The translations under genes were made by a program, and so were the position numbers. The notes under the pieces are model-generated. The model was given only the letters and a program-made list of their open reading frames with translations, was not told the origin of the DNA and did no database searches. Shown one piece after another: positions 1 to 64,000 of a stretch of 64,000 nucleotides of DNA; position 1 is the stretch's first letter, and the number at the start of each line of letters is the position of its first letter. The DNA lies in contig DATKXK010000015.1 in NCBI GenBank assembly GCA_035529075.1, positions 1-64,000 on the forward strand. The letters are read 5' to 3'. This DNA comes from Acidobacteriota bacterium (GTDB taxonomy: Bacteria > Zixibacteria > MSB-5A5 > GN15 > FEB-12).

Positions 1-207
1 TGCTTCCATCCCATCAGGCGTAAATACAGGACAGCCGTGAAGGTTCGGATCGAGAAGCCCTTGAGCAAAAACCTGCGGTTTCAAGCCCGGAGGTTTCTGC
101 CCAAGGTAAGGACCTGTCAAGACCGGGAAATCATCCTGCTGCGCGTTAATACACGGAGCCAATGTGGCGGATATCAGAAGCACAACACAAATTGCCTTAG
201 ATTTCAT
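1..207 (-). CDS. Partial secreted PD40-type protein, N-terminus only
   Basis: The reverse strand from 207 reads open to the window edge for 69 codons with no stop, so the gene continues upstream of base 1. It begins with a typical Sec signal peptide (MKSKAICVVLLISATLAPC, then cleavage near INAQ). After it comes FPVLTGPYLGQKPPG, closely matching FPSFSGPYLGMQPPG in the ankyrin fusion protein at 699-2381, so the two share a family. The last residues, PVFTPDGMEA, look like the start of a PD40 beta-propeller blade (pattern PxxxPDGxxL). An AGAGG ribosome-binding site lies about 10 bases upstream of the ATG. Exported beta-propeller is inferred; the substrate or partner is unknown. Confidence 0.75.
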   Translation of the reverse strand, partial: MKSKAICVVLLISATLAPCINAQQDDFPVLTGPYLGQKPPGLKPQVFAQGLLDPNLHGCPVFTPDGMEA

Positions 208-698
208 TGTTTAATAACCTCTCTTCCGTTTCTTATCTACTAATACTAATACGTCAGATAGATAATTATGTTACGCTTGTGTTTATTGCCTTCCAGCGAC
301 TTCATTGTACGTAAATGATTTGCCTCCAATGACTGCCGCGTCTTGTTGAATAACATATCTTCACTTGAAACCCGAATTTCACTATAGTTTGGCGAGAGTG
401 GGGTCGGGGCCGCTTTGACTATGCTGCGTTCTCGAATATCCAGTTGCGGAACTCGTCTCGTAGACCCCGCCATAAATCTTGACCGCGGTGATCGCCGGGG
501 TTTTCTTGTAGTATGTGATTATTGGTGTCCACGCTCTCAAAACTCCAACCGAAGCGAATGCAACGCCCACGCGTGTCTATCCTTTCTAACCTTGTCTGGG
601 GGCAATGTTTGGCGTCTGTAACTTCTATCTACAAGCTCACGTATAAGTAGCCAATAAGGTAGAGATTATTGCACTATATTGGTGGAAAGGCCTGGAAT
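208..698. other. Intergenic region with one copy of a diverged repeat
   Basis: This 491-base AT-rich gap separates two genes transcribed away from each other, so it should hold both promoters, but I see no convincing -35/-10 pair for either. Short open frames on the reverse strand (246-473 and 382-570) have no ribosome-binding site and no recognisable family. A ~46-base segment at 377-422 resembles one at 2635-2680 beyond the ankyrin gene and is listed separately. Confidence 0.5.
377..422. repeat. Diverged dispersed repeat, copy 1
   Basis: Aligned without gaps to 2635-2680, about 31 of 46 bases match by eye. The best conserved parts are AGTTTGG-GAGAGTG and GGGCCGCTTT. The two copies are in the same orientation and bracket the ankyrin/PD40 gene. 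Both are reverse-strand frames of the type VKAA-x-LSPN, so they could be remnants of the end of a gene, or a short intergenic repeat. Confidence 0.5.
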
Positions 699-2381
699 AT
701 GAGAACATCTGTTGTACTGGCGCTACTGCTTTTGTTGACTCAGTCGGCATTCACTAAGACGATCTTCGAAGCCGTTAAGGAGGGTGACTCGACCAGTGTC
801 GCGCAGTTGCTGAGACAAGATGCCGATCTGGTCAGGCAGTTTGATGACCGGCATTGCTCACCGCTGCATCACGCGGCAAGCGGAGGCAAAATGGCAATAG
901 TCAATCAACTAATCGCCGGCGGTGCTGCAATTGATGCCAAGGATTCTGATGGCGAAACACCTCTGCATTGGGCTTCTTACAATGGTCGGACTGAGGTCGT
1001 GGAACTACTTATATCTCTTGGCACTTCTGTTGACATAGTTAGCAACGATGGCATCACGCCACTACACTATGCAATCAATCGAGGTCATGAGGAAGTAGTT
1101 ATGAGCCTGATTGCAAATGGCGCAGATATCACTATTGTAGATTCCAGAAAGCGGACACCACTCTGGTTAGCCACCGAGCGAAGTAATGTCACATTAGTTA
1201 ACATGCTCCTGAGCGCAGGCGCAGATGTGAACGTTACAAGACCTGATGGAACGAGCCTGTTGAGCCAGGCTGCATTGTGCAATCAAACTGCAATTGGCAA
1301 TCTACTGATAGACAAGGGCGTTGATCTGAACTCGAGAAACGCCAGAGGACTCAGCCCTCTGCACTTTGCTGCAGTCTCCGGATCGGAAGAGTTTACGGAC
1401 CTGATGATACAGCATCACGCTGATCTTGAAGTGAAGGCTATGGATGGTAGCACGCCGTTGGCTTTCGCCAAAGCCGCGGGGCATGACACTATTGTAGAAT
1501 TACTTTTCTCTGGTGGAGCCACGAATATAGATCCTCCGTTTCCGAGCTTCTCCGGACCTTACCTGGGAATGCAACCTCCCGGCAAAACTCCGGAACAGTT
1601 CCTCAGTGGGATAATCACTTTCGTATACAGGCCCCATGGGGGAGTCACCATATCAAAGAATAACCACGAGATTTATTGGGTTCGGAATTGCCCCAATTTC
1701 CAGAAGATATGGTATACCAGGGAGGTGGATGGTATATGGTCTCGGCCAAAGATAGCCTCCTTCAATTCGTCCGTGGATGGCGTCGGCGATGAGGATCCAT
1801 ATATAACACCGGATGGAATGAAACTGTTTTTTTCCTCGAATCGTCCTTTACGCCCGGGTGAGCCGGCCCGCGATGTGCAAAGCACGTGGTTTGTAGACAG
1901 GACTGAAGACGGTTGGAGTGAACCCCGAATTCTTGAGATCCCTGGCCGGGACAAAACCTGGGATGTTGGAGGGGCAACTGTTTCGAGCGACGGGTCAGTT
2001 TTCTTCCATGTTGATTATGTGGAAAATGGGACATTCGTAGCAGATATCTACAGCATGAGTCTAGAAAACAACGCGTACGGGGCTCCGGAGAAATTGAGCG
2101 ACGCCATCAATTCGCCGTCGGTCGAAGCAAAACCTTATGTGGCACCAGACGGCAGCTATCTGATTTTCTCATCTCACAGGCCCCTGGGGGGAATTATGAT
2201 GAGCAGACGAAGAGCTGACGGTACGTGGGCAGAGGCCTCCAATATCAGCAATCTCTTGGGTGATGAAATTATCAGTCTCCAAGGAATTTCCACTGATGGT
2301 AAATACCTGCTCGTAAACGGCGCTAGGGACGGGCACTTCAGCTTCTACTGGATTGATGCATCTATACTTCAGGGCAGCTAA
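699..2381 (+). CDS. Secreted ankyrin-repeat protein fused to a PD40 beta-propeller
   Basis: 560 residues from the ATG at 699, chosen over a TTG 30 bases upstream because AAAGG at 686-690 is well spaced from it and the product then starts with a Sec signal peptide (MRTSVVLALLLLLTQSAF). Residues ~22-275 form about eight ankyrin repeats with the TPLHxAxxxG pattern (HCSPLHHAAS, ETPLHWASYN, ITPLHYAINR, LSPLHFAAVS). The C-terminal half carries PD40-like blades (PYITPDGMKLFFSSNRP, KPYVAPDGSYLIFSSHRP). The linker SGPYLGMQPPG matches the partial gene at 1-207. Probably an exported protein-binding scaffold; no catalytic motif is seen. The gene is AT-richer than the genes beyond 3 kb, which may mean transfer or relaxed composition. 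Confidence 0.85.
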   Translation: MRTSVVLALLLLLTQSAFTKTIFEAVKEGDSTSVAQLLRQDADLVRQFDDRHCSPLHHAASGGKMAIVNQLIAGGAAIDAKDSDGETPLHWASYNGRTEVVELLISLGTSVDIVSNDGITPLHYAINRGHEEVVMSLIANGADITIVDSRKRTPLWLATERSNVTLVNMLLSAGADVNVTRPDGTSLLSQAALCNQTAIGNLLIDKGVDLNSRNARGLSPLHFAAVSGSEEFTDLMIQHHADLEVKAMDGSTPLAFAKAAGHDTIVELLFSGGATNIDPPFPSFSGPYLGMQPPGKTPEQFLSGIITFVYRPHGGVTISKNNHEIYWVRNCPNFQKIWYTREVDGIWSRPKIASFNSSVDGVGDEDPYITPDGMKLFFSSNRPLRPGEPARDVQSTWFVDRTEDGWSEPRILEIPGRDKTWDVGGATVSSDGSVFFHVDYVENGTFVADIYSMSLENNAYGAPEKLSDAINSPSVEAKPYVAPDGSYLIFSSHRPLGGIMMSRRRADGTWAEASNISNLLGDEIISLQGISTDGKYLLVNGARDGHFSFYWIDASILQGS

Positions 2382-2388
2382 TAAACAC

Positions 2389-2410
2389 GCATATTAAGAG
2401 GTGAATATGC
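2389..2410 (+). terminator. Small hairpin after the ankyrin gene
   Basis: GCATATT and AATATGC form a perfect 7-bp stem with an 8-base loop directly after the stop codon at 2381. There is no T tract, so it may be a weak terminator or a 3'-end stabilising hairpin. Confidence 0.3.
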
Positions 2411-2634
2411 AGTCGGTTCGTAGTAAGAGGGCTTGATCCTTAAGGCTGCCAGCCAGGCGGAGAGAACGCTTCGAACAGTGACGTGACTTTGCCCCGCTGG
2501 CAGGTCAGATTTGGCGGCCAATTCTTAATGCTCCGGGAAATAATGTTATTTTACAGTGCCGACCTTCACTATTAAAACATCTTCCATCGACTTCCACCCA
2601 TCGCGGCATAGTGTAACCGAATTATAAAGCTGAA

Positions 2635-2680
2635 GCTCACAGAAGTTTGGGGAGAGTGATATTTGGGCCGCTTTTACATA
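2635..2680. repeat. Diverged dispersed repeat, copy 2
   Basis: Partner of 377-422 in the same orientation, sharing AGTTTGGxGAGAGTG and GGGCCGCTTT. It lies 254 bases past the ankyrin gene stop, so the pair brackets that gene and its flanks. Confidence 0.5.
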
Positions 2681-2889
2681 TCTAACTGTAAACAATAGAC
2701 TTAGCGTTTCCAAGACTGTCCAGCCTAGGCACTCAGAGCCTGGATGCCGGTGATCAATTCAGCTGCCGATTTGGATTGCAGATAAGTTCCAAGGCTGTCA
2801 GTAACGGCCCGGCATGTCTTACGCCGGGAGCTTGCCGCCTGAACAGCCGCGCAAACCCATTTCCGCGAAGGGGTCTCCGCGATCGCTGC

Positions 2890-2904
2890 GGGGGGGGGGG
2901 GGGG
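2890..2904. repeat. Homopolymeric tract of 15 G
   Basis: Fifteen consecutive G residues, about 70 bases upstream of the receiver gene. Tracts of this length are prone to slippage. It may tune promoter spacing, or it may mark an assembly error. Confidence 0.9.
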
Positions 2905-2973
2905 ACAAAACTGTTGCCAAGAACCGATGCAACTCGTAATCTTCACCGTCGGCGGTGCCGACCGGTGTGATTG

Positions 2974-3411
2974 ATGCTCACAGGCAAAAAAATCCTGATG
3001 ATCGACGATGACGTCAACCTGGTAGGCGTCTTCCGGAAAGTGTTCGAAGCCAAGGGGTTTGAATTCGCGGAGGCGTATTCGGCCTCCGAGGGGCTCGAGA
3101 AAATCAAACAGGTGGGTCCTGATTTGATCATTCTCGACGTCATCATGGAAGACTTCGTGGCCGGGTTTCGCATTGTCACTGAATTGCGGGCCGGCGAACC
3201 CGGCTCGGCTTACAGCGCCTTTGCCGAAGTGCCCATCCTTATGCTGACCAGCGTGACGTCACGAGCCAACGTGGATTTCTCCAATAGAGTAGGCACGGCC
3301 CTGCTCCCGATTGACGCTTTCATTGAAAAGCCGGTAAAGCCGGATGTCCTGCTGGCCAAAGTACAGGAGCTGCTGGAGCCGGACTCCGCCGGCCACGAAG
3401 GTCAGGAATAA
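2974..3411 (+). CDS. Single-domain response regulator (receiver only)
   Basis: 145 residues and essentially one CheY-like receiver domain. The acidic pocket (ILMIDDD), the phospho-acceptor Asp in LIILDVIMED, the conserved Thr in MLTSVT and the Lys in IEKPVKP are all present. There is no output domain, so it probably works in a phosphorelay or by protein contact. The start is taken at the ATG at 2974; a TTG directly before it is possible. It ends 62 bases from the end of the convergent kinase gene at 3474-5426, a plausible partner. The alpha1 helix is long and the ~20-residue insertion around ELRAGEPGSAYSAFAEVP is typical of receivers found beside large sensor kinases. Confidence 0.9.
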   Translation: MLTGKKILMIDDDVNLVGVFRKVFEAKGFEFAEAYSASEGLEKIKQVGPDLIILDVIMEDFVAGFRIVTELRAGEPGSAYSAFAEVPILMLTSVTSRANVDFSNRVGTALLPIDAFIEKPVKPDVLLAKVQELLEPDSAGHEGQE

Positions 3412-3473
3412 CCGGCCGTACTGTCGCCCGTCCGTTCTTGTCGATCTGCCGCAGGAGCGCTGTCCGTGTACGG

Positions 3474-5426
3474 TCAGGCGGGGATTGTGAATACGAACCT
3501 GGCCCAGTTGCCGGGTTCGGATTCAGCCCATACCCGGCCGCCGTGTTTTTCGATTATCTGCCTGGTCACAAACAGGCCCAGCCCCGTGCCCGGTCTGGTA
3601 TCTTTCTGCGCGGTCCCGAATCGGGAAAACTTGGTGAACATGGCCTCAGCTTCGTCCGGACTGAAACCGGGTCCTTCGTTCAGGATGCTGAACTTCAGGA
3701 ACCCGTCGCCGGCGTCCCGGCCCGTCTCAATCGAGATATGTCCCCCTTTCTTACCGTACTTGATGGCATTCGACAGGAGGTTCTGAAATACCGATGTCAT
3801 CAGGCCGCGGTCACAGGTGGCCTGCAATTCCGGGGGAACGCTGCACGAGAGGTGCATGTTGTTGTCGGCCGCCATCTCCGCAAGGCGCTGAATCACGGGG
3901 TCTATGATCTCGGCGCGCACCGGGACAGTCCCCGGTTGCAGCCTGAACTCACCTTCCTCGATACGGCTCAGGTTGAGGTAGTTGGCGATGGTGCCACTGA
4001 GGTAGTCGGCGCTGTTGGACGCCGCCTTGAGCACCGACTCCTGCTCTTCGGTCAGCGGTCCGAGGATTCGACCTCTGACGGATTCGAGCGCAAAGACTAT
4101 TGAGGCCAGGGGTGACTTGAGTTCGTGGGTAACGAATCCGAGCATTTCCAGGTATGCACGGTTTCGCTCGTCGGCCTCGAGGTACGCCTTTTTCAGAGCG
4201 ACGGAGGTTTCCTGCAACTCCTTGTTGTGCACCTCCAATGACCGGGCCATGGAATTGAGCGAATCAGCCAGCTCGACCATCTCCAGGCTCCCCCCCTTAC
4301 CTTCCACGCGAGTGTCCAGCTTTCCCGCCGAGAGCTTGCGTGTGGCCTCGACGAGTCTCAGGATGGGCCGGTGAAGATTGGCTGAGAAGTAGAACGCGAG
4401 TCCGGTGACCAGCAGCAGGGCCAGCACGCTGATGCCGAGGAACTTCACGGCTAGGTTCCACTTGTAGTCGAGGTACTTCTGTTCCAACAGGCCGACGTAC
4501 AGAATCCCGACCGTATTTCCCCCGGGGTCCCGTATGGGGTCATAGGCCGAGAGGTACCAGACGTCGACCACGAAGGCCCGGTCGCCGAACCGTTCGCCCT
4601 TCTCGAGCACCTTGGCGTAGACCTCATCGGAGACTCTCGTGCCTATGGCGCGGGTAGCCCCCTGGCGCACCACGTTGGTGGCGATACGGACGTCCCACAG
4701 GAAGATGGTGACGGTCCCGAGCGGTTTGCCCTTGTAGAGTTCATCGCCGAACACGGCGTCGCGAATCCTGTCGACCAGGTCGAACTTGCGATTGAGCAGG
4801 ATTCCTCCGTACATGGCGCCGACGACCACCGAACCGGGCCCCACTATGGGGACGGCCGCCTGCAGAGCCATGCCGCGCTCTTCGAAGATCCGGTCGGTGG
4901 GCCGGGCGCGCTCGGTCCGGACAAGCGGGATGTAGGCTCTCTCGACCAGCCGCCCGCTCTCCAGGGCCAGGTCCTCCCTGGTGAGAAGGACTGTCCCGTG
5001 ATTGGCCTCACCGCGCAGGGCGCGATCGATGAACTCATCTCGACGGATCAGGGCGTTGCCGGAGGCCTGACTCGGAGGTCCGGATACCAGCACTCCGTTA
5101 CTGTCGACCAGCGACAGGTAGTCCAGCCCGTGTTCCTGCATAAGCGAGGCCAGTTCGGAGGCGACACTTACTGCCGGTGCCTGACCCGTGAGAACTCTTC
5201 TGGGGCCGTCCCGTTGTGATGCATCGTAGAGCGCCGTCTGCAACAGCGCGCTTTCCTCGGCATAGGCGGCCCAGGCGGAGTTGAGGTCCATCTGCACTTT
5301 GAGCTTGGCCTCTTTCACGACCGTTTCCGAGATGAAAGAGAGTCCGGCGTAGATGGTGAATCCGCCCATGAGGGCCACCACCAGCGTGTAGCCCAGAAGG
5401 AGAGTTGTGCGATGACTCAATCTCAT
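3474..5426 (-). CDS. Cache-HAMP sensor histidine kinase
   Basis: 650 residues from an ATG preceded by AAAGAG; a longer frame to 5468 would overlap the upstream gene and lacks the membrane start. Order: TM1 ~9-30, extracytoplasmic Cache-like sensor ~31-320, TM2 ~328-348, HAMP ~349-400, coiled coil, then the kinase core. The phospho-acceptor is His434 in FVTHELKSPL; the N box is NLLSNAIKYG and the G box is TGLGLFVTRQI. It is a membrane-bound sensor of an unknown small ligand and probably phosphorylates the convergent receiver at 2974-3411. The upstream SDR gene ends 39 bases before, so the two may be cotranscribed. Confidence 0.9.
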   Translation of the reverse strand: MRLSHRTTLLLGYTLVVALMGGFTIYAGLSFISETVVKEAKLKVQMDLNSAWAAYAEESALLQTALYDASQRDGPRRVLTGQAPAVSVASELASLMQEHGLDYLSLVDSNGVLVSGPPSQASGNALIRRDEFIDRALRGEANHGTVLLTREDLALESGRLVERAYIPLVRTERARPTDRIFEERGMALQAAVPIVGPGSVVVGAMYGGILLNRKFDLVDRIRDAVFGDELYKGKPLGTVTIFLWDVRIATNVVRQGATRAIGTRVSDEVYAKVLEKGERFGDRAFVVDVWYLSAYDPIRDPGGNTVGILYVGLLEQKYLDYKWNLAVKFLGISVLALLLVTGLAFYFSANLHRPILRLVEATRKLSAGKLDTRVEGKGGSLEMVELADSLNSMARSLEVHNKELQETSVALKKAYLEADERNRAYLEMLGFVTHELKSPLASIVFALESVRGRILGPLTEEQESVLKAASNSADYLSGTIANYLNLSRIEEGEFRLQPGTVPVRAEIIDPVIQRLAEMAADNNMHLSCSVPPELQATCDRGLMTSVFQNLLSNAIKYGKKGGHISIETGRDAGDGFLKFSILNEGPGFSPDEAEAMFTKFSRFGTAQKDTRPGTGLGLFVTRQIIEKHGGRVWAESEPGNWARFVFTIPA

Positions 5427-5464
5427 GTCATGCTCTTTGCGTAACGGATGGCGCCGTTCCCGAC

Positions 5465-7081
5465 TCACTTGCGTTTCACCAGGCAGCTCCAGATCGTCTC
5501 TTCCAGTTGTTCCCGGGCTGACCTGGCCGGTTCGATGGCCGCGGGAGCCTCGGAAGGCCCGCGCTCCCCCCGGAGTTCGTGCAGGCGAAGCTGGTGTTGC
5601 TGTTCTATTTCATCGATGCCGAATTCCAGCGGCATGCTGACGAAATCATAGATCTGGTTGACAAACGGCCTCAGATCCTCAACTCGCCGCAGACGCTCGA
5701 TGGTTGTCCTGTTCAGTTCGGCCAGCATCCGGGCGGTTTCTTCCGCCGGATAGCCGGCCTCGATGCGCCTCAGGCCCGAGATTTCGAAATAGTCCAGGAG
5801 TAACATCTTGTTGCCGGTGTGCACGGACGTCAGAAGCAGCCGGTAAATCAGTTTGAGAAACCAGGTCAGCTCCGTCCTGTCCAGGCTCCGGATGGCGGGA
5901 TACCGAGTCGCGTCGGCCGGACCTGTAATTTGCTCGATCACCGCCTGGATGATATCGTCCTCCAGACTCGTCAGCGCGGTGTAGATCCGAAGGTTGGGGT
6001 GGTCCGTCTCTCGCCGCATGGCCGCAAGGTTGCGAAGACGCCATTCAAGCGGTTCGCTCTTGAGCCGTTCCATGAGAAACGGGAACCGGCGCTCAATAAG
6101 ATGTCGCGGGTCGGCCGCCCACTGAAGCAGGGAACTGGTCCGGCTGTTCTCGATGTTGAGTTGCCGATCGATATAGCGCTGCATCCAGGGTCGTTCAAAC
6201 GGCTCGTTCTTCGTTATGTACCCCCAGAGCAGCCTGAGCCGGATGCCGATGCCGCACAGGAACGCCGGCATCAGCATCGGCTTCCGTATCCTGCCGTAGA
6301 AGTACCGGAGAGCCAGCGAGAAAAGCTCCCGATGGGTGGTTGAGCCGGGAGTGCTGACAATCAGGACCTCGGCCGGCCCCAGGTGAGCGTGACGCGCCAG
6401 GAGGTTGCGGAAGAACGCGACGACGTCGCGGACGTGAATGTAGGGGATGGCCGACTCGCCGTGGCCGGCCAGGATTCCGGCCCGCCAGGAACCGCCGAGC
6501 CAGGTCGTCAGGAACGCATACAGCGGCGGATATTCACACCAGTCGCTGAAGACGGCGCCCAGCCGCACGATGCAGGAGGGGGTCGTTCTACCGAACTCCC
6601 GCACCATGGCCTCGCCCTGCCGTTTGCTCCACGGGTACAAAAGCTTGCCGTCGGGAGGCGAGGCCTCGTTAACAACCTCGTCTTTTTTCGGGAAAGAGCA
6701 GGCGGCCACGGAACTGGCGAACACAAAGAGCTTGAGATTCAAGCTGGCCGCCAGGTCGAGAATGTACCTTGTGCCTTCAACGTTTGTCCGCCGGTATTCC
6801 GGTCGCTTTTTGCCGGTGAAATCATAATATGCGGCCAGGTGGATCAGGTAGTCGGCTCCCCCGGCCGTGGCGATTTCACGAAAGGCCCTGGCTATGCCTG
6901 CAAAGTCGGCGATGTCGGCGCGGATCCAGGCGATGTTGGCGTGCACCGGCGCATTGCACTCGTGCTGGGAACGTCGGGCAATGGCAAAAATGCGGTATTC
7001 ACTCTTCAGGTCATCGAGCAGGTGACGACCGACGAATCCGGACGCGCCGGTGATGACTATTGAAGGCAGTCTGCCCGTCAT
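5465..7081 (-). CDS. Extended SDR family NAD-dependent epimerase/dehydratase
   Basis: 538 residues. The N-terminus has the Rossmann nucleotide-binding motif GASGFVG (residues ~11-17), and the catalytic pair is visible as YPWSK (Tyr-x3-Lys) near residue 150. These mark an extended short-chain dehydrogenase acting on a nucleotide-sugar-like or similar substrate, with NAD(P). The protein is about 200 residues longer than usual; the C-terminal part (~330-538) is helical, rich in Arg and Leu, and not recognised. The ATG at 7081 has no strong ribosome-binding site. The substrate cannot be deduced; the kinase gene downstream gives no clue. Confidence 0.8.
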   Translation of the reverse strand: MTGRLPSIVITGASGFVGRHLLDDLKSEYRIFAIARRSQHECNAPVHANIAWIRADIADFAGIARAFREIATAGGADYLIHLAAYYDFTGKKRPEYRRTNVEGTRYILDLAASLNLKLFVFASSVAACSFPKKDEVVNEASPPDGKLLYPWSKRQGEAMVREFGRTTPSCIVRLGAVFSDWCEYPPLYAFLTTWLGGSWRAGILAGHGESAIPYIHVRDVVAFFRNLLARHAHLGPAEVLIVSTPGSTTHRELFSLALRYFYGRIRKPMLMPAFLCGIGIRLRLLWGYITKNEPFERPWMQRYIDRQLNIENSRTSSLLQWAADPRHLIERRFPFLMERLKSEPLEWRLRNLAAMRRETDHPNLRIYTALTSLEDDIIQAVIEQITGPADATRYPAIRSLDRTELTWFLKLIYRLLLTSVHTGNKMLLLDYFEISGLRRIEAGYPAEETARMLAELNRTTIERLRRVEDLRPFVNQIYDFVSMPLEFGIDEIEQQHQLRLHELRGERGPSEAPAAIEPARSAREQLEETIWSCLVKRK

Positions 7082-7193
7082 GGCTGGTCACCGATCTGTT
7101 GTGTTCCGGCGGGCCCGGCTCGTTGCTGCGGGACACCGCCGTTCCCGTTTCGCTTTGACGCAAGAGACCTGAGCGTGGCAGGTTGTCAATATC

Positions 7194-7598
7194 TCAGGAG
7201 GACTGCTCGCCTCTGTAGTAGGCCAGACAGGCCCATAGAATCAGCGACCCCATCATGCAGTCGCCGATGCCTGATCCCAGCACCATCCAGACCCGGTCTA
7301 CGAAGAGGTAGTAGGCAAAGAGGAAGATCGTGGCCATGAACTTGGCCACAATGGACAGCACGACCAGGCCGCGAAACCGGCCAGGATCGGACGCCCCCAG
7401 CCCGTAGGCAACTGCCAGGACGAGGTGGAAAACGCCTCCCTGAACCGGAAAGAATCCTTCGCTGTAAACCTGAAACCCGAAGAACGGCATGGCTGCCGCG
7501 GGAATGAAAATCAGGCTCAAGCCAACCAGGATCGAATGGATGGCCACCAGCCACAGTACCACGACAAGACGCTTTCGGGCGGACAGGTTCATCTTCAT
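7194..7598 (-). CDS. Small four-helix membrane protein
   Basis: 134 residues with four predicted membrane segments (around LVVVLWLVAIHSILVGLSLIF, GVFHLVLAVAYGL, LVVLSIVAKFMATIFLFAYY and MVLGSGIGDCMMGSLILWAC). I do not recognise the family; the pattern resembles small DoxX/DUF4345-like membrane proteins. It lies 112 bases upstream of the SDR gene on the same strand, and the two could be in one transcript. No signal peptide or catalytic motif is seen. Confidence 0.65.
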   Translation of the reverse strand: MKMNLSARKRLVVVLWLVAIHSILVGLSLIFIPAAAMPFFGFQVYSEGFFPVQGGVFHLVLAVAYGLGASDPGRFRGLVVLSIVAKFMATIFLFAYYLFVDRVWMVLGSGIGDCMMGSLILWACLAYYRGEQSS

Positions 7599-8090
7599 GG
7601 GCCGACTTCTGACTCTACGACCGTGTACTCTCTATCGGATGCTCGCAGGCTATGTTGAGTCTGGCGCGAACAGCGCCCGTTCAGGCGAAACAGCGAGCAC
7701 CACGGTCAAGATATGCTTCGTCCACAGGGCTTGTCAACTTGGTGGTGCTCCCGAGGGGGGGCTGGACTCGCGGGACGATCAGGCGCTTGCGGGACTCTCC
7801 AATACCGGCCCTCCCGACCGTGCAGAAGCGCTGACAGTCTGTCCGTAAGGGTATGACCAGCATAGACTTGCGGTCGTACGTCCGTGCGCTCCGCTGCTCC
7901 TTATGCGTAACCCCTTTCTGGCCACGGAAGATACGGTGAATAATGGTGAACAATGTCGATAAGGTGGGTCAATGCCTTGCTATGAAAAGCCGATACGTAG
8001 ATTGAACAACCTGCACCGGCATCTTCACAAGCCGTAAGCTGCCGACCTGTTCAATAGTGCCGCTCCGAAGGCTGATGAGGATTAATTCGC
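7599..8090. other. Divergent intergenic region, mostly featureless
   Basis: 492 bases between two divergent genes. The only structure I note is an 8-bp inverted repeat, ATTGAACA at 8001-8008 and TGTTCAAT at 8048-8055, just upstream of the kinase operon. No gene or strong promoter is seen. Confidence 0.4.
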
Positions 8091-8360
8091 GTGGTCAACG
8101 AACATGAGGTAATCACTCTCCTGCTCGGCTTGGGTGTCCTTGCCTTCGTGTTGAGGAATCGCTTTGTCTTCAGAGGCCAGCCCGCCTTTCGGATCCTGAT
8201 TTCCTGCTTTGTTGTCCTGTTGGCCGGCTGGTTTTTGACCATTGCCGAGCAGTTCGTCTGGCACGCGACGCTTAACGCCCTCGAACACATTTGCTACGCT
8301 GGTAGTTCCGTTCTGGCGGCTTTCTGGTGCTGGAAGGTCTTTGCCAGGGAGGCGGTTTGA
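8091..8360 (+). CDS. Small three-helix membrane protein upstream of hybrid kinase
   Basis: 89 residues starting at GTG (8091) with GAGGA about 10 bases upstream. Three hydrophobic segments (VITLLLGLGVLAFVL, ILISCFVVLLAGWFL, ICYAGSSVLAAFWCW) fill almost the whole protein. Its stop overlaps the ATG of the next gene (TGATG), so translation is probably coupled. The kinase also begins with three membrane segments, so this protein may be a partner in a membrane sensor. No family is recognised. Confidence 0.7.
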   Translation: MVNEHEVITLLLGLGVLAFVLRNRFVFRGQPAFRILISCFVVLLAGWFLTIAEQFVWHATLNALEHICYAGSSVLAAFWCWKVFAREAV

Positions 8361-11302
8361 TGTCGCTGCTGGCCGGGATTGCCGACGTGGTGGCGATTGG
8401 CGCTCTGCTGGCAGGCCTGGTCCTGTTCCTGCGAGGCTGGCGCAGGGCCCTGCGAACCGACGCGAAGCTGGTGGCCCTGGTCCTGGTCGGCCTGGGACTC
8501 TTTCTGCAAATGAGCACCATCCTGGCCTGGTGGGGAATCTCATCGCGGCTGGAAGCCTTTGCCGAACTCGGCACTGTCCTCGTGCCGGTGCTGTTTGCCT
8601 GGTTCGTATATGCGCTTTTGCAGGCTGCCGCGCAGCGGGACCTGCGGGAAAGCGAGGAGCGCTTCAGGCTTCTGGCCGAGCTGTCACCGGATGCCATCGT
8701 GGTGCACCGCGACGAGCGCATTGTCTTTATCAACCAAGCGGGTACCCGGATGCTGGGTGCCGACTCCCCCGCAGATCTCATTTCAACACCCATACTGGAC
8801 TTCATTCCCCCCGATTTTCGCGACCTGGTCAGGCGGCGCATTCCGTACATACAAGAGACCCGGGCCTCGGTGCCGCTTCAACGGCAAAAATTGATCAGCC
8901 TTGACGGCCGCACGGTGGACGTAGAGGTGGCGTCCACCTGTCTGACCTATGCCGGGACACCGGCCGTGCAATCCGTCGTCAGGGACGTCACGGAGCGCAA
9001 GAGGACTGAGGAGGCGCTCAGGGAGAGGGAGGCGCATATTCTCTCGATCATCGAGAGCCTGCCGTTTGATTTCTTTGCCCTGGACGGTGACGGTCGGTAC
9101 ACACTTCAGAATTCCACGTGCAGGAAGCACTGGGGCGACGCCGTCGGAAAGCGCCCTGAAGACCTTCCCGTCAGCGACGACGTGCACGCCCTCTGGGCGC
9201 GCAACAACGAGCGTGCCTACGCGGGCGAGACGGTCGAGGGCGAAGTAGAGTACGAGATTGGGGCCGAGAAGGTACATTGCTACAATATCATTGCGCCCAT
9301 TCGTTACCAGGGGCAGGTCCGGGGCATTCTCGGCGTCAACATGGACATTACCGAACGGAAACGTGCCGAGGCGGCGCTCACCGAAAGTCAGCGTGCTCTC
9401 AGCACGCTCATGAGCAACCTCCCCGGTATGGCGTACCGGTGCGCCAACGACCGCGACTGGACTATGCAGTTTGTCAGCGACGGATGTAAGGAACTGACCG
9501 GGTACGAGCCGGCTGAACTTGTTGGCAACAAGGTCGCATCGTACGCCCAACTGGTTCATGAAGACGACCGGGAGGACATCTGGAACGGCGTGCAGGAAGG
9601 CCTGGCGGAACATCTGCCGTTCCAGCTTGCCTACCGCATTCTCACGAAGGCCGGAGACGAGAAGTGGGTCTGGGAGAGAGGGCGCGGTGTTTTCTCCGAC
9701 GACGGTGCGTTGACGGCCCTGGAGGGGTTCATCACTGACATCACGGAGCGCAGACGCGCCGAAGAAGCGCTGCGGGACAGTGAACAGAAGTTTCGTGAAA
9801 TCGCTGAACGGGCTCCGGAGGCCATTTACGAAGCCGACAGCGACGGCGTTATCAAGTATGCCAACCGGCAGGCGTTCGCCTACTTCGGTTACACGCTCAA
9901 GGAGCATGAAGCCGGGCTGAACGTACTTGATATGGTCGCTCCCTCGGATCGCGAGCGGGCGAAAAGGAACTTCTACCGTATGCTGGCCGGGGAACGTCTG
10001 GGGACCCGCGAGTACACCGCCCGTCGGAAAGACGGCACCACCTTCCCCGTGACCATCCATTCCAGTCCGGTTATTCGCGACGGCAAACCGGCCGGAGTCA
10101 GGGGGCTGATTATCGACATCACCGACCGTAAGCGTCGGGAAAAGGAACTGCTCAAGGCGCAGAAACTCGAGTCAGTCAGCGTTCTGGCCGGAGGTATCGC
10201 CCACGATTTCAACAATCTGCTTACCGGAGTTCTCGGAAACATCTCTCTGGTAAGAATGGAACTGGACAAAGATACCGAGGCCTCCGAATGGCTGGAAGAA
10301 GCTGAGCAGGCGGCACTGAGGGCACGGGACCTGACTCAGCAACTGCTGACGTTCGCCAGAGGCGGGGAGCCGGTAAAGAAGGTTGCAGCTATTGACAGAG
10401 TGGTCAAGGACTGCGTGCACTTCGCTCTGCGCGGGTCAAACGTCAGGCCGGAATTCTCGATCGGAGACGATCTGTACTCCCTGGAGATAGACACGGGCCA
10501 GATAAGTCAGGTTCTGCACAATCTGGTCCTGAACGCCGACCAGGCCATGCCCGACGGCGGCACAGTCACGGTGTGTGTCGAAAACGTCACTGTGCCGTCG
10601 GGCAGCCATCTGCCCCTGGAACCCGGGCGATATGTCAGGCTGACGGTCAAGGATGAGGGTGTCGGCATCCCCCAAAAGCACCTTCAAAGGATCTTCGACC
10701 CGTATTTCACAACCAAGCAGATCGGCAGCGGACTCGGACTGGCCTCCAGCTATTCCATTGTCAATAAACACGGCGGGCACATCGAAGTGGAATCAGAACC
10801 GGGGGCGGGATCCGTCTTCCGGATCCTCCTCCCGGCTTGCGAGGGCGGGCAAGTCACGTCCAACGACGCCGGAGACGAGGGTGAGTGCGATGGATTCTCC
10901 GGTGCCGGCCGCGTGCTGGTGATGGATGATGAAAGCTCGGTGCGCGAACTGACCAGACGGGTGCTCGGCAAGTACGGTTACACGGTCGATTGCACCGATG
11001 ACGGGAGCCGGGCGGTGGAACTTTACAAGCGGGCCAGGAACGGCGGTCGGCCGTTCGACGTGGTCATCCTTGATCTCACCGTGCCCGGGGGCATGGGGGG
11101 CAAGCAGACCATTGCCGAACTTCGCCGAACGGATCCTGAGGTCAGGGCGATAGCCTGCAGCGGGTACTCCAACGATCCGGTGATGGCCAATCACCGGGCT
11201 TTTGGCTTTGACGCCGTGGTCGCCAAGCCGTACGTCCCTGATGAGCTTGTCCGAGCGGTAAGGGAAGTGACGTCAAAACCGGCACGTCCGGCGGCCACGT
11301 GA
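8360..11302 (+). CDS. Hybrid sensor histidine kinase with four PAS domains
   Basis: 980 residues. The ATG at 8360 is supported by AGGGAGG at 8346-8352 and by the TGATG overlap with the preceding gene. Order: three membrane helices (~1-95), PAS1 ~105-210, PAS2 ~225-340, PAS3 ~350-470 (PAS_3 type), PAS4 ~475-590, phospho-acceptor domain with His615 in AHDFNNLLTG, ATPase domain with GSGLGLASSYSIV, and a C-terminal receiver ~855-970 (VLVMDDE, Asp in VVILDLTVPG, Lys in VAKPYVP). The HDFNN motif is typical of the NtrB-like HisKA subgroup. It probably integrates cytoplasmic redox or ligand cues and passes phosphate to an unlinked regulator. Confidence 0.92.
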   Translation: MSLLAGIADVVAIGALLAGLVLFLRGWRRALRTDAKLVALVLVGLGLFLQMSTILAWWGISSRLEAFAELGTVLVPVLFAWFVYALLQAAAQRDLRESEERFRLLAELSPDAIVVHRDERIVFINQAGTRMLGADSPADLISTPILDFIPPDFRDLVRRRIPYIQETRASVPLQRQKLISLDGRTVDVEVASTCLTYAGTPAVQSVVRDVTERKRTEEALREREAHILSIIESLPFDFFALDGDGRYTLQNSTCRKHWGDAVGKRPEDLPVSDDVHALWARNNERAYAGETVEGEVEYEIGAEKVHCYNIIAPIRYQGQVRGILGVNMDITERKRAEAALTESQRALSTLMSNLPGMAYRCANDRDWTMQFVSDGCKELTGYEPAELVGNKVASYAQLVHEDDREDIWNGVQEGLAEHLPFQLAYRILTKAGDEKWVWERGRGVFSDDGALTALEGFITDITERRRAEEALRDSEQKFREIAERAPEAIYEADSDGVIKYANRQAFAYFGYTLKEHEAGLNVLDMVAPSDRERAKRNFYRMLAGERLGTREYTARRKDGTTFPVTIHSSPVIRDGKPAGVRGLIIDITDRKRREKELLKAQKLESVSVLAGGIAHDFNNLLTGVLGNISLVRMELDKDTEASEWLEEAEQAALRARDLTQQLLTFARGGEPVKKVAAIDRVVKDCVHFALRGSNVRPEFSIGDDLYSLEIDTGQISQVLHNLVLNADQAMPDGGTVTVCVENVTVPSGSHLPLEPGRYVRLTVKDEGVGIPQKHLQRIFDPYFTTKQIGSGLGLASSYSIVNKHGGHIEVESEPGAGSVFRILLPACEGGQVTSNDAGDEGECDGFSGAGRVLVMDDESSVRELTRRVLGKYGYTVDCTDDGSRAVELYKRARNGGRPFDVVILDLTVPGGMGGKQTIAELRRTDPEVRAIACSGYSNDPVMANHRAFGFDAVVAKPYVPDELVRAVREVTSKPARPAAT

Positions 11303-11395
11303 ACGGCAGTTAGAGGATAAACGCCGCAAGCGGCCGAGAATACCGGGTCGGGGGCGGGGCTGCCAGCGTCCGGCCGACGCTGAACGCACCGCGCG

Positions 11396-12781
11396 CTACA
11401 GCTCGATCACCTGATCCAGGGTCGGACTTACACACTCCCAGCCTCGTTCCGAGCGCAGGTGCTCCACCATCGCCTGAGACTGTGACTCTTCACCGTGCGT
11501 GACAAACACCGTCTTCGGCGCTGCCGTCACCGGTTCCAGCCAGTGTAACAGTTCGAGGTAGTCGGCATGGCCTGACAGCCCGTGCAGTTGCCTTACCGCG
11601 GCTTTGACCTCCACCGGCTGTTTGTGAATGTAGATAGTCCTCTCACCTTCGGTCAGCTTTCTTCCCAGGGTACCCTGGGCCATGAACCCAACGAGTGCAA
11701 CGGTGGTGTTGGGATCGGGCAGACGGTTGATGAGATGGTGCATTATACGCCCGCCGGTCAGCATACCGCTGGCGGACATAATGATCGCCGGACCCTTGAG
11801 TCTGTTCAGCAATTGAGAAGACTTACGCTTGCGGTGCAGGAACACGTTCCTGCCGTTGATGGCGCATGCCGGGCCGCCAAGCCTGTGCAAATCCACGGAG
11901 TGATACGCGTGGTACTTGCAGTAAATGTCGGTGACGGAGATCGCCATCGGTGAGTCAATATGAATGTCTATCGGCGGAACCCGCTTTTGCTCTATGAGTT
12001 CGTTAATCAGGTACGTTACCTGCTGGGTCCTGCTGACGGCAAAGGCGGGGACCAGCAGAATTCCCTTTTTCTGAACGGCATCGTTGATCATTTGCTCGAA
12101 GGCGGCGTAGGGGTCTTCCGGGGCATGGATCCTGCCGCCATAGGTCGATTCGCACACGAGGTAGTCACACTGCGGCGGTTCGGCGGGGTTGGCCGTCAGG
12201 GGATTGCCGTACCGCCCGACGTCGCCCGAGAACAAAATGGTGACCGTCCTGTCACCGTCGTCAGCCTCCACTTCCACGCAGGCGGCGCCGAGGATGTGGC
12301 CGACGCCGTGAAGCCGGAACCTGATGCCGTTACTGACCTGGGTCCAGGTCAGAAACGGGACGGGCGCGGACCTGGCCAGCGTCTTCTGAGCGTCATCGGT
12401 CGTAAACAGCGGCAGAGCGACCCCGTGTCGGGACAGTTTCTTCTTCGTCCGGTACGCGGCGTCTTCCTCCTGGATATGGGCGGCGTCAAGCAGCGAGATG
12501 GCCGACAGGTCGGCCGTCGGCGCGGTGGAATAGATCTGTCCGCCGAATCCGTCGCGGACCAGCCGTGGCAGGTACCCGATATGGTCGATGTGCGCGTGAG
12601 TCACTATCACGGCACCGACAGCGGTGGGGTCGAATTGCATGGGAGCCCAGTTGCGCAGCCGGAGTTCTCGCGCCCCCTGGAACATGCCGCAGTCTATAAG
12701 GATACTCTGATCGTTGACCGTCAGGCAGTATTTAGATCCGGTGACGGTGCCTGCGGCACCGTGGAAGGCAAGCTGAATCAA
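11396..12781 (-). CDS. Beta-CASP metallo-beta-lactamase-fold RNase
   Basis: 461 residues, the usual length for bacterial and archaeal beta-CASP/CPSF-type nucleases. The metal-binding signature THAHIDHIGYLPRL, the family start GAAGTVTGSKYCL, CESTYGG and the C-terminal VTHGEE are all visible. The start is a TTG at 12781, supported by AAAGGA 8 bases upstream and by the family N-terminus; no ATG is available. It probably processes or degrades RNA in the cytoplasm. The radical SAM gene lies 99 bases upstream on the same strand. Confidence 0.9.
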   Translation of the reverse strand: MIQLAFHGAAGTVTGSKYCLTVNDQSILIDCGMFQGARELRLRNWAPMQFDPTAVGAVIVTHAHIDHIGYLPRLVRDGFGGQIYSTAPTADLSAISLLDAAHIQEEDAAYRTKKKLSRHGVALPLFTTDDAQKTLARSAPVPFLTWTQVSNGIRFRLHGVGHILGAACVEVEADDGDRTVTILFSGDVGRYGNPLTANPAEPPQCDYLVCESTYGGRIHAPEDPYAAFEQMINDAVQKKGILLVPAFAVSRTQQVTYLINELIEQKRVPPIDIHIDSPMAISVTDIYCKYHAYHSVDLHRLGGPACAINGRNVFLHRKRKSSQLLNRLKGPAIIMSASGMLTGGRIMHHLINRLPDPNTTVALVGFMAQGTLGRKLTEGERTIYIHKQPVEVKAAVRQLHGLSGHADYLELLHWLEPVTAAPKTVFVTHGEESQSQAMVEHLRSERGWECVSPTLDQVIEL

Positions 12782-12880
12782 GTTGTGGGTCCTTTATATT
12801 GCAGGGTGTGCCTGTAGTCGTGTTGCCAATGACGGCGGGCGGTGACGGACGGTTTCTGGCTGCCGGGCAGGGGGTTGGCA

Positions 12881-14026
12881 TCATTCGGGGCCCAGGGCGT
12901 GAGCCGGACGGTGTCCGTACTGTCGTACCGGGTGAGGTGTCTGGTCGGCCGGCACGAGCTCGTCCAGCCAGTAAGCGTCGTCGTCCCGATGAAAGATCAT
13001 GAAGCGCTCCTCATCCGCCTCATTCTTGGCCCGGTGGTAGCGAAGGTATATGCGATCGCCCGTAAGTCCCACCATTTCAATCTTCCCCGAGGCGTGGGAC
13101 ATGACCAGGCGTGCCCGCTTGGCCAGGCCGCTTACTTTCTTCTTGGCTTCGACGAAGGCCAGGTAGGTCGCCACGAGCGTCAGTGCGAACGGCTTGTTAC
13201 CCTCGGTGGGGCGACATTGGAAGAAGTAGTACGGCGGCGCGCCGACAAACGAGAGTCTGCGCATCAGATCCGCCAGCACGTGCGGGTCGTCGTTGATGCC
13301 TTTGACGATGGGCGTCTGGTTGACCATGATGACACCGGCGCGCCGCAGCAGGTCCAGGGCAAAGATGGCCGGCTCGCTTAACTCCTGCGGGACGTTGAAG
13401 TGCGCCATGATATAGATGCGCCTGTGCCGGGTGCTGTATCGCGAGAGCATGGGCAGGAGATCCGCGTCGTTGATTATGCGATACGGGTTGATGGCCGGCA
13501 TCTTGGAGCCGATGCGGATAATGCCCACGTGGTCGATCTTGCGGAGCGGGCGGAGAATGTTTTCCAGGCGGCGGGTGGACATCAGCAGCGGGTCGCCGCC
13601 GGTAAGCAGGACGTTGGTTACCTGCATGTTCTTCCGAATGTACTCTATGCCTTCCGCGACGTCATTTACGACTTCCTCGTTTTCGTCCATGAACAGGCGT
13701 TTGCGAAAACAGAAACGGCAGTACGCGCCGCAAATCTCGTTGCAGAGCAGGAGCACGGTACGGGGATACTTGTGCTGGCACCCGGGCGCAACGTAGTTGG
13801 TTTCCTCGTCGGAAGCATCGAGCTCGCCGAAGGATTCCAGCTCACCGGTAGTGGGGATCACGATCTTCCTGATCGGATCATCCGGGTCTTCCCAGTTTAT
13901 CAGCCTCAGGTAGAAATCGTTGGCGCGAAACTTGTATTTCTGGGCCACCGGGGCCAGCTTCCGATGATCCTCAGGCGACAACTGCTCCACCTGGTCCAAG
14001 GACCGGATGTATTTGACGCTTATCAT
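12881..14026 (-). CDS. KamA-family radical SAM enzyme (lysine 2,3-aminomutase-like)
   Basis: 381 residues. The radical SAM cluster motif is CGAYCRFCFRK (Cys-x3-Cys-x2-Cys), followed by LLTGGDPLLM, a match to the SAM-binding GGDP/GGE region. KamA-family residues for PLP binding (QTPIVKGIND and the C-terminal SHASGKIEMVG) support a PLP-dependent aminomutase. The true substrate (lysine, glutamate or a protein lysine as in EpmB) cannot be decided here. At 381 residues it is shorter than classical clostridial KamA and closer to the compact forms. Confidence 0.85.
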   Translation of the reverse strand: MISVKYIRSLDQVEQLSPEDHRKLAPVAQKYKFRANDFYLRLINWEDPDDPIRKIVIPTTGELESFGELDASDEETNYVAPGCQHKYPRTVLLLCNEICGAYCRFCFRKRLFMDENEEVVNDVAEGIEYIRKNMQVTNVLLTGGDPLLMSTRRLENILRPLRKIDHVGIIRIGSKMPAINPYRIINDADLLPMLSRYSTRHRRIYIMAHFNVPQELSEPAIFALDLLRRAGVIMVNQTPIVKGINDDPHVLADLMRRLSFVGAPPYYFFQCRPTEGNKPFALTLVATYLAFVEAKKKVSGLAKRARLVMSHASGKIEMVGLTGDRIYLRYHRAKNEADEERFMIFHRDDDAYWLDELVPADQTPHPVRQYGHRPAHALGPE

Positions 14027-14080
14027 CGTGTTTCTTCCCTGCTCGGCGATTTAACCACGGTGGCTAGCTAAAAGATGATG

Positions 14081-14096
14081 GGGGTTACAGAACCCC
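14081..14096 (-). terminator. Weak hairpin after symporter gene
   Basis: GGGGTT-ACAG-AACCCC forms a 6-bp stem with a 4-base loop between the symporter stop (14223) and the radical SAM start (14026). On the reverse strand it is followed by CATCATCTTTT, an imperfect T tract. Possible weak terminator. Confidence 0.3.
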
Positions 14097-14222
14097 GACC
14101 CGGATTTCTTGTCGGAGCCGTCCAGAGAAACTTAAGGCCTTGCCTCTCAACGCCATAGTATGTCAAATAGGGGAATCGTTGTCAAGTCTCAAACTGATCC
14201 CGCCGTCGGCGCAGTTTCGACG

Positions 14223-15623
14223 TCAGTCCGGCCGTTGCAGGCTGTTGACCGACGGCTGCCGAAAGCGGGGGTCCTGAGCCTTAGTCCTTGCCAGGTAATC
14301 TCTTAGCAGCGCCGTTACTCTCCCTGACAGCAGTACGGCGCCGAGCAGGGTGGGAATTGCCATAAGGGCAAAACAGGTATCGATGATGTTCACTACGGTA
14401 GCCTGGCCAAGCCAGGCGGCAGCCGGAAAACTCAGCAAGTACACGTACACGTACTTGCCGCCCAGCCTGATGCCGAACAGGTACTTGGCGCATTTCAGGC
14501 TGTAGTATGAGTAGGAGATCATGGTCGAAACCGAAAACAGGACAATAATCAGCGTCAGGGTATACCGGCCGATCTCCCCCATGGCGGAGGTAAAGGCGGC
14601 CAGGGTGACGAGGACCGCTTCCGAATCGCCCTGGAGCTGACCGCTCAGGACACCGGAACTGAGGATGACCAGCGCGGTCAGTGTGCAGACGATGTTGGTG
14701 TCCAGGAAAGGCCCCAGCATGGCGATGAGGCCTTCGCGGATCGGTTCCTTCGTCTTGGCTGCGCCGTGCGCCATCGGGGCCGTGCCGACCCCGGCCTCGT
14801 TGGAGAAGGCGGCCCGCTTGATCCCGGTCCTCATCACCTCGGTAAAGGCGATGCCGGCTCCGCCGCCCAACACCGCCTCCCCGCCGAAGGCGTTCCTGAA
14901 GATCGACAGGAGAACGTCCGGAATCACGGCGAAGTTTGAGACAATGATAAACAGGGTTGAGACGAGGTACAGGATGAACATCGTCGGCACGACCCTGGAG
15001 GTCACTTTTCCCACGCGGGTGATCCCGCCGAGAATGACTATCCCCACGAGGACCATACAGACAAGCCCGACCACGAGGCGGTGGGTGCCGTAGTCGTTGT
15101 GCAGCAGGATGGACAACTGGTTGACCTGGAACAGGGACAGGCACCCGATCATGCCGCAGACGGCGAACATAATGGCCAGTGGTTTGAAGTGCCGGCCCAG
15201 GCCCACCTCGAGGTAGTACATCGGCCCGCCCTGGTCTATTCCCTGCTCGTCTTTTTTTCGGTACAGCGTGGCCAGGGTGCAGGTATAGAACTTGGTCGAC
15301 ATACCGACCAGTCCGGCTATCCACATCCAGAAGATGGCGCCGGCACCGCCGAGTGAGATGGCGATAGCCACGCCAGCGATATTACCCATGCCGATCGTCG
15401 CCGACAGGGCCGACGACAGCGCCTGAAAATGACTTATCTCGCCCGGATCGTCGGGGCGGTCGAACTTGCCGCGAAGGATGTCAATAGCGTGGCGTATAGC
15501 CGTGAAGGGGAGAAATCTACTGGCAACGGTGAAGAAGGCACCCGATCCGACCAGCAGGTAGACCAGCCAGGGCCCCCACATCCAGTCCACGGCGGTCACC
15601 CAGAAGTTGTCAAATGCTTCCAA
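14223..15623 (-). CDS. Sodium:alanine/glycine symporter (AGCS family)
   Basis: 466 residues with about ten membrane segments. Family hallmarks include MWGPWLVYLLVGSG near the N-terminus, SATIGMGNIAGVA, and GVGTAPMAHGAAKT matching the AGCS signature. Members take up alanine or glycine with sodium across the inner membrane. It stands alone between the KamA-like gene and the divergent phosphatase gene. Confidence 0.92.
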   Translation of the reverse strand: MEAFDNFWVTAVDWMWGPWLVYLLVGSGAFFTVASRFLPFTAIRHAIDILRGKFDRPDDPGEISHFQALSSALSATIGMGNIAGVAIAISLGGAGAIFWMWIAGLVGMSTKFYTCTLATLYRKKDEQGIDQGGPMYYLEVGLGRHFKPLAIMFAVCGMIGCLSLFQVNQLSILLHNDYGTHRLVVGLVCMVLVGIVILGGITRVGKVTSRVVPTMFILYLVSTLFIIVSNFAVIPDVLLSIFRNAFGGEAVLGGGAGIAFTEVMRTGIKRAAFSNEAGVGTAPMAHGAAKTKEPIREGLIAMLGPFLDTNIVCTLTALVILSSGVLSGQLQGDSEAVLVTLAAFTSAMGEIGRYTLTLIIVLFSVSTMISYSYYSLKCAKYLFGIRLGGKYVYVYLLSFPAAAWLGQATVVNIIDTCFALMAIPTLLGAVLLSGRVTALLRDYLARTKAQDPRFRQPSVNSLQRPD

Positions 15624-15806
15624 CCAGATCCTCGAGTTGCTCTACCGCCGGTTTACAGGGTGCCCGGTTCGCCGGCCGCGATCAATTCACATACGTTAAG
15701 CGGCGTCTGGCTACCAATTACGGATGCTGACTCGCCGTTGGCAAGCGCTAAACCCGGCCGGTCGGTCGGGCAGGCGGCGTTCGGCATCTCACCGCCGGCT
15801 TGTTTG

Positions 15807-15824
15807 TCCGCCAGCCGAGGCGGA
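15807..15824. repeat. GC-rich palindromic hairpin element
   Basis: TCCGCC-AGCCGA-GGCGGA is a perfect 6-bp inverted repeat with a 6-base loop in the divergent gap between symporter and phosphatase. It resembles REP-like palindromes; only this copy is seen in the window. Confidence 0.4.
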
Positions 15825-15905
15825 ATTGCTTGTCTGCCGCCGACCTGTATGGCATATTGACCGGTAGGCCCGAACCGCAATCTTTGCAGCCACTGATATA
15901 CAGGT

Positions 15906-17555
15906 ATGTTGAAGCTGATCGGCACTGATGGTGAGAAGTACTATGCCTGGGACCTGTCCCCGGGCCGGTACAGGATCGGCCGTACATCCGAGTGCGACCT
16001 CAGCATTCCGCACGCTACGGTGTCACGATCCCATGCCGAGTTGTACGTTTTGCCCGACGGCCGGCAATGTTTCGTGACGGATCTTGGCAGTCACAACGGC
16101 ACGCTGGTTAACGGAGTCCGGCTGTCCGAGCGGACGGCGGCCAAGGCCGGCGATAGTATCGTATTCGGCCGGGCCGAACTCCGGCTTACTTCCGATCAGG
16201 AGGAAACGGTGCGGTCTTCACACCCTACCGGAACCGTGCTCTCCGACCTGGACCCGAAAAAATCCGTGTACCTGTCGATCAACGAGGCGCTCAAGCCTCT
16301 ACCCTCCAAGGTGACCGACCTTCCGGGCCTCCTGCCCACGCTCTCGGAGATGGCCCGTTTGCTGTTGCCGCACGAGCCGCGAGAAGTAATGCTTCAGAAA
16401 TCGCTGGAACTGGTATCGAGAGTCATTCCCGCCGAGCGGCTGGCCGTGCTGTTTACGTCCGAGGATGACCGGGAGATATATGCCGCCGCTACCCTGCTGC
16501 CCGGAGGGAAAGACCCGGGCACGTTTACGCTGTCAAGGACGATCGTGAACGACATCCTTACGGAGAAGAGCGCCGTAGTGATAAGCGACCCCCAGACTGA
16601 CCCCCGCTACGCGCTGCAGCAGTCAATCGTCGCCTCCTCTGTCAGGTCGGCCATGGCCGCACCGCTGTTCGACGAGGGCAAGGTGCTGGGTATCCTTTAC
16701 GCCGACACCACCAATCCGATGCATCGATACGACGACGACTACCTGCGGCTGCTGGCCACGTTCGGCAATATCATCGCCTCGCGCCTGCTTAGCCACACGC
16801 TGCTTCAGGAGCGGGAAGAAAAGCGGGTGATCGAGGCGGAGTTGCGGCGCGCCTCACAGATCCAGCAGCGTCTGCTGGTGTCGGGTTGTCCCCGGCTGCC
16901 GGGGTACTCGGTTTACGCTTTTCAGGAGCAGTGCCGGATGGTCGGGGGCGATCTGTACGAGATGGCCACGCTGCCGGACGGGCGGTTTCTGTTCCTTGTC
17001 GGTGACGTGAGCGGCAAGGGGATGGGGGCGGCCTTGCTGATGTCGAATATCCTTGCGTCCTTCAGGATTCTGTACGGCGAGGAGGATTTCGATTTGCACC
17101 AGGCCATGCTGCGGGTCTCCCGGCAACTGTACGTGTACAGTGACTCGGATGACTTTGCCACCATGTTCGCGGGCCTTCTGGACCCGGCCGCTAACAGGCT
17201 GACATACATCAACGCGGGCCATAACCCGCCCCTGATTGTGGGGCGAGACGGTCTCCGGCGGCAACTGGAAGCTTGTGGTATCATGATAGGGGCCTTTGAT
17301 TTCGATGACTGGCAGCCGGCGGTCGTGGATGTATCCCCCGGCGACGTGCTGCTCGTGTACACAGACGGCGTGACTGAGGCCGAGCGCGGTGAAACGCAGT
17401 ACGGCGAGGAACGGATGACCACCGTGCTGGTCAAGGCGGCCGAGAGTTCGCCGAAAGATATCGCCCGTATGCTGATCGAGGACATACGGGATTTCGCCCA
17501 AAACACGCCGCAATCTGATGATATTACGATGTTGCTGTTAAAGAGAGATACATGA
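15906..17555 (+). CDS. FHA-GAF-PP2C (SpoIIE-type) serine phosphatase
   Basis: 549 residues. FHA domain ~1-100 with the phosphothreonine-binding signature YRIGRTSECDLSIP, SRSHAEL and SHNGTLVNG. GAF domain ~165-310. The C-terminal SpoIIE/PP2C domain ~320-548 has metal-binding GGDLYE, GDVSGKGMGAALLM, INAGHNPPLIV and YTDGVTEAE. It probably dephosphorylates Ser/Thr targets in response to a GAF ligand, with the FHA domain binding a phosphoprotein. Its stop overlaps the ATG of the kinase that follows, so the two are translationally coupled; the FHA domain could dock onto the autophosphorylated kinase. Confidence 0.92.
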   Translation: MLKLIGTDGEKYYAWDLSPGRYRIGRTSECDLSIPHATVSRSHAELYVLPDGRQCFVTDLGSHNGTLVNGVRLSERTAAKAGDSIVFGRAELRLTSDQEETVRSSHPTGTVLSDLDPKKSVYLSINEALKPLPSKVTDLPGLLPTLSEMARLLLPHEPREVMLQKSLELVSRVIPAERLAVLFTSEDDREIYAAATLLPGGKDPGTFTLSRTIVNDILTEKSAVVISDPQTDPRYALQQSIVASSVRSAMAAPLFDEGKVLGILYADTTNPMHRYDDDYLRLLATFGNIIASRLLSHTLLQEREEKRVIEAELRRASQIQQRLLVSGCPRLPGYSVYAFQEQCRMVGGDLYEMATLPDGRFLFLVGDVSGKGMGAALLMSNILASFRILYGEEDFDLHQAMLRVSRQLYVYSDSDDFATMFAGLLDPAANRLTYINAGHNPPLIVGRDGLRRQLEACGIMIGAFDFDDWQPAVVDVSPGDVLLVYTDGVTEAERGETQYGEERMTTVLVKAAESSPKDIARMLIEDIRDFAQNTPQSDDITMLLLKRDT

Positions 17556-20524
17556 TGCTCAAACCGGGTCAGACTGTCGCTCATTTTGAGATTGTTCGGC
17601 AACTCGGTGCCGGCGGGATGGGGGAAGTCTACCTGGCCGAGGACAAGAAGCTTGCCCGCCAGGTAGCTCTCAAGACTGTGGCAGAGGGTGTCTTTGAGGA
17701 CGCCGAGCGGCTTGAACGCTTCCATCGCGAAGCGAGGACGGCCGCCCGGATATCCCATCCCAACGTCATGGCGATTTACGATATCGGCAGCGTTCGTGAT
17801 GTAACGACCGGCCGGGACGTGAATTACATCGTCATGGAGTACGTCAAAGGGCGACCGCTGGGAGAGTATCTGGACGTCAACAAGCCGGAGTTACCCAAGG
17901 TCGTGCGGCTGGCGGAGAAGATCGCCGCCGGGCTGGCGGCCGCCCACCAGATGAACATCGTCCACCGCGACATTAAGATGGACAACATCCTTGTCGACGA
18001 GGGCGGCAAACCGAAGATACTGGATTTCGGTCTGGCCAAGCCGGTCGAGCCTCTGCAAATGGAAGGTGCGGGCGAAAAAGAGCAGACTATCTCCCAGGAG
18101 TTGACAAAGGCGGGGAAGATTCTCGGCACCGTCAAGTACATGTCACCGGAGCAGGTCCAGGGTAAACCCGTTGACCACCGTTCGGACGTCTTCTCGTTCG
18201 GTATCCTTCTGTACAGCATGTGCACCGGTGAGTCTCCGTTTGCCGGCAGGACACAGGTATCCACGATGGCCAAGATTCTCGAGGTGCGTCATGAGTCGCC
18301 CCGGGCCGCCAACGAGGACTTCCCGGTGGAACTGGAGCGGATCATTGACAAGTGCCTGAGCAAGGATCCGGATGATCGGTACCAGGACACTCGTGATCTG
18401 GTGGTCGACCTGAGAAACCTTCGGCGGCAGTACGATTCCGGCGTGACCGGCGCCATCTCCGTGGTGACCGATCGAGAGCTGGCGCGTCAGAGGTCCGCCG
18501 GTACAAGGCCCTGGTGGGGGAGGGCAATCGTGTGGGCCCCGATTGTGATCGTGACGGTGGCGTTGCTGAGCATGCTGGTCTGGTTCTTCAGAGAGTCCGG
18601 GCCGGGTACGGCCGCCGCCGGTCAGAGCAGCCTGGCCATTCTCGGGTTTGAGAACAAGACGGGTGACGCCGAACTCGACTGGCTCGAAACGGGGCTGCCC
18701 GAAATTCTCCTGACGGATCTTTCGCGCAGCCCGAACCTGCGGATTATCGGCCGGCAGCGCATCCTGGAGAGCTTTCCCGCCGATAAACAGACTTCGTACA
18801 CGTTCGAGGACTGTGTGCAGGCTGCCCGGTCGCTGGGAGCCGACGAGCTGCTTTCCGGTTCGTTCTTCAAACTGGGCGAGTTGATTCGAATCGACGCCCG
18901 GTTGGAGGATGTCGGCACCGGGAGGATAATCCTGGGGGAGAAGGTCATTGGGCCGGATCCGTTCGTTTTGGTGGACAGTCTGACAGCCAAGATATCCGCC
19001 CAGCTTAACCTCACCCGGGCCGATACGACCCGCCCGTTCGCGTTGTCGCCCGACGCATTCAAGCAGTACCATCTGGGCATGGAGCTCTTCAGGTCCGGCC
19101 TTTTTGATGAGGCTGTCGCCAAGTTCAACGAGGCGTTGGCTATCGACTCGACGTTTGCCCTGCCATACATGAGAATAGCGCAGGTTCACGTTTCGCAGGG
19201 ACATCTGGCCGAAGCTGCCCGATACTTGCGGCTTGCCAAATCGTTCGAGCAGAAGTTGCCGCTCAGCGAGCGCAGCCTGTTGGACGTGTACGCCGACATG
19301 TGGCTGAACATCAACTACGACCACGCCTTTGCCAAGCTGAAGTCGATGCTTCGGGATTACCCGCAGGACGCCGAAGTCCGCACTCTGTACGCGGTGCTGG
19401 TGAACGCTTTTCAGCGAGACACGGTGACGGCTTTCGCGCACCTCGACACAGTGCTCATGACGTACCCGACCTCCAGGTCGGCTCTGGGTCGATATGCCGA
19501 GATGTACGAGGAATACGGTGACTATGGCAAGGCAATTGAGTACACGCAGAGACTCCTGGCCGTTATTCCCGACTCTCCCTTCCCGCAGTTGCGCCTGGTG
19601 GAGTTGTACAGTCGGCAGGGCCGACAAGAAGAGGCGGCGGCTATCTGCGAGGGCCTGCTAAGCAGGTTCCCGTCTGATCCCCGGCCCGTTCGTCTGTTAA
19701 GACGGCTGTCGATTCTCCGGCGTGATTTTGCAACCAGCCGAAGGTACGTCGAATTGCTCAGGCAACAGAATCCGGATGATCCCTATCTGCTGGCCGAGTA
19801 CTACGGTCATCTGGCCAACCTGTCCGATTGGGGTGGCAGGTTCAGCCAGGCGATGAGCTATCGGCTCGCGGCCCTCGACCATTGCATAGCTACGGCGGAT
19901 TCAATGCTTGTGTTCAGTGTGCTTAACGACATAGCCAATGCCTTCAGGCATTATGGCATGCCGGATTCCGCGCTCGGATACAGCGCCCGGGCCTTTGAAT
20001 GGGCCGTACCCTATAACCAGTTCTCTTATGCTATTGACCTGGTGGTGGCGGACACGGCCAATGCCGCCAGGGCACGACCCATTAGCAGGAAGGCGCTTGA
20101 CGACCTCCGGGCACGGGTGCCGAGGGATATCTGGTCCCAGGCCGAACAGGTCGACGTAATCTTCGAGGGTTTTGCGCGGGCGGATACCCCGGCCGTCATC
20201 GACGCCCTGCGCCTTCTCATCGAGGAGCAGGCACAGGAAGCCTCGGACAATGTACGAGAGCTCGGCGTCCTCCTTGTTAAGTCAGGCCGGTACGAAGAGG
20301 GCAGGCGGGTTCTTGAGCCGTTTCTCTCGGGAGAGTATGAATCATCGTCAGGATGGACCTACCCCTATAGTCTCTACCTGGTCGGGTTGGCCAGCGAAGA
20401 GTTGGGGGACACTGGCCGAGCGGTTGAGTGTTACCGGGAGATGCTGACCTATTGGGGCAATCCGGAAATAGAGCTGGAGGAGATCCGCGACGCCCGGGAG
20501 CGCCTGAACCGGCTTACCAGTTGA
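17552..20524 (+). CDS. Membrane Ser/Thr protein kinase with TolB-like and TPR domains
   Basis: 990 residues (a second ATG at 17555 is equally possible). Hanks-type kinase domain ~10-290: glycine loop GAGGMGEVY, VAIKT-type Lys in QVALKT, catalytic HRDIKMDN, DFGLAKP and the activation-loop MSPEQ. One membrane helix ~325-347 (WAPIVIVTVALLSMLVWFF). The periplasmic part starts with a TolB/FlgO-like domain (LAILGFENKTGDAELDWLE, ~360-470), then TPR-like repeats to the end. Overlaps the upstream phosphatase by 4 bases; together they form a reversible phosphorylation pair. A terminator follows at 20555. Confidence 0.92.
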   Translation: MMLKPGQTVAHFEIVRQLGAGGMGEVYLAEDKKLARQVALKTVAEGVFEDAERLERFHREARTAARISHPNVMAIYDIGSVRDVTTGRDVNYIVMEYVKGRPLGEYLDVNKPELPKVVRLAEKIAAGLAAAHQMNIVHRDIKMDNILVDEGGKPKILDFGLAKPVEPLQMEGAGEKEQTISQELTKAGKILGTVKYMSPEQVQGKPVDHRSDVFSFGILLYSMCTGESPFAGRTQVSTMAKILEVRHESPRAANEDFPVELERIIDKCLSKDPDDRYQDTRDLVVDLRNLRRQYDSGVTGAISVVTDRELARQRSAGTRPWWGRAIVWAPIVIVTVALLSMLVWFFRESGPGTAAAGQSSLAILGFENKTGDAELDWLETGLPEILLTDLSRSPNLRIIGRQRILESFPADKQTSYTFEDCVQAARSLGADELLSGSFFKLGELIRIDARLEDVGTGRIILGEKVIGPDPFVLVDSLTAKISAQLNLTRADTTRPFALSPDAFKQYHLGMELFRSGLFDEAVAKFNEALAIDSTFALPYMRIAQVHVSQGHLAEAARYLRLAKSFEQKLPLSERSLLDVYADMWLNINYDHAFAKLKSMLRDYPQDAEVRTLYAVLVNAFQRDTVTAFAHLDTVLMTYPTSRSALGRYAEMYEEYGDYGKAIEYTQRLLAVIPDSPFPQLRLVELYSRQGRQEEAAAICEGLLSRFPSDPRPVRLLRRLSILRRDFATSRRYVELLRQQNPDDPYLLAEYYGHLANLSDWGGRFSQAMSYRLAALDHCIATADSMLVFSVLNDIANAFRHYGMPDSALGYSARAFEWAVPYNQFSYAIDLVVADTANAARARPISRKALDDLRARVPRDIWSQAEQVDVIFEGFARADTPAVIDALRLLIEEQAQEASDNVRELGVLLVKSGRYEEGRRVLEPFLSGEYESSSGWTYPYSLYLVGLASEELGDTGRAVECYREMLTYWGNPEIELEEIRDARERLNRLTS

Positions 20525-20554
20525 CGGCGGGGAATCATCGCAGGAAAGCATCGG

Positions 20555-20586
20555 GTCGTCCGGCTGAAAAGCGGGACGACTTTCTT
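20555..20586 (+). terminator. Intrinsic terminator after the kinase gene
   Basis: GTCGTCC pairs with GGACGAC around an inner GC/GC closing a TGAAAA loop, followed by TTTCTT. It sits 31 bases after the kinase stop and separates that operon from the cohesin gene. Confidence 0.7.
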
Positions 20587-20645
20587 GTAACCGCCGACAC
20601 GGCAAACCGTTGCGCGGCGTTCACCGGGCCCGACCGACAGAATCA

Positions 20646-20673
20646 TTGACAAACTTGGAGAATGTTGTATAGT
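20646..20673 (+). promoter_or_regulatory. Sigma70-like promoter for the cohesin protein gene
   Basis: Perfect -35 TTGACA at 20646-20651, 16-base spacer and -10 TATAGT at 20668-20673. Transcription would start near 20680, 34 bases before the ATG at 20714. It follows the terminator at 20555, so the gene is transcribed alone. Confidence 0.7.
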
Positions 20674-20713
20674 GTAGAGTCTGGCACATAACTCCGTCTT
20701 GAAGGTTGTCATA

Positions 20714-23518
20714 ATGAAAAAGTTAATCCTCTTCACGTCGTTGTCTCTTCTGGCTGCTCTTTCTCAACCTGTGTTCTCCCAATCGCCCGTCTTCACCGGG
20801 TGTCCGCCTTTTGTCGAGGGCGGCTACTGCGACTCCCTGGTCTACCAGGTGGTCGCGATTGATCCCTCCGGCGACGATTACGGCAGAAACATACGCTACC
20901 ATCTCGTCTCCGGGCCGGGGCAGGTAAACGAGAAAACCGGCTTGTGGGTTTTTCATCCCGATCCCGCGGAAGCCGACCCGTACCTCATCAATACCGTTGA
21001 GATAGCGGCATCGGCAGGTCAGGATACGACCAGCGGCGACGAGAACTGCACCTTCGGTGTTCGCATACGCAACGAATCTCCGCGCTTCGAGTCATTCTGC
21101 GGCGCTCATTTCACGGTGCTGCCGGATGACACCCTCAGGCTTCCCCTGAACGTGCACGATCCCGACGGCTGCGATCCGGTCGTTCTGAAGATATCTGAGG
21201 TTACGCCGGAGGTGCAGGGTACGCTGACTCTGGACGCCGCCACCGGTCTGCTCACGTTCGTGCCTGCGTCCGCCGACAGCGGCATGACGTTTACCGTGAC
21301 GCTGGAAGCCACGGATGGCGTGAACGTGCGAAGCTGCCGCCTGTACTTTGACACCTACCCGCTCAGTCCCGTTCAGCTTCAGATTGAGACCAGTCTGGGT
21401 GCCTCGGTCGGGGACACAGTCCAGGTGGCTATTCTGATGAACGCCAGCCCGGTCGAGTTTGGCCTGATTGACCTGGTGGTCAGTTACAACCCGCGTCTGC
21501 TTGATTTCCTGGGGGCATCCGGCGGGCCGGCCTTTTTCTCCGAGACCGAAGGCTGTTCCTGGGAGTACTTCCGTTTTTCCGAGCAGATCGTGTCCGATCC
21601 GGGTTTTCCTGAGCGGCTCGTCCGGATTCGCGGTGTGGCCGAGAGTCGCGGCCACCCCCCGCACGCGCTGTGCTACCTGCCGGAGGTGCTGCCGGCCGAG
21701 TTTGCATCGCTCGAGTTTGCGGTAAGAGACGCCGCGACTCCGCACGTGGGAATAACGCCGATTCGCTTTTTCTGGGCCGACTGCCGGAGCAACCTGCTCT
21801 TTTCGCCGAACGGGCAAATCGCCTATTATTCCAGCGTTGTGTACGATCTGCTCGGTTACCCGATCACTCAGGATAGCGTGGTCGTCGGGTACGATGGTGC
21901 CGCCGATGTGTGCTATCTGTCGTATCCGGGGTATCGGGAGAGATACCGTCAGGTGGAGTTCTACAACGGCGGCATATCGCTAAAGGGTGGTGGTCCGCCG
22001 GCCCCGTACGTTGTGAGGATTGAGCACGAGGCCGGTCCTTACGGCCACGGGGTGATTCAGGGGATGCCCGTCACGCTCGATGTAACGCTCGAGAGTATCG
22101 ACGCCGGCCACGGGCTCGGCGGTTTCAGCTTTCTGATAGCTTACAACTCCGTGGCCCTGACACTTCAGCGGGTTGACAGCGGTCAGATCTACGAAGATTG
22201 CGGTTGGGAGTATTTCTCGTACCGGCACGGCCCCTTTGACAATTGCGGCGATGGTTGCCCGAACGGTATGGTTCAGGTTGTCGGCGTTGCGGAAATCAAC
22301 AATGGCTCGCATCACCCGGGGTGCGCTGATCCGACCCCATATGTCGACGGGCTGCCGGTAACGCTGGCCGAACTGGTCTTCATGGTGACCAACGACAGGA
22401 ACTGGGAAAACGCGTTTATCCCCGTGCGGTTCTTCTGGACACAGTGCAGCGACAACCGGCTGAGCAGTGCCGACGGTTTGTGGTCGTTCGCATCCCGCAG
22501 GGTGTTTGACTGGGACGGGTACCTGCTCCCGCTCGACACCGCTTTCCCGACCTACGGGGGAGAGGTGCCCGGCTGCGGCTGGGTCGAGTACCCCGGACCA
22601 TACTCGCTGATAGACTTTTACGGCGGGGGCGTCGACATCATTGGCTGCGATATGGACATCCTGGGTGACATCAACTGCAACGGGATTCAATACGAGATCG
22701 CCGATGCCGTTCTGTTCATGGAGTACTTCAAGAACGGCCTGGACGCCTTCGGTCTCTTCGCTGACTATTCGGTCGACGCCTCCGATATCAACCGTGACGG
22801 CACCCCTCTTTCGGTGGCCGACTTGGTGCAATTGCTGCGCATCATCATCGGTGACGTCGTGCCGGACCACATCGTCAAACCCTCACCGCATACGGCCTCG
22901 TTCAATCCGGACCCGATAACCAAAGTGGTCATTGTCGACACACGTGACACGCTGGCAGCTGTACACCTTGTATTCGAGGGTGAGGAGCACATCGTACCCG
23001 GCCCCGGAGTGAGAGGGTTTGACTTTATCAGCGTGTATGATGGTGAAGTAACGCGCGTGCTCATGTCTCCGCCGATCAGCGATCTGTATGCTTCACACTT
23101 CGACGGCGGCGTACTCGTCCGGTTTTCCGGTGACGGGGCTTTGATCAGCGCTGACGCTTCTACACAGGGCGGTCGCATGGTTCCGTGCGTTATCGGGGGC
23201 TACACGGCCGTCGATGAGGCAGGCTCTGACGGTCTGCCGGAGCAGTTCACGCTGTCGCCGAACTACCCGAATCCGTTCAACCCGGTGACTACGGTGAAGT
23301 TCGGCCTGCCGCACGCCTGCCGGGTGAAGCTCGAGATTTACAACATCGCCGGGCAGAGGGTAAGAACGCTCGTGGACGGCGACAGGTCCGCCGGTTATCA
23401 CGCCGTCTCATGGCAGGGCACGAACGACGCGGGCAATCGGGTGGCCAGCGGGGTATATCTATACCGGATTACGGCCGGTGACTTCGTGCAGTCGCTTAAG
23501 ATGTTGCTTCTGAAGTAG
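20714..23518 (+). CDS. Secreted cohesin/dockerin protein with C-terminal sorting domain
   Basis: 934 residues; the ATG at 20714 has GAAGG 8 bases upstream and gives a Sec signal peptide (MKKLILFTSLSLLAALSQPVF). Ig/cadherin-like region ~25-220 (FDPDG-type DPDGCDPVVL); two cohesin-like domains ~225-395 and ~435-630, both starting with GDTVQVAI/GMPVTLDV-type strands and repeating CSWEYF/CGWEYFSY; a dockerin-like segment ~650-720 (LGDINCNGIQYEIADAV and SDINRDGTPLSVADLV); and a FlgD-Ig/sorting domain from ~845 with SPNYPNPFNP and GVYLYRI. Probably displayed or secreted via a type IX-like or related route. Converges with and overlaps the pump gene end by 23 bases. Confidence 0.85.
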   Translation: MKKLILFTSLSLLAALSQPVFSQSPVFTGCPPFVEGGYCDSLVYQVVAIDPSGDDYGRNIRYHLVSGPGQVNEKTGLWVFHPDPAEADPYLINTVEIAASAGQDTTSGDENCTFGVRIRNESPRFESFCGAHFTVLPDDTLRLPLNVHDPDGCDPVVLKISEVTPEVQGTLTLDAATGLLTFVPASADSGMTFTVTLEATDGVNVRSCRLYFDTYPLSPVQLQIETSLGASVGDTVQVAILMNASPVEFGLIDLVVSYNPRLLDFLGASGGPAFFSETEGCSWEYFRFSEQIVSDPGFPERLVRIRGVAESRGHPPHALCYLPEVLPAEFASLEFAVRDAATPHVGITPIRFFWADCRSNLLFSPNGQIAYYSSVVYDLLGYPITQDSVVVGYDGAADVCYLSYPGYRERYRQVEFYNGGISLKGGGPPAPYVVRIEHEAGPYGHGVIQGMPVTLDVTLESIDAGHGLGGFSFLIAYNSVALTLQRVDSGQIYEDCGWEYFSYRHGPFDNCGDGCPNGMVQVVGVAEINNGSHHPGCADPTPYVDGLPVTLAELVFMVTNDRNWENAFIPVRFFWTQCSDNRLSSADGLWSFASRRVFDWDGYLLPLDTAFPTYGGEVPGCGWVEYPGPYSLIDFYGGGVDIIGCDMDILGDINCNGIQYEIADAVLFMEYFKNGLDAFGLFADYSVDASDINRDGTPLSVADLVQLLRIIIGDVVPDHIVKPSPHTASFNPDPITKVVIVDTRDTLAAVHLVFEGEEHIVPGPGVRGFDFISVYDGEVTRVLMSPPISDLYASHFDGGVLVRFSGDGALISADASTQGGRMVPCVIGGYTAVDEAGSDGLPEQFTLSPNYPNPFNPVTTVKFGLPHACRVKLEIYNIAGQRVRTLVDGDRSAGYHAVSWQGTNDAGNRVASGVYLYRITAGDFVQSLKMLLLK

Positions 23519-26500
23519 CCGGGTGTGACTGTCTCTTGAGCCGGTACTCGGCGACTGCGCTGTAGAGTGTTGGTACCACGAAGGTCGTGATGAGCACCAC
23601 AGTCATCCCGCCGAACGACGGGATGGCCATCGGCACCATGATGTCGGCTCCCTTGCCGGTGGAGGTTATCACCGGCAGCAGGGCCAGGATAGTCGTGGCC
23701 GAGGTCATCAGGGCCGGGCGTATCCTGCGCTTGCCCGCCAGTACCGTAGCCTCGCGAATCTCCCTGACGCTGGATGGTTTCTGTGCGCGGAAGACCTGCC
23801 TGAGATAGGTCGCGATAATTACTCCGTCGTCGGTGGCAATCCCGAACAGGGCCAGGAATCCCACCCACACCGCCACGGACAGGTTGTATTGGCGTACCTG
23901 GAACAATTCCCGAAGGTCAATGCCGAAAATGGAGACGTCCAGAAACCAGTTCTGTCCATACAGCCAGAGCATGAGAAACCCGCCCGACCAGGCCACGAAG
24001 ACGCCGGTAAAGACGAGCAGGCTGGTCGACACACTCCTGAACTGCATGTACAGGATCATGAAGATGATAACAAGGGCCAGTGGGAGCACGATGCTGAGTT
24101 TCTTTTGCGCCCGCACCTGGTTCTCGTAGCTGCCGGCGAAAGTGAAGCTTGCCCCTGAGGGCAAAATCAGTTCGCCGGTTCGGATCTTATCGTTCAGGTA
24201 GGCGCGCGCGGTTTCCACGACGTTGACTTCCGAGTGACCGGCTTTCTTATCAAAAATGACGTAGCCGGTCAGGAAGGCGTCCTCCGACTTGATGACCATG
24301 GGGCCGCGCACGAACTCTATCTTGGCCAGTTCGATCAGCGGAATCTGGGTACCGTTCGGTGCGGCCACGAAGACGCGGCCGAGGTCCTCGATGCTGGTAC
24401 GCAGCTCTCGCGGATAGCGGACCCGCACGGGGTAACGCTGCCGCCCTTCGATGGTGGTGGTCAGCCGCTTGCCTCCGACGGCTACCTCGATGACGTCCTG
24501 GACCTGCCGGATCGACAACCCGTAGCGGGCGATGGCCTCGCGGTCAATCCTGATTTCGAGATACGGCTTGCCGACAATACGGTCGGCTAGGACGGTCGCC
24601 GGTTCGACCGACGGCACCTGCTTGAGCAGCCGTTCGATCTGCAGGCTGACCTCTTCGATTGTCCGGAGATCCGGGCCCTTGACCTTCACGCCCATCGGCG
24701 CCCGCATGCCGGACTGAAGCATGACGATTCGGGCCGCAATCGGCTGTAGTTTCGGTGCCGACGTCGTGCCGGTGATTTTGCCCGCCTTGACCAGTTCCTT
24801 CCAGATGTCATCCGGCGAGTGAATGTGATCCCGCCACTGCCGGTACGGCTTGCCGTCCTCGTCAGGAATCAGCTCACCCAGCGAATCGCGCACGAACTGT
24901 CCGGCCTTGTCATCGTACCGGAACTTGAGTATCCGACCGTCGCCGTCGCTTCGATACTCCTGCCGGTAGTTGATCACGGTTTCGATCATCGAGATGGGAG
25001 CCGGGTCCAGGGGACTGTCGATCCGTCCCAGTTTGCCGACTACCGATTCAACCTCGGGGACGGCCGAGAATGCCTTGTCCTGCAATTGAAGAACATCGAG
25101 CGCTTCACCGATGGAGGCGTGAGGCATGGTCGTCGGCATGTAAAGGAATGAGCCTTCGTCGAGATCAGGCATGAATTCCCTGCCCAGTCCGGGCAGGGCA
25201 TGGCTCACGCGGCTGTAAATCGCCGTGGACCGGACGAAGTCCGGCATGAAACCGAATATCCGGTCGAACCCGAGCCAGATGGAGGCACCGAAGAGCACGA
25301 GCGACATCGGCAAGAGCAGGAACTGCCATTTGTGGCTCAGGCACCAGCGAAGGATCGGTTCGTAGGCCTTCTGCAGGAGATGAAAGAGGTACAGGATACC
25401 TCCGAGCAGCACGGCGACAAACAGGAAGTTGAGCACGAGTCCGTTCTGCACGCCGAGCGGCCGCCAGTGCGACGCCAGCAGAAGCCCAACGACGGTGACT
25501 ATGAAATAGTTGGCAAGTCCGGGGATGCGCCTGCTCACGGAATTGGGCAACCGCTTCCGTACAAGGACAAATGCGGCGCCCAGGATCAGCAGTGCCCCGG
25601 TCCACCAGAAGGACCATACCAGCATGGTAAGTCCGGCCAGTGTCAGCCCCAGGGGAAGCAGCCGCGAGGCCTTCCGACCTTTCGCGCCGCGTCTGAACAG
25701 CAGGTGAGCCAGCGGCGGGATGATCGTGAGGCCGATGATCACCGAGGCGATAAGGGCGAACGTTTTGGTATAGGCGAGCGGCGTGAAAAGCTTGCCCTCA
25801 GGTCCCGTCATTGTGAATACCGGCAGGAACGAGACGACGGTGGTGGCAATTGCCGTCAGAACGGCACCGCCCACCTCGGAGGACGCCTGCAGGATGACGT
25901 CTCTCCGGTTCTCGGTGGGAGCGGCCCCGTCAAGGCGGCGCAGGATGTTTTCCGAGACGACTATGCCGACATCGACGATGGTACCGATGGCGATGGCGAT
26001 TCCGGAGAGGGCCACGATGTTGGCGTCGACGCCGAACAGCTTCATGGCGATGAACACCGTAAGTACGGTCAGCGGCAACAACCCGGAGACGAGCAGGGAC
26101 GACCTGAGGTGCATCAGCATGAAGACAACGACTATAATGGTCACCAGAATCTCATCCACGAGCGCCGTGTTGAGCGTGTGGAGGGTCTCGTGAATCAGGC
26201 CGGTGCGGTCATAAAACGGAACGATTGTCAATTTCGAGACGGTCCCGTCGGGCAGCTCCTTCTGCGGCAGGCCGGGGGATATCTCCTGGATTTTTTCTTT
26301 GACGTTCTTGATAGCGGCCAGGGGATTCTCCCCGTGGCGGACCACGACCACGCCACCGACGGCCTCGGCGCCGCCCTTGTCGAGCACGCCGCGACGGGCA
26401 GCCGGGCCGAGGCTTACGTGGGCCACGTCCCTGACCAGCAGCGGAACGTTGTTGCGGACCCGCACCACGGTGTTCTCGATGTCCGCCACACTCTTGATCG

Positions 26501-27302
26501 ACCCCAGGCCCCGGATGACGTATTCGACCCTGTTCATCTCCATCGATCGGGCGCCGACGTCGACGTTCGAGTTTTTGACGGCCTGGAACACCTCGGACAG
26601 AGTGATCCCGTAGGTCTTGAGGACGTCGGGGTTGACGTCGATCTGATACTCCTGCACGTGTCCGCCTATGGAGGCGACTTCGGCTACGCCGCCCGCGGAT
26701 TGCAGCGCATACCTGACGGTCCAGTCCTGGATCGAGCGCAGTTCGTGCAGGTCCCAGCCGCCGGCCGGGCTGCCGTGCTCGTCGCGCCCTTCGAGGGTGT
26801 ACCAGAAAACCTGCCCCAGGGCCGTGGCGTCCGGCCCGAGCGCCGGTTGCACCTCGTCGGGAAGCGTTCCCGGCGGAAGCGCACTCAGCTTTTCGAGGAT
26901 ACGGGAACGGGACCAGTAGAACTCAACATCGTCCCTGAAAATTACGTAGATGGACGAGAACCCGAAGAAGGAGTGGCTTCGCACCGTCCTGACGCCGGGT
27001 ATACCCATGAGCGACACGGTCAGGGGATAGGTGATCTGGTCTTCAACGTCCTGCGGCGACCGCCCGGGCCATTCCGTAAAGACGATCTGCTGGTTTTCGC
27101 CGATATCCGGAATGGCGTCCACCGGAACCGGGTATCTGGCAATCCCGCCCAGGTTCCAGTCGAACGGGGCGACCAGCATGCCCCAGCCGATCAGGATAAC
27201 CAGGCCGAACAGGACGATCAGCTTGTTGTCAAGGCAGTATCGTATCAACCGTCCGGTCAGGGTGCGATTGCCGTCCGCATTTGAGTCCGTGTCCCGCAGC
27301 AT
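23496..27302 (-). CDS. Heavy-metal efflux RND transporter (CusA/CzcA type)
   Basis: 1268 residues, about 200 longer than usual CusA. Recognised by the family sequences DWNLGGIARYPVPVDAIPDIGENQ, IVFTEWPGRSP, the porter repeats and the second-half GIATDDGVIIATYL. Two insertions explain the length: ~150 residues with extra hydrophobic helices after LAHLLFRRG, and a polar loop around NYRQEYRSDGDG. It exports Cu/Ag or Zn/Co/Cd by proton antiport through the adaptor and TolC-type channel encoded next to it. AAGGGGA inside the end of the adaptor gene serves as ribosome-binding site; the gap is 3 bases. Ion specificity is not provable by eye. Confidence 0.93.
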   Translation of the reverse strand: MLRDTDSNADGNRTLTGRLIRYCLDNKLIVLFGLVILIGWGMLVAPFDWNLGGIARYPVPVDAIPDIGENQQIVFTEWPGRSPQDVEDQITYPLTVSLMGIPGVRTVRSHSFFGFSSIYVIFRDDVEFYWSRSRILEKLSALPPGTLPDEVQPALGPDATALGQVFWYTLEGRDEHGSPAGGWDLHELRSIQDWTVRYALQSAGGVAEVASIGGHVQEYQIDVNPDVLKTYGITLSEVFQAVKNSNVDVGARSMEMNRVEYVIRGLGSIKSVADIENTVVRVRNNVPLLVRDVAHVSLGPAARRGVLDKGGAEAVGGVVVVRHGENPLAAIKNVKEKIQEISPGLPQKELPDGTVSKLTIVPFYDRTGLIHETLHTLNTALVDEILVTIIVVVFMLMHLRSSLLVSGLLPLTVLTVFIAMKLFGVDANIVALSGIAIAIGTIVDVGIVVSENILRRLDGAAPTENRRDVILQASSEVGGAVLTAIATTVVSFLPVFTMTGPEGKLFTPLAYTKTFALIASVIIGLTIIPPLAHLLFRRGAKGRKASRLLPLGLTLAGLTMLVWSFWWTGALLILGAAFVLVRKRLPNSVSRRIPGLANYFIVTVVGLLLASHWRPLGVQNGLVLNFLFVAVLLGGILYLFHLLQKAYEPILRWCLSHKWQFLLLPMSLVLFGASIWLGFDRIFGFMPDFVRSTAIYSRVSHALPGLGREFMPDLDEGSFLYMPTTMPHASIGEALDVLQLQDKAFSAVPEVESVVGKLGRIDSPLDPAPISMIETVINYRQEYRSDGDGRILKFRYDDKAGQFVRDSLGELIPDEDGKPYRQWRDHIHSPDDIWKELVKAGKITGTTSAPKLQPIAARIVMLQSGMRAPMGVKVKGPDLRTIEEVSLQIERLLKQVPSVEPATVLADRIVGKPYLEIRIDREAIARYGLSIRQVQDVIEVAVGGKRLTTTIEGRQRYPVRVRYPRELRTSIEDLGRVFVAAPNGTQIPLIELAKIEFVRGPMVIKSEDAFLTGYVIFDKKAGHSEVNVVETARAYLNDKIRTGELILPSGASFTFAGSYENQVRAQKKLSIVLPLALVIIFMILYMQFRSVSTSLLVFTGVFVAWSGGFLMLWLYGQNWFLDVSIFGIDLRELFQVRQYNLSVAVWVGFLALFGIATDDGVIIATYLRQVFRAQKPSSVREIREATVLAGKRRIRPALMTSATTILALLPVITSTGKGADIMVPMAIPSFGGMTVVLITTFVVPTLYSAVAEYRLKRQSHPATSEATS

Positions 27303-27305
27303 GTG

Positions 27306-29267
27306 CTATTCCCCTTGAGACTTCACCGGCGGCAGCTCTTTCTTGATGGTGCCGCAACGAAGCATGGCCGCGCCGAAATACGAGTTATTGACGGTATTGG
27401 ACGTCTGCAGCCAATGCGCCCCCGTGTTGTCGAACGCCATCGGGCAGTATGTCAGGTAGTAGGGGCGGTCGTCGGCATGGCCAAACGCCTCTTGAAGATC
27501 TATCATCGCGCTGGACAGTTGCTCGAACCTCGCGCGCGCAGCCGCCAGGTCGCGGGATTCTCCCTCCGTTGCCGCTGTCTGCCGTATCCGGGCGGCAAGA
27601 GCCTTCCAAGTTACGTGCGCGCTTTTCTCGAACCCTGCCGTGTTCACCGTGTCTGCCGCTTCTGCCAGCGCGGTCATGGCGTCGAGGGTCGCGCTCAGGT
27701 CGTCGGCCGCCAGTGCTTCCTGGACCGCAAAGTAAGCGTTGTAAACCGGCGTGAGCGCATGGATGTCGCCATGATGGCCGCGCGGCGTGGCTCCGGCCGG
27801 GTTCATCATGCTTACGCGGCCCTGAAGCTGCAGTTCGCTGTCTATCTTGAAGGACCCGTTGGTCACCACGGACTCGCCCTCGGCCAGTCCGGACTTGACG
27901 ACAAAGTAATCACCCGCTCTCGGACCGAGTTCGACCTCACGGCCTTCAAAGATGAAGCCGTCTGCGTCCGAGACCTGCACGTAAACGACTGCCCGGGTGC
28001 CCGTAAGCAGCGGGGCGGTAACGGGGATGAGCAACGGTGGTTCCGTATCGTTCTCCGGCGGAACAAAGCCGAGCGATTCGGCCGGAACCAGCGGCATGCC
28101 GCAAATGTCACACGTGCCCGGGCCGTCCTTGACGATCTCAGGGTGCATCGGGCTGATCCATTTGCCGTGAAGGTCGTCGGCAAGGACGTTGCCGTATTCA
28201 TCGAGCCGCGGCCGGATGGTGCCGCTGACGAACATGTTCGGCTTGAGCTTGAAGGCGCTGTTGTCGACCACTACGCGCACCTTTACGGTCCGCGTGTCGC
28301 TGTCAACGAGCGGGTCTATGAAGGTCACCGTGCCGCTGAAACGTTCGCCCGGCAGCGAAAGCACGGTAAACTCCACCGTCTGTCCGTACCGGACCCAGGT
28401 GAGATCGGACTCGTGCACGTCAAGCACAACCCACACCTTCGACAGGTCGGCGATCGTGTAGATCCTCGCGCCCGTTTGCACGTACTGGCCCTCACGAGCG
28501 TCCTTCCGGACCACCACCCCGCCTGCCGGCGCATGGATTGTGACGTGATCGGAGGCGGTTTGCGACTGTTCGATCCGGGATATCTGGTCACCGGTCAGTC
28601 CCAAAAGCCTGAGTTTCTCCCGCGCGGCTTCCAGGGTGGCCGCGGCGGTCGTGCGGAGGGCGCTATTGGCGCTGTTCTGCAGTTGGCCCGTGGCACGATG
28701 CACCTGGATCAATTCCTGCTGAGCCGCGAGAAGATCGGGAGAATAGATCTCGGCCAGATGATCACCCTTTCGAACGGTGATACCGGTGCGATCCGCATAG
28801 AGACGATCCAGGCGGCCCGGGACCCAGGCGGTTATATGCGCGAGTCTCCCTTCGTCGTAGGTGACGTTGCCCGAAACCCGGACGCTATGTCGGGCTATGC
28901 CTCGGCGCACCGGTGTGGTGGCAATGGCGGCCAGTTCCCTGGCGGCAGCCGTCATCTTGAGCTGCCGATTTCCAGTCTCCTCGACACCGCTGCTTTCAAC
29001 CGGGATCAGATCCATGAAACAGATCGGGCACTTGCCCGGCTCGGGCAGTTTTATCTGCGGGTGCATGGAGCACGTCCACACGGATGACTCGTCAACGCTC
29101 CCGTGATCGTGGCCGGCCGGCGGCCCCGGCTCGGGACCGGGGCCGCTGAGTATGTAACCGGCCAGGAAGGCCAGGGTGATTACGGCCGCCAGGGCGACCA
29201 GGCCGCGTCCTCTGCGGACCGCCAGGCCGCGCCGTGACCTGCCCTCAGAATGTGATTTCACCGCCAT
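27306..29267 (-). CDS. RND efflux adaptor (CusB type) with metal-binding and DUF3347 domains
   Basis: 653 residues. N-terminal membrane anchor (ALAAVITLAFLAGYILSG), then a heavy-metal binding motif CSMHPQIKLPEPGKCPIC, the periplasmic adaptor core (~110-380), a second motif SPMHPEIVKDGPGTCDIC inserted near residue 370, and a C-terminal DUF3347-like domain with YCPMAFDNTGAHWLQ and YFGAAMLRCG. These CPM and CxxC/MHP motifs bind Cu or related soft metals. The ATG at 29267 follows AGGAAAGAGGT. It links the pump at 23496 with the TolC-type channel at 29793. Having DUF3347 and two metal motifs in one adaptor is uncommon. Confidence 0.92.
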   Translation of the reverse strand: MAVKSHSEGRSRRGLAVRRGRGLVALAAVITLAFLAGYILSGPGPEPGPPAGHDHGSVDESSVWTCSMHPQIKLPEPGKCPICFMDLIPVESSGVEETGNRQLKMTAAARELAAIATTPVRRGIARHSVRVSGNVTYDEGRLAHITAWVPGRLDRLYADRTGITVRKGDHLAEIYSPDLLAAQQELIQVHRATGQLQNSANSALRTTAAATLEAAREKLRLLGLTGDQISRIEQSQTASDHVTIHAPAGGVVVRKDAREGQYVQTGARIYTIADLSKVWVVLDVHESDLTWVRYGQTVEFTVLSLPGERFSGTVTFIDPLVDSDTRTVKVRVVVDNSAFKLKPNMFVSGTIRPRLDEYGNVLADDLHGKWISPMHPEIVKDGPGTCDICGMPLVPAESLGFVPPENDTEPPLLIPVTAPLLTGTRAVVYVQVSDADGFIFEGREVELGPRAGDYFVVKSGLAEGESVVTNGSFKIDSELQLQGRVSMMNPAGATPRGHHGDIHALTPVYNAYFAVQEALAADDLSATLDAMTALAEAADTVNTAGFEKSAHVTWKALAARIRQTAATEGESRDLAAARARFEQLSSAMIDLQEAFGHADDRPYYLTYCPMAFDNTGAHWLQTSNTVNNSYFGAAMLRCGTIKKELPPVKSQGE

Positions 29268-29292
29268 TGTTTACCTCTTTCCTCCGGCGCGG

Positions 29293-29766
29293 TCAGTCGC
29301 TGGTCCCTGTGCGGTGTTTGCCGTGACCTTCGTTCTTGTTATCCGCCGGTCTGTCCATCGAGCCCAGGTACTGTCCCGGGTCCTTCTGGAACTTGTCGAC
29401 GCACTGCTCCGAACAGAAGTACAGGTGACGGCCCTCGTGGTGAGCCTGCACCTTTTTGTTCTGAAGGATCTCTCCCGTCACCGGGCAGGTTGCCTGGATA
29501 TTCTCAAACATGATGCCTTCGGCGGCGGCTTTCTTGAAGTACTTGTCCGGGTCGGCTTTCAACGCCTTGGAGCATCCCGGGCAGCAATGGTATACACGCT
29601 GGCCCTGGATGTCGGTGAAAACGGTCGAGTCGATCGCGCCCCCCATAACCGGACAGCGGCTCTGGTTTTTCAACGTTGTTTCGGTCGTGTCGGCCTGGGC
29701 GTTGATGCCGACGGCCGTGAACAGCGTCACGGCAATGATGGTGGCAAGTGTCATAGTCTTTCGCAT
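29293..29766 (-). CDS. Exported double YHS/TRASH-type metal-binding protein
   Basis: 157 residues with a Sec signal peptide (MRKTMTLATIIAVTLFTAVGINAQ). Two YHS-like modules: CPVMGG...YHCCPGCSKAL at ~38-80 and CPVTGE...YFCSEQCVDKF at ~92-130, each with a CPV/CxxxC cysteine set that binds soft metal ions. The C-terminus is His/Lys rich (NEGHGKHR). Lies between the channel and adaptor genes with 25-26 base gaps on the same strand, so it is probably a periplasmic metal chaperone or sink of the efflux operon. Confidence 0.85.
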   Translation of the reverse strand: MRKTMTLATIIAVTLFTAVGINAQADTTETTLKNQSRCPVMGGAIDSTVFTDIQGQRVYHCCPGCSKALKADPDKYFKKAAAEGIMFENIQATCPVTGEILQNKKVQAHHEGRHLYFCSEQCVDKFQKDPGQYLGSMDRPADNKNEGHGKHRTGTSD

Positions 29767-29792
29767 AACGGTTTCCTTTCGTCGTACTGTTG

Positions 29793-31157
29793 TTATTCTT
29801 TGTTTTTTTCTTGGGCTGAGTGAAGGTCCTGGCCGGTCAGCATCTCAAGTTCGGCCAGGCGGCGTGCGTGCTCGACGGCCGCCTGCTGAGTCTGAAGCCG
29901 CAGTTCGAGCAGGACTCGCTGAGCATCAATGACCTGCAGGAAGGACGCCGTGCCGGCCCGGTAAGCCGCGAACGCAACGTTCATCGACTCCTCGGCCTTG
30001 GCAACGAGCCCGTCACGGTACAGGCTCAGACGCCGGCCGGCGTCTTCGTAAAAGAACCTGACCAGTTCGACGCGGGCGTCAAGCTCGTCACGCCTGCTTT
30101 CCCTGAGTTGCTCAGCCTCGTGCAGGCGGGCAACGGCCTCACTTTTCGCGGCTTTGTTCTTTCCGAACCAGATGGGCAGGCTGATACCGACCGACACCGT
30201 CCAGGCATCCTTGCCGCTGCCGGCCATCGTTGGGTCGGAAGCCTCCCCGGTCTCGATGTAATCCGCGCCAATGGTGAACCGCGGCAGGGAAGATCTGCCG
30301 GCCAGGCTGACGGCCGCCCTTTGGCTGTTTATGACATGGTCAATCGCCTTCAGGTCGGGATTATGCGCCCGGGCCATTTCAACAAGCGCTTGGGCTGTCA
30401 GGTCGGGGGTGCGAGCCGGGATGGAGTCCGGCACCGGGGGCGACACGCTGTCGGGAAGGTTGACCGCCGCTTTCAGCCGTGCCGCGGCCGGTACGAGTTG
30501 CTGTTCCAGGCCGCGCAGGCGGTCTTCCAGCGTGCCAAGCTCCACCTGGACTTTGACCAGGTCGGCATGCGGCTGCACTGCGCTGGAATATCTCGTCCGT
30601 GCTACCTCTTCCCAGAAGCTCAATAGCTCCATGTTCCTGCGCGCAATCTCGATCTGCGCACCGAGATAGTAGTAGTCGTAGTATGCGCTCCTGACCCGGT
30701 AGAACAGACTCAACTTCTCGGCCTGGTAGCGCTGGTAGGCCGCATTGGCAGCCTCGCTTGCCATGTCGCCCTTTTTCCCGAGAGTGCCGAACCACGGGAA
30801 GGACTGATGCACCGAGAACCTGTGCCTCTGCGGACCCACTCTCGTCTCGACATTTTCCACGAAATAGGCATATGTGAACGTGGGTTCCGGAAGCGCCTTG
30901 GCTATCGAAACCTTTGCCAGCTCGGCCTTCCAGCCATGAAAAGCAGCCTTCAGCGCAGGGCTGAACAGGGCGGCGTGGGCTAGGTAGTCGTCAAGAGCCG
31001 GTTTCTCAGCCGGGAAGTCATACTCGGACTCCGCTCGCGCAAGCTCGTGGTCGATCTGTCCTGCGTCACGGTCCCCCGGCTGCTGCCCGTACGCGGTGGA
31101 CACAGCATGGAGGCCGGCGAGTGCGCCTGCGATCAGGAATGTCTTTATCAGTTTCAC
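29793..31157 (-). CDS. TolC-family outer-membrane efflux channel (CusC type)
   Basis: 454 residues from a GTG at 31157, which has AGAGGTGA upstream and opens a Sec signal peptide (KLIKTFLIAGALAGLHAVSTAYG). A longer frame to 31238 has no signal at its start. Two outer-membrane efflux repeats are visible, with long heptad-like helices (LEEARxLxxSRRDEL type) and the second-repeat AAYRAGTASFLQVIDAQRVLLELRL. It forms the outer-membrane exit of the metal pump and is the first gene of the operon, downstream of the sigma54-like promoter at 31222-31237. Confidence 0.92.
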   Translation of the reverse strand: MKLIKTFLIAGALAGLHAVSTAYGQQPGDRDAGQIDHELARAESEYDFPAEKPALDDYLAHAALFSPALKAAFHGWKAELAKVSIAKALPEPTFTYAYFVENVETRVGPQRHRFSVHQSFPWFGTLGKKGDMASEAANAAYQRYQAEKLSLFYRVRSAYYDYYYLGAQIEIARRNMELLSFWEEVARTRYSSAVQPHADLVKVQVELGTLEDRLRGLEQQLVPAAARLKAAVNLPDSVSPPVPDSIPARTPDLTAQALVEMARAHNPDLKAIDHVINSQRAAVSLAGRSSLPRFTIGADYIETGEASDPTMAGSGKDAWTVSVGISLPIWFGKNKAAKSEAVARLHEAEQLRESRRDELDARVELVRFFYEDAGRRLSLYRDGLVAKAEESMNVAFAAYRAGTASFLQVIDAQRVLLELRLQTQQAAVEHARRLAELEMLTGQDLHSAQEKNKE

Positions 31158-31221
31158 AGTATTTTGGTCACCTCTGCCCGTGCTGTTTGCTGCCGGGCCG
31201 CAGATGTTCTTCCGTTTGTAA

Positions 31222-31237
31222 GTCAAACCGCGTGCCA
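31222..31237 (-). promoter_or_regulatory. Sigma54-like -24/-12 promoter of the metal efflux operon
   Basis: On the reverse strand TGGCACG-N4-TTGAC matches the -24 box exactly and the -12 box with GA instead of GC, at the correct spacing. Transcription would start near 31212, about 55 bases before the GTG at 31157. A divergent NtrC-family activator with the sigma54-contact GAFTGA motif is encoded at 32459-33817, so the pairing is coherent. Confidence 0.6.
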
Positions 31238-31356
31238 AACTCCGAATTCCGCGATAAGCCTCTGTTTGCGAATGGGTTATGGTTTTTCGGAACTTTGCCG
31301 CCCCGACCTTGTTGGAGAATATTGTCAGGTATGCGGGATTTCGATGAAGAATATTA

Positions 31357-31386
31357 TTGAAAAATCAAGATTTGAGAGCCTATATA
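31357..31386 (+). promoter_or_regulatory. Sigma70-like promoter for the sensor kinase/activator genes
   Basis: TTGAAA at 31357-31362, an 18-base spacer and TATATA at 31381-31386. The predicted start lies about 20 bases before the ATG at 31415. Moderate match. Confidence 0.45.
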
Positions 31387-31414
31387 ATGATGGACAGAGA
31401 AGGACGCTGAAGTG

Positions 31415-32455
31415 ATGAGAGCCCTGTATGTAAAGCTGTCGGTAGTGGCAGCGAGCGTGGCCCTTACGCTGGCCATCCACTACGGCTGGATTCTCGAACA
31501 CGTGTTCGGGCACTCCGGCTGGGTTCATGCGCTGCACGGCCGGTTCTGCTACATACCCATTGTGGTCGCCGCATCCTGGTTCGGGTTGCGCGGCGGAGTG
31601 ATTACGGCAGCCGCTATCTCGCTGCTTGTCGTTCCCTATCTGGTCAGCGGGTCGTACCACGGTGAATTGTCGGGAGAACTCGTTGAGATAGTGTTCTATT
31701 TCGCTATTGCGGTGTTGGCCGGCGGCCTGGTCGACAGAGAGTTTGCGCTTCGTCGAAGGCAGCAGGAAACGCAACGTCAACTGGAGCGTTCTCACCAGCT
31801 ATCGATCATCGGCCGGATGGCAGCCGGGGTAGCGCACGAGATAAAGAACCCCCTGGCTTCGATAAAAGGCGCCGTGGAGATACTTACGGGTGAATCCGCC
31901 TCGCGGCAGGACAAGGAGGAGTTCGGTCGTATTATAGGCAGCGAAGTCAGGCGAATCGACGGCACCATCAGCGAGTTCCTGGCCTTCGGACGACCGAAAC
32001 AGGCCAGGCTCGAACGGACTGACCTCACGGAGACACTGAAAACCACTATCAGGCAGTTTGAGAACCAAGCCGCGAGCGCAGGGGTGAGACTCAGAAGCGA
32101 CGTCGCCGACGGCATTGTCGTCACCGCGGACAGGGAGAAGATACACCAGGTCGTCCTGAACCTGCTGCTAAACGCCCTCGAGGCGTCCGGGCAGGGCAGT
32201 AATATAGAAATCGGGCTTGTCCGGGAGGGCGCAAAGAGCGCGCGGTTGTCAGTGACGGATTTCGGTCGCGGGATTTCCGAGGAAGATCAAGGCCGGATTT
32301 TCGAGCCTTTCTACACGACGAAATCGAGCGGAAGCGGGCTTGGCCTGGCCGTGGCACGCTCCATTGTGGAAAGCCACAACGGAAGTATCAGCGTAACCAG
32401 CGAACCGTCCAGCGGGACGGAATTTGTCGTCAGGTTGCCCCTGCTTCGGGAGTAA
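31415..32455 (+). CDS. NtrB/ZraS-type sensor histidine kinase
   Basis: 346 residues; the ATG at 31415 is chosen over the preceding GTG. Three to four membrane helices fill the first ~110 residues with little periplasmic domain; His22, 29, 33, 38, 41 and Cys45 cluster near the first loop. The HisKA domain has the phospho-acceptor in VAHEIKNPLASIKGA, the N box is LNLLLNALEAS, and the G boxes are DFGRGI and GSGLGLAVARSI. The downstream activator starts 3 bases after the stop, so they form an operon. By analogy with ZraS or CusS it should sense metal or envelope stress and phosphorylate the activator. Confidence 0.9.
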   Translation: MRALYVKLSVVAASVALTLAIHYGWILEHVFGHSGWVHALHGRFCYIPIVVAASWFGLRGGVITAAAISLLVVPYLVSGSYHGELSGELVEIVFYFAIAVLAGGLVDREFALRRRQQETQRQLERSHQLSIIGRMAAGVAHEIKNPLASIKGAVEILTGESASRQDKEEFGRIIGSEVRRIDGTISEFLAFGRPKQARLERTDLTETLKTTIRQFENQAASAGVRLRSDVADGIVVTADREKIHQVVLNLLLNALEASGQGSNIEIGLVREGAKSARLSVTDFGRGISEEDQGRIFEPFYTTKSSGSGLGLAVARSIVESHNGSISVTSEPSSGTEFVVRLPLLRE

Positions 32456-32458
32456 ATA

Positions 32459-33817
32459 ATGTCAGTACGGATATTGCTTGCCGATGATGATGCCGCCCTG
32501 AGGCGGGTTCTGCAGTTCAAGCTCGAAGAGCACGGGTTCCAGGTCACCTCGGTGCCCGACGGTGAGCGGGCGTTGGAAGCGCTTGGCCGGAAACCGTACG
32601 TACTGCTGCTGTCGGACATGCGCATGCCCGGGCTGAGCGGCATCGAGTTGCTTGAAAAAGCGCGGGCACTTCAACCACAACTGGAGGTCATTCTCATGAC
32701 CGCGTACGCCGAGGTGTCTCAAGCCGTCAAGGCTGTGAAACTGGGAGCGTTTGATTACCTGACGAAACCATTCGATGACGACCAGTTACTGGTGGCTATT
32801 GACAAGGCCGTCAGGTTCCGGCAACTCGAGGATGAAAACCGGTCCCTTAAAGAACAACTCTCCGGGCGAAAGTCCGTGCCGGTGGTGGTCGGGGTGTCGA
32901 AGTCATTCAAGGACCTTCAGGCGCTCGTGGACAAGATTGCCTCGGCCGACGCCACGGTTCTTATAAGCGGACCGTCCGGTTCCGGCAAGGAAGTGATCGC
33001 ACGGATGATTCACCGGAAGAGCCCTCGCTCCGACGGACCGTTTGTGGCCGTGAATTGTGCCGCCATCCCCAGGGACCTGATTGAATCGGAACTGTTCGGG
33101 CACGTGAAGGGGGCATTTACGGGGGCGATCAAGGACAAGAAGGGGAAATTCGAGCTTGCCGACGGCGGCACGCTGTTGCTTGACGAAGTCAGCGAACTGA
33201 ACATCGAACTGCAGGCCAAGCTGCTTCGGGCCGTCCAGGAGCGGATTATTGAACCGGTCGGGGCCGAGAAACGCATAGAGATAGACGTCCGCCTGCTCGC
33301 CGCGACAAACGTCAACCTGAAGGAGCGGGTGAAGTCCGGGCGGTTCCGGGAGGACCTGTTCTATCGGCTCAACGTTATCCCGGTCATGGTGCCGAGCCTG
33401 CGAGAACGGCCGGAGGATATTCCGCTTCTCGTGCAAACCTTTGTCAGCCGCTTCAGCCCGGAGGCGCGGATTGAGGTTGACGACGATCTGATCGACATGC
33501 TGGCGACCTGTGAGTGGCCGGGCAACATCCGCGAACTGGAAAACCTGATCGAACGGATGTTGGTCTTGCGCCACTCTGACAGGTTGGGGGTGGGCGATTT
33601 GCCGCCTGAGTACCGGGCTGAACCCTCGCAGGATGACGACACAAACGCCGGTGTGCCGGAGCGAGACCTCTCCTTTGCCGAGGCCGAGAAACGGTTGATC
33701 CTGAGGGCCCTGGAGAAAGCCGGCTGGAACAAGACACGCGCCGCCGAGATGTTGAAGGTGCCGCGCCATATCCTCGTGTATCGTATGAAAAAATACAGCC
33801 TGGTTCCGCCTCGATGA
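32459..33817 (+). CDS. NtrC-family sigma54-dependent response regulator
   Basis: 452 residues. Receiver ~1-120 (LADDDAALRR, Asp in LLSDMRMPGLSG, Lys in LTKPFDDD). AAA+ domain ~140-375: Walker A GPSGSGKE, sigma54-contact GAFTGAIKDKKGKFE, Walker B GGTLLLDEVSEL, and arginine-finger region FREDLFYRLNVIPV. C-terminal Fis-type helix-turn-helix ~410-452 (GWNKTRAAEMLKVPRHILVYRMKK). It activates sigma54 promoters after phosphorylation by the kinase encoded just upstream. The likely target is the divergent metal efflux operon. Confidence 0.95.
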   Translation: MSVRILLADDDAALRRVLQFKLEEHGFQVTSVPDGERALEALGRKPYVLLLSDMRMPGLSGIELLEKARALQPQLEVILMTAYAEVSQAVKAVKLGAFDYLTKPFDDDQLLVAIDKAVRFRQLEDENRSLKEQLSGRKSVPVVVGVSKSFKDLQALVDKIASADATVLISGPSGSGKEVIARMIHRKSPRSDGPFVAVNCAAIPRDLIESELFGHVKGAFTGAIKDKKGKFELADGGTLLLDEVSELNIELQAKLLRAVQERIIEPVGAEKRIEIDVRLLAATNVNLKERVKSGRFREDLFYRLNVIPVMVPSLRERPEDIPLLVQTFVSRFSPEARIEVDDDLIDMLATCEWPGNIRELENLIERMLVLRHSDRLGVGDLPPEYRAEPSQDDDTNAGVPERDLSFAEAEKRLILRALEKAGWNKTRAAEMLKVPRHILVYRMKKYSLVPPR

Positions 33818-33917
33818 CGACTGAATTCAGGTGTTCCGGATCTCACTTGCCGGAAGCAGGTTCGGCGAAGCGGCGCCGAGGCCGGCCGCCGTTGCACTAT
33901 CTGACAGTCGGTGTCCC

Positions 33918-34814
33918 GTGACTTCCCGAGTTCGCGCTATCGTAATACTGCTTGCGGGAGCAACGCTGATCAGCTCTTCCCCGGTATTCGTGAAGCTGGC
34001 GATGGGGGGGGCGCTCGGGCCCACGGCCGTCGGCTTCTGGCGAACTCTGGTCGGCGGGCTGATCCTGTTCGCTATCGGACTGGCTCGGCACGGGCGGCTG
34101 GGGCTTTCGCGGCAGGCACTGCCGTTTGCCGTGCTGGCCGGGTTGTTCTTCTGCGCCGACCTGTACTTCTGGCATCGTTCCATCCAGAATGCCGGGGCTG
34201 GTATGGCGACCATGCTGGCCAACACTCAGGTCTTCGCCACCGCGCTTATCAGTTTCTTCGTGTTCCGGGAACGACCGAGTCTCATGTTTTATGGCGCTGC
34301 TGCCGTGGCGTTTGTAGGGGTTGTCCTGCTGGTGGGGGTCGGGAGCGAGCGAGTGGTGTTCACGGCGAGCTACGTGCGGGGCGTGGTGTACGGTTTGCTG
34401 ACAGCGATAGCGTATGCCAACTATATCGTGAGCCTGAAGAAAGGTCAGGCTGGCCGGCCAGGCGACCATGCGGTCATCTTCGTGGCCTGGACATCATTGT
34501 TTTGCGCGCTTTTTCTCGGTCTGGTGGCGGCGACGGAGAGCGACGGCTTCTGGCCGTCGAATGCCTCGGAGATTGGGGCGCTTCTCGGCCTGGCCGTGAT
34601 TGTTCAGGCGCTCGGTTGGTGGACCATAGCCAGCGGCCTGCCCCGCGTGCCGACCGCCCAGGCCGGCCTGATCCTGCTGCTTCAACCGACCCTGGCGATG
34701 GTCTGGGGGGCGCTCTTTTTTGCTGAGTACCTGACGGGCGTTCAGGTTCTGGGTGCCGTTATCGCCCTTGCCGGCATGTACATGGGCAGCATACGGGAAC
34801 AAGTGAGACGCTAA
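33918..34814 (+). CDS. EamA-type (DMT superfamily) membrane transporter
   Basis: 298 residues from a GTG at 33918, which places the first helix (VRAIVILLAGATLISSSPVFVKLA) at the N-terminus as in the family; a frame from 33831 would add an unrelated leader. About ten membrane helices form two EamA repeats, with hallmarks TAVGFWRTLVGG in the first and TAQAGLILLLQPTLAMVWGALFFAE in the second. Exports or takes up small metabolites; the substrate is unknown. A terminator follows at 34831. Confidence 0.88.
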   Translation: MTSRVRAIVILLAGATLISSSPVFVKLAMGGALGPTAVGFWRTLVGGLILFAIGLARHGRLGLSRQALPFAVLAGLFFCADLYFWHRSIQNAGAGMATMLANTQVFATALISFFVFRERPSLMFYGAAAVAFVGVVLLVGVGSERVVFTASYVRGVVYGLLTAIAYANYIVSLKKGQAGRPGDHAVIFVAWTSLFCALFLGLVAATESDGFWPSNASEIGALLGLAVIVQALGWWTIASGLPRVPTAQAGLILLLQPTLAMVWGALFFAEYLTGVQVLGAVIALAGMYMGSIREQVRR

Positions 34815-34830
34815 AGAGGCAATAAGCAAG

Positions 34831-34862
34831 AAGGGCGGCTGCCGTCAGCTACCGCCCTTTTC
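34831..34862 (+). terminator. Intrinsic terminator after the EamA gene
   Basis: AAGGGCGG pairs with CCGCCCTT over a 13-base loop, followed by TTTT. It lies 17 bases after the stop and 17 bases before the convergent aminotransferase ends. Confidence 0.8.
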
Positions 34863-34878
34863 TGCCGAAGTATAATCT

Positions 34879-36162
34879 TCAATCAATCAGCACTTTTTCA
34901 AGGCGCTCGCAGAGATAGGCGATCTCTTCATCAGTGATAATCAGCGGCGGGGAGATACGAATGGTGTGCCCGTGGCTGTCGTTGGCGAGCACGCCGAGTT
35001 CGAGCAACTTGCGGCAAAAGACCATGGCATCGCCGCTCTTGACCTCGATACCTATGAACAACCCGCGGCCGCGAACCTCTTTGACGTGCTTAGAGCGGGC
35101 CGCAATGGCGTCGATTTTCTCCTTGAGTACGGCCCCGACGCGAGCCGCCCGGGCGGGCAGATCTTCGTCGACGATGACGTCGAGCGCCGCCAGCCCCGCT
35201 GCACAGGCGAGCGGGTAGCCGCCGTAAGTGGAACCGTCGCGCCCCGGCTGAAAGACCAGGTCCATGAGCTTGGTATTGGTCACGAAAACCGACACCGGTA
35301 CGAGGCCGCCGGAGATCGCCTTGCCCAGAATCAGGCCGTCCGGCGCGACATCCTCGTGCTCAAAGCAAAACATTCGTCCGGTGCGGCCGAGGCCGACCTG
35401 GATTTCGTCGAAAAGCAACACGAGGTCATGCTCGTCGGCCAGTTTGCGCAAGCCCCTGAGAAATCCGTCGGGCGGGATATACATGCCGCCTTCACCCTGC
35501 ATGGGTTCCACGAGGATGCCGCACGTGTTCGGCGTGATAGCCTTCTCGACGGCCTTGATGTCCCCGTATTCCACCGCGACAAAACCCGGTGTCAGCGGGC
35601 CGAAACCTTCCTTGTACTTGGGCGTGGTGGAAAATGACACGGCCGTGATCATGCGGCCATGGAAGTTGTTGTTAAAGACGATGACTTCCTGGCTGCCGTC
35701 CGCAATCCCCTTCGATTTGTAACCGTAAAACCGTGCGGCCTTGACCGCGGTCTCGACGGACTCCACGCCCCCGTTCTTCGGCAGCACCTTGTTGCCGTTC
35801 TTTCCGAATCGCGGACCGAGCTGGGGCACGAGGGTGGCCACCTTCTCTGAGAATTCTCCAAGCCTGTCGGTGTAGACGACATTGGAGACGACCGAGGCAT
35901 ATCCGCCCTTGAGCGCGTCTATGAGCGCCTGTACGATCTTCGGATGGTGATGGCCTTGATTGGCGGCCGAATACGCGGCCAGGCAATCCAGGTACCGCTT
36001 GCCGTTCAGATCGGTCAGCCAGCAGCCGTTCATGCTGTGCACGACCACGTTCAGCCGGCTGTAGTGGTCGGCGCCGTAAGTGTGCACGAATTCGATAATC
36101 TCTTTGTCTGTAAGCGGCGGCTTGCCGACATTTGGCTTTTTCATCGTATGGGCTTTCGTCAT
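34879..36162 (-). CDS. Class-III aminotransferase, ornithine aminotransferase-like
   Basis: 427 residues from the ATG at 36162, which has GGGGA upstream. PLP fold type I: SAANQGHHHPKIVQALIDA, LLFDEIQVGLGRTG and the PLP-lysine segment LILGKAISGG are typical of class-III aminotransferases and fit rocD-type ornithine aminotransferase (HYSRLNVVVHSMNGCWL at the start). It converts ornithine and 2-oxoglutarate to glutamate semialdehyde and glutamate, or acts on a related omega-amino acid. No urea or arginine-pathway gene is next to it, so the substrate stays probable, not proven. Confidence 0.85.
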   Translation of the reverse strand: MTKAHTMKKPNVGKPPLTDKEIIEFVHTYGADHYSRLNVVVHSMNGCWLTDLNGKRYLDCLAAYSAANQGHHHPKIVQALIDALKGGYASVVSNVVYTDRLGEFSEKVATLVPQLGPRFGKNGNKVLPKNGGVESVETAVKAARFYGYKSKGIADGSQEVIVFNNNFHGRMITAVSFSTTPKYKEGFGPLTPGFVAVEYGDIKAVEKAITPNTCGILVEPMQGEGGMYIPPDGFLRGLRKLADEHDLVLLFDEIQVGLGRTGRMFCFEHEDVAPDGLILGKAISGGLVPVSVFVTNTKLMDLVFQPGRDGSTYGGYPLACAAGLAALDVIVDEDLPARAARVGAVLKEKIDAIAARSKHVKEVRGRGLFIGIEVKSGDAMVFCRKLLELGVLANDSHGHTIRISPPLIITDEEIAYLCERLEKVLID

Positions 36163-36315
36163 ATCACTATCCCCATTCTGCACCGGCAAACCCGGTGGCA
36201 TCATTTATACATACCACTCATAGGTACGCACTTTCGAACCAGGATTCAAGCGTTCACGTTCATACTCATCGGTCCCGCCCGTGGCCGGCGCCCGGAGTAT
36301 GATTACCGCAAGCCC

Positions 36316-39300
36316 CTAAGCTCTGATCCCCTGCATCCGTGCGGCCATCCGTGCATCGATCCCAAGCACTATCGGCGCCTTTGCGGACGTGGCCAGCACC
36401 TGATCGGTATAGAGTACGAAGTGCGCCTTACCGTCCTCGGTGGCAAACCGGCCGTTGAGACCGGCCTTGGCCTGAGAGGCAAGAAAGGCCAGTTCGCTGG
36501 TCAGTTCGTCGACATTCTTCGGGCCCACAGCGCCTCCGAGACCCTCCATCAACCGGGAGATGATCGCGACGTTGGTCATGCCGCTGACCGGATCGCCGAT
36601 GGGGATGGTTTTCTGCTGGAGACCGGCCCAGTTGTTGAAATGGCCGTGGTTTTCCAGGTACCCCGACAGGGGCAGAAAGACGTCCGCCATCTGCACTGTC
36701 TCGGTGTCGAACATGTCCGCTACCACCAGGAATTCCAGGTTGTCGATGAACGGGTTGTACTGCTCATCGGCCGCCGGGTTCTCACCGAGGATGATGGCGC
36801 CGCGAATCTGGTCCTGGCTCATCTTGCGACTGACGTTGGTCCCCGACTTTTCCAGGAGCGCGGCCAGGTCAACCTGCCAGAGCGAGGCGACCTCGCCAAG
36901 GTGGCCGGTGTTCTTCAGCGTGGCGCCGCCCGGCAGCAGCCGGTTGTCGAATCCGGCCAGCCTCAGGCCGTTTTGATTGCACTGGCTGCCGGTCAGGGCC
37001 AGCCCGGAGCCGTCCGTCCCTATCTTGCCCAGGGCCAAAAGGAGCGTCACCAGCGCCTTCAGGTCGTCTGCGGCGCGGTCGATGCGGCTGTCGATGTTGT
37101 AGACGGCAACGGTTTTTCTGGCCGGGTCGGAAACCAGGGCGGCGATTTTCCTGATCGTATCGGGAGCAACGCCGGTGATCGAACCGATCTCCTCGAGGTT
37201 CCGGCCCGCCAGGTTTTTCCTGACCTGCTCGAAGTTCGTCGTGCGCTGAGCAACGAAAGCCTCGTTTACGCCGCCGCTGCGAATGACTTCGCCGATTACG
37301 CCGTTTAGAAGCGTGGTGGCAGTGCCGCGACGGGGATCGGCCCAGAGGGCAGCATGCCGAACAAGGTCGATCTCCGCTGAGTTGATGACTATAGCCTCGG
37401 CGCCATGACGAACGCGCCGTTTGAGCTGCCAGCCGAGAACCGGGTTGTCGATGGCGGGGTCACCCCCGACGAACAGGTACAGGTCGGCGTTGGCGATCTC
37501 CTCGGCGCCGACCGAGGGCGCCGTGCTTCCGAGCACCTCGTCAAGGGCATGGTAATCGGCCTCGTTAACCATCTGATGAAACGACACGATGTTATTCGTG
37601 CCAATGACGGCGCGGCCGAGACGCCCGGTCAGGTACAGTTCCTCGTTGGTCAGCTTGGGAGAGGCGGCCACCATGATGTGATCGGGCGAGTGTTCGGCGG
37701 CAATGTGTCCCAGGCCTTGCGAAACCGCCGCAAACGCCTCGTCCCAGGATGCCTCAACGAGCTTTCCGCCTTTCCTGATTTTCGGCGTCTTGAGGCGGCT
37801 GCCGTCGAGGTAGTGCTGATACCCGAAACGCCCGCGCACGCACAGCTCACCGCGGTTGGGTCCCCGGTCCGGCGGCGCGCCGGTGACAAAAAAGAGGTCC
37901 GGTGTCTTGACGTTCAGGGTGATGTTACAGCCGACGGCGCAATAGTTGCACACGCTGAACATCGGTTCCATCTTCCAGGGCCCGGAGCGGCGGAAGGGCA
38001 TCTTCTCGACGAGGGCGCCGGTGGGGCAGACGTCGATACAGTTACCGCAGGAGACGCAGTTGGTCTCGTGCAGCGCCTTTTCCAGGGCGGGTTTGACAAT
38101 CGTCTTGAAGCCGCGGTGGATGAAACCCAGCGCTGAGACGTTGAGGATTTCGGCGCACGTAGAAACGCAGCGTCCGCACCGAATGCATTTGTTGGAATCG
38201 ATCTTTATGAACGGATGCCTGGTGTCCACCTTATAGCGGCTGAAGCCGCCCACGAAACGCTTCTGGTCGACGCCGTACTCGGTGCAGTAATCCTGGAGGG
38301 CGCAGGAAAGGCCGACGTCACAGCCGCACTCGGCGCAACGCAGGGACTCGGACACCGCCATCTCCCCATCGAACCCCAGTTCAACTTCTTCAAACGTGTG
38401 GATTCGTTCGGCGGCCGGAAGCTCCGGCATGCCGTGTCGTTCGGCCGGCTCCAGGGCGGGGAGATCTTCGACCGTCAGCTTGTGGAAGTTATCCCGCGTG
38501 CTCTCGAAGCGCGACACCGGCGGCTCGGCAATGCCGGTTTTGATGTACTTTTCGATGGCGCGTGCGGCGGCGCGCCCGGCGGCGATAGCGTCGATAGCAT
38601 CAGCCGGACCGGTCACCACGTCGCCTCCGGAAAAAACGCCCGGGTGGTCGGTCTGGAAGGTGCCTTTCTTGGCCTCGATGGTCTTCCAGCGAGTGACCTG
38701 GACGGCCTGGTCGCTTTCAACGCCGCTGAGGTCCGGCTCCTGGCCGATCGCGGAGATGACCCAGTCGCACTCGAGCGTATACTCCGAACCTTCGATCTTG
38801 ACCGGGCGACGCCTGCCGCTCTCGTCCGGCTCACCCAGCTCCATGCGGAGACATTCCATCGATTCGAGGCGGTCACCCGAGACGTTGACCCTTACCGGGG
38901 CGGCCAGGAAATTCATATTGACGCCTTCCTCTTCAGCGGCCTCGATCTCCACCTCGTTAGCGGGCATCTCTTTTCGGGTCCGTCGGTAGAGCAGGATGAC
39001 CTCGTCGGCGCCAAGCCGCAGAGACGTCCGCGCGGCATCGATGGCGGTATTGCCGCCGCCGACCACCACCACGCGACCGCCTATCTTCGGGTTGGTTTTC
39101 ATCTGCGCCTGGCGTAGGAACTCCACACCCGAGAGAATACCGTCGACCTCCTCATTCTCAACGCGCATCGGCTTGCCGACCTGCGCCCCCAGTCCCACGA
39201 AGACCGCCTTGTAGCCCTGCTTGAACAGGTCATCCATGCTGAAGTCTTTACCGAGGGTCTTGTTAAGCTGTACTTCCACGCCAAGGTCGGTGATCCACTT

Positions 39301-40044
39301 TATCTCTTTGTCGAGAACCTTCTTCGGCAGGCGGTACTCAGGAATGCCGTACTTGAGCATACCGCCCAGTTCCGGCAGGGCTTCAAAGACCGTGGGCCGG
39401 TAACCGTCAATTACCAGGTAATACGCGGCGGTCAGCCCGGCCGGGCCGCCGCCGATTATGGCCACTTTCTCGCCGTTGTCAGGTTTCGTTGGCGGCTGCC
39501 ACATGTGGCCGATCATATCCTGGTCGGCGGCGTAGCGCTTGAGGAAATCAATCCCCACCGGCGCGTCGAGCAGCGAGCGGCGGCAGTTGACCTCGCACTT
39601 GCGCGTGCATACCCGGCCACAGACCGACGGCAGCGGGTTCTTTTCCTTGATGAGCGCAATAGCTTCCCGGAATTTACCAAGATTGACCAGGGACATGTAG
39701 CCCTGTATGTCGACGTCCGCCGGGCAGTTGAGCCGGCAGGGACCGAAACAGTCCGCGTAGTGATCAGAAAGAAGCAATTCCAGACAGGTCTTACGCGCCC
39801 GCAGAACCTTTTCGGATCGCGTCTGGATTTTCATGCCCTCGGTGACCCTGGTCGAACAGGAGGGGAACAACCTCGTCTGGCCCTCCATCTCGACCACGCA
39901 GAGGAAGCAGGATCCGAACGGGGGCAGCTTGTCGTCATAGCAGAGGGTCGGGATACTGTCAATGTTCTGCTCCCGGCAGACCTGGAGAATGGTCCGGTCG
40001 GGTGACGCCGTAATCTCTTTCCCGTTTATCGTAAGCTTGACCAT
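36316..40044 (-). CDS. Fused NuoG/GltD-type Fe-S flavoprotein with molybdopterin-fold domain
   Basis: 1242 residues; ATG at 40044 favoured by AGGA 6 bases upstream (40056 would overlap the NuoF-like stop). N-terminal 2Fe-2S domain (PFGSCFLCVVEMEG); GltD/NfnB-type Fe-S region (CFGPCRLNCPADVDIQGYM, CGRVCTRKCEVNC) ~85-180; FAD/NAD(P) domain ~190-505 (IIGGGPAGLTAAYYL, GGGNTAIDAARTS); two 4Fe-4S clusters ~615-690 (CIRCGRCVSTCAEI, CVSCGNCIDVCPTGA); MopB domain from ~700 (CNYCAVGCNITLNV). At the formate dehydrogenase active-site position (NNIVSFHQMVNEADYHA) there is no Cys or Sec, and no C-terminal dinucleotide-binding domain. Last gene of a four-gene operon; probably an electron-wiring and NAD(P)H-handling subunit. 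Confidence 0.88.
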   Translation of the reverse strand: MVKLTINGKEITASPDRTILQVCREQNIDSIPTLCYDDKLPPFGSCFLCVVEMEGQTRLFPSCSTRVTEGMKIQTRSEKVLRARKTCLELLLSDHYADCFGPCRLNCPADVDIQGYMSLVNLGKFREAIALIKEKNPLPSVCGRVCTRKCEVNCRRSLLDAPVGIDFLKRYAADQDMIGHMWQPPTKPDNGEKVAIIGGGPAGLTAAYYLVIDGYRPTVFEALPELGGMLKYGIPEYRLPKKVLDKEIKWITDLGVEVQLNKTLGKDFSMDDLFKQGYKAVFVGLGAQVGKPMRVENEEVDGILSGVEFLRQAQMKTNPKIGGRVVVVGGGNTAIDAARTSLRLGADEVILLYRRTRKEMPANEVEIEAAEEEGVNMNFLAAPVRVNVSGDRLESMECLRMELGEPDESGRRRPVKIEGSEYTLECDWVISAIGQEPDLSGVESDQAVQVTRWKTIEAKKGTFQTDHPGVFSGGDVVTGPADAIDAIAAGRAAARAIEKYIKTGIAEPPVSRFESTRDNFHKLTVEDLPALEPAERHGMPELPAAERIHTFEEVELGFDGEMAVSESLRCAECGCDVGLSCALQDYCTEYGVDQKRFVGGFSRYKVDTRHPFIKIDSNKCIRCGRCVSTCAEILNVSALGFIHRGFKTIVKPALEKALHETNCVSCGNCIDVCPTGALVEKMPFRRSGPWKMEPMFSVCNYCAVGCNITLNVKTPDLFFVTGAPPDRGPNRGELCVRGRFGYQHYLDGSRLKTPKIRKGGKLVEASWDEAFAAVSQGLGHIAAEHSPDHIMVAASPKLTNEELYLTGRLGRAVIGTNNIVSFHQMVNEADYHALDEVLGSTAPSVGAEEIANADLYLFVGGDPAIDNPVLGWQLKRRVRHGAEAIVINSAEIDLVRHAALWADPRRGTATTLLNGVIGEVIRSGGVNEAFVAQRTTNFEQVRKNLAGRNLEEIGSITGVAPDTIRKIAALVSDPARKTVAVYNIDSRIDRAADDLKALVTLLLALGKIGTDGSGLALTGSQCNQNGLRLAGFDNRLLPGGATLKNTGHLGEVASLWQVDLAALLEKSGTNVSRKMSQDQIRGAIILGENPAADEQYNPFIDNLEFLVVADMFDTETVQMADVFLPLSGYLENHGHFNNWAGLQQKTIPIGDPVSGMTNVAIISRLMEGLGGAVGPKNVDELTSELAFLASQAKAGLNGRFATEDGKAHFVLYTDQVLATSAKAPIVLGIDARMAARMQGIRA

Positions 40045-40052
40045 GGCTGTCC

Positions 40053-41810
40053 TCATTCCTTCGTCACCGCGTCAAAGCGGCAGACAGTGAAGCATTTTCC
40101 ACACTTAATGCACTTGTCCTGATCGACGACGTGTTTCTGTTTCTTCTCTCCCGTGATGGCCTCGGTAGGGCAGGCTCGTGCGCAGACCACGCATCCGGTG
40201 CAGTTATCGTTGATCGTGTACGTCAGGAGAGCCGCGCAGACGTGAGCCGGGCAGCGCTTCTCCTCGATGTGCGTCACGTACTCATCGCGGAAGTACCGGA
40301 GCGTCGTCAGCACCGGGTTCGGCGCCGTCTGGCCGAGGCCGCACAGGGAGGCCGCCTTGATCTGTTCGCTGAGCTCGTCGAGGTTTTCGAGGTCCTCCAT
40401 AGTGCCCTCGCCCATGGTGATGCGCTCGAGGATCTCCAGCATCCGTTTGGTCCCGATGCGGCAGAACGTGCACTTGCCGCATGACTCAACCTGGGTGAAG
40501 GCGAGGAAGAACTTGGCCACGTCAACCATGCAGGTGGTTTCGTCCATGACGATCAGGCCGCCGGAACCCATAATGGCCCCGGTTTTGTTGATCTGCTGGT
40601 AGTCAATCGGCAAGTCACACAGCCTGGCGGGGATACAGCCGCCCGAGGGACCGCCCATCTGAACCGCCTTGAGTGCCCGATCATCGATAATACCGCCGCA
40701 GGCGTCGAAAACGATCGAACGGATCGTAATGCCCATCGGGACCTCGACCAGGCCGGTCCGCTTGACCTTGCCGGCCATAGCGAACACCTTGGTCCCCTTG
40801 CTGTCCTCGGTTCCAAAGGCGGCAAAGGCCTCACCGCCCCTCATAACGATCCAGGGTATGTTGGCGAAGGTTTCGACGTTGTTGATATTGGTCGGCTTGC
40901 CCCACAGGCCGGACTGGGCCGGAAACGGCGGGCGGAAACGCGGCATGCCGCGTCTGCCTTCAATGGAGTGAATCAGCGCCGTTTCTTCGCCGCAGACGAA
41001 GGCGCCCGCGCCTTCCTTAATCCTGATGGCGAAGTTGAAGCCGGAATCAAGGATGTTCTCGCCCAGGAACCCGCTTTGCCTGGCCTGGGCGATCGCCTGG
41101 CGCAGCCTGGCAATCGCCTTCGGGTACTCGGCACGGCAGTAGATGTACGCCTCGTCCGCGCCGACGGCGAAGCCCGCGATAACCATGCCCTCGAGGACCG
41201 CATGCGGGTCGCTTTCCAGCACCGAACGGTCCATGAAGGCTCCCGGGTCGCCCTCGTCGGCGTTGCAGATGATGTACTTCTTGTCTCCCGGCGCCGAGCG
41301 TGTGAACTTCCATTTGGCCCCGGTGGGGAAGCCTCCGCCGCCCCGCCCGCGAAGGCCGGACCTGGAGACCTCGTCTATCACCTGCTCCGGAGACATCCGG
41401 ACGAGCGCTTTCTGAAGCGCCTCGTAACCGCCCTCGGCGATGTATTCATCGATGGAACCGGGGTCGATCCGGCCGCAGTTTCTGAGCACGATGCGGTTCT
41501 GGTTTTCGAAGAAACCGATCTCACGGTCATCGCCGCTGACCCGCCACTCATCAATGACGCGGTCACCGAGAATATCCTCTTGAACGATACGCGCCACGCC
41601 TTCCGGTGTAACGGGGCCGTAGAGATGCCCGTCGCCGTTGCCGTTGGATACCTCGACCAGGACTTCCCGGTAGCACATACCGATGCAGCCTGTTTCCTTA
41701 AGGACGAACGCCTCGGGCTGCTCCCTGAGTTCGTCCTGGAAGGCTTTGAAGACCTTTTCGCCGCCGGCCGAGATCCCGCAGGTGCCTAATCCAACTTTCA
41801 CTGTCTTCAT
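40053..41810 (-). CDS. NuoF/HydB-type NADH-binding iron-sulfur subunit
   Basis: 585 residues. N-terminal thioredoxin-like 2Fe-2S domain (GTCGISAGGEKV, TGCIGMCYREV), then the NuoF core: FMN/NADH-binding GRGGGGFPTGAKW, VCGEETALIHSIEGRRG, and the 4Fe-4S motif ESCGKCTFCRIGTKRM. The C-terminus adds two ferredoxin motifs (CTGCVVCARACPTEA, CIKCGKCFTVCRFDA), the layout of HydB of bifurcating hydrogenases and soluble formate dehydrogenases. It oxidises or reduces NAD(H) through FMN. It lies between the NuoE-like and fused subunits with gaps of 10 and 8 bases, so all three form one complex. Confidence 0.93.
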   Translation of the reverse strand: MKTVKVGLGTCGISAGGEKVFKAFQDELREQPEAFVLKETGCIGMCYREVLVEVSNGNGDGHLYGPVTPEGVARIVQEDILGDRVIDEWRVSGDDREIGFFENQNRIVLRNCGRIDPGSIDEYIAEGGYEALQKALVRMSPEQVIDEVSRSGLRGRGGGGFPTGAKWKFTRSAPGDKKYIICNADEGDPGAFMDRSVLESDPHAVLEGMVIAGFAVGADEAYIYCRAEYPKAIARLRQAIAQARQSGFLGENILDSGFNFAIRIKEGAGAFVCGEETALIHSIEGRRGMPRFRPPFPAQSGLWGKPTNINNVETFANIPWIVMRGGEAFAAFGTEDSKGTKVFAMAGKVKRTGLVEVPMGITIRSIVFDACGGIIDDRALKAVQMGGPSGGCIPARLCDLPIDYQQINKTGAIMGSGGLIVMDETTCMVDVAKFFLAFTQVESCGKCTFCRIGTKRMLEILERITMGEGTMEDLENLDELSEQIKAASLCGLGQTAPNPVLTTLRYFRDEYVTHIEEKRCPAHVCAALLTYTINDNCTGCVVCARACPTEAITGEKKQKHVVDQDKCIKCGKCFTVCRFDAVTKE

Positions 41811-41820
41811 CGAAGTAACC

Positions 41821-42327
41821 TCAATCGTTTTCCGGTTGCGCTTGCTTCTTGACCTGCCGCTTGAAGTTGCGAATGATTTTCCGCAGCTTCTGCGCCGTCA
41901 GGCGGCCGAAGGTCTCGTCGTTGAAGGTTATCACCGGCGCCAGCGAGCAGCAGCCGAGGCAGGCGACCGAGAGCAAGCTGAAGTTGCCGTCGTCGGTGGT
42001 CTCCTCGTACGTGATCCCCAGTTCGTCCTGCATGGTATCGTACACCATTTTGGCGCCGTTGACGTGGCACGCGGTCCCGTTGCAGATCTTGATAATATTC
42101 TTGCCCAGGGGCTTGGTGCGGAACTGCGCATAGAAGGTCACGACGCCGTAAATGTCGGCCGCCGGGATACCCGTGACGTGGCTGATATAGTCGATGGCCT
42201 TCTCGGAAACGTACCCGTAGGTGTCCTGGGCCGACTGCAACAGGGGGATGAGCGCCCCGGCATGCCCGTCGTACTTCCACAGGTCGACGTTGAAGGTCTT
42301 GAATTCCTGCGTTGTTTCGTGTGCCAT
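41821..42327 (-). CDS. NuoE/HydC-type 2Fe-2S subunit
   Basis: 168 residues with a thioredoxin-like 2Fe-2S fold: first ligand pair in CNGTACHVNGA and second in ACLGCCSLAPV, plus the helical start LIPLLQSAQDTYGYVSEKAI typical of NuoE and HydC. It relays electrons between the NADH-binding NuoF-like subunit and its partner. The stop lies 10 bases before the NuoF-like gene; the RAM-like gene is 9 bases upstream. Confidence 0.92.
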   Translation of the reverse strand: MAHETTQEFKTFNVDLWKYDGHAGALIPLLQSAQDTYGYVSEKAIDYISHVTGIPAADIYGVVTFYAQFRTKPLGKNIIKICNGTACHVNGAKMVYDTMQDELGITYEETTDDGNFSLLSVACLGCCSLAPVITFNDETFGRLTAQKLRKIIRNFKRQVKKQAQPEND

Positions 42328-42336
42328 GAGCGACTC

Positions 42337-42831
42337 CTACATGTTTTCCAGATCGATGAGTCGATCCTGCTTGATGCGCAGAACGCCGTCCAGGGGCCGG
42401 ATCTGCTCGTTGATGGTGCGGTCAATGTCATCGAAGCTCTCCCCGGTCACCATCGCCGCCATGTCGCAGCCGCCGGCCGTGGGGGAGACGAAGGCCACCG
42501 CGGTATTCGACGTCAGCGCGGCGGTCAGGGCGTCCTTCTTCGACGAATCAATGTCCATGAACGCGTAGCTTCGGCTTACGCTGACGTCGCGCGTGTCAAC
42601 CGCGTCGTTATCCGCGAGAATTTCGCACCTCTTGAGTTCCAGCAGGCCGTCAAGCCGCTTGACAGCATCGAGGGCCCCGCCGTCGGAAGAATCCAGCTTG
42701 ATGATGAGGTTATGGTGCCCCTCGACCGCGTCCCACCGCGCGACTCCGTTCAGGCCCCGGATCACCTCGAGGGCGGGCAGGAGCCGTTCATGGTCGTCAA
42801 ATCGCGCAAGCAAGTATGATCCGAAACTCAT
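42337..42831 (-). CDS. Tandem Lrp/AsnC-like ligand-binding (RAM) protein without DNA-binding domain
   Basis: 164 residues from the ATG at 42831. Two similar alpha-beta halves are visible (FGSYLLARFDDHERLLPALEVI and VAFVSPTAGGCDMAAMVTGESFDDIDRTI), both with the strand-helix-strand pattern of Lrp/AsnC C-terminal domains. No helix-turn-helix precedes them. It is the first gene of the NADH oxidoreductase operon, so it may sense an amino acid or nucleotide and modulate the complex. Family assignment rests on pattern only. Confidence 0.6.
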   Translation of the reverse strand: MSFGSYLLARFDDHERLLPALEVIRGLNGVARWDAVEGHHNLIIKLDSSDGGALDAVKRLDGLLELKRCEILADNDAVDTRDVSVSRSYAFMDIDSSKKDALTAALTSNTAVAFVSPTAGGCDMAAMVTGESFDDIDRTINEQIRPLDGVLRIKQDRLIDLENM

Positions 42832-43117
42832 CGTCTGATCCTTTCTCATGTAATACGAATTGAATTGTTGCCTCAGCTAAACGGGTCGGCGGTCCGGGCA
42901 GCGGTCGGACCGAAGGCTGTCGAGCCGGCCGGCCGCAAGCATAGTTTGAGAAATCTTTCACAATACCGCCCAAAAAAAACCACCTGGCCAACTTGGTGCT
43001 AAGGTAGCGATTGGGTAGGAATCTGTCAATACGGCCCAGCCCGAAATCTGTACCCGGTTTTGCCGTACCGGTTTAGGCGCCGTGCGGTCTGTTGGCCGGG
43101 ATCCCCGGGGGAAAAGC

Positions 43118-43161
43118 GCTCTCCGGCCCAAGGAAGTCTCCGGCCGGGGAGCTTTTGTTTT
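43118..43161 (+). terminator. Strong hairpin-terminator with no obvious upstream gene
   Basis: GCTCTCCGGCC pairs with GGCCGGGGAGC (one G-T pair) over a 13-base loop, followed by TTTTGTTTTT. The gene upstream on this strand is divergent, so it terminates either a leader, a small RNA, or stray transcription. Confidence 0.6.
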
Positions 43162-43189
43162 TGCGGGTTTACTCCCGGCTGCCTATATA
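43161..43189 (+). promoter_or_regulatory. Sigma70-like promoter of queG
   Basis: TTGCGG at 43161-43166, 17-base spacer, TATATA at 43184-43189. The start of transcription would fall about 6 bases before the ATG at 43203, giving a very short leader; no ribosome-binding site is seen. Confidence 0.5.
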
Positions 43190-43202
43190 TTACCGACTCG
43201 GC

Positions 43203-44162
43203 ATGATAACATCCGAACAGGTAAAGAAGCTCGCCGCGGCACGGGGATTTGATCTCTGCGGTATCACCACGCCGGAACTGATACCGGAGGCACGAAGGCG
43301 GTACGTGCGGTATCTCGAGGACGGGCTTCACGGCGAGATGACCTATCTGGCGCGGGAAGTCGCCCGGCGCACCGACGCGTCCGGTCTGATGGAGAATGCG
43401 CGGTCGGTGATAATGCTGGGGCTGAACTACTTTCAGCCGAACGCTCAGAAAGTGCCCGCCGATTACGGCCGTATTTCCCGGTATGCCAGGGGCCGGGACT
43501 ACCATAAGGTAGTCTCGAACAAGACCAGGGCCCTGATCCGGTCGATCGAGAGCGTTCTGGGGACCACCGAGCCTTTTGAATTCAAGTGGTTTGTCGACTA
43601 CGGGCCGATGATGGAGCGGGCGTACGCCGAGAAAGCCGGGCTGGGGTTTATCGGCAGGAACGGCATGTTAATCAACCGCGAGTTCGGTTCCTGGGTATTC
43701 CTGTCGGAGATTATCACCAGCCTTGACCTGCAACCGGACGTGCCCGATCCGACGGCCCACGGTGATTGCGGCGACTGTCGGCTTTGCGCGCAGGCTTGCC
43801 CCACGGGCGCGATCGTGGCACCGAGGGTCATCGACTCCCGGCGGTGCATTTCCTACCTGACGGTTGAAAAACCCTCGAGCGTGTCGGACGATCTGGCTGG
43901 CCGGATGGGCAGCCTGGTGTTCGGCTGTGATATCTGTCAGGAGGTCTGCCCGTACAACCGCGCGGCGACCGTGACCCGTCACGCCGAGTTGCTGTCAGCC
44001 CGTGGGATGGGGGAGTTCCTCGATCTGAAGGCGGTCATGCGCATGCAGACACGGGAGGATTTCTTGCAGCTTACGGCCGGCACGGCACTCACGCGGCCGA
44101 AGCTCGAGGGTCTGAAACGAAGCGCTGGAATCGTTCTGAAGAACCAGGTCGAACGGACGTAA
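43203..44162 (+). CDS. queG: Epoxyqueuosine reductase
   Basis: 319 residues from the ATG at 43203. The family core is clear: GFDLCGITTPELIPEA, YARGRDYHKV (cobalamin pocket), two 4Fe-4S motifs CRLCAQACPTGAI and CDICQEVCPYN, and the conserved WVFLSEIITSLDL. QueG reduces epoxyqueuosine to queuosine in tRNA in the cytoplasm, using cobalamin. It is the short form without a HEAT-repeat tail. It stands ahead of rpe, 86 bases apart, but has its own promoter. Confidence 0.93.
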   Translation: MITSEQVKKLAAARGFDLCGITTPELIPEARRRYVRYLEDGLHGEMTYLAREVARRTDASGLMENARSVIMLGLNYFQPNAQKVPADYGRISRYARGRDYHKVVSNKTRALIRSIESVLGTTEPFEFKWFVDYGPMMERAYAEKAGLGFIGRNGMLINREFGSWVFLSEIITSLDLQPDVPDPTAHGDCGDCRLCAQACPTGAIVAPRVIDSRRCISYLTVEKPSSVSDDLAGRMGSLVFGCDICQEVCPYNRAATVTRHAELLSARGMGEFLDLKAVMRMQTREDFLQLTAGTALTRPKLEGLKRSAGIVLKNQVERT

Positions 44163-44248
44163 GCACGTCGTCTGAGCGACATGGCACGGGCAAGACCGAG
44201 GGCCAAAAAGCGGTTGCGTCACGCTCCGAAATTACCCACATTGGCGCT

Positions 44249-44917
44249 ATGCCGAAAGTCGCCCCATCGGTTCTGGCTGCGGATTTTTCCCACCTGGCTG
44301 ACGACGTTTCCAGCGCCGAACAGGCCGGCGTCTCCATGCTCCACCTGGACATAATGGATGGTCACTTTGTGCCGAATATCTCGTTCGGCCCCGGGATCGT
44401 GAAGACCATTAACGAGATCACGGACCTGTTTCTGGACGTTCATCTGATGTTATCCCAGCCGGAGAAGTACTTCGACCAATTCGTCAAGGCCGGCGCGGAT
44501 GCTATTACTTTTCACCTCGAAGTCCATCCGGAACCGGCTCCTCAGGCCGCCCGCCTCCGCGCGCTTGGTGTGAAAACTGGCATCTCAATCAACCCGGACA
44601 TGCCCGTTGAGCGTGTGCTGCGCTATCTGGAGGATTTCGACTTCCTGCTGCTGATGTCGGTGTTTCCCGGTTTCGGCGGCCAGGGTTTCATAGACTCGGT
44701 CAAGCAGAAAATCTCAGTGGCCCGCCAACACGTTGACCGGCACCAACTCGACACCAGGATCATGGTAGACGGCGGCATCGACGCCGGCAACGTGCGCGAG
44801 GTGGTCGCCGCCGGTGCGGACATCCTGGTCATGGGGACAGGCTTCTTCGGCAGCGCCGATCGTCGGCAGCTGGTCGAGTCCGTAGAGAGCTTGAGCAACG
44901 CCAACCGGGTTCCGTAG
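44249..44917 (+). CDS. rpe: Ribulose-phosphate 3-epimerase
   Basis: 222 residues, the usual length. The TIM-barrel signatures APSVLAADFSHLADDV, HLDIMDGHFVPNISFG, LDVHLMLSQPEKY, VFPGFGGQGF and VDGGIDAGNV carry the metal-binding and catalytic His/Asp residues. Interconverts ribulose-5-phosphate and xylulose-5-phosphate. First of a tight sugar-phosphate cluster; the isomerase starts 6 bases after its stop. Confidence 0.96.
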   Translation: MPKVAPSVLAADFSHLADDVSSAEQAGVSMLHLDIMDGHFVPNISFGPGIVKTINEITDLFLDVHLMLSQPEKYFDQFVKAGADAITFHLEVHPEPAPQAARLRALGVKTGISINPDMPVERVLRYLEDFDFLLLMSVFPGFGGQGFIDSVKQKISVARQHVDRHQLDTRIMVDGGIDAGNVREVVAAGADILVMGTGFFGSADRRQLVESVESLSNANRVP

Positions 44918-44923
44918 ACAGAC

Positions 44924-46651
44924 ATGCAGCCTCGAGGATTCATTTACCTTCACCCGGGACAAGTTCAGACAGAGTATGCCGGAGCCGTGAGGAAGGGAAT
45001 AAACCGCGGCCTGGTGCCAAAAATCATGAACCGCAAGCCGGAGGTGTTCACCGGCGGGCGGGACACGAGCAAACGCATAGCCAATCGGCTGGGCTGGGTC
45101 GACGTCGTGTCCCTGATGAAGCGAAGAGTGGCGGGGATAGAACGCGTCGCCGATGGTGCCTTTCGGGCGGGCCTGCGGCACATCGTGCTCATGGGCATGG
45201 GCGGATCATCGTTGTGCCCGGAAGTGTTCGGGAAGATTTTCGGTCGACATCCCGCGGTCAGATCATTCCAGGTGCTGGACTCCACGGACCCTGCGACCGT
45301 GAGGGCTGTCCGGCGAAAGATCGACCTGAAGAAGACCCTGTTTATTGTCGCCTCCAAGTCCGGGACCACCGTCGAAACGCGGTCGCACGAGGCCTATTTT
45401 TTTAACGAACTCAGGAATGCAGGTGTGCGGGTGCCGGGGCGGCGGTTCGTGGCTATCACCGATGCCGGGAGTGACCTCGAGCGGCTGGCCCGAAGGCAGA
45501 AGTATCGGAGGACATTCGTCAATCCGTCCGACATCGGCGGACGGTATTCAGCGCTTTCGTACTTCGGTCTCGTCCCGGCGTATTTTGTCGGCGTCGACCT
45601 GAGGAGGCTGCTGGACGAGGCTGCCGAAACGGAGCGGCTGCTGCGCGATCGTGATGATGAGAGCAATCCGGCGCTTCTTCTGGGCGCCCTGATGGCCGCG
45701 TGTGCCGGGGCAGGTTTGAACAAAATGACCCTGCTGGCCTCCAGGAGAACCGCTCCGTTGGTCCCGTGGCTGGAGCAACTGGTTGCGGAGTCAACCGGAA
45801 AGAAGAAAACCGGCATCGTGCCCGTTGAAGCCGAGCCTGTCGGAAAGGCCGGACACTATGGAGCGGACCGTTTCTTCGTCTTCCTTCGCATGACCGGTGA
45901 AAAGCAGGAGCCGCACGGACGGTTGATGAAGAGGTTGATCCAACAGAGGGCACCGGTAGTCGAACTGGTCGTCGGTGACCGGTACGACGTGGGCAGCCAT
46001 TTCCTGCTTTGGGAGGCGGCGGTGGCCGCGGCCGGCAGCCTGATGGGAATCAACCCGTTTGACGAGCCGAATGTGACCGAGAGCAAAGAAAATACTAACG
46101 CCATACTTGCAGATTATACGGCCGGCGGGGCGTTCCCGCTCATGGAAAAGGTGGCACGGCGGGCGGGTCTGTCATCGGCGGCAGCCCGCGGAGGCCGGCA
46201 ACACGGCAGGCTTGATCGGGCGGAAGCCGCCCGTTCCTTGAAACGGTTTCTGGCCGGTCTGCGGCCGCCGCAGTACCTGGCCGTGCTCTGCTATTTCAAG
46301 TCCGACCGGCGCACGAAGGAAGCGCTCGCCGAGCTGCGCCGAAAGGTTTGCGACAGGACGGGAGCGGCAGTGGTGCGGGGGTATGGTCCGCGATACCTGC
46401 ATTCAATCGGGCAGTTGTACAAAGGCGGGCCGTCGAATGGCCGCTTCATCATATTCGTTCGAGACCGTTATGATCACCTGGAGATCCCCGGACGACCATT
46501 TGATTTCGGCCGGTTGATCGCAGCCCAGGCGGTCGGTGACGCCCGTGCCCTGTCGCGGCGCAGGCTTCCGGTGTTGGTAATGACAGTCGGCCCCGACCCT
46601 GCGGCAGGGCTTCGAACGTTTGCCCGTGCGGCAGGCAGGGCACTTCAATAG
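44924..46651 (+). CDS. pgi: Glucose-6-phosphate isomerase (Tal-Pgi C-terminal type)
   Basis: 575 residues. SIS-fold motifs GMGGSSLCPEVF, DSTDPATV, ASKSGTTVETRSHE and PNVTESKENTNA identify glucose-6-phosphate isomerase; the end (YLHSIGQLYKGGPSNG) matches the isomerase half of transaldolase-isomerase fusions, here without the transaldolase part. Converts glucose-6-phosphate and fructose-6-phosphate. It lies between rpe and transketolase, so it joins glycolysis and the pentose phosphate pathway. Confidence 0.92.
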   Translation: MQPRGFIYLHPGQVQTEYAGAVRKGINRGLVPKIMNRKPEVFTGGRDTSKRIANRLGWVDVVSLMKRRVAGIERVADGAFRAGLRHIVLMGMGGSSLCPEVFGKIFGRHPAVRSFQVLDSTDPATVRAVRRKIDLKKTLFIVASKSGTTVETRSHEAYFFNELRNAGVRVPGRRFVAITDAGSDLERLARRQKYRRTFVNPSDIGGRYSALSYFGLVPAYFVGVDLRRLLDEAAETERLLRDRDDESNPALLLGALMAACAGAGLNKMTLLASRRTAPLVPWLEQLVAESTGKKKTGIVPVEAEPVGKAGHYGADRFFVFLRMTGEKQEPHGRLMKRLIQQRAPVVELVVGDRYDVGSHFLLWEAAVAAAGSLMGINPFDEPNVTESKENTNAILADYTAGGAFPLMEKVARRAGLSSAAARGGRQHGRLDRAEAARSLKRFLAGLRPPQYLAVLCYFKSDRRTKEALAELRRKVCDRTGAAVVRGYGPRYLHSIGQLYKGGPSNGRFIIFVRDRYDHLEIPGRPFDFGRLIAAQAVGDARALSRRRLPVLVMTVGPDPAAGLRTFARAAGRALQ

Positions 46652-46670
46652 GAAGGAACGGATTACGGCT

Positions 46671-48617
46671 ATGTTTGACACGTGGCGCGGCTTCACTCAG
46701 GGGAGACTATCCCGGGACCGGTACGAGCAACTGACCGAAATGGCCAGGCAGGCCAGGGGGCACATCCTCAAAATGACAACGGTGGCGGGCTCGGGTCATC
46801 CGGGCGGCTCCATGTCGTCGCTGGAAGTGTTCCTGGTTCTGTACACGACAGCCAGGGTGGACCCCGGTGACCCGTTGCGTGATGATCGCGACAGGATAAT
46901 CATCTCTCACGGGCACACCTCGCCGGGTGTCTACGCGGCGCTGGGTGCGGCGGGATTCTATGACGTCACGCTTGCCCTGCACGGTTTTCGTCAGGGCGGC
47001 TCACCGTTCGAAGGCCACGTGGAACGTTCCATCCCCGGGGTTGAATGGGATACCGGCAACCTGGGCCAGGGTCTTTCGGTGGGCGTCGGCAAAGCCATCT
47101 ACGCGCGGCTGTCCGGAAACGATTTTCATACCTATGTATGCATGGGTGACGGTGAGCAGCAAAAGGGGCAGATATCCGAGGCCCGGCGGATGGCTGCCAA
47201 GTACAAGCTGACGCGTTTGACGGCTATTGTCGATTTCAACCACCTGCAGATCTCCGGCCGGATCGAAGACATCATGCCGCAGGACATCAGGGCCGAGTGG
47301 GAAGCGGGCGGGTGGAAAGTGATCGAGATCGACGGCCATGATCTTAACCAGGTCTACGAGTCGCTGCGCACAGCCACCATGGATGACGGCTCCCCGTATA
47401 TGATCCTGGCCACTTCGGTCATGGGTCAAGGGGTCTCCTTCATGAAGAACGACAAGAGCTTCCACGGTTCGGCCGTCAAGAAAGACCGGATCCAGACCGC
47501 CCTTGATGAACTCGGCATCGAGAACGACGTCGAGGCTCTGCTGGCGCGCCGGAAGGAAGGTCCGCCGCCGATGTTTGATATCAGGCGTCCGGCTTTTCCG
47601 AACGTTGACGCCGGTTCGCCGATCAGCTACCAGGCTGACGTTGGCATGGACAACCGGAGCGCTTTCGGCAGCGCTCTGCAGTCGGTGGCCGAGAAGAACA
47701 TGGGCCGGGAGGCCTTCACGATGGCCGTGTTCGACTGTGACCTGGCGGGGTCCGTCAAGACCCACGGGTTCGCCATGAAGTATCCGCACAACTTCTTTCA
47801 GTGCGGGATATCCGAGCACAACGCGGCGAGCATGGCCGGCTCTCTTTCGGCGGAAGCAGCCGTTTCCGTATGGGCGGATTTCGGCGTGTTCGGCATCGAT
47901 GAGACGTACAACCAGGCCCGGCTGAACGACATCAATCACACCAACCTGAAACTGTTCTGCACGCATTCGGGCGTCAACGTCGGCGAGGACGGCAAAACAC
48001 ATCAGTGCATCGACTACTTCGGGCTGTTCAACTCCACGTTCGGCTGGAAAGTGATCACGCCGGCTGACCCCAATCAGACCGACCGGGCGGTGCGCTATGT
48101 CCTGTCCCGGCCGGGCAATTTCGCCGTCATTATGGGACGGTCCGTGAATCCGGTTATCACCGATGAATCCGGGCGGCCGTTCTTTGCCGAAAACTACGCC
48201 TACCGCTACGGCCGCATGGAGACGATTCGGCAGGGCAGGGGTTTTGCGCTGGTGGCGGCAGGCAATATGCTCGGTCGCGCGCTGGAAGCCTGGGACATAC
48301 TTAACGCCGAAAAAAGACGCATAGCGCTTGTCTGCGTGTCCGACTGGTCGGACCTGCATGCCGATGACCTGGCCATGCTGGCGTCCTATGATCGGATTGC
48401 GGTGCTCGAAGATCACAATGTCAGGACCGGACTGGGAACGGCCATAGCCGCGACCCTGGCTGACAGCGATCTCTCGGTCGGAATCACCAGGCTGGGTGTC
48501 ACCACGTACGCGTCGTCCGGTAAACCCGACGAGCTTTTCAGGATGCTCGGGCTGGACCCGCATTCCGTCGCGGCCCGTATACGCGCGCTTGTCGAGAACA
48601 GCCCGGTCGGGGTTTGA
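46671..48617 (+). CDS. tkt: Transketolase
   Basis: 648 residues from the ATG at 46671 (GGAAGGAA about 13 bases upstream); a frame from 46620 would overlap pgi. Thiamine-diphosphate motif GDGEQQKGQ...VDFNHLQ, N-terminal [14 protein letters not shown] and C-terminal [14 protein letters not shown] with the Glu of the active site. Transfers C2 units between sugar phosphates with thiamine diphosphate and Mg2+. The thiamine pyrophosphokinase at 50165 makes its cofactor. It is a whole-chain enzyme rather than the two-subunit form. Confidence 0.95.
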
Positions 48618-48660
48618 GAGCCGGCCGCAAGCCGGAACCGAAAAAGTAAAGGAGCATATC

Positions 48661-48984
48661 ATGCTGGTAGTCACTACGCCGAATATTGAAGGCAAGAAAA
48701 TCACCAGGTACTTCGGTCTGGTCAGCGGTGAGGCCATCCTCGGCGCCAATATTTTCAAGGACCTCTTCGCGTCCATCCGCGACATAGTCGGCGGCCGGTC
48801 ACAGGCCTACGAGCAGGAATTGCAGAAGGCGAAGGCCATCGCCCTGAGCGAAATGAGCGAGAAAGCGCAGGCGATGGGGGCAAATGCCGTGATTGCGGTC
48901 GACCTGGATTACGAGAGTATCTCCATGGGGACGTCCAATATGCTTATGGTGAGCGCCTCCGGCACGGCGGTTGTCTGCCAGTGA
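48661..48984 (+). CDS. YbjQ/UPF0145 family protein
   Basis: 107 residues, start ATG at 48661 with AAAGGAG. The family pattern is clear: [41 protein letters not shown], followed by the repeat helix [20 protein letters not shown] homopentameric beta-rich protein, once annotated as putative heavy-metal binding; function unknown. It sits between transketolase and glucokinase, with a 43-base gap to transketolase. Confidence 0.9.
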
Positions 48985-49063
48985 CGCCTCCCGGGGGCGG
49001 CCGGGTCCGCCCCATGCGGGGCAAAACGAGGTGGAAATCCGAACGGTTCAGGCCAGAAAGCGC

Positions 49064-49092
49064 TTGTCAAGGGACCGGCCACTGCTTATTCT
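49064..49092 (+). promoter_or_regulatory. Sigma70-like promoter for glucokinase
   Basis: TTGTCA at 49064-49069, 17-base spacer, TATTCT at 49087-49092, about 95 bases before the ATG at 49187. Reasonable match. Confidence 0.45.
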
Positions 49093-49186
49093 TCCCCTGC
49101 CTCTAGTTCTCGCATCAAAAGCCACGGACGATAGCGGTAAGCCTTCGCTGAGGATGGACTTGCAGTAAGGTATACAGGGGTGCGTG

Positions 49187-50158
49187 ATGAAAGCAATGCT
49201 GGCCGGATACATAAGCGGGTCGTCGGTTGACCTTGCGCGCGTGCGCAACACGGGCAACCGGGTGGAGTTGTACGACCAAGCTAATTTCGTCAGCACCGGC
49301 TATTCCGACCTCGAGTCAATCCTTAAAATCTATCACAAGAAGAGCAAGGGTGATATCGACGTTGCCTGCTTCGGTGTCGCCGGACCCGTGATCAGAAACG
49401 AGGTTTCAACCACCAACCTCCCGTGGCACATCGTGGGCGGCGAGATCGAGAAGAGGTTTTCCATCAAGCAGGTTCGATTGCTCAACGACATCGTTGCGAC
49501 CGCCTATGGTCTTCCGCATCTCGGCCCCGACAGGTTCTACACTATCAACGAGGGTAATCCCGGAGAGAACGGGAATCTCGGCCTGATCGCCGCCGGGGCC
49601 GGTCTGGGTGAAGCGTTGATCTACCGCACCGGCGACCAGATCCACCCGTATGCCTCGGAAGGGGGCCATGCCGATTTCGCGCCGAGCAACCAGATCCAGG
49701 CTGAACTCTGGGAATACCTGTATGGGGAATTGGGCAATGTCGAGGTGGAGGACATCGTGAGCCTGACCGGCCTGGAACGGATATTCAACTTCCTGGTCGA
49801 CACCCACGGGGGAGTCCGGGGGGAGTGGTATGACCGCGCCGAGAACCGGGCGGCGGCCATAATCGAGATGGCGCTCTCAGGCAGGGACCGCACAGCCGGC
49901 CAGGCGCTGGACATTTTCATAGACTGTTACGCCTCGGAGGCGGCCAACCTGGCCCTGAAGGGCATGACGCTCGGCGGCATCTACATCGGGGGCCAGATAG
50001 CGCCGCAGATCATTACCGCGCTGGATCAGGGGCGGTTCATGGAGCACTTCGTAAAGCACGGCAAAATGGAGAGCCTGCTGGCCGGCATGCCGGTGGGGGT
50101 CATCATCGAAGAGAAAACGGCCCTGCTTGGTGCGGCAGGCGTGTCCACAGCCATGTGA
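49187..50158 (+). CDS. glk: Glucokinase (Glk family)
   Basis: 323 residues from the ATG at 49187, preceded by AGGGG. The Glk-type fold is visible in FGVAGPVIRNEVSTTNLPWHI, LLNDIVATAYGLPHLG, AAGAGLGEALIYR and the acidic EGGHADFAP, which fit the ASKHA sugar kinases. Phosphorylates glucose with ATP and feeds the adjacent isomerase. Followed after 6 bases by thiamine pyrophosphokinase. Confidence 0.88.
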   Translation: MKAMLAGYISGSSVDLARVRNTGNRVELYDQANFVSTGYSDLESILKIYHKKSKGDIDVACFGVAGPVIRNEVSTTNLPWHIVGGEIEKRFSIKQVRLLNDIVATAYGLPHLGPDRFYTINEGNPGENGNLGLIAAGAGLGEALIYRTGDQIHPYASEGGHADFAPSNQIQAELWEYLYGELGNVEVEDIVSLTGLERIFNFLVDTHGGVRGEWYDRAENRAAAIIEMALSGRDRTAGQALDIFIDCYASEAANLALKGMTLGGIYIGGQIAPQIITALDQGRFMEHFVKHGKMESLLAGMPVGVIIEEKTALLGAAGVSTAM

Positions 50159-50164
50159 TGCCGC

Positions 50165-50818
50165 ATGAGAGACTGCATCATCTTCCTGCGCGGGGTCTAT
50201 CGCGCTCGTGATCTAACCTTTTACCGCTCGCTTTGCCGTGGAAAATTCCGCATCGCGGCCGACGGGGGATACGCTTTCTTCCGTAAATCCGGGCTGGTGC
50301 CCGACCTGCTCGTGGGCGACTTTGATTCCCTGAGAATCAGCCCGAACCGGCTGTCTTCGCGCACCAGGATCGAGCCTCACTCGACGAACAAGAACGCCAC
50401 GGACGCCGAACTGGCTCTCGACTACTGCCTGCGGCGGGGGGCACGCCGCGTCGATATCGTGCAACCGTCGATCGGCGAGCCGGACCATTTCGCCGGCAAC
50501 CTGCTCCTGCTGGCCAGGTCGCACAAGGACGCAAACAGGCGGTATAAGCCGCGTGTCCGGCTGGTCGATGCCGCCGCCGAGGTGCTTATGGTCGATTCGA
50601 GTGTGTGGATCATTCGGGGGGCGGTTGGTGACAGGGTGTCAGTAGTACCTATCTCCAAACGTGCAATCCTGACCTGCCAGGGCACGGACTACGACGTCGT
50701 CAACCTGACAATTCGACGGGGCGAGACGGTAGGTTTGCGTAACCGCGTCCGCACTGCTCGTGCGCGATTCGAAATCCGGGGGACGGCGCTGGTTTTTCAC
50801 CGTTGGGCCGGCCGTTAA
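50165..50818 (+). CDS. Thiamine pyrophosphokinase
   Basis: 217 residues. The family core is IAADGGYAFFRKSGLVPDLLVGDFDSL and HSTNKNATDAELALDYC, which bind ATP/Mg and thiamine. Converts thiamine and ATP to thiamine diphosphate and AMP. Located six bases after the glucokinase; its product is the cofactor of the transketolase in the same cluster. The C-terminal beta-sandwich (VSVVPISKRAILTCQGTDYD) is present. Confidence 0.9.
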   Translation: MRDCIIFLRGVYRARDLTFYRSLCRGKFRIAADGGYAFFRKSGLVPDLLVGDFDSLRISPNRLSSRTRIEPHSTNKNATDAELALDYCLRRGARRVDIVQPSIGEPDHFAGNLLLLARSHKDANRRYKPRVRLVDAAAEVLMVDSSVWIIRGAVGDRVSVVPISKRAILTCQGTDYDVVNLTIRRGETVGLRNRVRTARARFEIRGTALVFHRWAGR

Positions 50819-50836
50819 GGTCGGGCCATTCGGCGC

Positions 50837-50864
50837 TTGACTCGCGCGGCCGATTGTATATATT
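50837..50864 (+). promoter_or_regulatory. Promoter of tRNA-Gln
   Basis: TTGACT at 50837-50842, a 16-base spacer, TATATT at 50859-50864. The start would lie near 50871, about 48 bases before the tRNA. Confidence 0.7.
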
Positions 50865-50918
50865 GGGCACCGCCGCAGAGTAAAGGCCTGCGGCAGCCTG
50901 CCGATATGACGTGAGTAC

Positions 50919-50989
50919 TGGGAGATCGTCCAATGGTAGGACATACGGCTCTGGACCGTAGAATCGGGGTTCGAATCCCTGTCTCCCAG
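50919..50989 (+). tRNA. tRNA-Gln (anticodon CTG)
   Basis: 71 bases that fold into the cloverleaf. The acceptor stem is TGGGAGA/TCTCCCA with discriminator G, the anticodon stem TACGG/CCGTA closes the loop CTCTGGA with CTG as anticodon, and the T loop is GGTTCGAATCC. CCA is not encoded. Confidence 0.96.
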
Positions 50990-51013
50990 CTTTTTCATGC
51001 CCTGCATACGGGG

Positions 51014-51030
51014 GAGAGTGCTTCTCTTTT
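51014..51030 (+). terminator. Weak terminator after tRNA-Gln
   Basis: GAGA-GTGCT-TCTC, extended by G-T pairs, followed by TTTT, about 25 bases after the tRNA. Weak stem. Confidence 0.35.
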
Positions 51031-51067
51031 GTGAACGCACGATTGCGGGATACGGAAAGCTCGCGGC

Positions 51068-52018
51068 TTATTGCCTGCTCGTCCCGTCAGGTTTCCTCGC
51101 CTTGATTACGTAAACGTCGCCTGAGGCGCACGCGAAGTAGGTCCCGTCGTCGATCTGTTGCCGGAACACTTCCAGAACTTCACTCTCCGCTTTCTCATAC
51201 TGTGCGAATTCAGCCGGGTCGCCGTCGGCCTCGAGGAATTCCTGCCTCGCTCGGTCAATCCAGGCCGTGCGGCGTGGCTCGTCCAGCCACTGTTTTCTGA
51301 CGTTGTCCAGCGCGTCCTGCTGATGAGGCCCCCCGTAGGGCGGATCCAGGAAATGGACGCGGTCGTTAAGGCGCACGTCGATGTCCACAAGCCCCAACTC
51401 GCTCATCATCCTCGGGACCCTGGGGCCTATGGCGTTATCCCCGTGGCCGCGTGCAATCCTCCCGCGGTGGCAGGTGAGGGCGACTTTGGCCCGCAGCAGT
51501 TGATCCTCGATATCCAACTCCGGCAGCGAGGAATAGTGCTGCGAGAGCATATAGCGGACGTTGTCCGATTCTATACAGGTAATGAGTCCACCCGGCCCGG
51601 TCACTCTGATCATCTCGGACAGGGCGCGTCGGGGATCTTCGAGGTGCATCAGGACGGCCTGGCACATGACCCAGTCGGCGAAGTCATCTTCAAAGGGTAA
51701 CTCGTAAGCGTTACCGGCGACGAACGAGGTTTCTCCGGCGTCGGCCCACGTCTTTGCGGACCGCGCGGCGTCCCGCAGCAAGGCCGGTGATCTGTCGACG
51801 CCCACGTACCGCCCGCCTTTCCCGAAATATGGCCAGAAGGTGTAACCGAGATACCCCAGGCCACAGCCGACGTCGACGGCGGTGATTCCGTGGCCCAGGC
51901 CGAACCAGGCGGCCAGTTTGTCGATAGTGTCATCCAGCCACATGGACTTGCGCTGGAAAACCAGCATTTCCTTCCAGCATTCGTCCGACCAGTCAATCCC
52001 CTGTGCTTTTTTCTTCAT
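51068..52018 (-). CDS. Class I SAM-dependent methyltransferase
   Basis: 316 residues from the ATG at 52018, with GGAGGA about 9 bases upstream; a longer frame to 52156 adds an Arg-rich leader and is rejected. SAM-binding motif I AVDVGCGLGYLGY (residues ~45-57), motif II acidic residue in YVGVDRSPALL, and ADWVMCQAVLMHLEDP as motif IV-like. Substrate unknown. It lies divergent from the DUF362 protein that begins the cluster at 52269. Confidence 0.85.
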   Translation of the reverse strand: MKKKAQGIDWSDECWKEMLVFQRKSMWLDDTIDKLAAWFGLGHGITAVDVGCGLGYLGYTFWPYFGKGGRYVGVDRSPALLRDAARSAKTWADAGETSFVAGNAYELPFEDDFADWVMCQAVLMHLEDPRRALSEMIRVTGPGGLITCIESDNVRYMLSQHYSSLPELDIEDQLLRAKVALTCHRGRIARGHGDNAIGPRVPRMMSELGLVDIDVRLNDRVHFLDPPYGGPHQQDALDNVRKQWLDEPRRTAWIDRARQEFLEADGDPAEFAQYEKAESEVLEVFRQQIDDGTYFACASGDVYVIKARKPDGTSRQ

Positions 52019-52268
52019 GACGCGGATTCCTCCCGGTAGTGACAACCTACGGCGGCTCCGGGTGCGACGCGAGGCTTTTTTGCCGCCGACCACGCCGAGA
52101 ACTCCCCTGCGGCCGGTTCGCCGATGAAGACCCGGCCCTGGTCTTCGTTTCCGCACTTGAAGATTGCAATTCTTCCAGAAGTGTGTAATTTGTCCCCAAG
52201 AGAATGGTGATCATCGAGAAGCATCTCACGTCGAGATGTTTCCGCTTCTGCTGCGGAGGAGACCCGTT

Positions 52269-53495
52269 ATGGCACCCTGTCGTTACCGTTCAATGAACAC
52301 CAGGCTTCACGTAAACCGCCGGGATTTTCTCAAGGCCGGCGGCGTCGTTGGCGCCGGTCTGATGCTGGGCAACCCGTCCCTGTGGGCACAGGACAAAGAA
52401 AAGAACGGGGAAACGGAGAGACCCAGGACGAATATCGACGAGGCGATGAAGGTCCCGCGAACCCCGCTATCGCTGCCCGGCTGTCTTCCCGGCAAAGTGG
52501 TCGAGGTGTACGATGAACAGGCGATCGCCGACGGCCGGCCGGTCTCGGAGCGCGTTGCGAACATGTTTCAGCGGGGATTGCAGGAACTGACCGGAAAGAG
52601 TCCCGCCGACAGTTTCAACCTCTTCTTTGAGGCCGGTGATACGGTTGGTATCAAGGTCAATCCCGTGGGTGCCGGCCTGATCAGCACGCGGCTGGAGGTT
52701 GTCGATGCCGTCGTTGCCTGGCTGGAGGACAACGGCATCCCGCGCGGGAATATCGTCATCTGGGACCGCTACGATTACATGCTCAAGGAAGCGGGTTTTA
52801 CCGAAGAACGGTATCCGGGGATCGGCATAGAAGGATTGCAGACCGCGGACGAGGAGGCCATCGGCGGCGAAGCAAAGGACGACAGCCGCTGGCTGGACGA
52901 CGAAGGCAGGCACGTCAGCGTCGGCAACTTCGACATGGACGTGTACTACTGGGCCGATATCGAGGGGCCGAAAGACAAGCCCTACCTGAATCAGCACGTT
53001 TTCAACGGCAAGTATTCCTACTTCGGCAAGCTGCTCACGAAGAAGCTGACCAAGATCATAAACGTCCCCGTCTGCAAGAACACCGGGGGCGGCATCTCCG
53101 TGGCTGCCAAGAATCTCGGTTACGGCGCGGTCTGCAACACCGGCAGGCTTCACCGCGGGCTGTTCTTTGACGTGTGCACGGAAGTCATGGCCTTTTCGGC
53201 GATTCGCGATAAGCTGGTCATGAACGTCGCGGATGGATTGGTGGCGCAGTACGACGGCGGGCCGATGCCCGCCGCTCAGTTTACGTACCAGTTCAAGACG
53301 CTGTTTTTCGCCACCGATCCTTTTGCGCTGGACATGATTTGCCACAATATAATGGTGGAGAAGCGCAAGAGCATGAAGATCAAGGTAAACGAGCACCCCG
53401 TCTTCACTGACTATCTTCGCTACGCCCAACGGCTCGGACTGGGTGTGGTCGACCCGGAAAGGACGCACCACGCTCGTGTGGATATGTCCGCCTGA
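52269..53495 (+). CDS. DUF362 protein with Tat signal
   Basis: 408 residues; ATG at 52269 has GGAGGAG 7 bases upstream. The N-terminus carries a twin-arginine signal (NRRDFLKAGGVVGAGLML, LWAQ). The DUF362 core includes GIKVNPVGAGLISTRLEVV, ISVAAKNLGYG and ATDPFALDMICHN. The family is of unknown function, often found with ferredoxins; no Cys cluster motif is present here. The Tat signal predicts a folded, exported protein. Together with the homologues at 56015 and 62813 it marks the ends of the AmmeMemoRadiSam region; a DUF6599-type gene follows 24 bases on. Confidence 0.88.
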   Translation: MAPCRYRSMNTRLHVNRRDFLKAGGVVGAGLMLGNPSLWAQDKEKNGETERPRTNIDEAMKVPRTPLSLPGCLPGKVVEVYDEQAIADGRPVSERVANMFQRGLQELTGKSPADSFNLFFEAGDTVGIKVNPVGAGLISTRLEVVDAVVAWLEDNGIPRGNIVIWDRYDYMLKEAGFTEERYPGIGIEGLQTADEEAIGGEAKDDSRWLDDEGRHVSVGNFDMDVYYWADIEGPKDKPYLNQHVFNGKYSYFGKLLTKKLTKIINVPVCKNTGGGISVAAKNLGYGAVCNTGRLHRGLFFDVCTEVMAFSAIRDKLVMNVADGLVAQYDGGPMPAAQFTYQFKTLFFATDPFALDMICHNIMVEKRKSMKIKVNEHPVFTDYLRYAQRLGLGVVDPERTHHARVDMSA

Positions 53496-53519
53496 CGCGC
53501 GGGCGCCCGGAGTATCGTT

Positions 53520-54395
53520 ATGAGAACAGTATTAGTTGCAGCCGCCGTCCTGCTGGCCGCGGGCGGCATCGCGGCGGAGATCGTATATCCCGGCGATGAT
53601 TTCGTGCCCGGGTGGAAGACGGCGGGACAAACGCTTCGCTTCGTCAAGAACGACCTCTACGGGTACATCGACGGCGGCGCAGAGTTGTTTCACGAGTACG
53701 GGTTTGAAGACCTGCTGGTGCAGCACTACGTCAGGGGCGAGGATGAGATCAGTCTGGAAGTGTATCGAATGGCAAGTCCGGAATCGGCGCTCGGTATATA
53801 CCTGATCAGGTGCGGAACGGAAACCCCCGTCCAGGGCGTGCCGGTAAGGAACTCCGGAGGCTGGTCGCAGATTGCGGCTGTAAAGGGCGGTTGCTTCATT
53901 CAGGTCAACAATTTCATGGGTGACGAAGACCTCCTCCCCGTGATGGTCGAGCTGGTCAGCCGGGCAGCGACGTCCGTACCGGAAGCTGAACCCGTTCTGT
54001 TGTTAGACAGTCTGCCCCGGGAAGGCCTTGTCCCCGGAACGGAGTTGATCGTCAGGGGCCCTTACAGTCTTCAGATGATGCTCACGTTCGGCAAGGGGGA
54101 CGTGCTCGAACTGGGTTCGGAGATATTCGGTGTGGCCGGTGATTACCGGGATTCCGCCGGTGTCGTTTTCACCCGGATCGTCATTCCCTATCCGAACGCC
54201 GGGACGGCCCGGCACGCATTCGAGAGCCTGGTGGCTAACCTGGACCCGTACCTCACGGTAGAGGACGCGTGGCAGGACGGATTTACATTCAGAGACTATC
54301 AGGACAAGTTCGGCGAGGCCACGGTCGCCGAAAACGTGATCTCCATCCGCATTCACCTTCCGGCGACACCGGCACGGCCGGTCTTACAACGGTGA
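53520..54395 (+). CDS. Exported DUF6599-type protein
   Basis: 291 residues with a Sec signal peptide (MRTVLVAAAVLLAAGGIAA). The family marker YIDGGAELFHEYG recurs in the protein at 60224-61120, and the rest (VYRMASPESALGIYL, GGCFIQVNNFMGDE) follows the same plan. Function unknown. It follows a DUF362 gene by 24 bases on the same strand, and the MEMO-AMMECR1 gene converges 24 bases later, so it belongs to the cluster. Confidence 0.8.
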   Translation: MRTVLVAAAVLLAAGGIAAEIVYPGDDFVPGWKTAGQTLRFVKNDLYGYIDGGAELFHEYGFEDLLVQHYVRGEDEISLEVYRMASPESALGIYLIRCGTETPVQGVPVRNSGGWSQIAAVKGGCFIQVNNFMGDEDLLPVMVELVSRAATSVPEAEPVLLLDSLPREGLVPGTELIVRGPYSLQMMLTFGKGDVLELGSEIFGVAGDYRDSAGVVFTRIVIPYPNAGTARHAFESLVANLDPYLTVEDAWQDGFTFRDYQDKFGEATVAENVISIRIHLPATPARPVLQR

Positions 54396-54419
54396 TATGC
54401 AGTGCCCGCGACGGCGACG

Positions 54420-55919
54420 TCATTCCTCGAAGATAACGGCCTGGAATTTCTCGATGACGGCTCCCGGCGACTGGTACGCTTCAGCAGGCAGTCCGGCCTT
54501 TCTGCACGTCTGCCTCAGGAATTCCGTTCTGTCCCAGCCGTAGTCCGTTGCGACCTGGGGAAGCAGCAGTCCGCGATTACCCCCCATGGAGATCATGAGC
54601 CCGTCGCGCCCAACCTGAATCTCCTCCAGGGACTCAACCCGTTGCAAGGGTGTCAAAACCGATATTTCCAGGTGCAGGTCGGCCAGTTCCGAGGCCTGGA
54701 CCAGAGGAAATCTTGGGTCGGCGACGGCCGCCTTGACGGCACATTCCGAAACCGTCCGGTACAGCGGGGTGCTGGCGACCGTGTACCCGATGCATCCTCT
54801 CAACTGTCCCTGTTTCTCGAGCGTGACGAATGCGGCGCCCGGTTGCGCCAGAATGCCGCTGACCTCGAATGTCGGCAGATTGCCGTCTTGCAGGTAACTC
54901 TCGATGGACTGCCGTGCGATCCTCAGCAGCGTTGTCTTGTCGCTGTCAGACAACATGGCCGTCGGGATTTGTCCTCTTTCTGCATCCGGGGAGTCTGGAA
55001 GTGTCGCCTCTGATCCCTGCCCGACCCTGGCCTTATAGATCGCGGCCGCCACGTATCCCACGACCGACCCCTTGTCCCCTGAGACATCGCCGGAATCACC
55101 GTAGCGCAGAATTTTCACGCTGTTGGCGCCCCGGGCCACGGCCGCTTTTATAACGGCCACGGTCGGGCCGCCGCCGCACATCTCCACTCTGCCGCTTTTG
55201 AGGTGATTCTCAAGGCCGCGGGCATCCAGGCGCATCAGGCAGTCGATGCCGAGGGAATCCATTTTCCACCCCTCGTCGGCCGCTCGGTAGTGTTGCCAGT
55301 CCGTTGACGCGATCATGACGGTCCGGCCGCCGGGACTGAGTTTCACCATCGCCGCGGCCAAAAGCCTGGCCGTGGGTGGATCGGGCCGCCCCATGATTGC
55401 CGGCACGATTTCGAATTCTTTGAGCACTGTCTGAAGGTACGGGAGTTGGACCTCAAGGCAATGTTCAGCCTCGTGCGCCTGTGGTGATTCGGCAATCAGC
55501 GGATCGAAATCTATGAGTTCTTTGCAGAGACGGTCATCGCACGGAACCGTGCCGAGGGGCGTTTTCCATGCCACACCCGGGCCGTAGACTGAAACCCCCT
55601 CAAACCGCAGTCGGTGCGAGGGTCCGCAGAGGATGACGTTCTCGACGCCCGAATCTTCCAGCAGCTTGTAACTGTATGCCGCGATGGGCCCGGAATAGAT
55701 CAGGCCGGCGTGGGGTACGATCAGCGCTATGAGCTCGCCGTCGATCGACGCCGAGTCGCCGACCGCCGAAAGGTGATCTCCCACCATTGCCGCCAGCGCG
55801 GCGCTGTCGGCGGGATAGAAGGTGCCGGCTACGGCCGGTTCCCTGACGGTTGAGTTAGCTGCGCTGGCGCAGAACAGACCAAGTAAAAGGAAACCTGCAA
55901 GGGGAACGGCCCTGCTCAT
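54420..55919 (-). CDS. MEMO-AMMECR1 fusion with signal peptide (AmmeMemoRadiSam B and A)
   Basis: 499 residues from the ATG at 55919, backed by GAGGAGG; a longer frame has no such site. Signal peptide MSRAVPLAGFLLLGLFCASAAN. MEMO domain ~20-290: REPAVAGTFYPADSAAL, VPHAGLIYSG, CGPSHR, EHCLEVQLPYL, STDWQHY and VEMCGGGPT; the two His and the Cys match the metal-binding positions known from human MEMO1. AMMECR1 domain ~320-499 with LRGCIGYTV. The fusion of the two halves is known in bacteria, but export of both is notable. Divergent from the DUF362/AmrS operon at 56015. Confidence 0.9.
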   Translation of the reverse strand: MSRAVPLAGFLLLGLFCASAANSTVREPAVAGTFYPADSAALAAMVGDHLSAVGDSASIDGELIALIVPHAGLIYSGPIAAYSYKLLEDSGVENVILCGPSHRLRFEGVSVYGPGVAWKTPLGTVPCDDRLCKELIDFDPLIAESPQAHEAEHCLEVQLPYLQTVLKEFEIVPAIMGRPDPPTARLLAAAMVKLSPGGRTVMIASTDWQHYRAADEGWKMDSLGIDCLMRLDARGLENHLKSGRVEMCGGGPTVAVIKAAVARGANSVKILRYGDSGDVSGDKGSVVGYVAAAIYKARVGQGSEATLPDSPDAERGQIPTAMLSDSDKTTLLRIARQSIESYLQDGNLPTFEVSGILAQPGAAFVTLEKQGQLRGCIGYTVASTPLYRTVSECAVKAAVADPRFPLVQASELADLHLEISVLTPLQRVESLEEIQVGRDGLMISMGGNRGLLLPQVATDYGWDRTEFLRQTCRKAGLPAEAYQSPGAVIEKFQAVIFEE

Positions 55920-56002
55920 TCTATGACCTCCTCGGGTATAATCGGCCAACCGACCGCGCGGCGGCGTCGGGAAAACCGGTGTCGCTGGTTGCGAGTTTCT
56001 CG

Positions 56003-56008
56003 TATAAT
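56003..56008 (+). promoter_or_regulatory. -10 element directly before the DUF362-AmrS operon
   Basis: A perfect TATAAT lies only 6 bases before the ATG at 56015. If used, the transcript would start at or next to the start codon, i.e. leaderless. No good -35 is seen. Confidence 0.4.
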
Positions 56009-56014
56009 TAGTAT

Positions 56015-56935
56015 ATGAGTCGTGTCGTTGTCGTCAAGTCTAATGGTAAGCCCACGGGAAACGGATTTGGTCGACAGGAATACGTTGCCCTGCTTTCGGC
56101 CGGTCTTGGGTGGCTTTCCGGTGAGAACGAGGTGCGGGCGGCGCTGCGCAAATACCTGCCCTCAGGCACGATCGGTATGAAAACGAACTGCCTGGTCGGC
56201 AGGCGCAATTCGACGCCGGTGGCGCTGGTTGATGCGCTGTCCCAGCTGCTGACCGGCGCCGGGTTTGACGAAAATGACCTGGTCGTGTGGGATCGGACCA
56301 ACCGGGAACTGGCCGGGGCCGACTTCCCGCTCAACGCGGCTTCCAGGGGCCGGCGGTGCCTGGGCACGGACACAAACGGGGCCGGGTACAGTGAAGAATT
56401 CTACAGTTTTGGAGAAGTCAATTCTCTGGTTACTCGCATTCTTACGGACATGGTCGACCACAACGTCAATCTGCCGGTGCTCAAGGACCATTCCATAGCG
56501 GGTCTTTCGGCCGGGCTGAAGAACATGTACGGTGCGATACACAACCCGAACAAGTACCACGGCAACAACTGCGATCCCTACTGTGCCCACGTCTCCAACC
56601 TTTCGCCCATCCGGCAGAAGAACCGGCTGACCGTACTCGACGCCGTCCGGGTCCAGTATGATCGCGGTCCCGGTTTTGTCGGCAGGCATATGTACTCTTA
56701 CAACGGCGTAGTGATCTCTGATGACCCGGTGGCTGCCGACCGGGTGGGGCTGGAGATTCTGGAGCGTATCCGCGCTATCAACGGTCTGCCTTCCCTCGAG
56801 AAGGCCGGGCGGCCCGTGAAATACCTCGGTTCGGCCGAAGCGACAGGGCTCGGGACGGCCGACCTGTCGCGTATAGATCTGAACGTGGTGCTGGTTGACG
56901 CCGACGGGCGCCGTCGGCCGGGAGAACTGTTCTGA
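56015..56935 (+). CDS. DUF362 protein without signal peptide
   Basis: 306 residues starting MSRVVVVKSNG, so probably cytoplasmic or carried by a partner. DUF362 core: GTIGMKTNCLVGRRNSTPVALVDAL, SAGLKNMYGAIHNP and ISDDPVAADRVG. Its stop overlaps the AmrS ATG (TGATG), so the two are translated together, and this DUF362 protein is likely a direct partner of the radical SAM enzyme. Confidence 0.85.
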   Translation: MSRVVVVKSNGKPTGNGFGRQEYVALLSAGLGWLSGENEVRAALRKYLPSGTIGMKTNCLVGRRNSTPVALVDALSQLLTGAGFDENDLVVWDRTNRELAGADFPLNAASRGRRCLGTDTNGAGYSEEFYSFGEVNSLVTRILTDMVDHNVNLPVLKDHSIAGLSAGLKNMYGAIHNPNKYHGNNCDPYCAHVSNLSPIRQKNRLTVLDAVRVQYDRGPGFVGRHMYSYNGVVISDDPVAADRVGLEILERIRAINGLPSLEKAGRPVKYLGSAEATGLGTADLSRIDLNVVLVDADGRRRPGELF

Positions 56936-58074
56936 TGCAACGACGGTCATTCCTTCGCTGCCTTGGCTGTGGCGCCCTGGCCACCGCCGCCTGCCAGACG
57001 GAACTGCTGCCTGAATACCTGGGCGGCATACAGAATGCGTACGCCTTTGACACGGCCGGGCAACTGTCGTCGGTGGAGGCACGCTACTACAAGAAGCTTG
57101 AAGGCGGCGGAATTGAATGTCACGTCTGCCCCAGGCATTGCCTCGTGACCGACCTCGAGCGGGGTTACTGCGGCGTCAGAGAGAATCGATCCGATGTATA
57201 CTACACCCTTGTATACGGCCTGCCGTGTGCGCTGAACATCGATCCCATAGAGAAAAAGCCCCTGTTCCATTTTCACCCCGGTACGACGGCGCTGTCGCTG
57301 GCCACGGCCGGCTGCAACGTAAACTGCAAATTCTGCCAGAACTGGGAAATTTCACAGTCACGTCCCGAACAGACTGACAACCTCGACGTCTCCCCGCAGG
57401 CTCTTGTCGACATATGCAAACAGAGGCAGATTCCGACCATGGCGTACACTTACTCCGAGCCGGTCGTTTTCTACGAGTACATGTACGACACGGCCGAACG
57501 GGGGCACCGTGATTCCGTGAAGTCCGTCATGATCACCGGGGGCTTCATCGAAGAGGAGCCGCTTGCGAATCTCCTGTTACAGCTGGACGCGATTAAAGTG
57601 GATCTCAAGGCGATGCGGGAGGCGTATTACCAGAACGTGGTCGGGGGCGAACTGAAGCCGGTCCTGGACCGGCTCATCCAGATCAGGAAATCAGGCGTAT
57701 GGCTCGAAATAGTCTACCTGGTCGTGCCGACCCTTAACGACACCGAAGCTGAGTTTCGAGACCTCGCCCGCTGGGTCAAGACGTATCTGGGGCCGGACGT
57801 GCCGGTTCATTTTTCCCGGTTCTATCCCCAGTACCTGCTGAAGAATCTTCCGCCGACCCCCCAAAGGACGCTGGAAAAGGCCCACGAGATCTGTCGCGGC
57901 GAGGGCCTGGAGTTTGTGTATCTGGGTAACCTGCGCGGACATCCTGCCGAATCGACGTACTGCCCGGCGTGCGGGCAGGTTGTGATCGGACGCCAGGGGT
58001 ACCGTATCCATACATACCGATTGACCGGAAACCGCTGTCAAAAGTGCGACCGGGAGATTCCCGGGCTGTTCTGA
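56935..58074 (+). CDS. AmrS-type radical SAM enzyme with twin-arginine/lipobox N-terminus
   Basis: 379 residues. The N-terminus has a twin-arginine motif RRSFLRCLGCGALATAAC, ending in a lipobox-like LATAAC. Then CHVCPRHCLVTDLERGYCGV, the radical SAM cluster motif CNVNCKFCQNWEIS (Cys-x3-Cys-x2-Cys), MAYTYSEPVVFYEY, and a C-terminal zinc-ribbon-like pair CPACGQVV...CQKCDREI. These match the AmmeMemoRadiSam radical SAM family (AmrS). Its stop overlaps the ATG of the polytopic protein at 58075 by none but is adjacent. Export of a radical SAM protein is unexpected and may instead mean only an N-terminal anchor. Confidence 0.9.
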   Translation: MQRRSFLRCLGCGALATAACQTELLPEYLGGIQNAYAFDTAGQLSSVEARYYKKLEGGGIECHVCPRHCLVTDLERGYCGVRENRSDVYYTLVYGLPCALNIDPIEKKPLFHFHPGTTALSLATAGCNVNCKFCQNWEISQSRPEQTDNLDVSPQALVDICKQRQIPTMAYTYSEPVVFYEYMYDTAERGHRDSVKSVMITGGFIEEEPLANLLLQLDAIKVDLKAMREAYYQNVVGGELKPVLDRLIQIRKSGVWLEIVYLVVPTLNDTEAEFRDLARWVKTYLGPDVPVHFSRFYPQYLLKNLPPTPQRTLEKAHEICRGEGLEFVYLGNLRGHPAESTYCPACGQVVIGRQGYRIHTYRLTGNRCQKCDREIPGLF

Positions 58075-60213
58075 ATGAATCGTAAGGCCTTTCTGCTCGG
58101 GTTCTACGCGACTGGCGGCCAGGTGCTGCTTCTGCGCGAGCTGGTCTCCTCTCTCAACGGCGACGAACTGTTCATTGGCACGGCCCTTTTCGGCTGGCTG
58201 GTCTGGGTGGCCATTGGCGCCTACCTCGGGGGCAGGGCGGTCAGCGGACCCGGATCAAATGCGCTGTTTTCAGCCGCCATCCTTGTCCTGCCGATAACGG
58301 TCGTTCTCACGCGGCTGTCGCCAATGGTCACCACCGGCCTTATCGGTCAAATCATTCCCTTCAGCACGGCGGCGGTGGTGTCGGGCATGATGATGCTGCC
58401 GACCGGATTCATCGCCGGATGGCTGTTCCCGTCGATAACCCGGGAGGACCGCAAGGCCGCCCAGTCGATCGTGCGAGTCTACCTGTTTGAGGGCATAGGT
58501 GCCTTTGCCGCCGGGCTTATCATTGCCGTTCTCGTCGGCAGGGTGGTCGCGACGTTGGGGATGTCGGTGATTCTCGTGGCGATCGTTGGAGGCGGCCTGG
58601 CTCTGCCGCGACGGAGCCAAAGACGACGCGGGATCATTGCCGGCGCGGGCGTCATCGCGGCCGTCCTGCTGATCACGCCCTACGCAGCGTCCCATGCCGA
58701 CGCGTACCTGGAAGGCGTCAAGAACGCCTCCTACCACGTGGAGCACTCGTTCGACACCCATTACAGTCACCAGGCGATCCTGTCCCGTGACGGCAGCCTT
58801 GTCCTGTTGACCGATAACACCGTTGAAGCGGTCTATCCCAATCTGGAGTCGGCCGAGAATATGTTAATCCCGCCGCTGGCCTACAACCCCGGCGCGCGCC
58901 GGGTTCTTTTTGTGGGACGGTCCGAATTCGGGGTGGCTCAACTGGCGGACAGCGTGCGCGGACTGTCGCTTACGACCGTAGATCCCCGGCACCTGCTGAC
59001 CGAGGCGCTGAGCGATCTGCTGCCGGTATCGCCGGCTGTCCGGCAGATCGAGAACGACCCGGTGGCGCTTTTCTCGCGAGCGTCCGGCTCACCGAAGTAT
59101 GATATCATGATTGTCAATCCCGGCGAGCTTGACATCTACCGGAACAGCCGCCTGGTCACGCCGAGATTCCTCAGGGCCGCCCGGTCATTCCTGCAACCCG
59201 ACGGCATCTTGTACCTGCCCACGCGTTTCGATACCGACCGGTATATCTCGGCCGACGCGAAAGTGCTGCTTTCCGTCATCCACAACGTCCTGCGCAGTTC
59301 GTTTGAATACGTGACTATGTGGCCGGGAACCATGACCCTGTTTTTCGCCAGCGACGCGCCGCTGGCGGACCTTACTTACGATTCGGTGAGCACCCGGCTG
59401 TCCGGTCTGGGGTATTCACCACAGTACATAAGCGATAACTATCTGGTTGATCGGCTGGACGAGACTAAGGTGCAGCGCCTGCGTGAGGCGGTGCAGCAGT
59501 CAGACGCCATAAACAGCATGGAGCGGCCGGTGCTGCCACAGTATCAGGCGTGGTATCGGGCCAAAGCAAACAGCCTCGACAGGGGGCTGTTTTCGCTCAT
59601 TCTCAGGAAGCCGGCCTGGGTCGTTGCCCTCCCGGCGGCAATTGTTCTGCTGCTGGTGGTTACGATGACCGGCAGGGGAAGAAGGCGGCGGTTCGGGCTG
59701 TTTCTGTATTTTACTGCGGGCGTCGTATCCCTTTCACTGGAGCTGGTTTCGTTTTACGTCTTTCAGTCTTCGGCCGGTTCTCTTTACGCGGAGATGGCCG
59801 CGTTGATTGGTGTCTTCATGCTGGGGCTGGCCCTCGGCACGTACTTCACGGTGCGAACGGTCGGTCGGGGTGCCGAGTACTGTGCCCTGTTGATGTTCCT
59901 TGCCGCGGCGATCGTGTTCCTTCTCACTTACGGTTCCGTACATCCGCAGATGGTCTTTCCGTATCATCTGCTGTTCCTGTTTGTGAGTGCGCTGGCCACG
60001 GGGTGCCTGTTTGTGGCGGCCACGCGCCGTTTCTACGACGGGAGCGCGGCTGAGAACCGGGGCTCCGGGTACGCCTTCGAACTGCTGGGCTCAGCTGTGG
60101 GGGCTCTGTGTGCCGTTACTATCCTGCTCCCGGTCATCGGGTTGCAGTGGCTGCTTCTTTCACTGATTGCCCTGCTCGTGGCGGCCCTGATTGGCAGCCT
60201 GGCCACTTCATAA
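58075..60213 (+). CDS. Polytopic spermidine-synthase-like membrane protein
   Basis: 712 residues with about seven N-terminal (~1-205) and about six C-terminal (~510-712) membrane helices, flanking a soluble Rossmann-like domain (~230-470). The start ELVSSLNGDELFIGTALFGWL and the mid-part HYSHQAILSRDGSLVLLTDN resemble bacterial membrane-fused spermidine synthase-like proteins. In the SAM-binding loop LFVGRSEFG replaces the usual GGGDG, so aminopropyl transfer is doubtful. Third gene of the DUF362-AmrS operon, starting directly after the AmrS stop. Confidence 0.75.
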   Translation: MNRKAFLLGFYATGGQVLLLRELVSSLNGDELFIGTALFGWLVWVAIGAYLGGRAVSGPGSNALFSAAILVLPITVVLTRLSPMVTTGLIGQIIPFSTAAVVSGMMMLPTGFIAGWLFPSITREDRKAAQSIVRVYLFEGIGAFAAGLIIAVLVGRVVATLGMSVILVAIVGGGLALPRRSQRRRGIIAGAGVIAAVLLITPYAASHADAYLEGVKNASYHVEHSFDTHYSHQAILSRDGSLVLLTDNTVEAVYPNLESAENMLIPPLAYNPGARRVLFVGRSEFGVAQLADSVRGLSLTTVDPRHLLTEALSDLLPVSPAVRQIENDPVALFSRASGSPKYDIMIVNPGELDIYRNSRLVTPRFLRAARSFLQPDGILYLPTRFDTDRYISADAKVLLSVIHNVLRSSFEYVTMWPGTMTLFFASDAPLADLTYDSVSTRLSGLGYSPQYISDNYLVDRLDETKVQRLREAVQQSDAINSMERPVLPQYQAWYRAKANSLDRGLFSLILRKPAWVVALPAAIVLLLVVTMTGRGRRRRFGLFLYFTAGVVSLSLELVSFYVFQSSAGSLYAEMAALIGVFMLGLALGTYFTVRTVGRGAEYCALLMFLAAAIVFLLTYGSVHPQMVFPYHLLFLFVSALATGCLFVAATRRFYDGSAAENRGSGYAFELLGSAVGALCAVTILLPVIGLQWLLLSLIALLVAALIGSLATS

Positions 60214-60223
60214 TGCAGACCGA

Positions 60224-61120
60224 CTACGGCAGCGTACTCAGCCAGAGACTCAGAAACTCCCGGTGAGGCTCGCTGTAGCCCACCATTCCCACTACCCTGC
60301 CACCGCGCAGACCGCCGATGACTGCGCCACCGGAACCGTCATCGGTGCCAAAAGCCGTGCCGTTCTCGAACACGAAGGTGCCGGAAGTCGAGTCACGTAA
60401 CCCCATCTCGTCAAGTCTGGCCTGCCACCGGGAGAGCGCGTCACCGGACATCGTCCCGGATACGAACAGCATGACCGTGTCACCGGCCAGAAAGAAGCGC
60501 CGCGTATAGATACCGGCAAGAAACTCGCGACCGAGAAAGGATTGGACGAAGTACTGATCGCCGGCAACAACCGTGCTGTCGGCCGGGAACAGCGAAAAGG
60601 CCTCAGGTGGCAGGGTGGTCCCGGGGACGCGCGGCTCGATCTCCTGCGCCGCCTGCATCAGGGCGCGCGCGGTTTCCTCGGATTCGTCGTAACCGGTCAG
60701 GGCCACCAGGAACTCACCCTTCACGAACTGAAGGTTGGCCGTGGAAACGATGCCCTCCACGCCGAGCGAGACCAGGTTGGGGGAATCGGGCCGCGCGAGC
60801 GAGTACAGCCCGTACGCATCCGTGGCGTTGTCGAATCGAAAGATCTCCACGACGATGGCTGTGTTGTCATCCCCGTATTCGGCTGTGGCGACCTCCTGGA
60901 AATTGTACGACAGAAACAGTTCGGCTCCGCCGTCGATGTATTCCCAGAGCGTAGAGTCCGTAAAGACGCTGACTTCCGAGGACCTGGCCAACCGGCCTTC
61001 GGCCACCGTATCGGGCAGAAGATCGGCGGAGTGGACGATCCCGGCCTGTTTTGCACCGTCGCCGCACGTGACGGACAAGAGGACGAGTACGCTCAGCAGC
61101 GACACGGCAGTTTTACTCAT
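60224..61120 (-). CDS. DUF6599-type probable lipoprotein
   Basis: 298 residues. Signal peptide with lipobox (MSKTAVSLLSVLVLLSVTCG, Cys19), then EVSVFTDSTLWEYIDGGAELFLSYNFQ, sharing YIDGGAELF with the protein at 53520. It overlaps the end of the ferredoxin membrane protein gene by 8 bases, so both are cotranslated. Anchored on the outer face of the membrane, it may be a partner of the ferredoxin or DUF362 components. Function unknown. Confidence 0.8.
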   Translation of the reverse strand: MSKTAVSLLSVLVLLSVTCGDGAKQAGIVHSADLLPDTVAEGRLARSSEVSVFTDSTLWEYIDGGAELFLSYNFQEVATAEYGDDNTAIVVEIFRFDNATDAYGLYSLARPDSPNLVSLGVEGIVSTANLQFVKGEFLVALTGYDESEETARALMQAAQEIEPRVPGTTLPPEAFSLFPADSTVVAGDQYFVQSFLGREFLAGIYTRRFFLAGDTVMLFVSGTMSGDALSRWQARLDEMGLRDSTSGTFVFENGTAFGTDDGSGGAVIGGLRGGRVVGMVGYSEPHREFLSLWLSTLP

Positions 61121-62813
61121 AATCCCGGCTCCTGTTAGCGGTCCGCGGTTTGGCTTTTCGGCGTCGAAGCAGAATCTGGTTTCGGGCCGAACGTGATTCG
61201 CCCACCGAGGTCATGTAGACGGCTGGTCGATCAATGACGGGGCAGGCGTATTCACACGCTCCGCAGCCCGTGCACAATTCCGGGTCAACGTATGGCCGCT
61301 TGACCCTGACCTCTTTTCCCCGGCTGTCATATGCGATTTCGTCCCGGAGATAAACGGACTTGGGAGAGGTCGGGCACCACTCTTCGCAGACGATGCACGG
61401 CGTAGCCATGGCCCACGGCAGGCACCGCCCGCGGTCAATAAACGCGGTGCCTATACGGTTGGGCGGCGTGTCCTGGTCACCGACCTTTTCGACCAGCGAA
61501 AGCTCGGCGATAGCGCCGGTCGGGCACACCTGGCCGCAGAGCGTGCAACTGGGCTCACAGTAGCCGATCCTTGCAATCAGGACGGGGGTCCATATGCCCT
61601 CCAGGCCGGCCTCGAACAGGGTGGGATGCAGGGCGTTGTTCGGGCACACGCGCATGCACTGGCCGCACCTTATACAGCGGCCGAAGAAATCGTCTTCCGG
61701 TGCTGCGCCCGGGGGACGGATCAAGCGGGGGTTGCTGTTGACCTCGAAGGCATCGCCGGACCGGAAAAGCGGAAACAGTACCAGCCCGCCGGCCACGGAG
61801 GCGGCAAATTTCCGCCGCGTAACGTCCACTTTGGGTGTCCCGGCGGGATTGGCCTGCGTACTGACCTGCTCGGGGAAGAACCTGAATCTCAGGGCGTTGC
61901 TCGGGCATTCCGCCTGGCAGTTCAGGCACAGGTGGCATTCGGTTTGCCGCCAGGGGGAGCCTATCTCCGGGTCGTCCGCCCCCTGGCAGGAAAGAAGGCA
62001 CTTGTGACACTGGTCGCACCCTGATTCGACCTTCTCCAGGCCGAATATGGCGAACCTGGAAAAGACGCCAAGGAGCGCCCCCAGCGGGCATATCCCACGG
62101 CACCAGAAACGGGTGAAAACTCTGTTGAGGGCCAGGATGACAATGAAGAAAAGGCCGATGGATACGACCGTGTGAAAGTAGTTCTGGCGAAAAGGCAGCA
62201 GAGCCCAAGCTGTAAGTTCATAGACGGACCGCGCCCCGGTAGTAAGCGGTGGCAGGCCGATGGTTCCGACCCATTCAACCAGGCGCAGGGCCCCGGTATG
62301 GATAACCGGCAGAACGAACGTTCCGATGGAGCGCGCCAGCAACGACAGCGGGTCGAGCAGACCCACCTGCAGCGTGCCCGCCGTCGCCGCGGCCAGAAAG
62401 GCGAACAGGATATAGTACTTGAGACGCTGGTATTTCTTGTATCGGTTTGACTCAATCTTGCGAGCGCCGCGTCTGCGGGGTCTCTCGGACCGGATCTCGG
62501 AAATCCAGTGGTTGACCGAACCCAGCGGGCATACCCAGCCGCAAAAGAAACGCCCGAGGAAGATCGTGGGGATCAGGACGACGAGCGACCACAGCAGGCC
62601 CTTATACACGGTCCCGCTGGAAAGCAGGGTGGCGATCGCCACCAGGGGGTCGAACTCCAGGGCGATTGAAACCGGGTAGGGCAGACGGATCTCCGTGATG
62701 TCGGCGGGGCGAAAACTCACCTCGAAGGTGGTCTTGAGCACGAGCCAGAAGAATACTGCGAAGAACACTACTTGCGAGATGCGCCGAAGGTTTCTGACAG
62801 TACGGACGTGCAT
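61113..62813 (-). CDS. NapH-like polytopic ferredoxin protein with internal twin-arginine segment
   Basis: 566 residues. About five N-terminal membrane helices with the NapH/MauN/YccM signatures CGWVCPLGSVNHW and CRGICPLGALLG; then several 4Fe-4S motifs: CDQCHKCLLSC, CHLCLNCQAECPSN, CIRCGQCMRVCPNNA, CTLCGQVCPTGA, CIVCEEWCP and CTGCGACEYACPVIDRPA. Near residue 330 TRRKFAASVAGGLVLFPL resembles a Tat signal in the middle of the chain, as if a NapH-like and a NapG-like protein were joined. Likely moves electrons from the quinone pool to envelope partners. Starts at the stop of the DUF362 gene (TGATG) and overlaps the lipoprotein gene. Confidence 0.88.
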   Translation of the reverse strand: MHVRTVRNLRRISQVVFFAVFFWLVLKTTFEVSFRPADITEIRLPYPVSIALEFDPLVAIATLLSSGTVYKGLLWSLVVLIPTIFLGRFFCGWVCPLGSVNHWISEIRSERPRRRGARKIESNRYKKYQRLKYYILFAFLAAATAGTLQVGLLDPLSLLARSIGTFVLPVIHTGALRLVEWVGTIGLPPLTTGARSVYELTAWALLPFRQNYFHTVVSIGLFFIVILALNRVFTRFWCRGICPLGALLGVFSRFAIFGLEKVESGCDQCHKCLLSCQGADDPEIGSPWRQTECHLCLNCQAECPSNALRFRFFPEQVSTQANPAGTPKVDVTRRKFAASVAGGLVLFPLFRSGDAFEVNSNPRLIRPPGAAPEDDFFGRCIRCGQCMRVCPNNALHPTLFEAGLEGIWTPVLIARIGYCEPSCTLCGQVCPTGAIAELSLVEKVGDQDTPPNRIGTAFIDRGRCLPWAMATPCIVCEEWCPTSPKSVYLRDEIAYDSRGKEVRVKRPYVDPELCTGCGACEYACPVIDRPAVYMTSVGESRSARNQILLRRRKAKPRTANRSRDYE

Positions 62814-63766
62814 CAGACGATCTCTTTGTATCCGATGGACCGGTAATCGACCGTGCCCAGCCCGGATTGCTCGCCCAGGACGATGTGGCCGACGCGGTCG
62901 CCCTGAAGGCCGAGGAATTCCGCCGCCCGCGCGTCAGCCGCCACGGGATCGGTCGAACATATGACCGTGTCCTCCCGTGCCACGTAGTCAAGCGACCCTC
63001 CCTGCGGGCCGCCCCGCAACAGGACCCGGGTGGCATCGACCACGGTAAGCGTGGGGCGGCAGAAACTGACAAGGTCGACTATAGACTGGTCTATGTGCTG
63101 GTGCAACTGGTTGCGTCGTCCTCCGAGTATGCCGTACAGGTTCTTCATGCCGACAGTACACTGACACATCGAGTGCTGCTTGGTGATAGGCATGTTGATC
63201 AGCCTGTCCGTCTCTACGAAGTATTGCAGCACGGGCCAGGCCGTCAGGATTTTCCCGCCCAGATCCATTGTCACGAAATCGGCGGGTCTCGGGAGCATGA
63301 CGCGGGCGCCGGCTTTCTCAGCGGCATCTCTTATGCCTGACCGGAGAAAGCAGCGGCGCGAGTCGTTGCAGCTTACGTCGGTGACTATCACTTCGGCGGC
63401 GCCGGCAGCCAGACAAATCCTGGTCATTTCAGCCACCAGTACGGGATTGGTATTGGCAGCCTGGGCCGCCGTTCTGTCCCACCCGATGTTGGGCTTTATC
63501 GTCACCCGCTCGCCCGCAGTAACAAACCGTTGGATGCCGCCCACGGCGTCGAGGGCAGCGTGAAGGGCAGCCGCCGGATCGTTATGCCGGGCCAGCGCAA
63601 CCTGCGGCAGGGACGGGTCCGGGGGCACCTCGAAGTTGCTGACCTTGGTCATGACCGGCTGATAAGAAGCGGTCTGGCGGTTGTGAAAGAGAACACCGGT
63701 CCCGCCGGTCACCGCCGCCAGGGCCAGGGCCTGACCGGATTTCTTGAGGAATTCTCGTCGCTGCAT
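62813..63766 (-). CDS. DUF362 protein with Tat signal
   Basis: 317 residues from the ATG at 63766; a longer frame to 63988 adds an unrelated leader. Twin-arginine signal RREFLKKSGQALALAAVTGG, then the DUF362 core: IKPNIGWDRTAAQAANTNP, CTVGMKNLYGILGG and CSTDPVAADARAAEFLG. First gene of the three-gene operon on this strand, with a promoter at 63799-63827. It is probably exported, and its neighbour supplies electrons. Confidence 0.88.
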   Translation of the reverse strand: MQRREFLKKSGQALALAAVTGGTGVLFHNRQTASYQPVMTKVSNFEVPPDPSLPQVALARHNDPAAALHAALDAVGGIQRFVTAGERVTIKPNIGWDRTAAQAANTNPVLVAEMTRICLAAGAAEVIVTDVSCNDSRRCFLRSGIRDAAEKAGARVMLPRPADFVTMDLGGKILTAWPVLQYFVETDRLINMPITKQHSMCQCTVGMKNLYGILGGRRNQLHQHIDQSIVDLVSFCRPTLTVVDATRVLLRGGPQGGSLDYVAREDTVICSTDPVAADARAAEFLGLQGDRVGHIVLGEQSGLGTVDYRSIGYKEIV

Positions 63767-63798
63767 ACTGTTCCCGAACAAATGGCACCGAACGCTCG

Positions 63799-63827
63799 AA
63801 TATATGGAATGCCCACGCGTCAGACAA
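63799..63827 (-). promoter_or_regulatory. Sigma70-like promoter of the DUF362-ferredoxin-lipoprotein operon
   Basis: On the reverse strand TTGTCT (63827-63822), a 17-base spacer and TATATT (63804-63799). Transcription would begin near 63791, about 25 bases before the ATG at 63766. Confidence 0.6.
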
Positions 63828-64000
63828 GGTGTGTTGATATTCAACAGCGCGTGGCGGCATTCCTTAAGGGCCGCTTTTTTGCCCGGTGTCCGCGGCCGAC
63901 GGCGGCAATCCGAGCAGAAATCGGCGCGGCCGACAGCCCGGGGCTTTCGCTTTCCGGTCGGAAATAGCGGGATGGCAGGGGCGGGCAAGGGGCGATTGAC

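Follow-up and report, generated by a model that had tools for sequence, protein, structure and literature searches.

Our findings favor, by a modest margin and without any experiment, the reading that this gene cluster specifies a form of the AmmeMemoRadiSam enzyme set that works outside the cytoplasm, fed with electrons from the membrane and perhaps with SAM through a protein of 14 transmembrane helices. The location is well supported, while the substrate and the chemistry are inferred, in each case from sequence alone. AmmeMemoRadiSam enzymes are poorly understood, the functions of MEMO and AMMECR1 being unknown, and the trio is treated as cytoplasmic, an assumption that is not part of the model definitions. 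Radical-SAM chemistry in general is placed in the cytoplasm, since both SAM and strong reductants occur there. The literature searched yielded no account of radical-SAM enzymes that are periplasmic or exported, and within that scope the exported set is apparently undescribed so far; the search did not cover Burroughs et al. 2019 (J Biol Chem 294:10211), which reportedly extended the gene contexts of Memo.

Composition of the cluster

The window, as we call the whole 64,000-nucleotide stretch of DNA analysed, holds all three AmmeMemoRadiSam parts in one region, as the original prediction had claimed, and every gene it named was found where it had been placed. The features are:

52293..53495, + strand: DUF362a (PF04015, 50.5 bits), Tat signal NRRDFLKAGG...; start at 52269 or 52293
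53520..54395, + strand: DUF6599a (PF20244), Sec-type signal peptide; N-terminus read off the sequence
54420..55919, - strand: MEMO-AMMECR1 fusion, N-terminal signal peptide; from profile matches and alignment
56015..56935, + strand: DUF362b, without signal peptide, LarA-like fold
56935..58074, + strand: AmrS, radical-SAM enzyme of the exported class (TIGR04337)
56935..57045, + strand: Tat-like signal of AmrS, MQRRSFLR...NAYA/FD; RR in 38/38 class-B AmrS
57313..57336, + strand: CxxxCxxC radical-SAM cluster motif of AmrS (C127, C131, C134)
58075..60213, + strand: 14-TM protein with a spermidine-synthase-like (SpeE-like, aminopropyltransferase-fold) domain between TM7 and TM8
58690..59610, + strand: the aminopropyltransferase-fold domain, predicted extracytoplasmic
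60224..61120, - strand: DUF6599b (PF20244), lipoprotein-like N-terminus
61113..62813, - strand: NapH-NapG fusion (Fer4_5 membrane ferredoxin, Tat-like helix RRKFAAS, NapG-like polyferredoxin)
62813..63766, - strand: DUF362c (PF04015), Tat signal MQRREFLKKSG...

These genes form four transcription units and not the three transcripts predicted: DUF362a and DUF6599a (unit 1, + strand), MEMO-AMMECR1 alone (unit 2, - strand), DUF362b-AmrS-SpeE-like (unit 3, + strand) and DUF362c-NapHG-DUF6599b (unit 4, - strand). DUF362b and AmrS are translationally coupled, the AmrS start ATG overlapping the DUF362b stop (TGATG). Most other predicted features held: a signal peptide on the MEMO-AMMECR1 fusion; three DUF362 proteins, two with Tat signals, the one without being DUF362b; two DUF6599 proteins, one with a lipoprotein-like start and both of exported type; a polytopic spermidine-synthase-like protein (712 aa); and a NapH-like ferredoxin, here fused to NapG. 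The predicted Tat/lipobox-like start of AmrS held in its Tat part only; the lipobox was dropped, as its Cys is not conserved among relatives.

All three AmmeMemoRadiSam parts exceed their curated cut-offs, AmrS with 368.2 bits against TIGR04337 (cut-off 220), MEMO with 246.8 bits against TIGR04336 (cut-off 26) and AMMECR1 with 179.9 bits against TIGR04335 (cut-off 99), and their catalytic motifs are conserved. The fusion likely starts at ATG 55919, its reading frame staying open to TTG 55949, and alignment with human MEMO1 shows that the equivalents of H49, H81 and C244, the iron/copper ligands of that protein (PMC11081632), and of D189/H192 are all conserved. All 38 class-B AmrS (the Tat-type AmrS of the window's phylum) contain CxxxCxxC, as do all of the 57 further exported AmrS, the SAM-site motif Y-[TSN]-Y-[SNT]-EP occurs in 38/38 class-B AmrS, and DPIEKKP is kept in every exported copy. 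The cluster motif and the SAM-site motif both fit the radical-SAM superfamily; reductive cleavage of SAM would be expected by analogy only. The glycyl-radical activases offer the nearest solved structures by sequence (PflA 3c8f, E 4e-11); unlike PflA, AmrS has an extra N-terminal 4-Cys motif, C-terminal CxxC..CxxC motifs and an export signal, and no glycyl-radical enzyme lies in the cluster.

DUF362 and LarA share a Pfam clan (PMC11770544), and the DUF362b model finds its best matches in LarA-type structures. In contrast to systems of the LarA lactate racemase superfamily, which use a nickel-pincer nucleotide (NPN), the fold match is only partial (TMq up to 0.50) and the cofactor genes are missing, LarC being absent and no LarE scoring above cut-off in this genome; an NPN cofactor for DUF362 was dropped here for that reason. 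The NapH-NapG fusion resembles the NapG/NapH quinol dehydrogenase in combining a Fer4_5 membrane ferredoxin with a NapG-like polyferredoxin, but it is a single chain, scores below the curated cut-offs (NapG 101.9/269, NapH 71.3/213) and is not accompanied by a nitrate reductase in the cluster.

Export signals and conservation

The Tat assignment of the window's AmrS rests on the twin-arginine pair, found in all 38 class-B orthologues, a hydrophobic stretch and an AxA signal-peptidase-I-like site that most AmrS relatives retain; TatC is encoded in the genome. Signals on AmrS N-termini were checked with our own heuristic (RR plus hydrophobic stretch) and not with SignalP/TatP. It was passed by 18/18 class-B sequences and by 44 of 45 Tat-type AmrS of other phyla, against 5 of 37 cytoplasmic-type AmrS. 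Curated Tat models match only 4/18 class-B and 10/45 other-phylum exported AmrS, and the window's AmrS has no match to the curated Pfam TAT_signal model; DUF362a matches that model (PF10518, 28.8 bits) above cut-off, and TIGR01409 as well. Within this presumed signal peptide of AmrS, RCLGCG and GGIQNA are unusually conserved among the window's close relatives.

Across lineages, exported AmrS form almost one clade, with four changes of localisation. By inference, most lineages appear to export the enzyme through Tat, and Omnitrophota and their kin through Sec, Sec-type N-termini being found in another 12 AmrS. Six homologues from several phyla carry a haem-c motif, CxxCH, between the (Tat) signal and the catalytic radical-SAM domain; attachment of c-type haem occurs outside the cytoplasm. 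The partners follow suit: where AmrS is exported, its MEMO partner has a signal peptide or a lipobox, neither of which is present in the MEMO of loci L142, L174 and L175, all of cytoplasmic type, and nearly all DUF362 proteins adjoining AmrS in other phyla begin with RR. A second AmrS and MEMO-AMMECR1, without signals, lie elsewhere in the same genome (MEMO locus L077), so that this genome is inferred to hold an ordinary inside-cell copy and a second copy with export signals. The export-type N-termini of AmrS and MEMO-AMMECR1, a prediction without experiment, argue against a cytoplasmic location and set this cluster apart from the known trio, as do its 14-TM SpeE-like protein, DUF362, DUF6599 and transmembrane electron carriers.

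The cluster represents more than chance proximity, because dozens of genomes show the same genes in the same order; conservation of the neighborhood, a check set beforehand, was confirmed in relatives and in distant phyla. In the window's phylum the SpeE-like gene accompanies 36/37 class-B AmrS loci and 0/18 other AmrS (p 1e-13), and in other phyla 32/56 against 0/20 (p 2e-6). The latter comparison used 80 loci from many phyla, sorted first by eye into exported and cytoplasmic; four AmrS whose N-terminus was unclear (L113, L133, L135, L140) were treated as ambiguous and excluded, and recurrent-neighbor clusters 1 and 4 were left out as antisense or spurious-looking frames. L135 is cut by a contig end, and L133 and L140 have an anchor-like N-terminus just upstream in another frame. 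One Acidobacteriota contig (L097) holds the same components in a compact arrangement. DUF362a and DUF6599a do not accompany the core in every case.

The 14-helix protein and the electron carriers

The soluble domain of the SpeE-like protein, set between two 7-TM halves, is related to aminopropyltransferases both by sequence (7xif, hmmsearch 5e-24) and by fold (1uir and 3anx, Foldseek, TMt about 0.67), and the structure model of the protein reaches pLDDT 88 and pTM 0.91. Loop charges alternate according to the positive-inside rule, which places the domain outside. Unlike a spermidine synthase, it is inserted in a membrane protein and predicted to face outward; most members have another residue in place of the catalytic Asp of the DxxD region, and in the window's group the GGGxGG loop is degenerate. 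Spermidine synthesis was rejected as unlikely given the mostly replaced Asp and the many carriers without SpeD. A fold search left any likeness of the TM part to transporters unresolved, as the soluble domain dominated the matches. We regard this protein as the leading candidate for a role in handling or supplying SAM, or in clearing away the products of SAM cleavage, on the outer side of the membrane, though this role is only inferred.

Depending on lineage, exported AmrS neighbors NapG/H, FMN-binding NosR-like (FMN-NapH) or DsbD-like carriers. Such transmembrane electron carriers adjoin 11/12 Sec-type AmrS and part of the Tat loci, while none that was convincing was found beside cytoplasmic-type AmrS loci. 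The original inference of work outside the cytoplasm with a membrane electron supply is supported, its function and substrate remaining unproven; that different lineages place different carriers beside exported AmrS, or a haem-c motif within it, lends the electron supply additional independent support.

Proposed mechanism and rival explanations

Gene content, conservation, export-like N-termini, catalytic motifs and electron-carrier linkage are established from the sequence; the steps proposed here, their order, the role of the SpeE-like protein and the substrate are inferred. AmrS would acquire its fold and its [4Fe-4S] cluster in the cytoplasm before Tat carries it out (some lineages would use Sec instead), the MEMO-AMMECR1 fusion would leave by Sec or as a lipoprotein, and two DUF362 and two DUF6599 proteins would also lie outside. 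A membrane carrier, here the NapH-NapG fusion and elsewhere FMN/NapH, a DsbD-like protein or haem c in AmrS, would bring electrons to the outer face and reduce the AmrS cluster. The outward SpeE-like domain, of a nucleoside-binding type, would handle or supply SAM or remove cleavage products; AmrS would then form a radical on a substrate outside the cytoplasm, with the following step performed or bound by the MEMO iron site and AMMECR1. Several observations weigh against this. To our knowledge there is no established periplasmic SAM or sufficiently low-potential periplasmic reductant, and a menaquinol-linked NapGH donor would be too weak without extra driving force. DUF362b, co-transcribed with AmrS, lacks a signal; curated Tat models miss most exported AmrS, including the window's; RCLGCG and GGIQNA are conserved within a presumed signal peptide; and many Tat-type loci have no electron carrier adjacent.

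The strongest rival, which remains possible, is that AmrS is exported but acts beforehand in the cytoplasm, modifying or maturing partners inside (for example with signal-less DUF362b), or serves outside only as a folded iron-sulphur protein, in electron transfer or metal binding without SAM. It is favored by the coupling of DUF362b to AmrS, by the fact that Tat substrates fold with their cofactor prior to export, and by the lack of any known periplasmic SAM pool. Against it, Sec lineages such as Omnitrophota would export AmrS unfolded, which leaves hardly any room for earlier cytoplasmic action; the DUF362 adjoining AmrS in other phyla bears RR; the SAM-site and cluster motifs are largely intact; and transmembrane electron carriers lie beside AmrS. 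A second rival, which we consider unlikely, holds that the proteins act at the cytoplasmic membrane face, the AmrS N-terminus being a conserved, non-cleaved segment or anchor. The unusual conservation of this N-terminus in the closest families, with CxxC-like cysteines, and the poor reach of curated Tat models speak for it, but an outside location is favored because of the Sec-type signals in other lineages, the MEMO-AMMECR1 signal peptides and lipoboxes, the CxxCH motifs, the outward SpeE domain and the periplasmic-type electron carriers. A third rival, which takes the SpeE-like protein for an ordinary spermidine synthase bound to the membrane and assigns the cluster to polyamine metabolism, is very unlikely: profile and fold match aminopropyltransferases and SpeD is present in this genome, but the catalytic residue and glycine loop are altered, the domain is predicted outward, and SpeD was not detected in several cluster-bearing relatives, among them G005 and G066. 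Independent genes lying together by chance are all but excluded, since, despite four transcription units and the occasional separation of DUF362a and DUF6599a from the core, the core genes hold their order throughout the class, linkage to the partners extends over several phyla, and the neighborhood counts already contradict it.

Beyond the extracytoplasmic reading itself, a bolder version, to which we give slightly less than even credence, would see a widespread class of exported radical-SAM enzymes in bacteria and some archaea, with SAM brought across the membrane by the dedicated 14-helix protein, whose outward domain is of a SAM-binding type, and electrons supplied by lineage-specific transmembrane carriers, including haem c fused to the radical-SAM enzyme. 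MEMO and AMMECR1 are both conserved to humans, and AMMECR1 has a link to disease. If true, an exported class would need both SAM and low-potential electrons at the outer face, which raises the question of how they get there, and it would narrow the function of MEMO and AMMECR1, in that RNA and cytosolic metabolites would be ruled out as substrates in this branch. Concrete tests follow from its linkage to the SpeE-like protein and the electron carriers.

Gene content and conservation of the cluster

Every gene named in the original prediction was recovered between positions 52293 and 63766 by ORF listing and family scans, with MEMO, AMMECR1 and AmrS, the radical SAM component, exceeding curated cut-offs. 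The proposed division over three transcripts did not hold, as the cluster comprises four transcription units:

Unit 1, + strand: DUF362a-DUF6599a
Unit 2, - strand: MEMO-AMMECR1 fusion
Unit 3, + strand: DUF362b-AmrS-SpeE-like protein
Unit 4, - strand: DUF362c-NapHG (NapH-NapG fusion)-DUF6599b, with overlaps of 1 and 8 bases

In unit 3, the DUF362b stop and AmrS ATG overlap (TGATG), and the SpeE-like gene lies directly 3' of AmrS. Right of the cluster (64001-72000 of the contig, locus L090), an arsenite-methyltransferase-like gene, a second radical-SAM-like ORF and corrinoid/methyltransferase-like genes were noted by eye, unscanned.

Among 110 genomes of the phylum searched, 93 carry AmrS above cut-off, and within the window's class 40 loci were retrieved, 37 of them Tat-type. 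Many class loci retain the order MEMO-AMMECR1 (-), DUF362b (+), AmrS (+), SpeE-like (+). The SpeE-like gene accompanies 36/37 Tat-type loci and DUF362b 32/37, versus 0/18 other AmrS loci in the phylum for each; NapHG is attached at 10/37, in the families closest to the window. An RR pair is present in all 38 class-B AmrS (the Tat-type class of this phylum, window included), and most have an AxA-like site before the mature domain. A third AmrS class, scoring above 620 bits with TIGR04337, occurs in a few phylum genomes (G109, G105, G104, G031, G103, G021, G029) and had no export signal where inspected.

One further copy each of AmrS (contig 10) and the MEMO-AMMECR1 fusion (contig 3) is encoded elsewhere in the window's genome, which is 3.04 Mb in 21 contigs and 100% complete. 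Both lack N-terminal signals and the window's partner genes around them, and serve as a within-genome control for the exported set.

Export-type N-termini and electron carriers

Beyond the window's phylum, scanning with the class-B alignment recovered 80 loci spread over numerous phyla, among them Omnitrophota, Planctomycetota, Bacteroidota, Acidobacteriota, Myxococcota, Thermodesulfobacteriota, Latescibacterota, Poribacteria, KSB1, Altiarchaeota and Aenigmatarchaeota, mostly from metagenome-assembled genomes whose individual taxon assignments may be in error. Sorted by N-terminus, they comprise 39 Tat-type loci, 5 that combine Tat with CxxCH, 12 that are Sec-type or anchored, 20 cytoplasmic and 4 ambiguous. 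A numerical test for RR plus a hydrophobic 12-mer agrees with this sorting (18/18 and 44/45 exported AmrS versus 5/37 cytoplasmic-type); curated Tat models, matching only 4/18 and 10/45, are less sensitive. Adjoining MEMO-AMMECR1 proteins carry a signal peptide or lipobox beside exported AmrS and neither beside cytoplasmic-type AmrS. The SpeE-like gene is found at 32/56 exported versus 0/20 cytoplasmic-type AmrS (Fisher 2e-6), with many contigs short, and one Acidobacteriota contig (L097) unites NapG, DUF6599, two DUF362, AmrS, MEMO-AMMECR1 and SpeE-like. Exported AmrS form nearly one group, with four location changes overall, in a quick-search tree with SH-aLRT support only.

At L133:5379-6404 and L140:2375-3418, an anchor-like N-terminus lies in another frame just upstream of the catalytic AmrS ORF, possibly reflecting a split gene, frameshift or sequencing error. 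In the A6 and A7 AmrS alignments, HFxRFxP occurs in 41/45 exported AmrS and HFxAFxP in 13/37 cytoplasmic and no exported ones; the variable residue may be a class marker.

Six AmrS (L065, L111, L122, L131, L146, L149), of which L065 belongs to the window's own class, carry CxxCH between the Tat signal and the radical-SAM core. Covalent haem c attachment occurs outside the cytoplasm, so the motif would be independent evidence for location, provided that it binds haem. A Magnetochrome model weakly matched 2/45 scanned AmrS (which two was not identified).

Genes adjoining exported AmrS encode, among others, DsbD-like transmembrane proteins (PF13386), NosR-resembling FMN-binding + Fer4_5 proteins, triple fusions of these DsbD-like, FMN-binding and Fer4_5 parts, and NapH-type ferredoxins. 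An electron carrier adjoins AmrS at 11/12 Sec-type loci; cytoplasmic-type loci gave weak ferredoxin-like matches only, and in other phyla an adjacent carrier is often lacking at Tat-type loci. In the window, the AmrS-linked carrier is represented by the NapH-NapG fusion. DsbD_2 + FMN_bind + Fer4_5 fusions adjoin AmrS at L148:1735-3435 and L150:5576-7252 and, from sequence alone, would appear to be dedicated transmembrane electron conduits.

Partner proteins

For the SpeE-like protein 14 helices are predicted, and a domain of ~307 residues follows helix 7. The protein's loops alternate in mean Lys+Arg count (inside ~2-3, outside ~0-1), and the soluble domain is therefore predicted to lie outside. 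In the AlphaFold2 model (pLDDT 88, pTM 0.91) the soluble part matches aminopropyltransferases. Spermidine synthesis is nevertheless disfavoured by the catalytic Asp, replaced in most members, and by cluster carriers in which SpeD was undetected, such as G005 (96% complete) and G066 (81%). SpeD is missing from 48/110 phylum genomes, most in the same class outside the window's order (28 were not individually identified); the window's genome has one. We infer instead that the protein, whose ribose-binding acid is mostly retained, handles SAM or a related nucleoside.

Five DUF362 proteins exceed the cut-off in the window's genome, three of them in the cluster. DUF362b has no signal, but an RR motif opens nearly every DUF362 protein encoded beside AmrS in other phyla. 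The LarA-like model of DUF362b (pLDDT 94.6) is consistent with the Pfam clan shared by DUF362 and LarA (PMC11770544). A nickel-pincer cofactor is unlikely here, because LarC and LarE are absent from the window's genome. The window's MEMO-AMMECR1 retains all the iron/copper ligands of human MEMO1, H49, H81 and C244 (PMC11081632).

Standing of the exported reading

Actual export, haem attachment, extracellular SAM, reaction and substrate are not shown, there being no experimental data, and the exported-AmrS reading is weakest at periplasmic SAM supply, reducing power and the signal-less DUF362b. No description of exported radical-SAM enzymes was found in the literature searched. Burroughs et al. 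2019 reportedly used gene contexts to connect Memo with the modification of nucleotide bases and isoprenoids and may already mention some partners, so we claim novelty for the exported set with reserve. Gene content, conservation, export-type N-termini and retained catalytic motifs are shown by the sequence data, as is the linkage of AmrS to a membrane SpeE-like protein and electron carriers.

Follow-up and report, generated by a model that had tools for sequence, protein, structure and literature searches.

A conserved branch of AmmeMemoRadiSam radical SAM enzymes with predicted Tat-type export leaders in Zixibacteria and other phyla

Introduction

Radical SAM chemistry requires SAM and a strong reductant, and because both are found in the cytoplasm, the enzymes that perform it are regarded as cytoplasmic as well. 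To our knowledge, SAM is not known to exist outside the cytoplasm. The question of whether such an enzyme could be exported is raised by a locus in the first 64,000 bases of contig C15, part of a genome of 3.04 Mb. This stretch, referred to here as the window, has Candidatus Zixiibacteriota MAGs as its nearest named relatives. An original prediction held that AmrS, the radical SAM enzyme of the AmmeMemoRadiSam system encoded there, carries a Tat-type leader ahead of an intact cluster motif. We know of no function for the AmmeMemoRadiSam system. Memo-AMMECR1 radical SAM systems are mentioned in passing in one source (PMC7159879).

Results

The AmrS Gene of the Window

AmrS starts with an ATG and comprises 379 aa, with the N-terminus MQRRSFLR; residues 3-20 read RRSFLRCLGCGALATAAC. 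It scores 368.2 bits against the NCBIfam model TIGR04337 (AmmeMemoRadiSam radical SAM enzyme; cut-off 220), has a Radical_SAM Pfam match and carries its CxxxCxxC motif as CNVNCKFC at residues 127-134 (Table 1), which confirms the predicted succession of a twin-arginine segment and an intact cluster motif in this enzyme. All 42 aligned homologues likewise match TIGR04337 (E up to 0.01). The ATG shares one base with the stop codon of the DUF362 gene upstream (TGATG, 56933-56937), and because of this overlap there is little room for an alternative start ahead of the twin arginine. At its other end, AmrS directly abuts the ATG of the next gene (58075).

Table 1. Features of the window, with the basis on which each was assigned.
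Feature	Position	Strand	Basis
DUF362 protein with Tat signal	52164..53495	+	PF10518 TAT_signal, PF04015
DUF6599 protein, Sec-like leader	53520..54395	+	PF20244, sequence
Memo-AMMECR1 fusion, Sec-type leader, likely start MSRAVPLAGFLLLGLFCASA...	54420..55949	-	TIGR04336 and TIGR04335 above cut-off; leader hydropathy 2.49
DUF362 protein without leader, candidate co-exported partner	56015..56935	+	PF04015; overlaps AmrS by one base
AmrS, Tat-leader-bearing AmmeMemoRadiSam radical SAM enzyme	56935..58074	+	TIGR04337, Radical_SAM Pfam, AF2, PDB fold match
AmrS leader (residues 1-37, MQRRSFLRCLGCGALATAACQTELLPEYLGGIQNAYA), a predicted Tat signal ending in AxA	56935..57045	+	RR 42/42, AxA 29/33, low pLDDT
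CxxxCxxC cluster motif (Cys127, 131, 134)	57313..57336	+	Cys invariant in leader-bearing (100/100) and leaderless (64/64) rows
14-helix membrane protein, spermidine-synthase-like domain predicted outside	58075..60213	+	AF2, Foldseek, charge pattern
DUF6599 protein, lipoprotein-like leader (LLSVTCGDG)	60224..61120	-	PF20244, sequence
NapH-NapG-like fusion, membrane Fe-S protein, candidate electron conduit	61113..62813	-	NapG/NapH profiles all below cut-offs; Fer4 domains
DUF362 protein, twin-Arg leader, internal start MQRREFLKKSGQALALAAV	62813..63988	-	PF04015, sequence

Conservation of the Leader

We searched 61 genomes, namely that of the window and 60 relatives. Matches over the family cut-off were present in 48 of them, and 33 long, 40 short and 5 AmrS sequences of a third kind could be extracted. 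The short forms and the third kind start at or near the domain; the third kind, found in five Zixibacteria genomes (L004-L008), scores more than 600 bits to TIGR04337 and has no leader. In all 33 long-type AmrS proteins of Zixibacteria, the motif RRx[FVIML][LIMVF][RKQ] lies within a few residues of the start codon. R3 and R4 are invariant in the 42 aligned homologues, which come from several phyla, and the remaining leader is variable. Across the best 80 named loci, which were picked by similarity to the query and are therefore a biased sample for this count, the RR leader was present in 79 of the 79 scored by script, and the 80th (L130), missed by the script's cysteine pattern, shows RREFLRY. 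According to their titles, these loci belong to Zixiibacteriota, Calditrichota, Acidobacteriota and Aminicenantes, Latescibacterota, KSB1, Planctomycetes and Tariuqbacter (placed in Electryoneota). In a wider draw on 60 Acidobacteriota-phylum and 59 Planctomycetota-phylum genomes, for which 58 loci were read, many AmrS copies again had an RR leader. As background, 452 other ORFs of the same loci (200 aa or longer; AmrS, DUF362 and NapHG-like ORFs excluded) were scanned for a similar motif, which stood near the start in 6. Nearly all of the sequences compared derive from MAGs.

Since leaderless AmrS proteins exist, the leader could be suspected of reflecting a wrong choice of start codon, with the true start lying downstream. 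We find this scarcely credible, given that the twin arginine is kept in 33 of 33 and 42 of 42 sequences, that the ATG overlaps the upstream stop and that the frame is open through the leader in relatives. Homologues lacking the RR or starting downstream of it were looked for, and within the clade the opposite was found; judged by conservation across these sequences, the leader is real and not an annotation artefact. The prediction had coupled the RR with a lipobox cysteine, and here only the former held up, as Cys20 is present in the window copy and absent from the other Zixibacteria sequences compared. A lipoprotein reading of AmrS was rejected on these grounds. A second metal site at the leader CxxC (Cys9, Cys12) was considered and given no weight, as this motif is frequent but not universal among Zixibacteria sequences.

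An AxA motif stands just ahead of the AmrS domain in 29 of the 33 Zixibacteria long forms (AYA before F in the window copy). The hydrophobic stretch that follows the twin arginine is short and weak, and in the AF2 model the leader is drawn as a helix, with residue blocks 1-40 at pLDDT 58-74 and most of the remainder at about 90. The short, weak stretch and the helix would suit a leader that tethers untranslocated AmrS to the inner membrane face. We nevertheless consider such a tether very improbable, in view of the AxA at a fixed position, the export leader of the separately encoded Memo protein and the joint occurrence of RR and CxxCH in one subgroup (both described below). The host genome has one match to TatC (E 3.2e-66).

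Distribution of Leader-Bearing and Leaderless AmrS

The two forms were compared in a tree of 164 AmrS sequences, for which the alignment begins 14 residues before Cys62 and so excludes the leader. All 100 leader-bearing rows fall to the same side of one branch (SH-aLRT 98); this is a quick tree without bootstraps, from which two short rows were removed and in which L127 was relabelled as leader-bearing and L271, with a KR-type leader, was counted as leaderless. L271 is a further AmrS of an Aminicenantes genome (G062), and its leader reads TKREFLK, a lysine replacing the first arginine. In a larger tree of 218 rows, also quick and without bootstraps, two changes suffice to account for 129 rows labelled as exported and 87 labelled as leaderless, compared with a shuffled mean of 68; two truncated rows were uncounted, and manual labels were given to L271, the second L321 row, four heme-type rows and four rows whose N-terminus is hydrophobic. 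The exported rows of this tree comprise a main group of 119, including one truncated row, and a second group of 11 made up of heme-type and hydrophobic-leader forms. Four Planctomycetota proteins (L313, L317, L320, and L322) have no RR; their N-terminus is hydrophobic and can be read as either a Sec leader or a membrane anchor. A search of plasmids returned distant AmrS only (less than 60% identity, 16 records).

The Active Site of the Leader-Bearing Enzymes

The AF2 model of AmrS has a mean pLDDT of 90.1, and its best PDB matches are structures of pyruvate formate-lyase activating enzyme (PFL-AE; 3cb8, 3c8f, and 8fo0). Searching the PDB by sequence with AmrS gave relatives of PFL-AE only. D223 and K225 of AmrS align with D129 and K131 of PFL-AE, residues that, together with their AmrS equivalents, we take to contact SAM. 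Cys127, Cys131, Cys134, D223, and K225 are unchanged in all rows compared, 100 with a leader and 64 without, and a degenerate active site was rejected on this basis.

It could still be argued that AmrS is exported after having lost radical SAM chemistry, and that it is now an iron-sulfur electron carrier or binds some other ligand. The Fe-S proteins among its neighbours and the CxxCH of one subgroup are compatible with such a role, as is the fact that we know of no SAM pool outside. This explanation appears improbable, however, because the cluster cysteines and the equivalents of PFL-AE D129 and K131 are kept in exported rows as strictly as in leaderless forms.

Two Sets of Memo-AMMECR1 and AmrS in One Genome

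The genome encodes a second AmrS, on contig C10, which is leaderless and has its likely start (MLKAAAYFDKL) at the domain. It also encodes a second Memo-AMMECR1 fusion, on contig C3, leaderless and starting with MTEINRSEIRKPAVAG. In total, Memo and AMMECR1 are each matched twice in the genome, the matches lying in two fusions. In loci with leader-bearing AmrS, a hydrophobic leader was present on Memo in all 41 placeable rows of the 51 listed. For 20 genomes with leader-bearing AmrS, the copies read included a leader-bearing Memo in 19 and a leaderless Memo in 17; the copies read from genome G071 contained no leader-bearing Memo.

Genes Associated with Leader-Bearing AmrS

A DUF362 protein (DUF362b) is encoded near AmrS in 77 of the 80 named loci, and in 76 of these 77 it lies upstream within 400 bp on the same strand. 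Other partners in these loci, many of which are interrupted by contig ends, were a spermidine-synthase-like (SpdS-like) membrane protein (65), Memo-AMMECR1 (32), DUF6599 (31), NapHG (14) and DUF362c (14). None of the six partners was found, at the same search sensitivity, beside 40 short-form leaderless AmrS genes. The DUF362 partner is leaderless in all 41 Zixibacteria and 23 Aminicenantes rows counted, and has an RR leader of its own in 14 of 19 Acidobacteria-titled rows, in 3 of 3 Calditrichota rows and in one row each of Acidiferrum, Latescibacterota and Tariuqbacter. As to untitled bacteria, the RR called by script in L123 is far upstream of the likely start and looks spurious, and two other rows have none.

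The chief rival to an outside site of action arises from this partner: AmrS may act in the cytoplasm, where SAM and low-potential electrons are located, on a folded partner such as the leaderless DUF362 protein, after which the pair would be exported. The position of DUF362 directly upstream of AmrS and its lack of a leader in Zixibacteria and Aminicenantes are consistent with this possibility, and Tat carries folded, cofactor-loaded complexes, with hitchhiking described in PMC10924467. Nonetheless, Calditrichota and most Acidobacteriota encode a DUF362 that is itself equipped with an RR leader, so that the pair is not always co-exported. In addition, the Sec-type leader of Memo-AMMECR1 implies that this protein is unfolded during passage, and the CxxCH subgroup suggests a redox role outside. 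On balance, we consider cytoplasmic action unlikely, albeit the strongest of the alternatives.

The membrane protein encoded directly downstream of AmrS was modelled by AF2 with a pLDDT of 88.7 and a pTM of 0.90, as seven helices, a domain at approximately residues 221-495 and seven further helices (counted by eye). The best Foldseek matches of the domain are aminopropyltransferases. Pfam Spermine_synth (PF01564) is matched by 26 of 29 homologues, the window copy being without a Pfam match, and the glycine motif of the SpdS-like fold is GGG in 22 of the 29; the other 7, of which the window copy is one, have an altered form. Averaged charges, with helices and sides assigned by hand, place the positive loops opposite to the SpdS-like domain, which is therefore predicted to be outside. 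In one locus (L342, G170), a tandem pair of AmrS genes lies ahead of a gene for a SpdS-like membrane protein. A SAM transporter was sought in three outgroup neighbourhoods, and none was recognised among the 7, 8 and 8 proteins scanned. In the NapH-NapG-like fusion of the window, an internal twin-arginine segment (TRRKFAASVAGG) separates the membrane part from the NapG-like part.

A Subgroup with a c-Heme Motif

When 297 Acidobacteriota-phylum genomes were searched with one heme-type protein, 114 matched at E up to 1e-80. In 16 of 30 loci taken from the longer match list, AmrS has a CxxCH motif that precedes the first domain cysteine by 22-26 residues; the other 14, like the window AmrS, have none. 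All 16 (L353-L368) also have an RR leader, so that leader, CxxCH and radical SAM domain are joined in one chain. The motif pattern caught 12 of these leaders and the other four (L353, L360, L365, and L366) were recognised by eye; in L359 the contig ends before the start is reached. The gene order in heme-type loci is AmrS, Memo-AMMECR1 and SpdS-like protein (L334-L336, with domains confirmed in L336).

Covalent heme attachment occurs outside the cytoplasm. CxxCH is thus an independent pointer to an outside location, for this subgroup only: as a c-heme motif, it would be useful only outside. Alternatively, it may have a zinc-binding or other role.

Discussion

The Tat-type leader that the original prediction placed on a radical SAM enzyme is supported by the retention of RR in 33 of 33 and 42 of 42 sequences, by the distinctness of leaderless AmrS, by the leader of Memo and by the c-heme subgroup, and export of AmrS is strongly implied. 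Leader conservation, an intact active site, a conserved gene set and leaderless paralogues in the same genome are all evident at the level of sequence. We propose, with a probability of roughly 0.6, that the window AmrS represents the radical SAM component of an exported AmmeMemoRadiSam branch, that it leaves the cytoplasm in its folded state and that it works outside together with Memo-AMMECR1, DUF362 and the membrane protein.

According to this proposal, AmrS would fold and take up its iron-sulfur cluster inside the cell, and Tat would export the folded protein, with cleavage at the AxA. The enzyme would then act at the inner membrane, on its outer face, next to the separately exported Memo-AMMECR1 and a membrane protein whose SpdS-like domain would face outward. 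DUF362 would join them outside, as a Tat hitchhiker where it is without its own leader; such hitchhiking must be assumed because the partner is leaderless in Zixibacteria and Aminicenantes. Given the PFL-AE-type fold and the SAM-site residues, AmrS would most likely abstract hydrogen from a protein or peptide partner, or modify such a partner in another way.

We are considerably more tentative about the chemistry: it is possible, though on balance doubtful, that radical SAM reactions proceed outside with SAM or a SAM-derived reagent delivered via the 14-helix protein and with electrons delivered via the NapH-NapG-like conduit, which is encoded near AmrS in a minority of loci, or, in the Acidobacteriota subgroup, via the fused c-heme. 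Export itself, like the outside site of AmrS chemistry, its substrate, the electron route and the SAM supply, is an inference. As the outside is electrically positive, the membrane potential would help electrons to leave cytoplasmic ferredoxin, which may make low-potential reduction less implausible.

A branch that spans several phyla, with export leaders on two partners and a c-heme motif in some members, would imply that SAM and low-potential electrons are available outside the cytoplasm. It would also give the AmmeMemoRadiSam system a compartment in which its function may be sought, and covalent heme attachment to heme-type AmrS would mark the outside location. The AmrS family itself is known. 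What appears to be new, within the partial coverage of our literature search, is the conserved export-leader branch and the c-heme-motif branch: neither was found in that search, nor was any exported radical SAM enzyme, although with partial coverage this does not establish absence from print.

Comparison with known systems places the locus as follows. Tat-exported Fe-S proteins and hitchhiker pairs, such as hydrogenases and formate dehydrogenases, combine an RR-bearing cofactor protein with a linked leaderless partner, as do AmrS and DUF362; in the accessible part of the source describing them, no radical SAM enzyme is reported as Tat cargo (PMC10924467). AmrS has a fold in common with PFL-AE (Foldseek TM-score by target 0.80-0.81), but with at most 17% identity over the aligned part, and it differs from PFL-AE in its extra N- and C-terminal cysteine motifs and its export leader; against the PFLA model TIGR02493 it scores 53.2 bits, far below the cut-off of 231.75. 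The central domain of the membrane protein similarly shares the fold of spermidine synthase and other aminopropyltransferases (PDB 3anx, 1uir, and 1inl), from which it differs by its location between seven and seven transmembrane helices, its predicted outside position and its altered glycine motif. Finally, all three proteins of the AmmeMemoRadiSam system (TIGR04335, TIGR04336, and TIGR04337) are present above their cut-offs in the window. What distinguishes the window is that its AmrS has a Tat-type and its Memo-AMMECR1 a Sec-type leader, a leaderless set being encoded elsewhere in the genome, and the window set adjoins DUF362 and the SpdS-like membrane protein.
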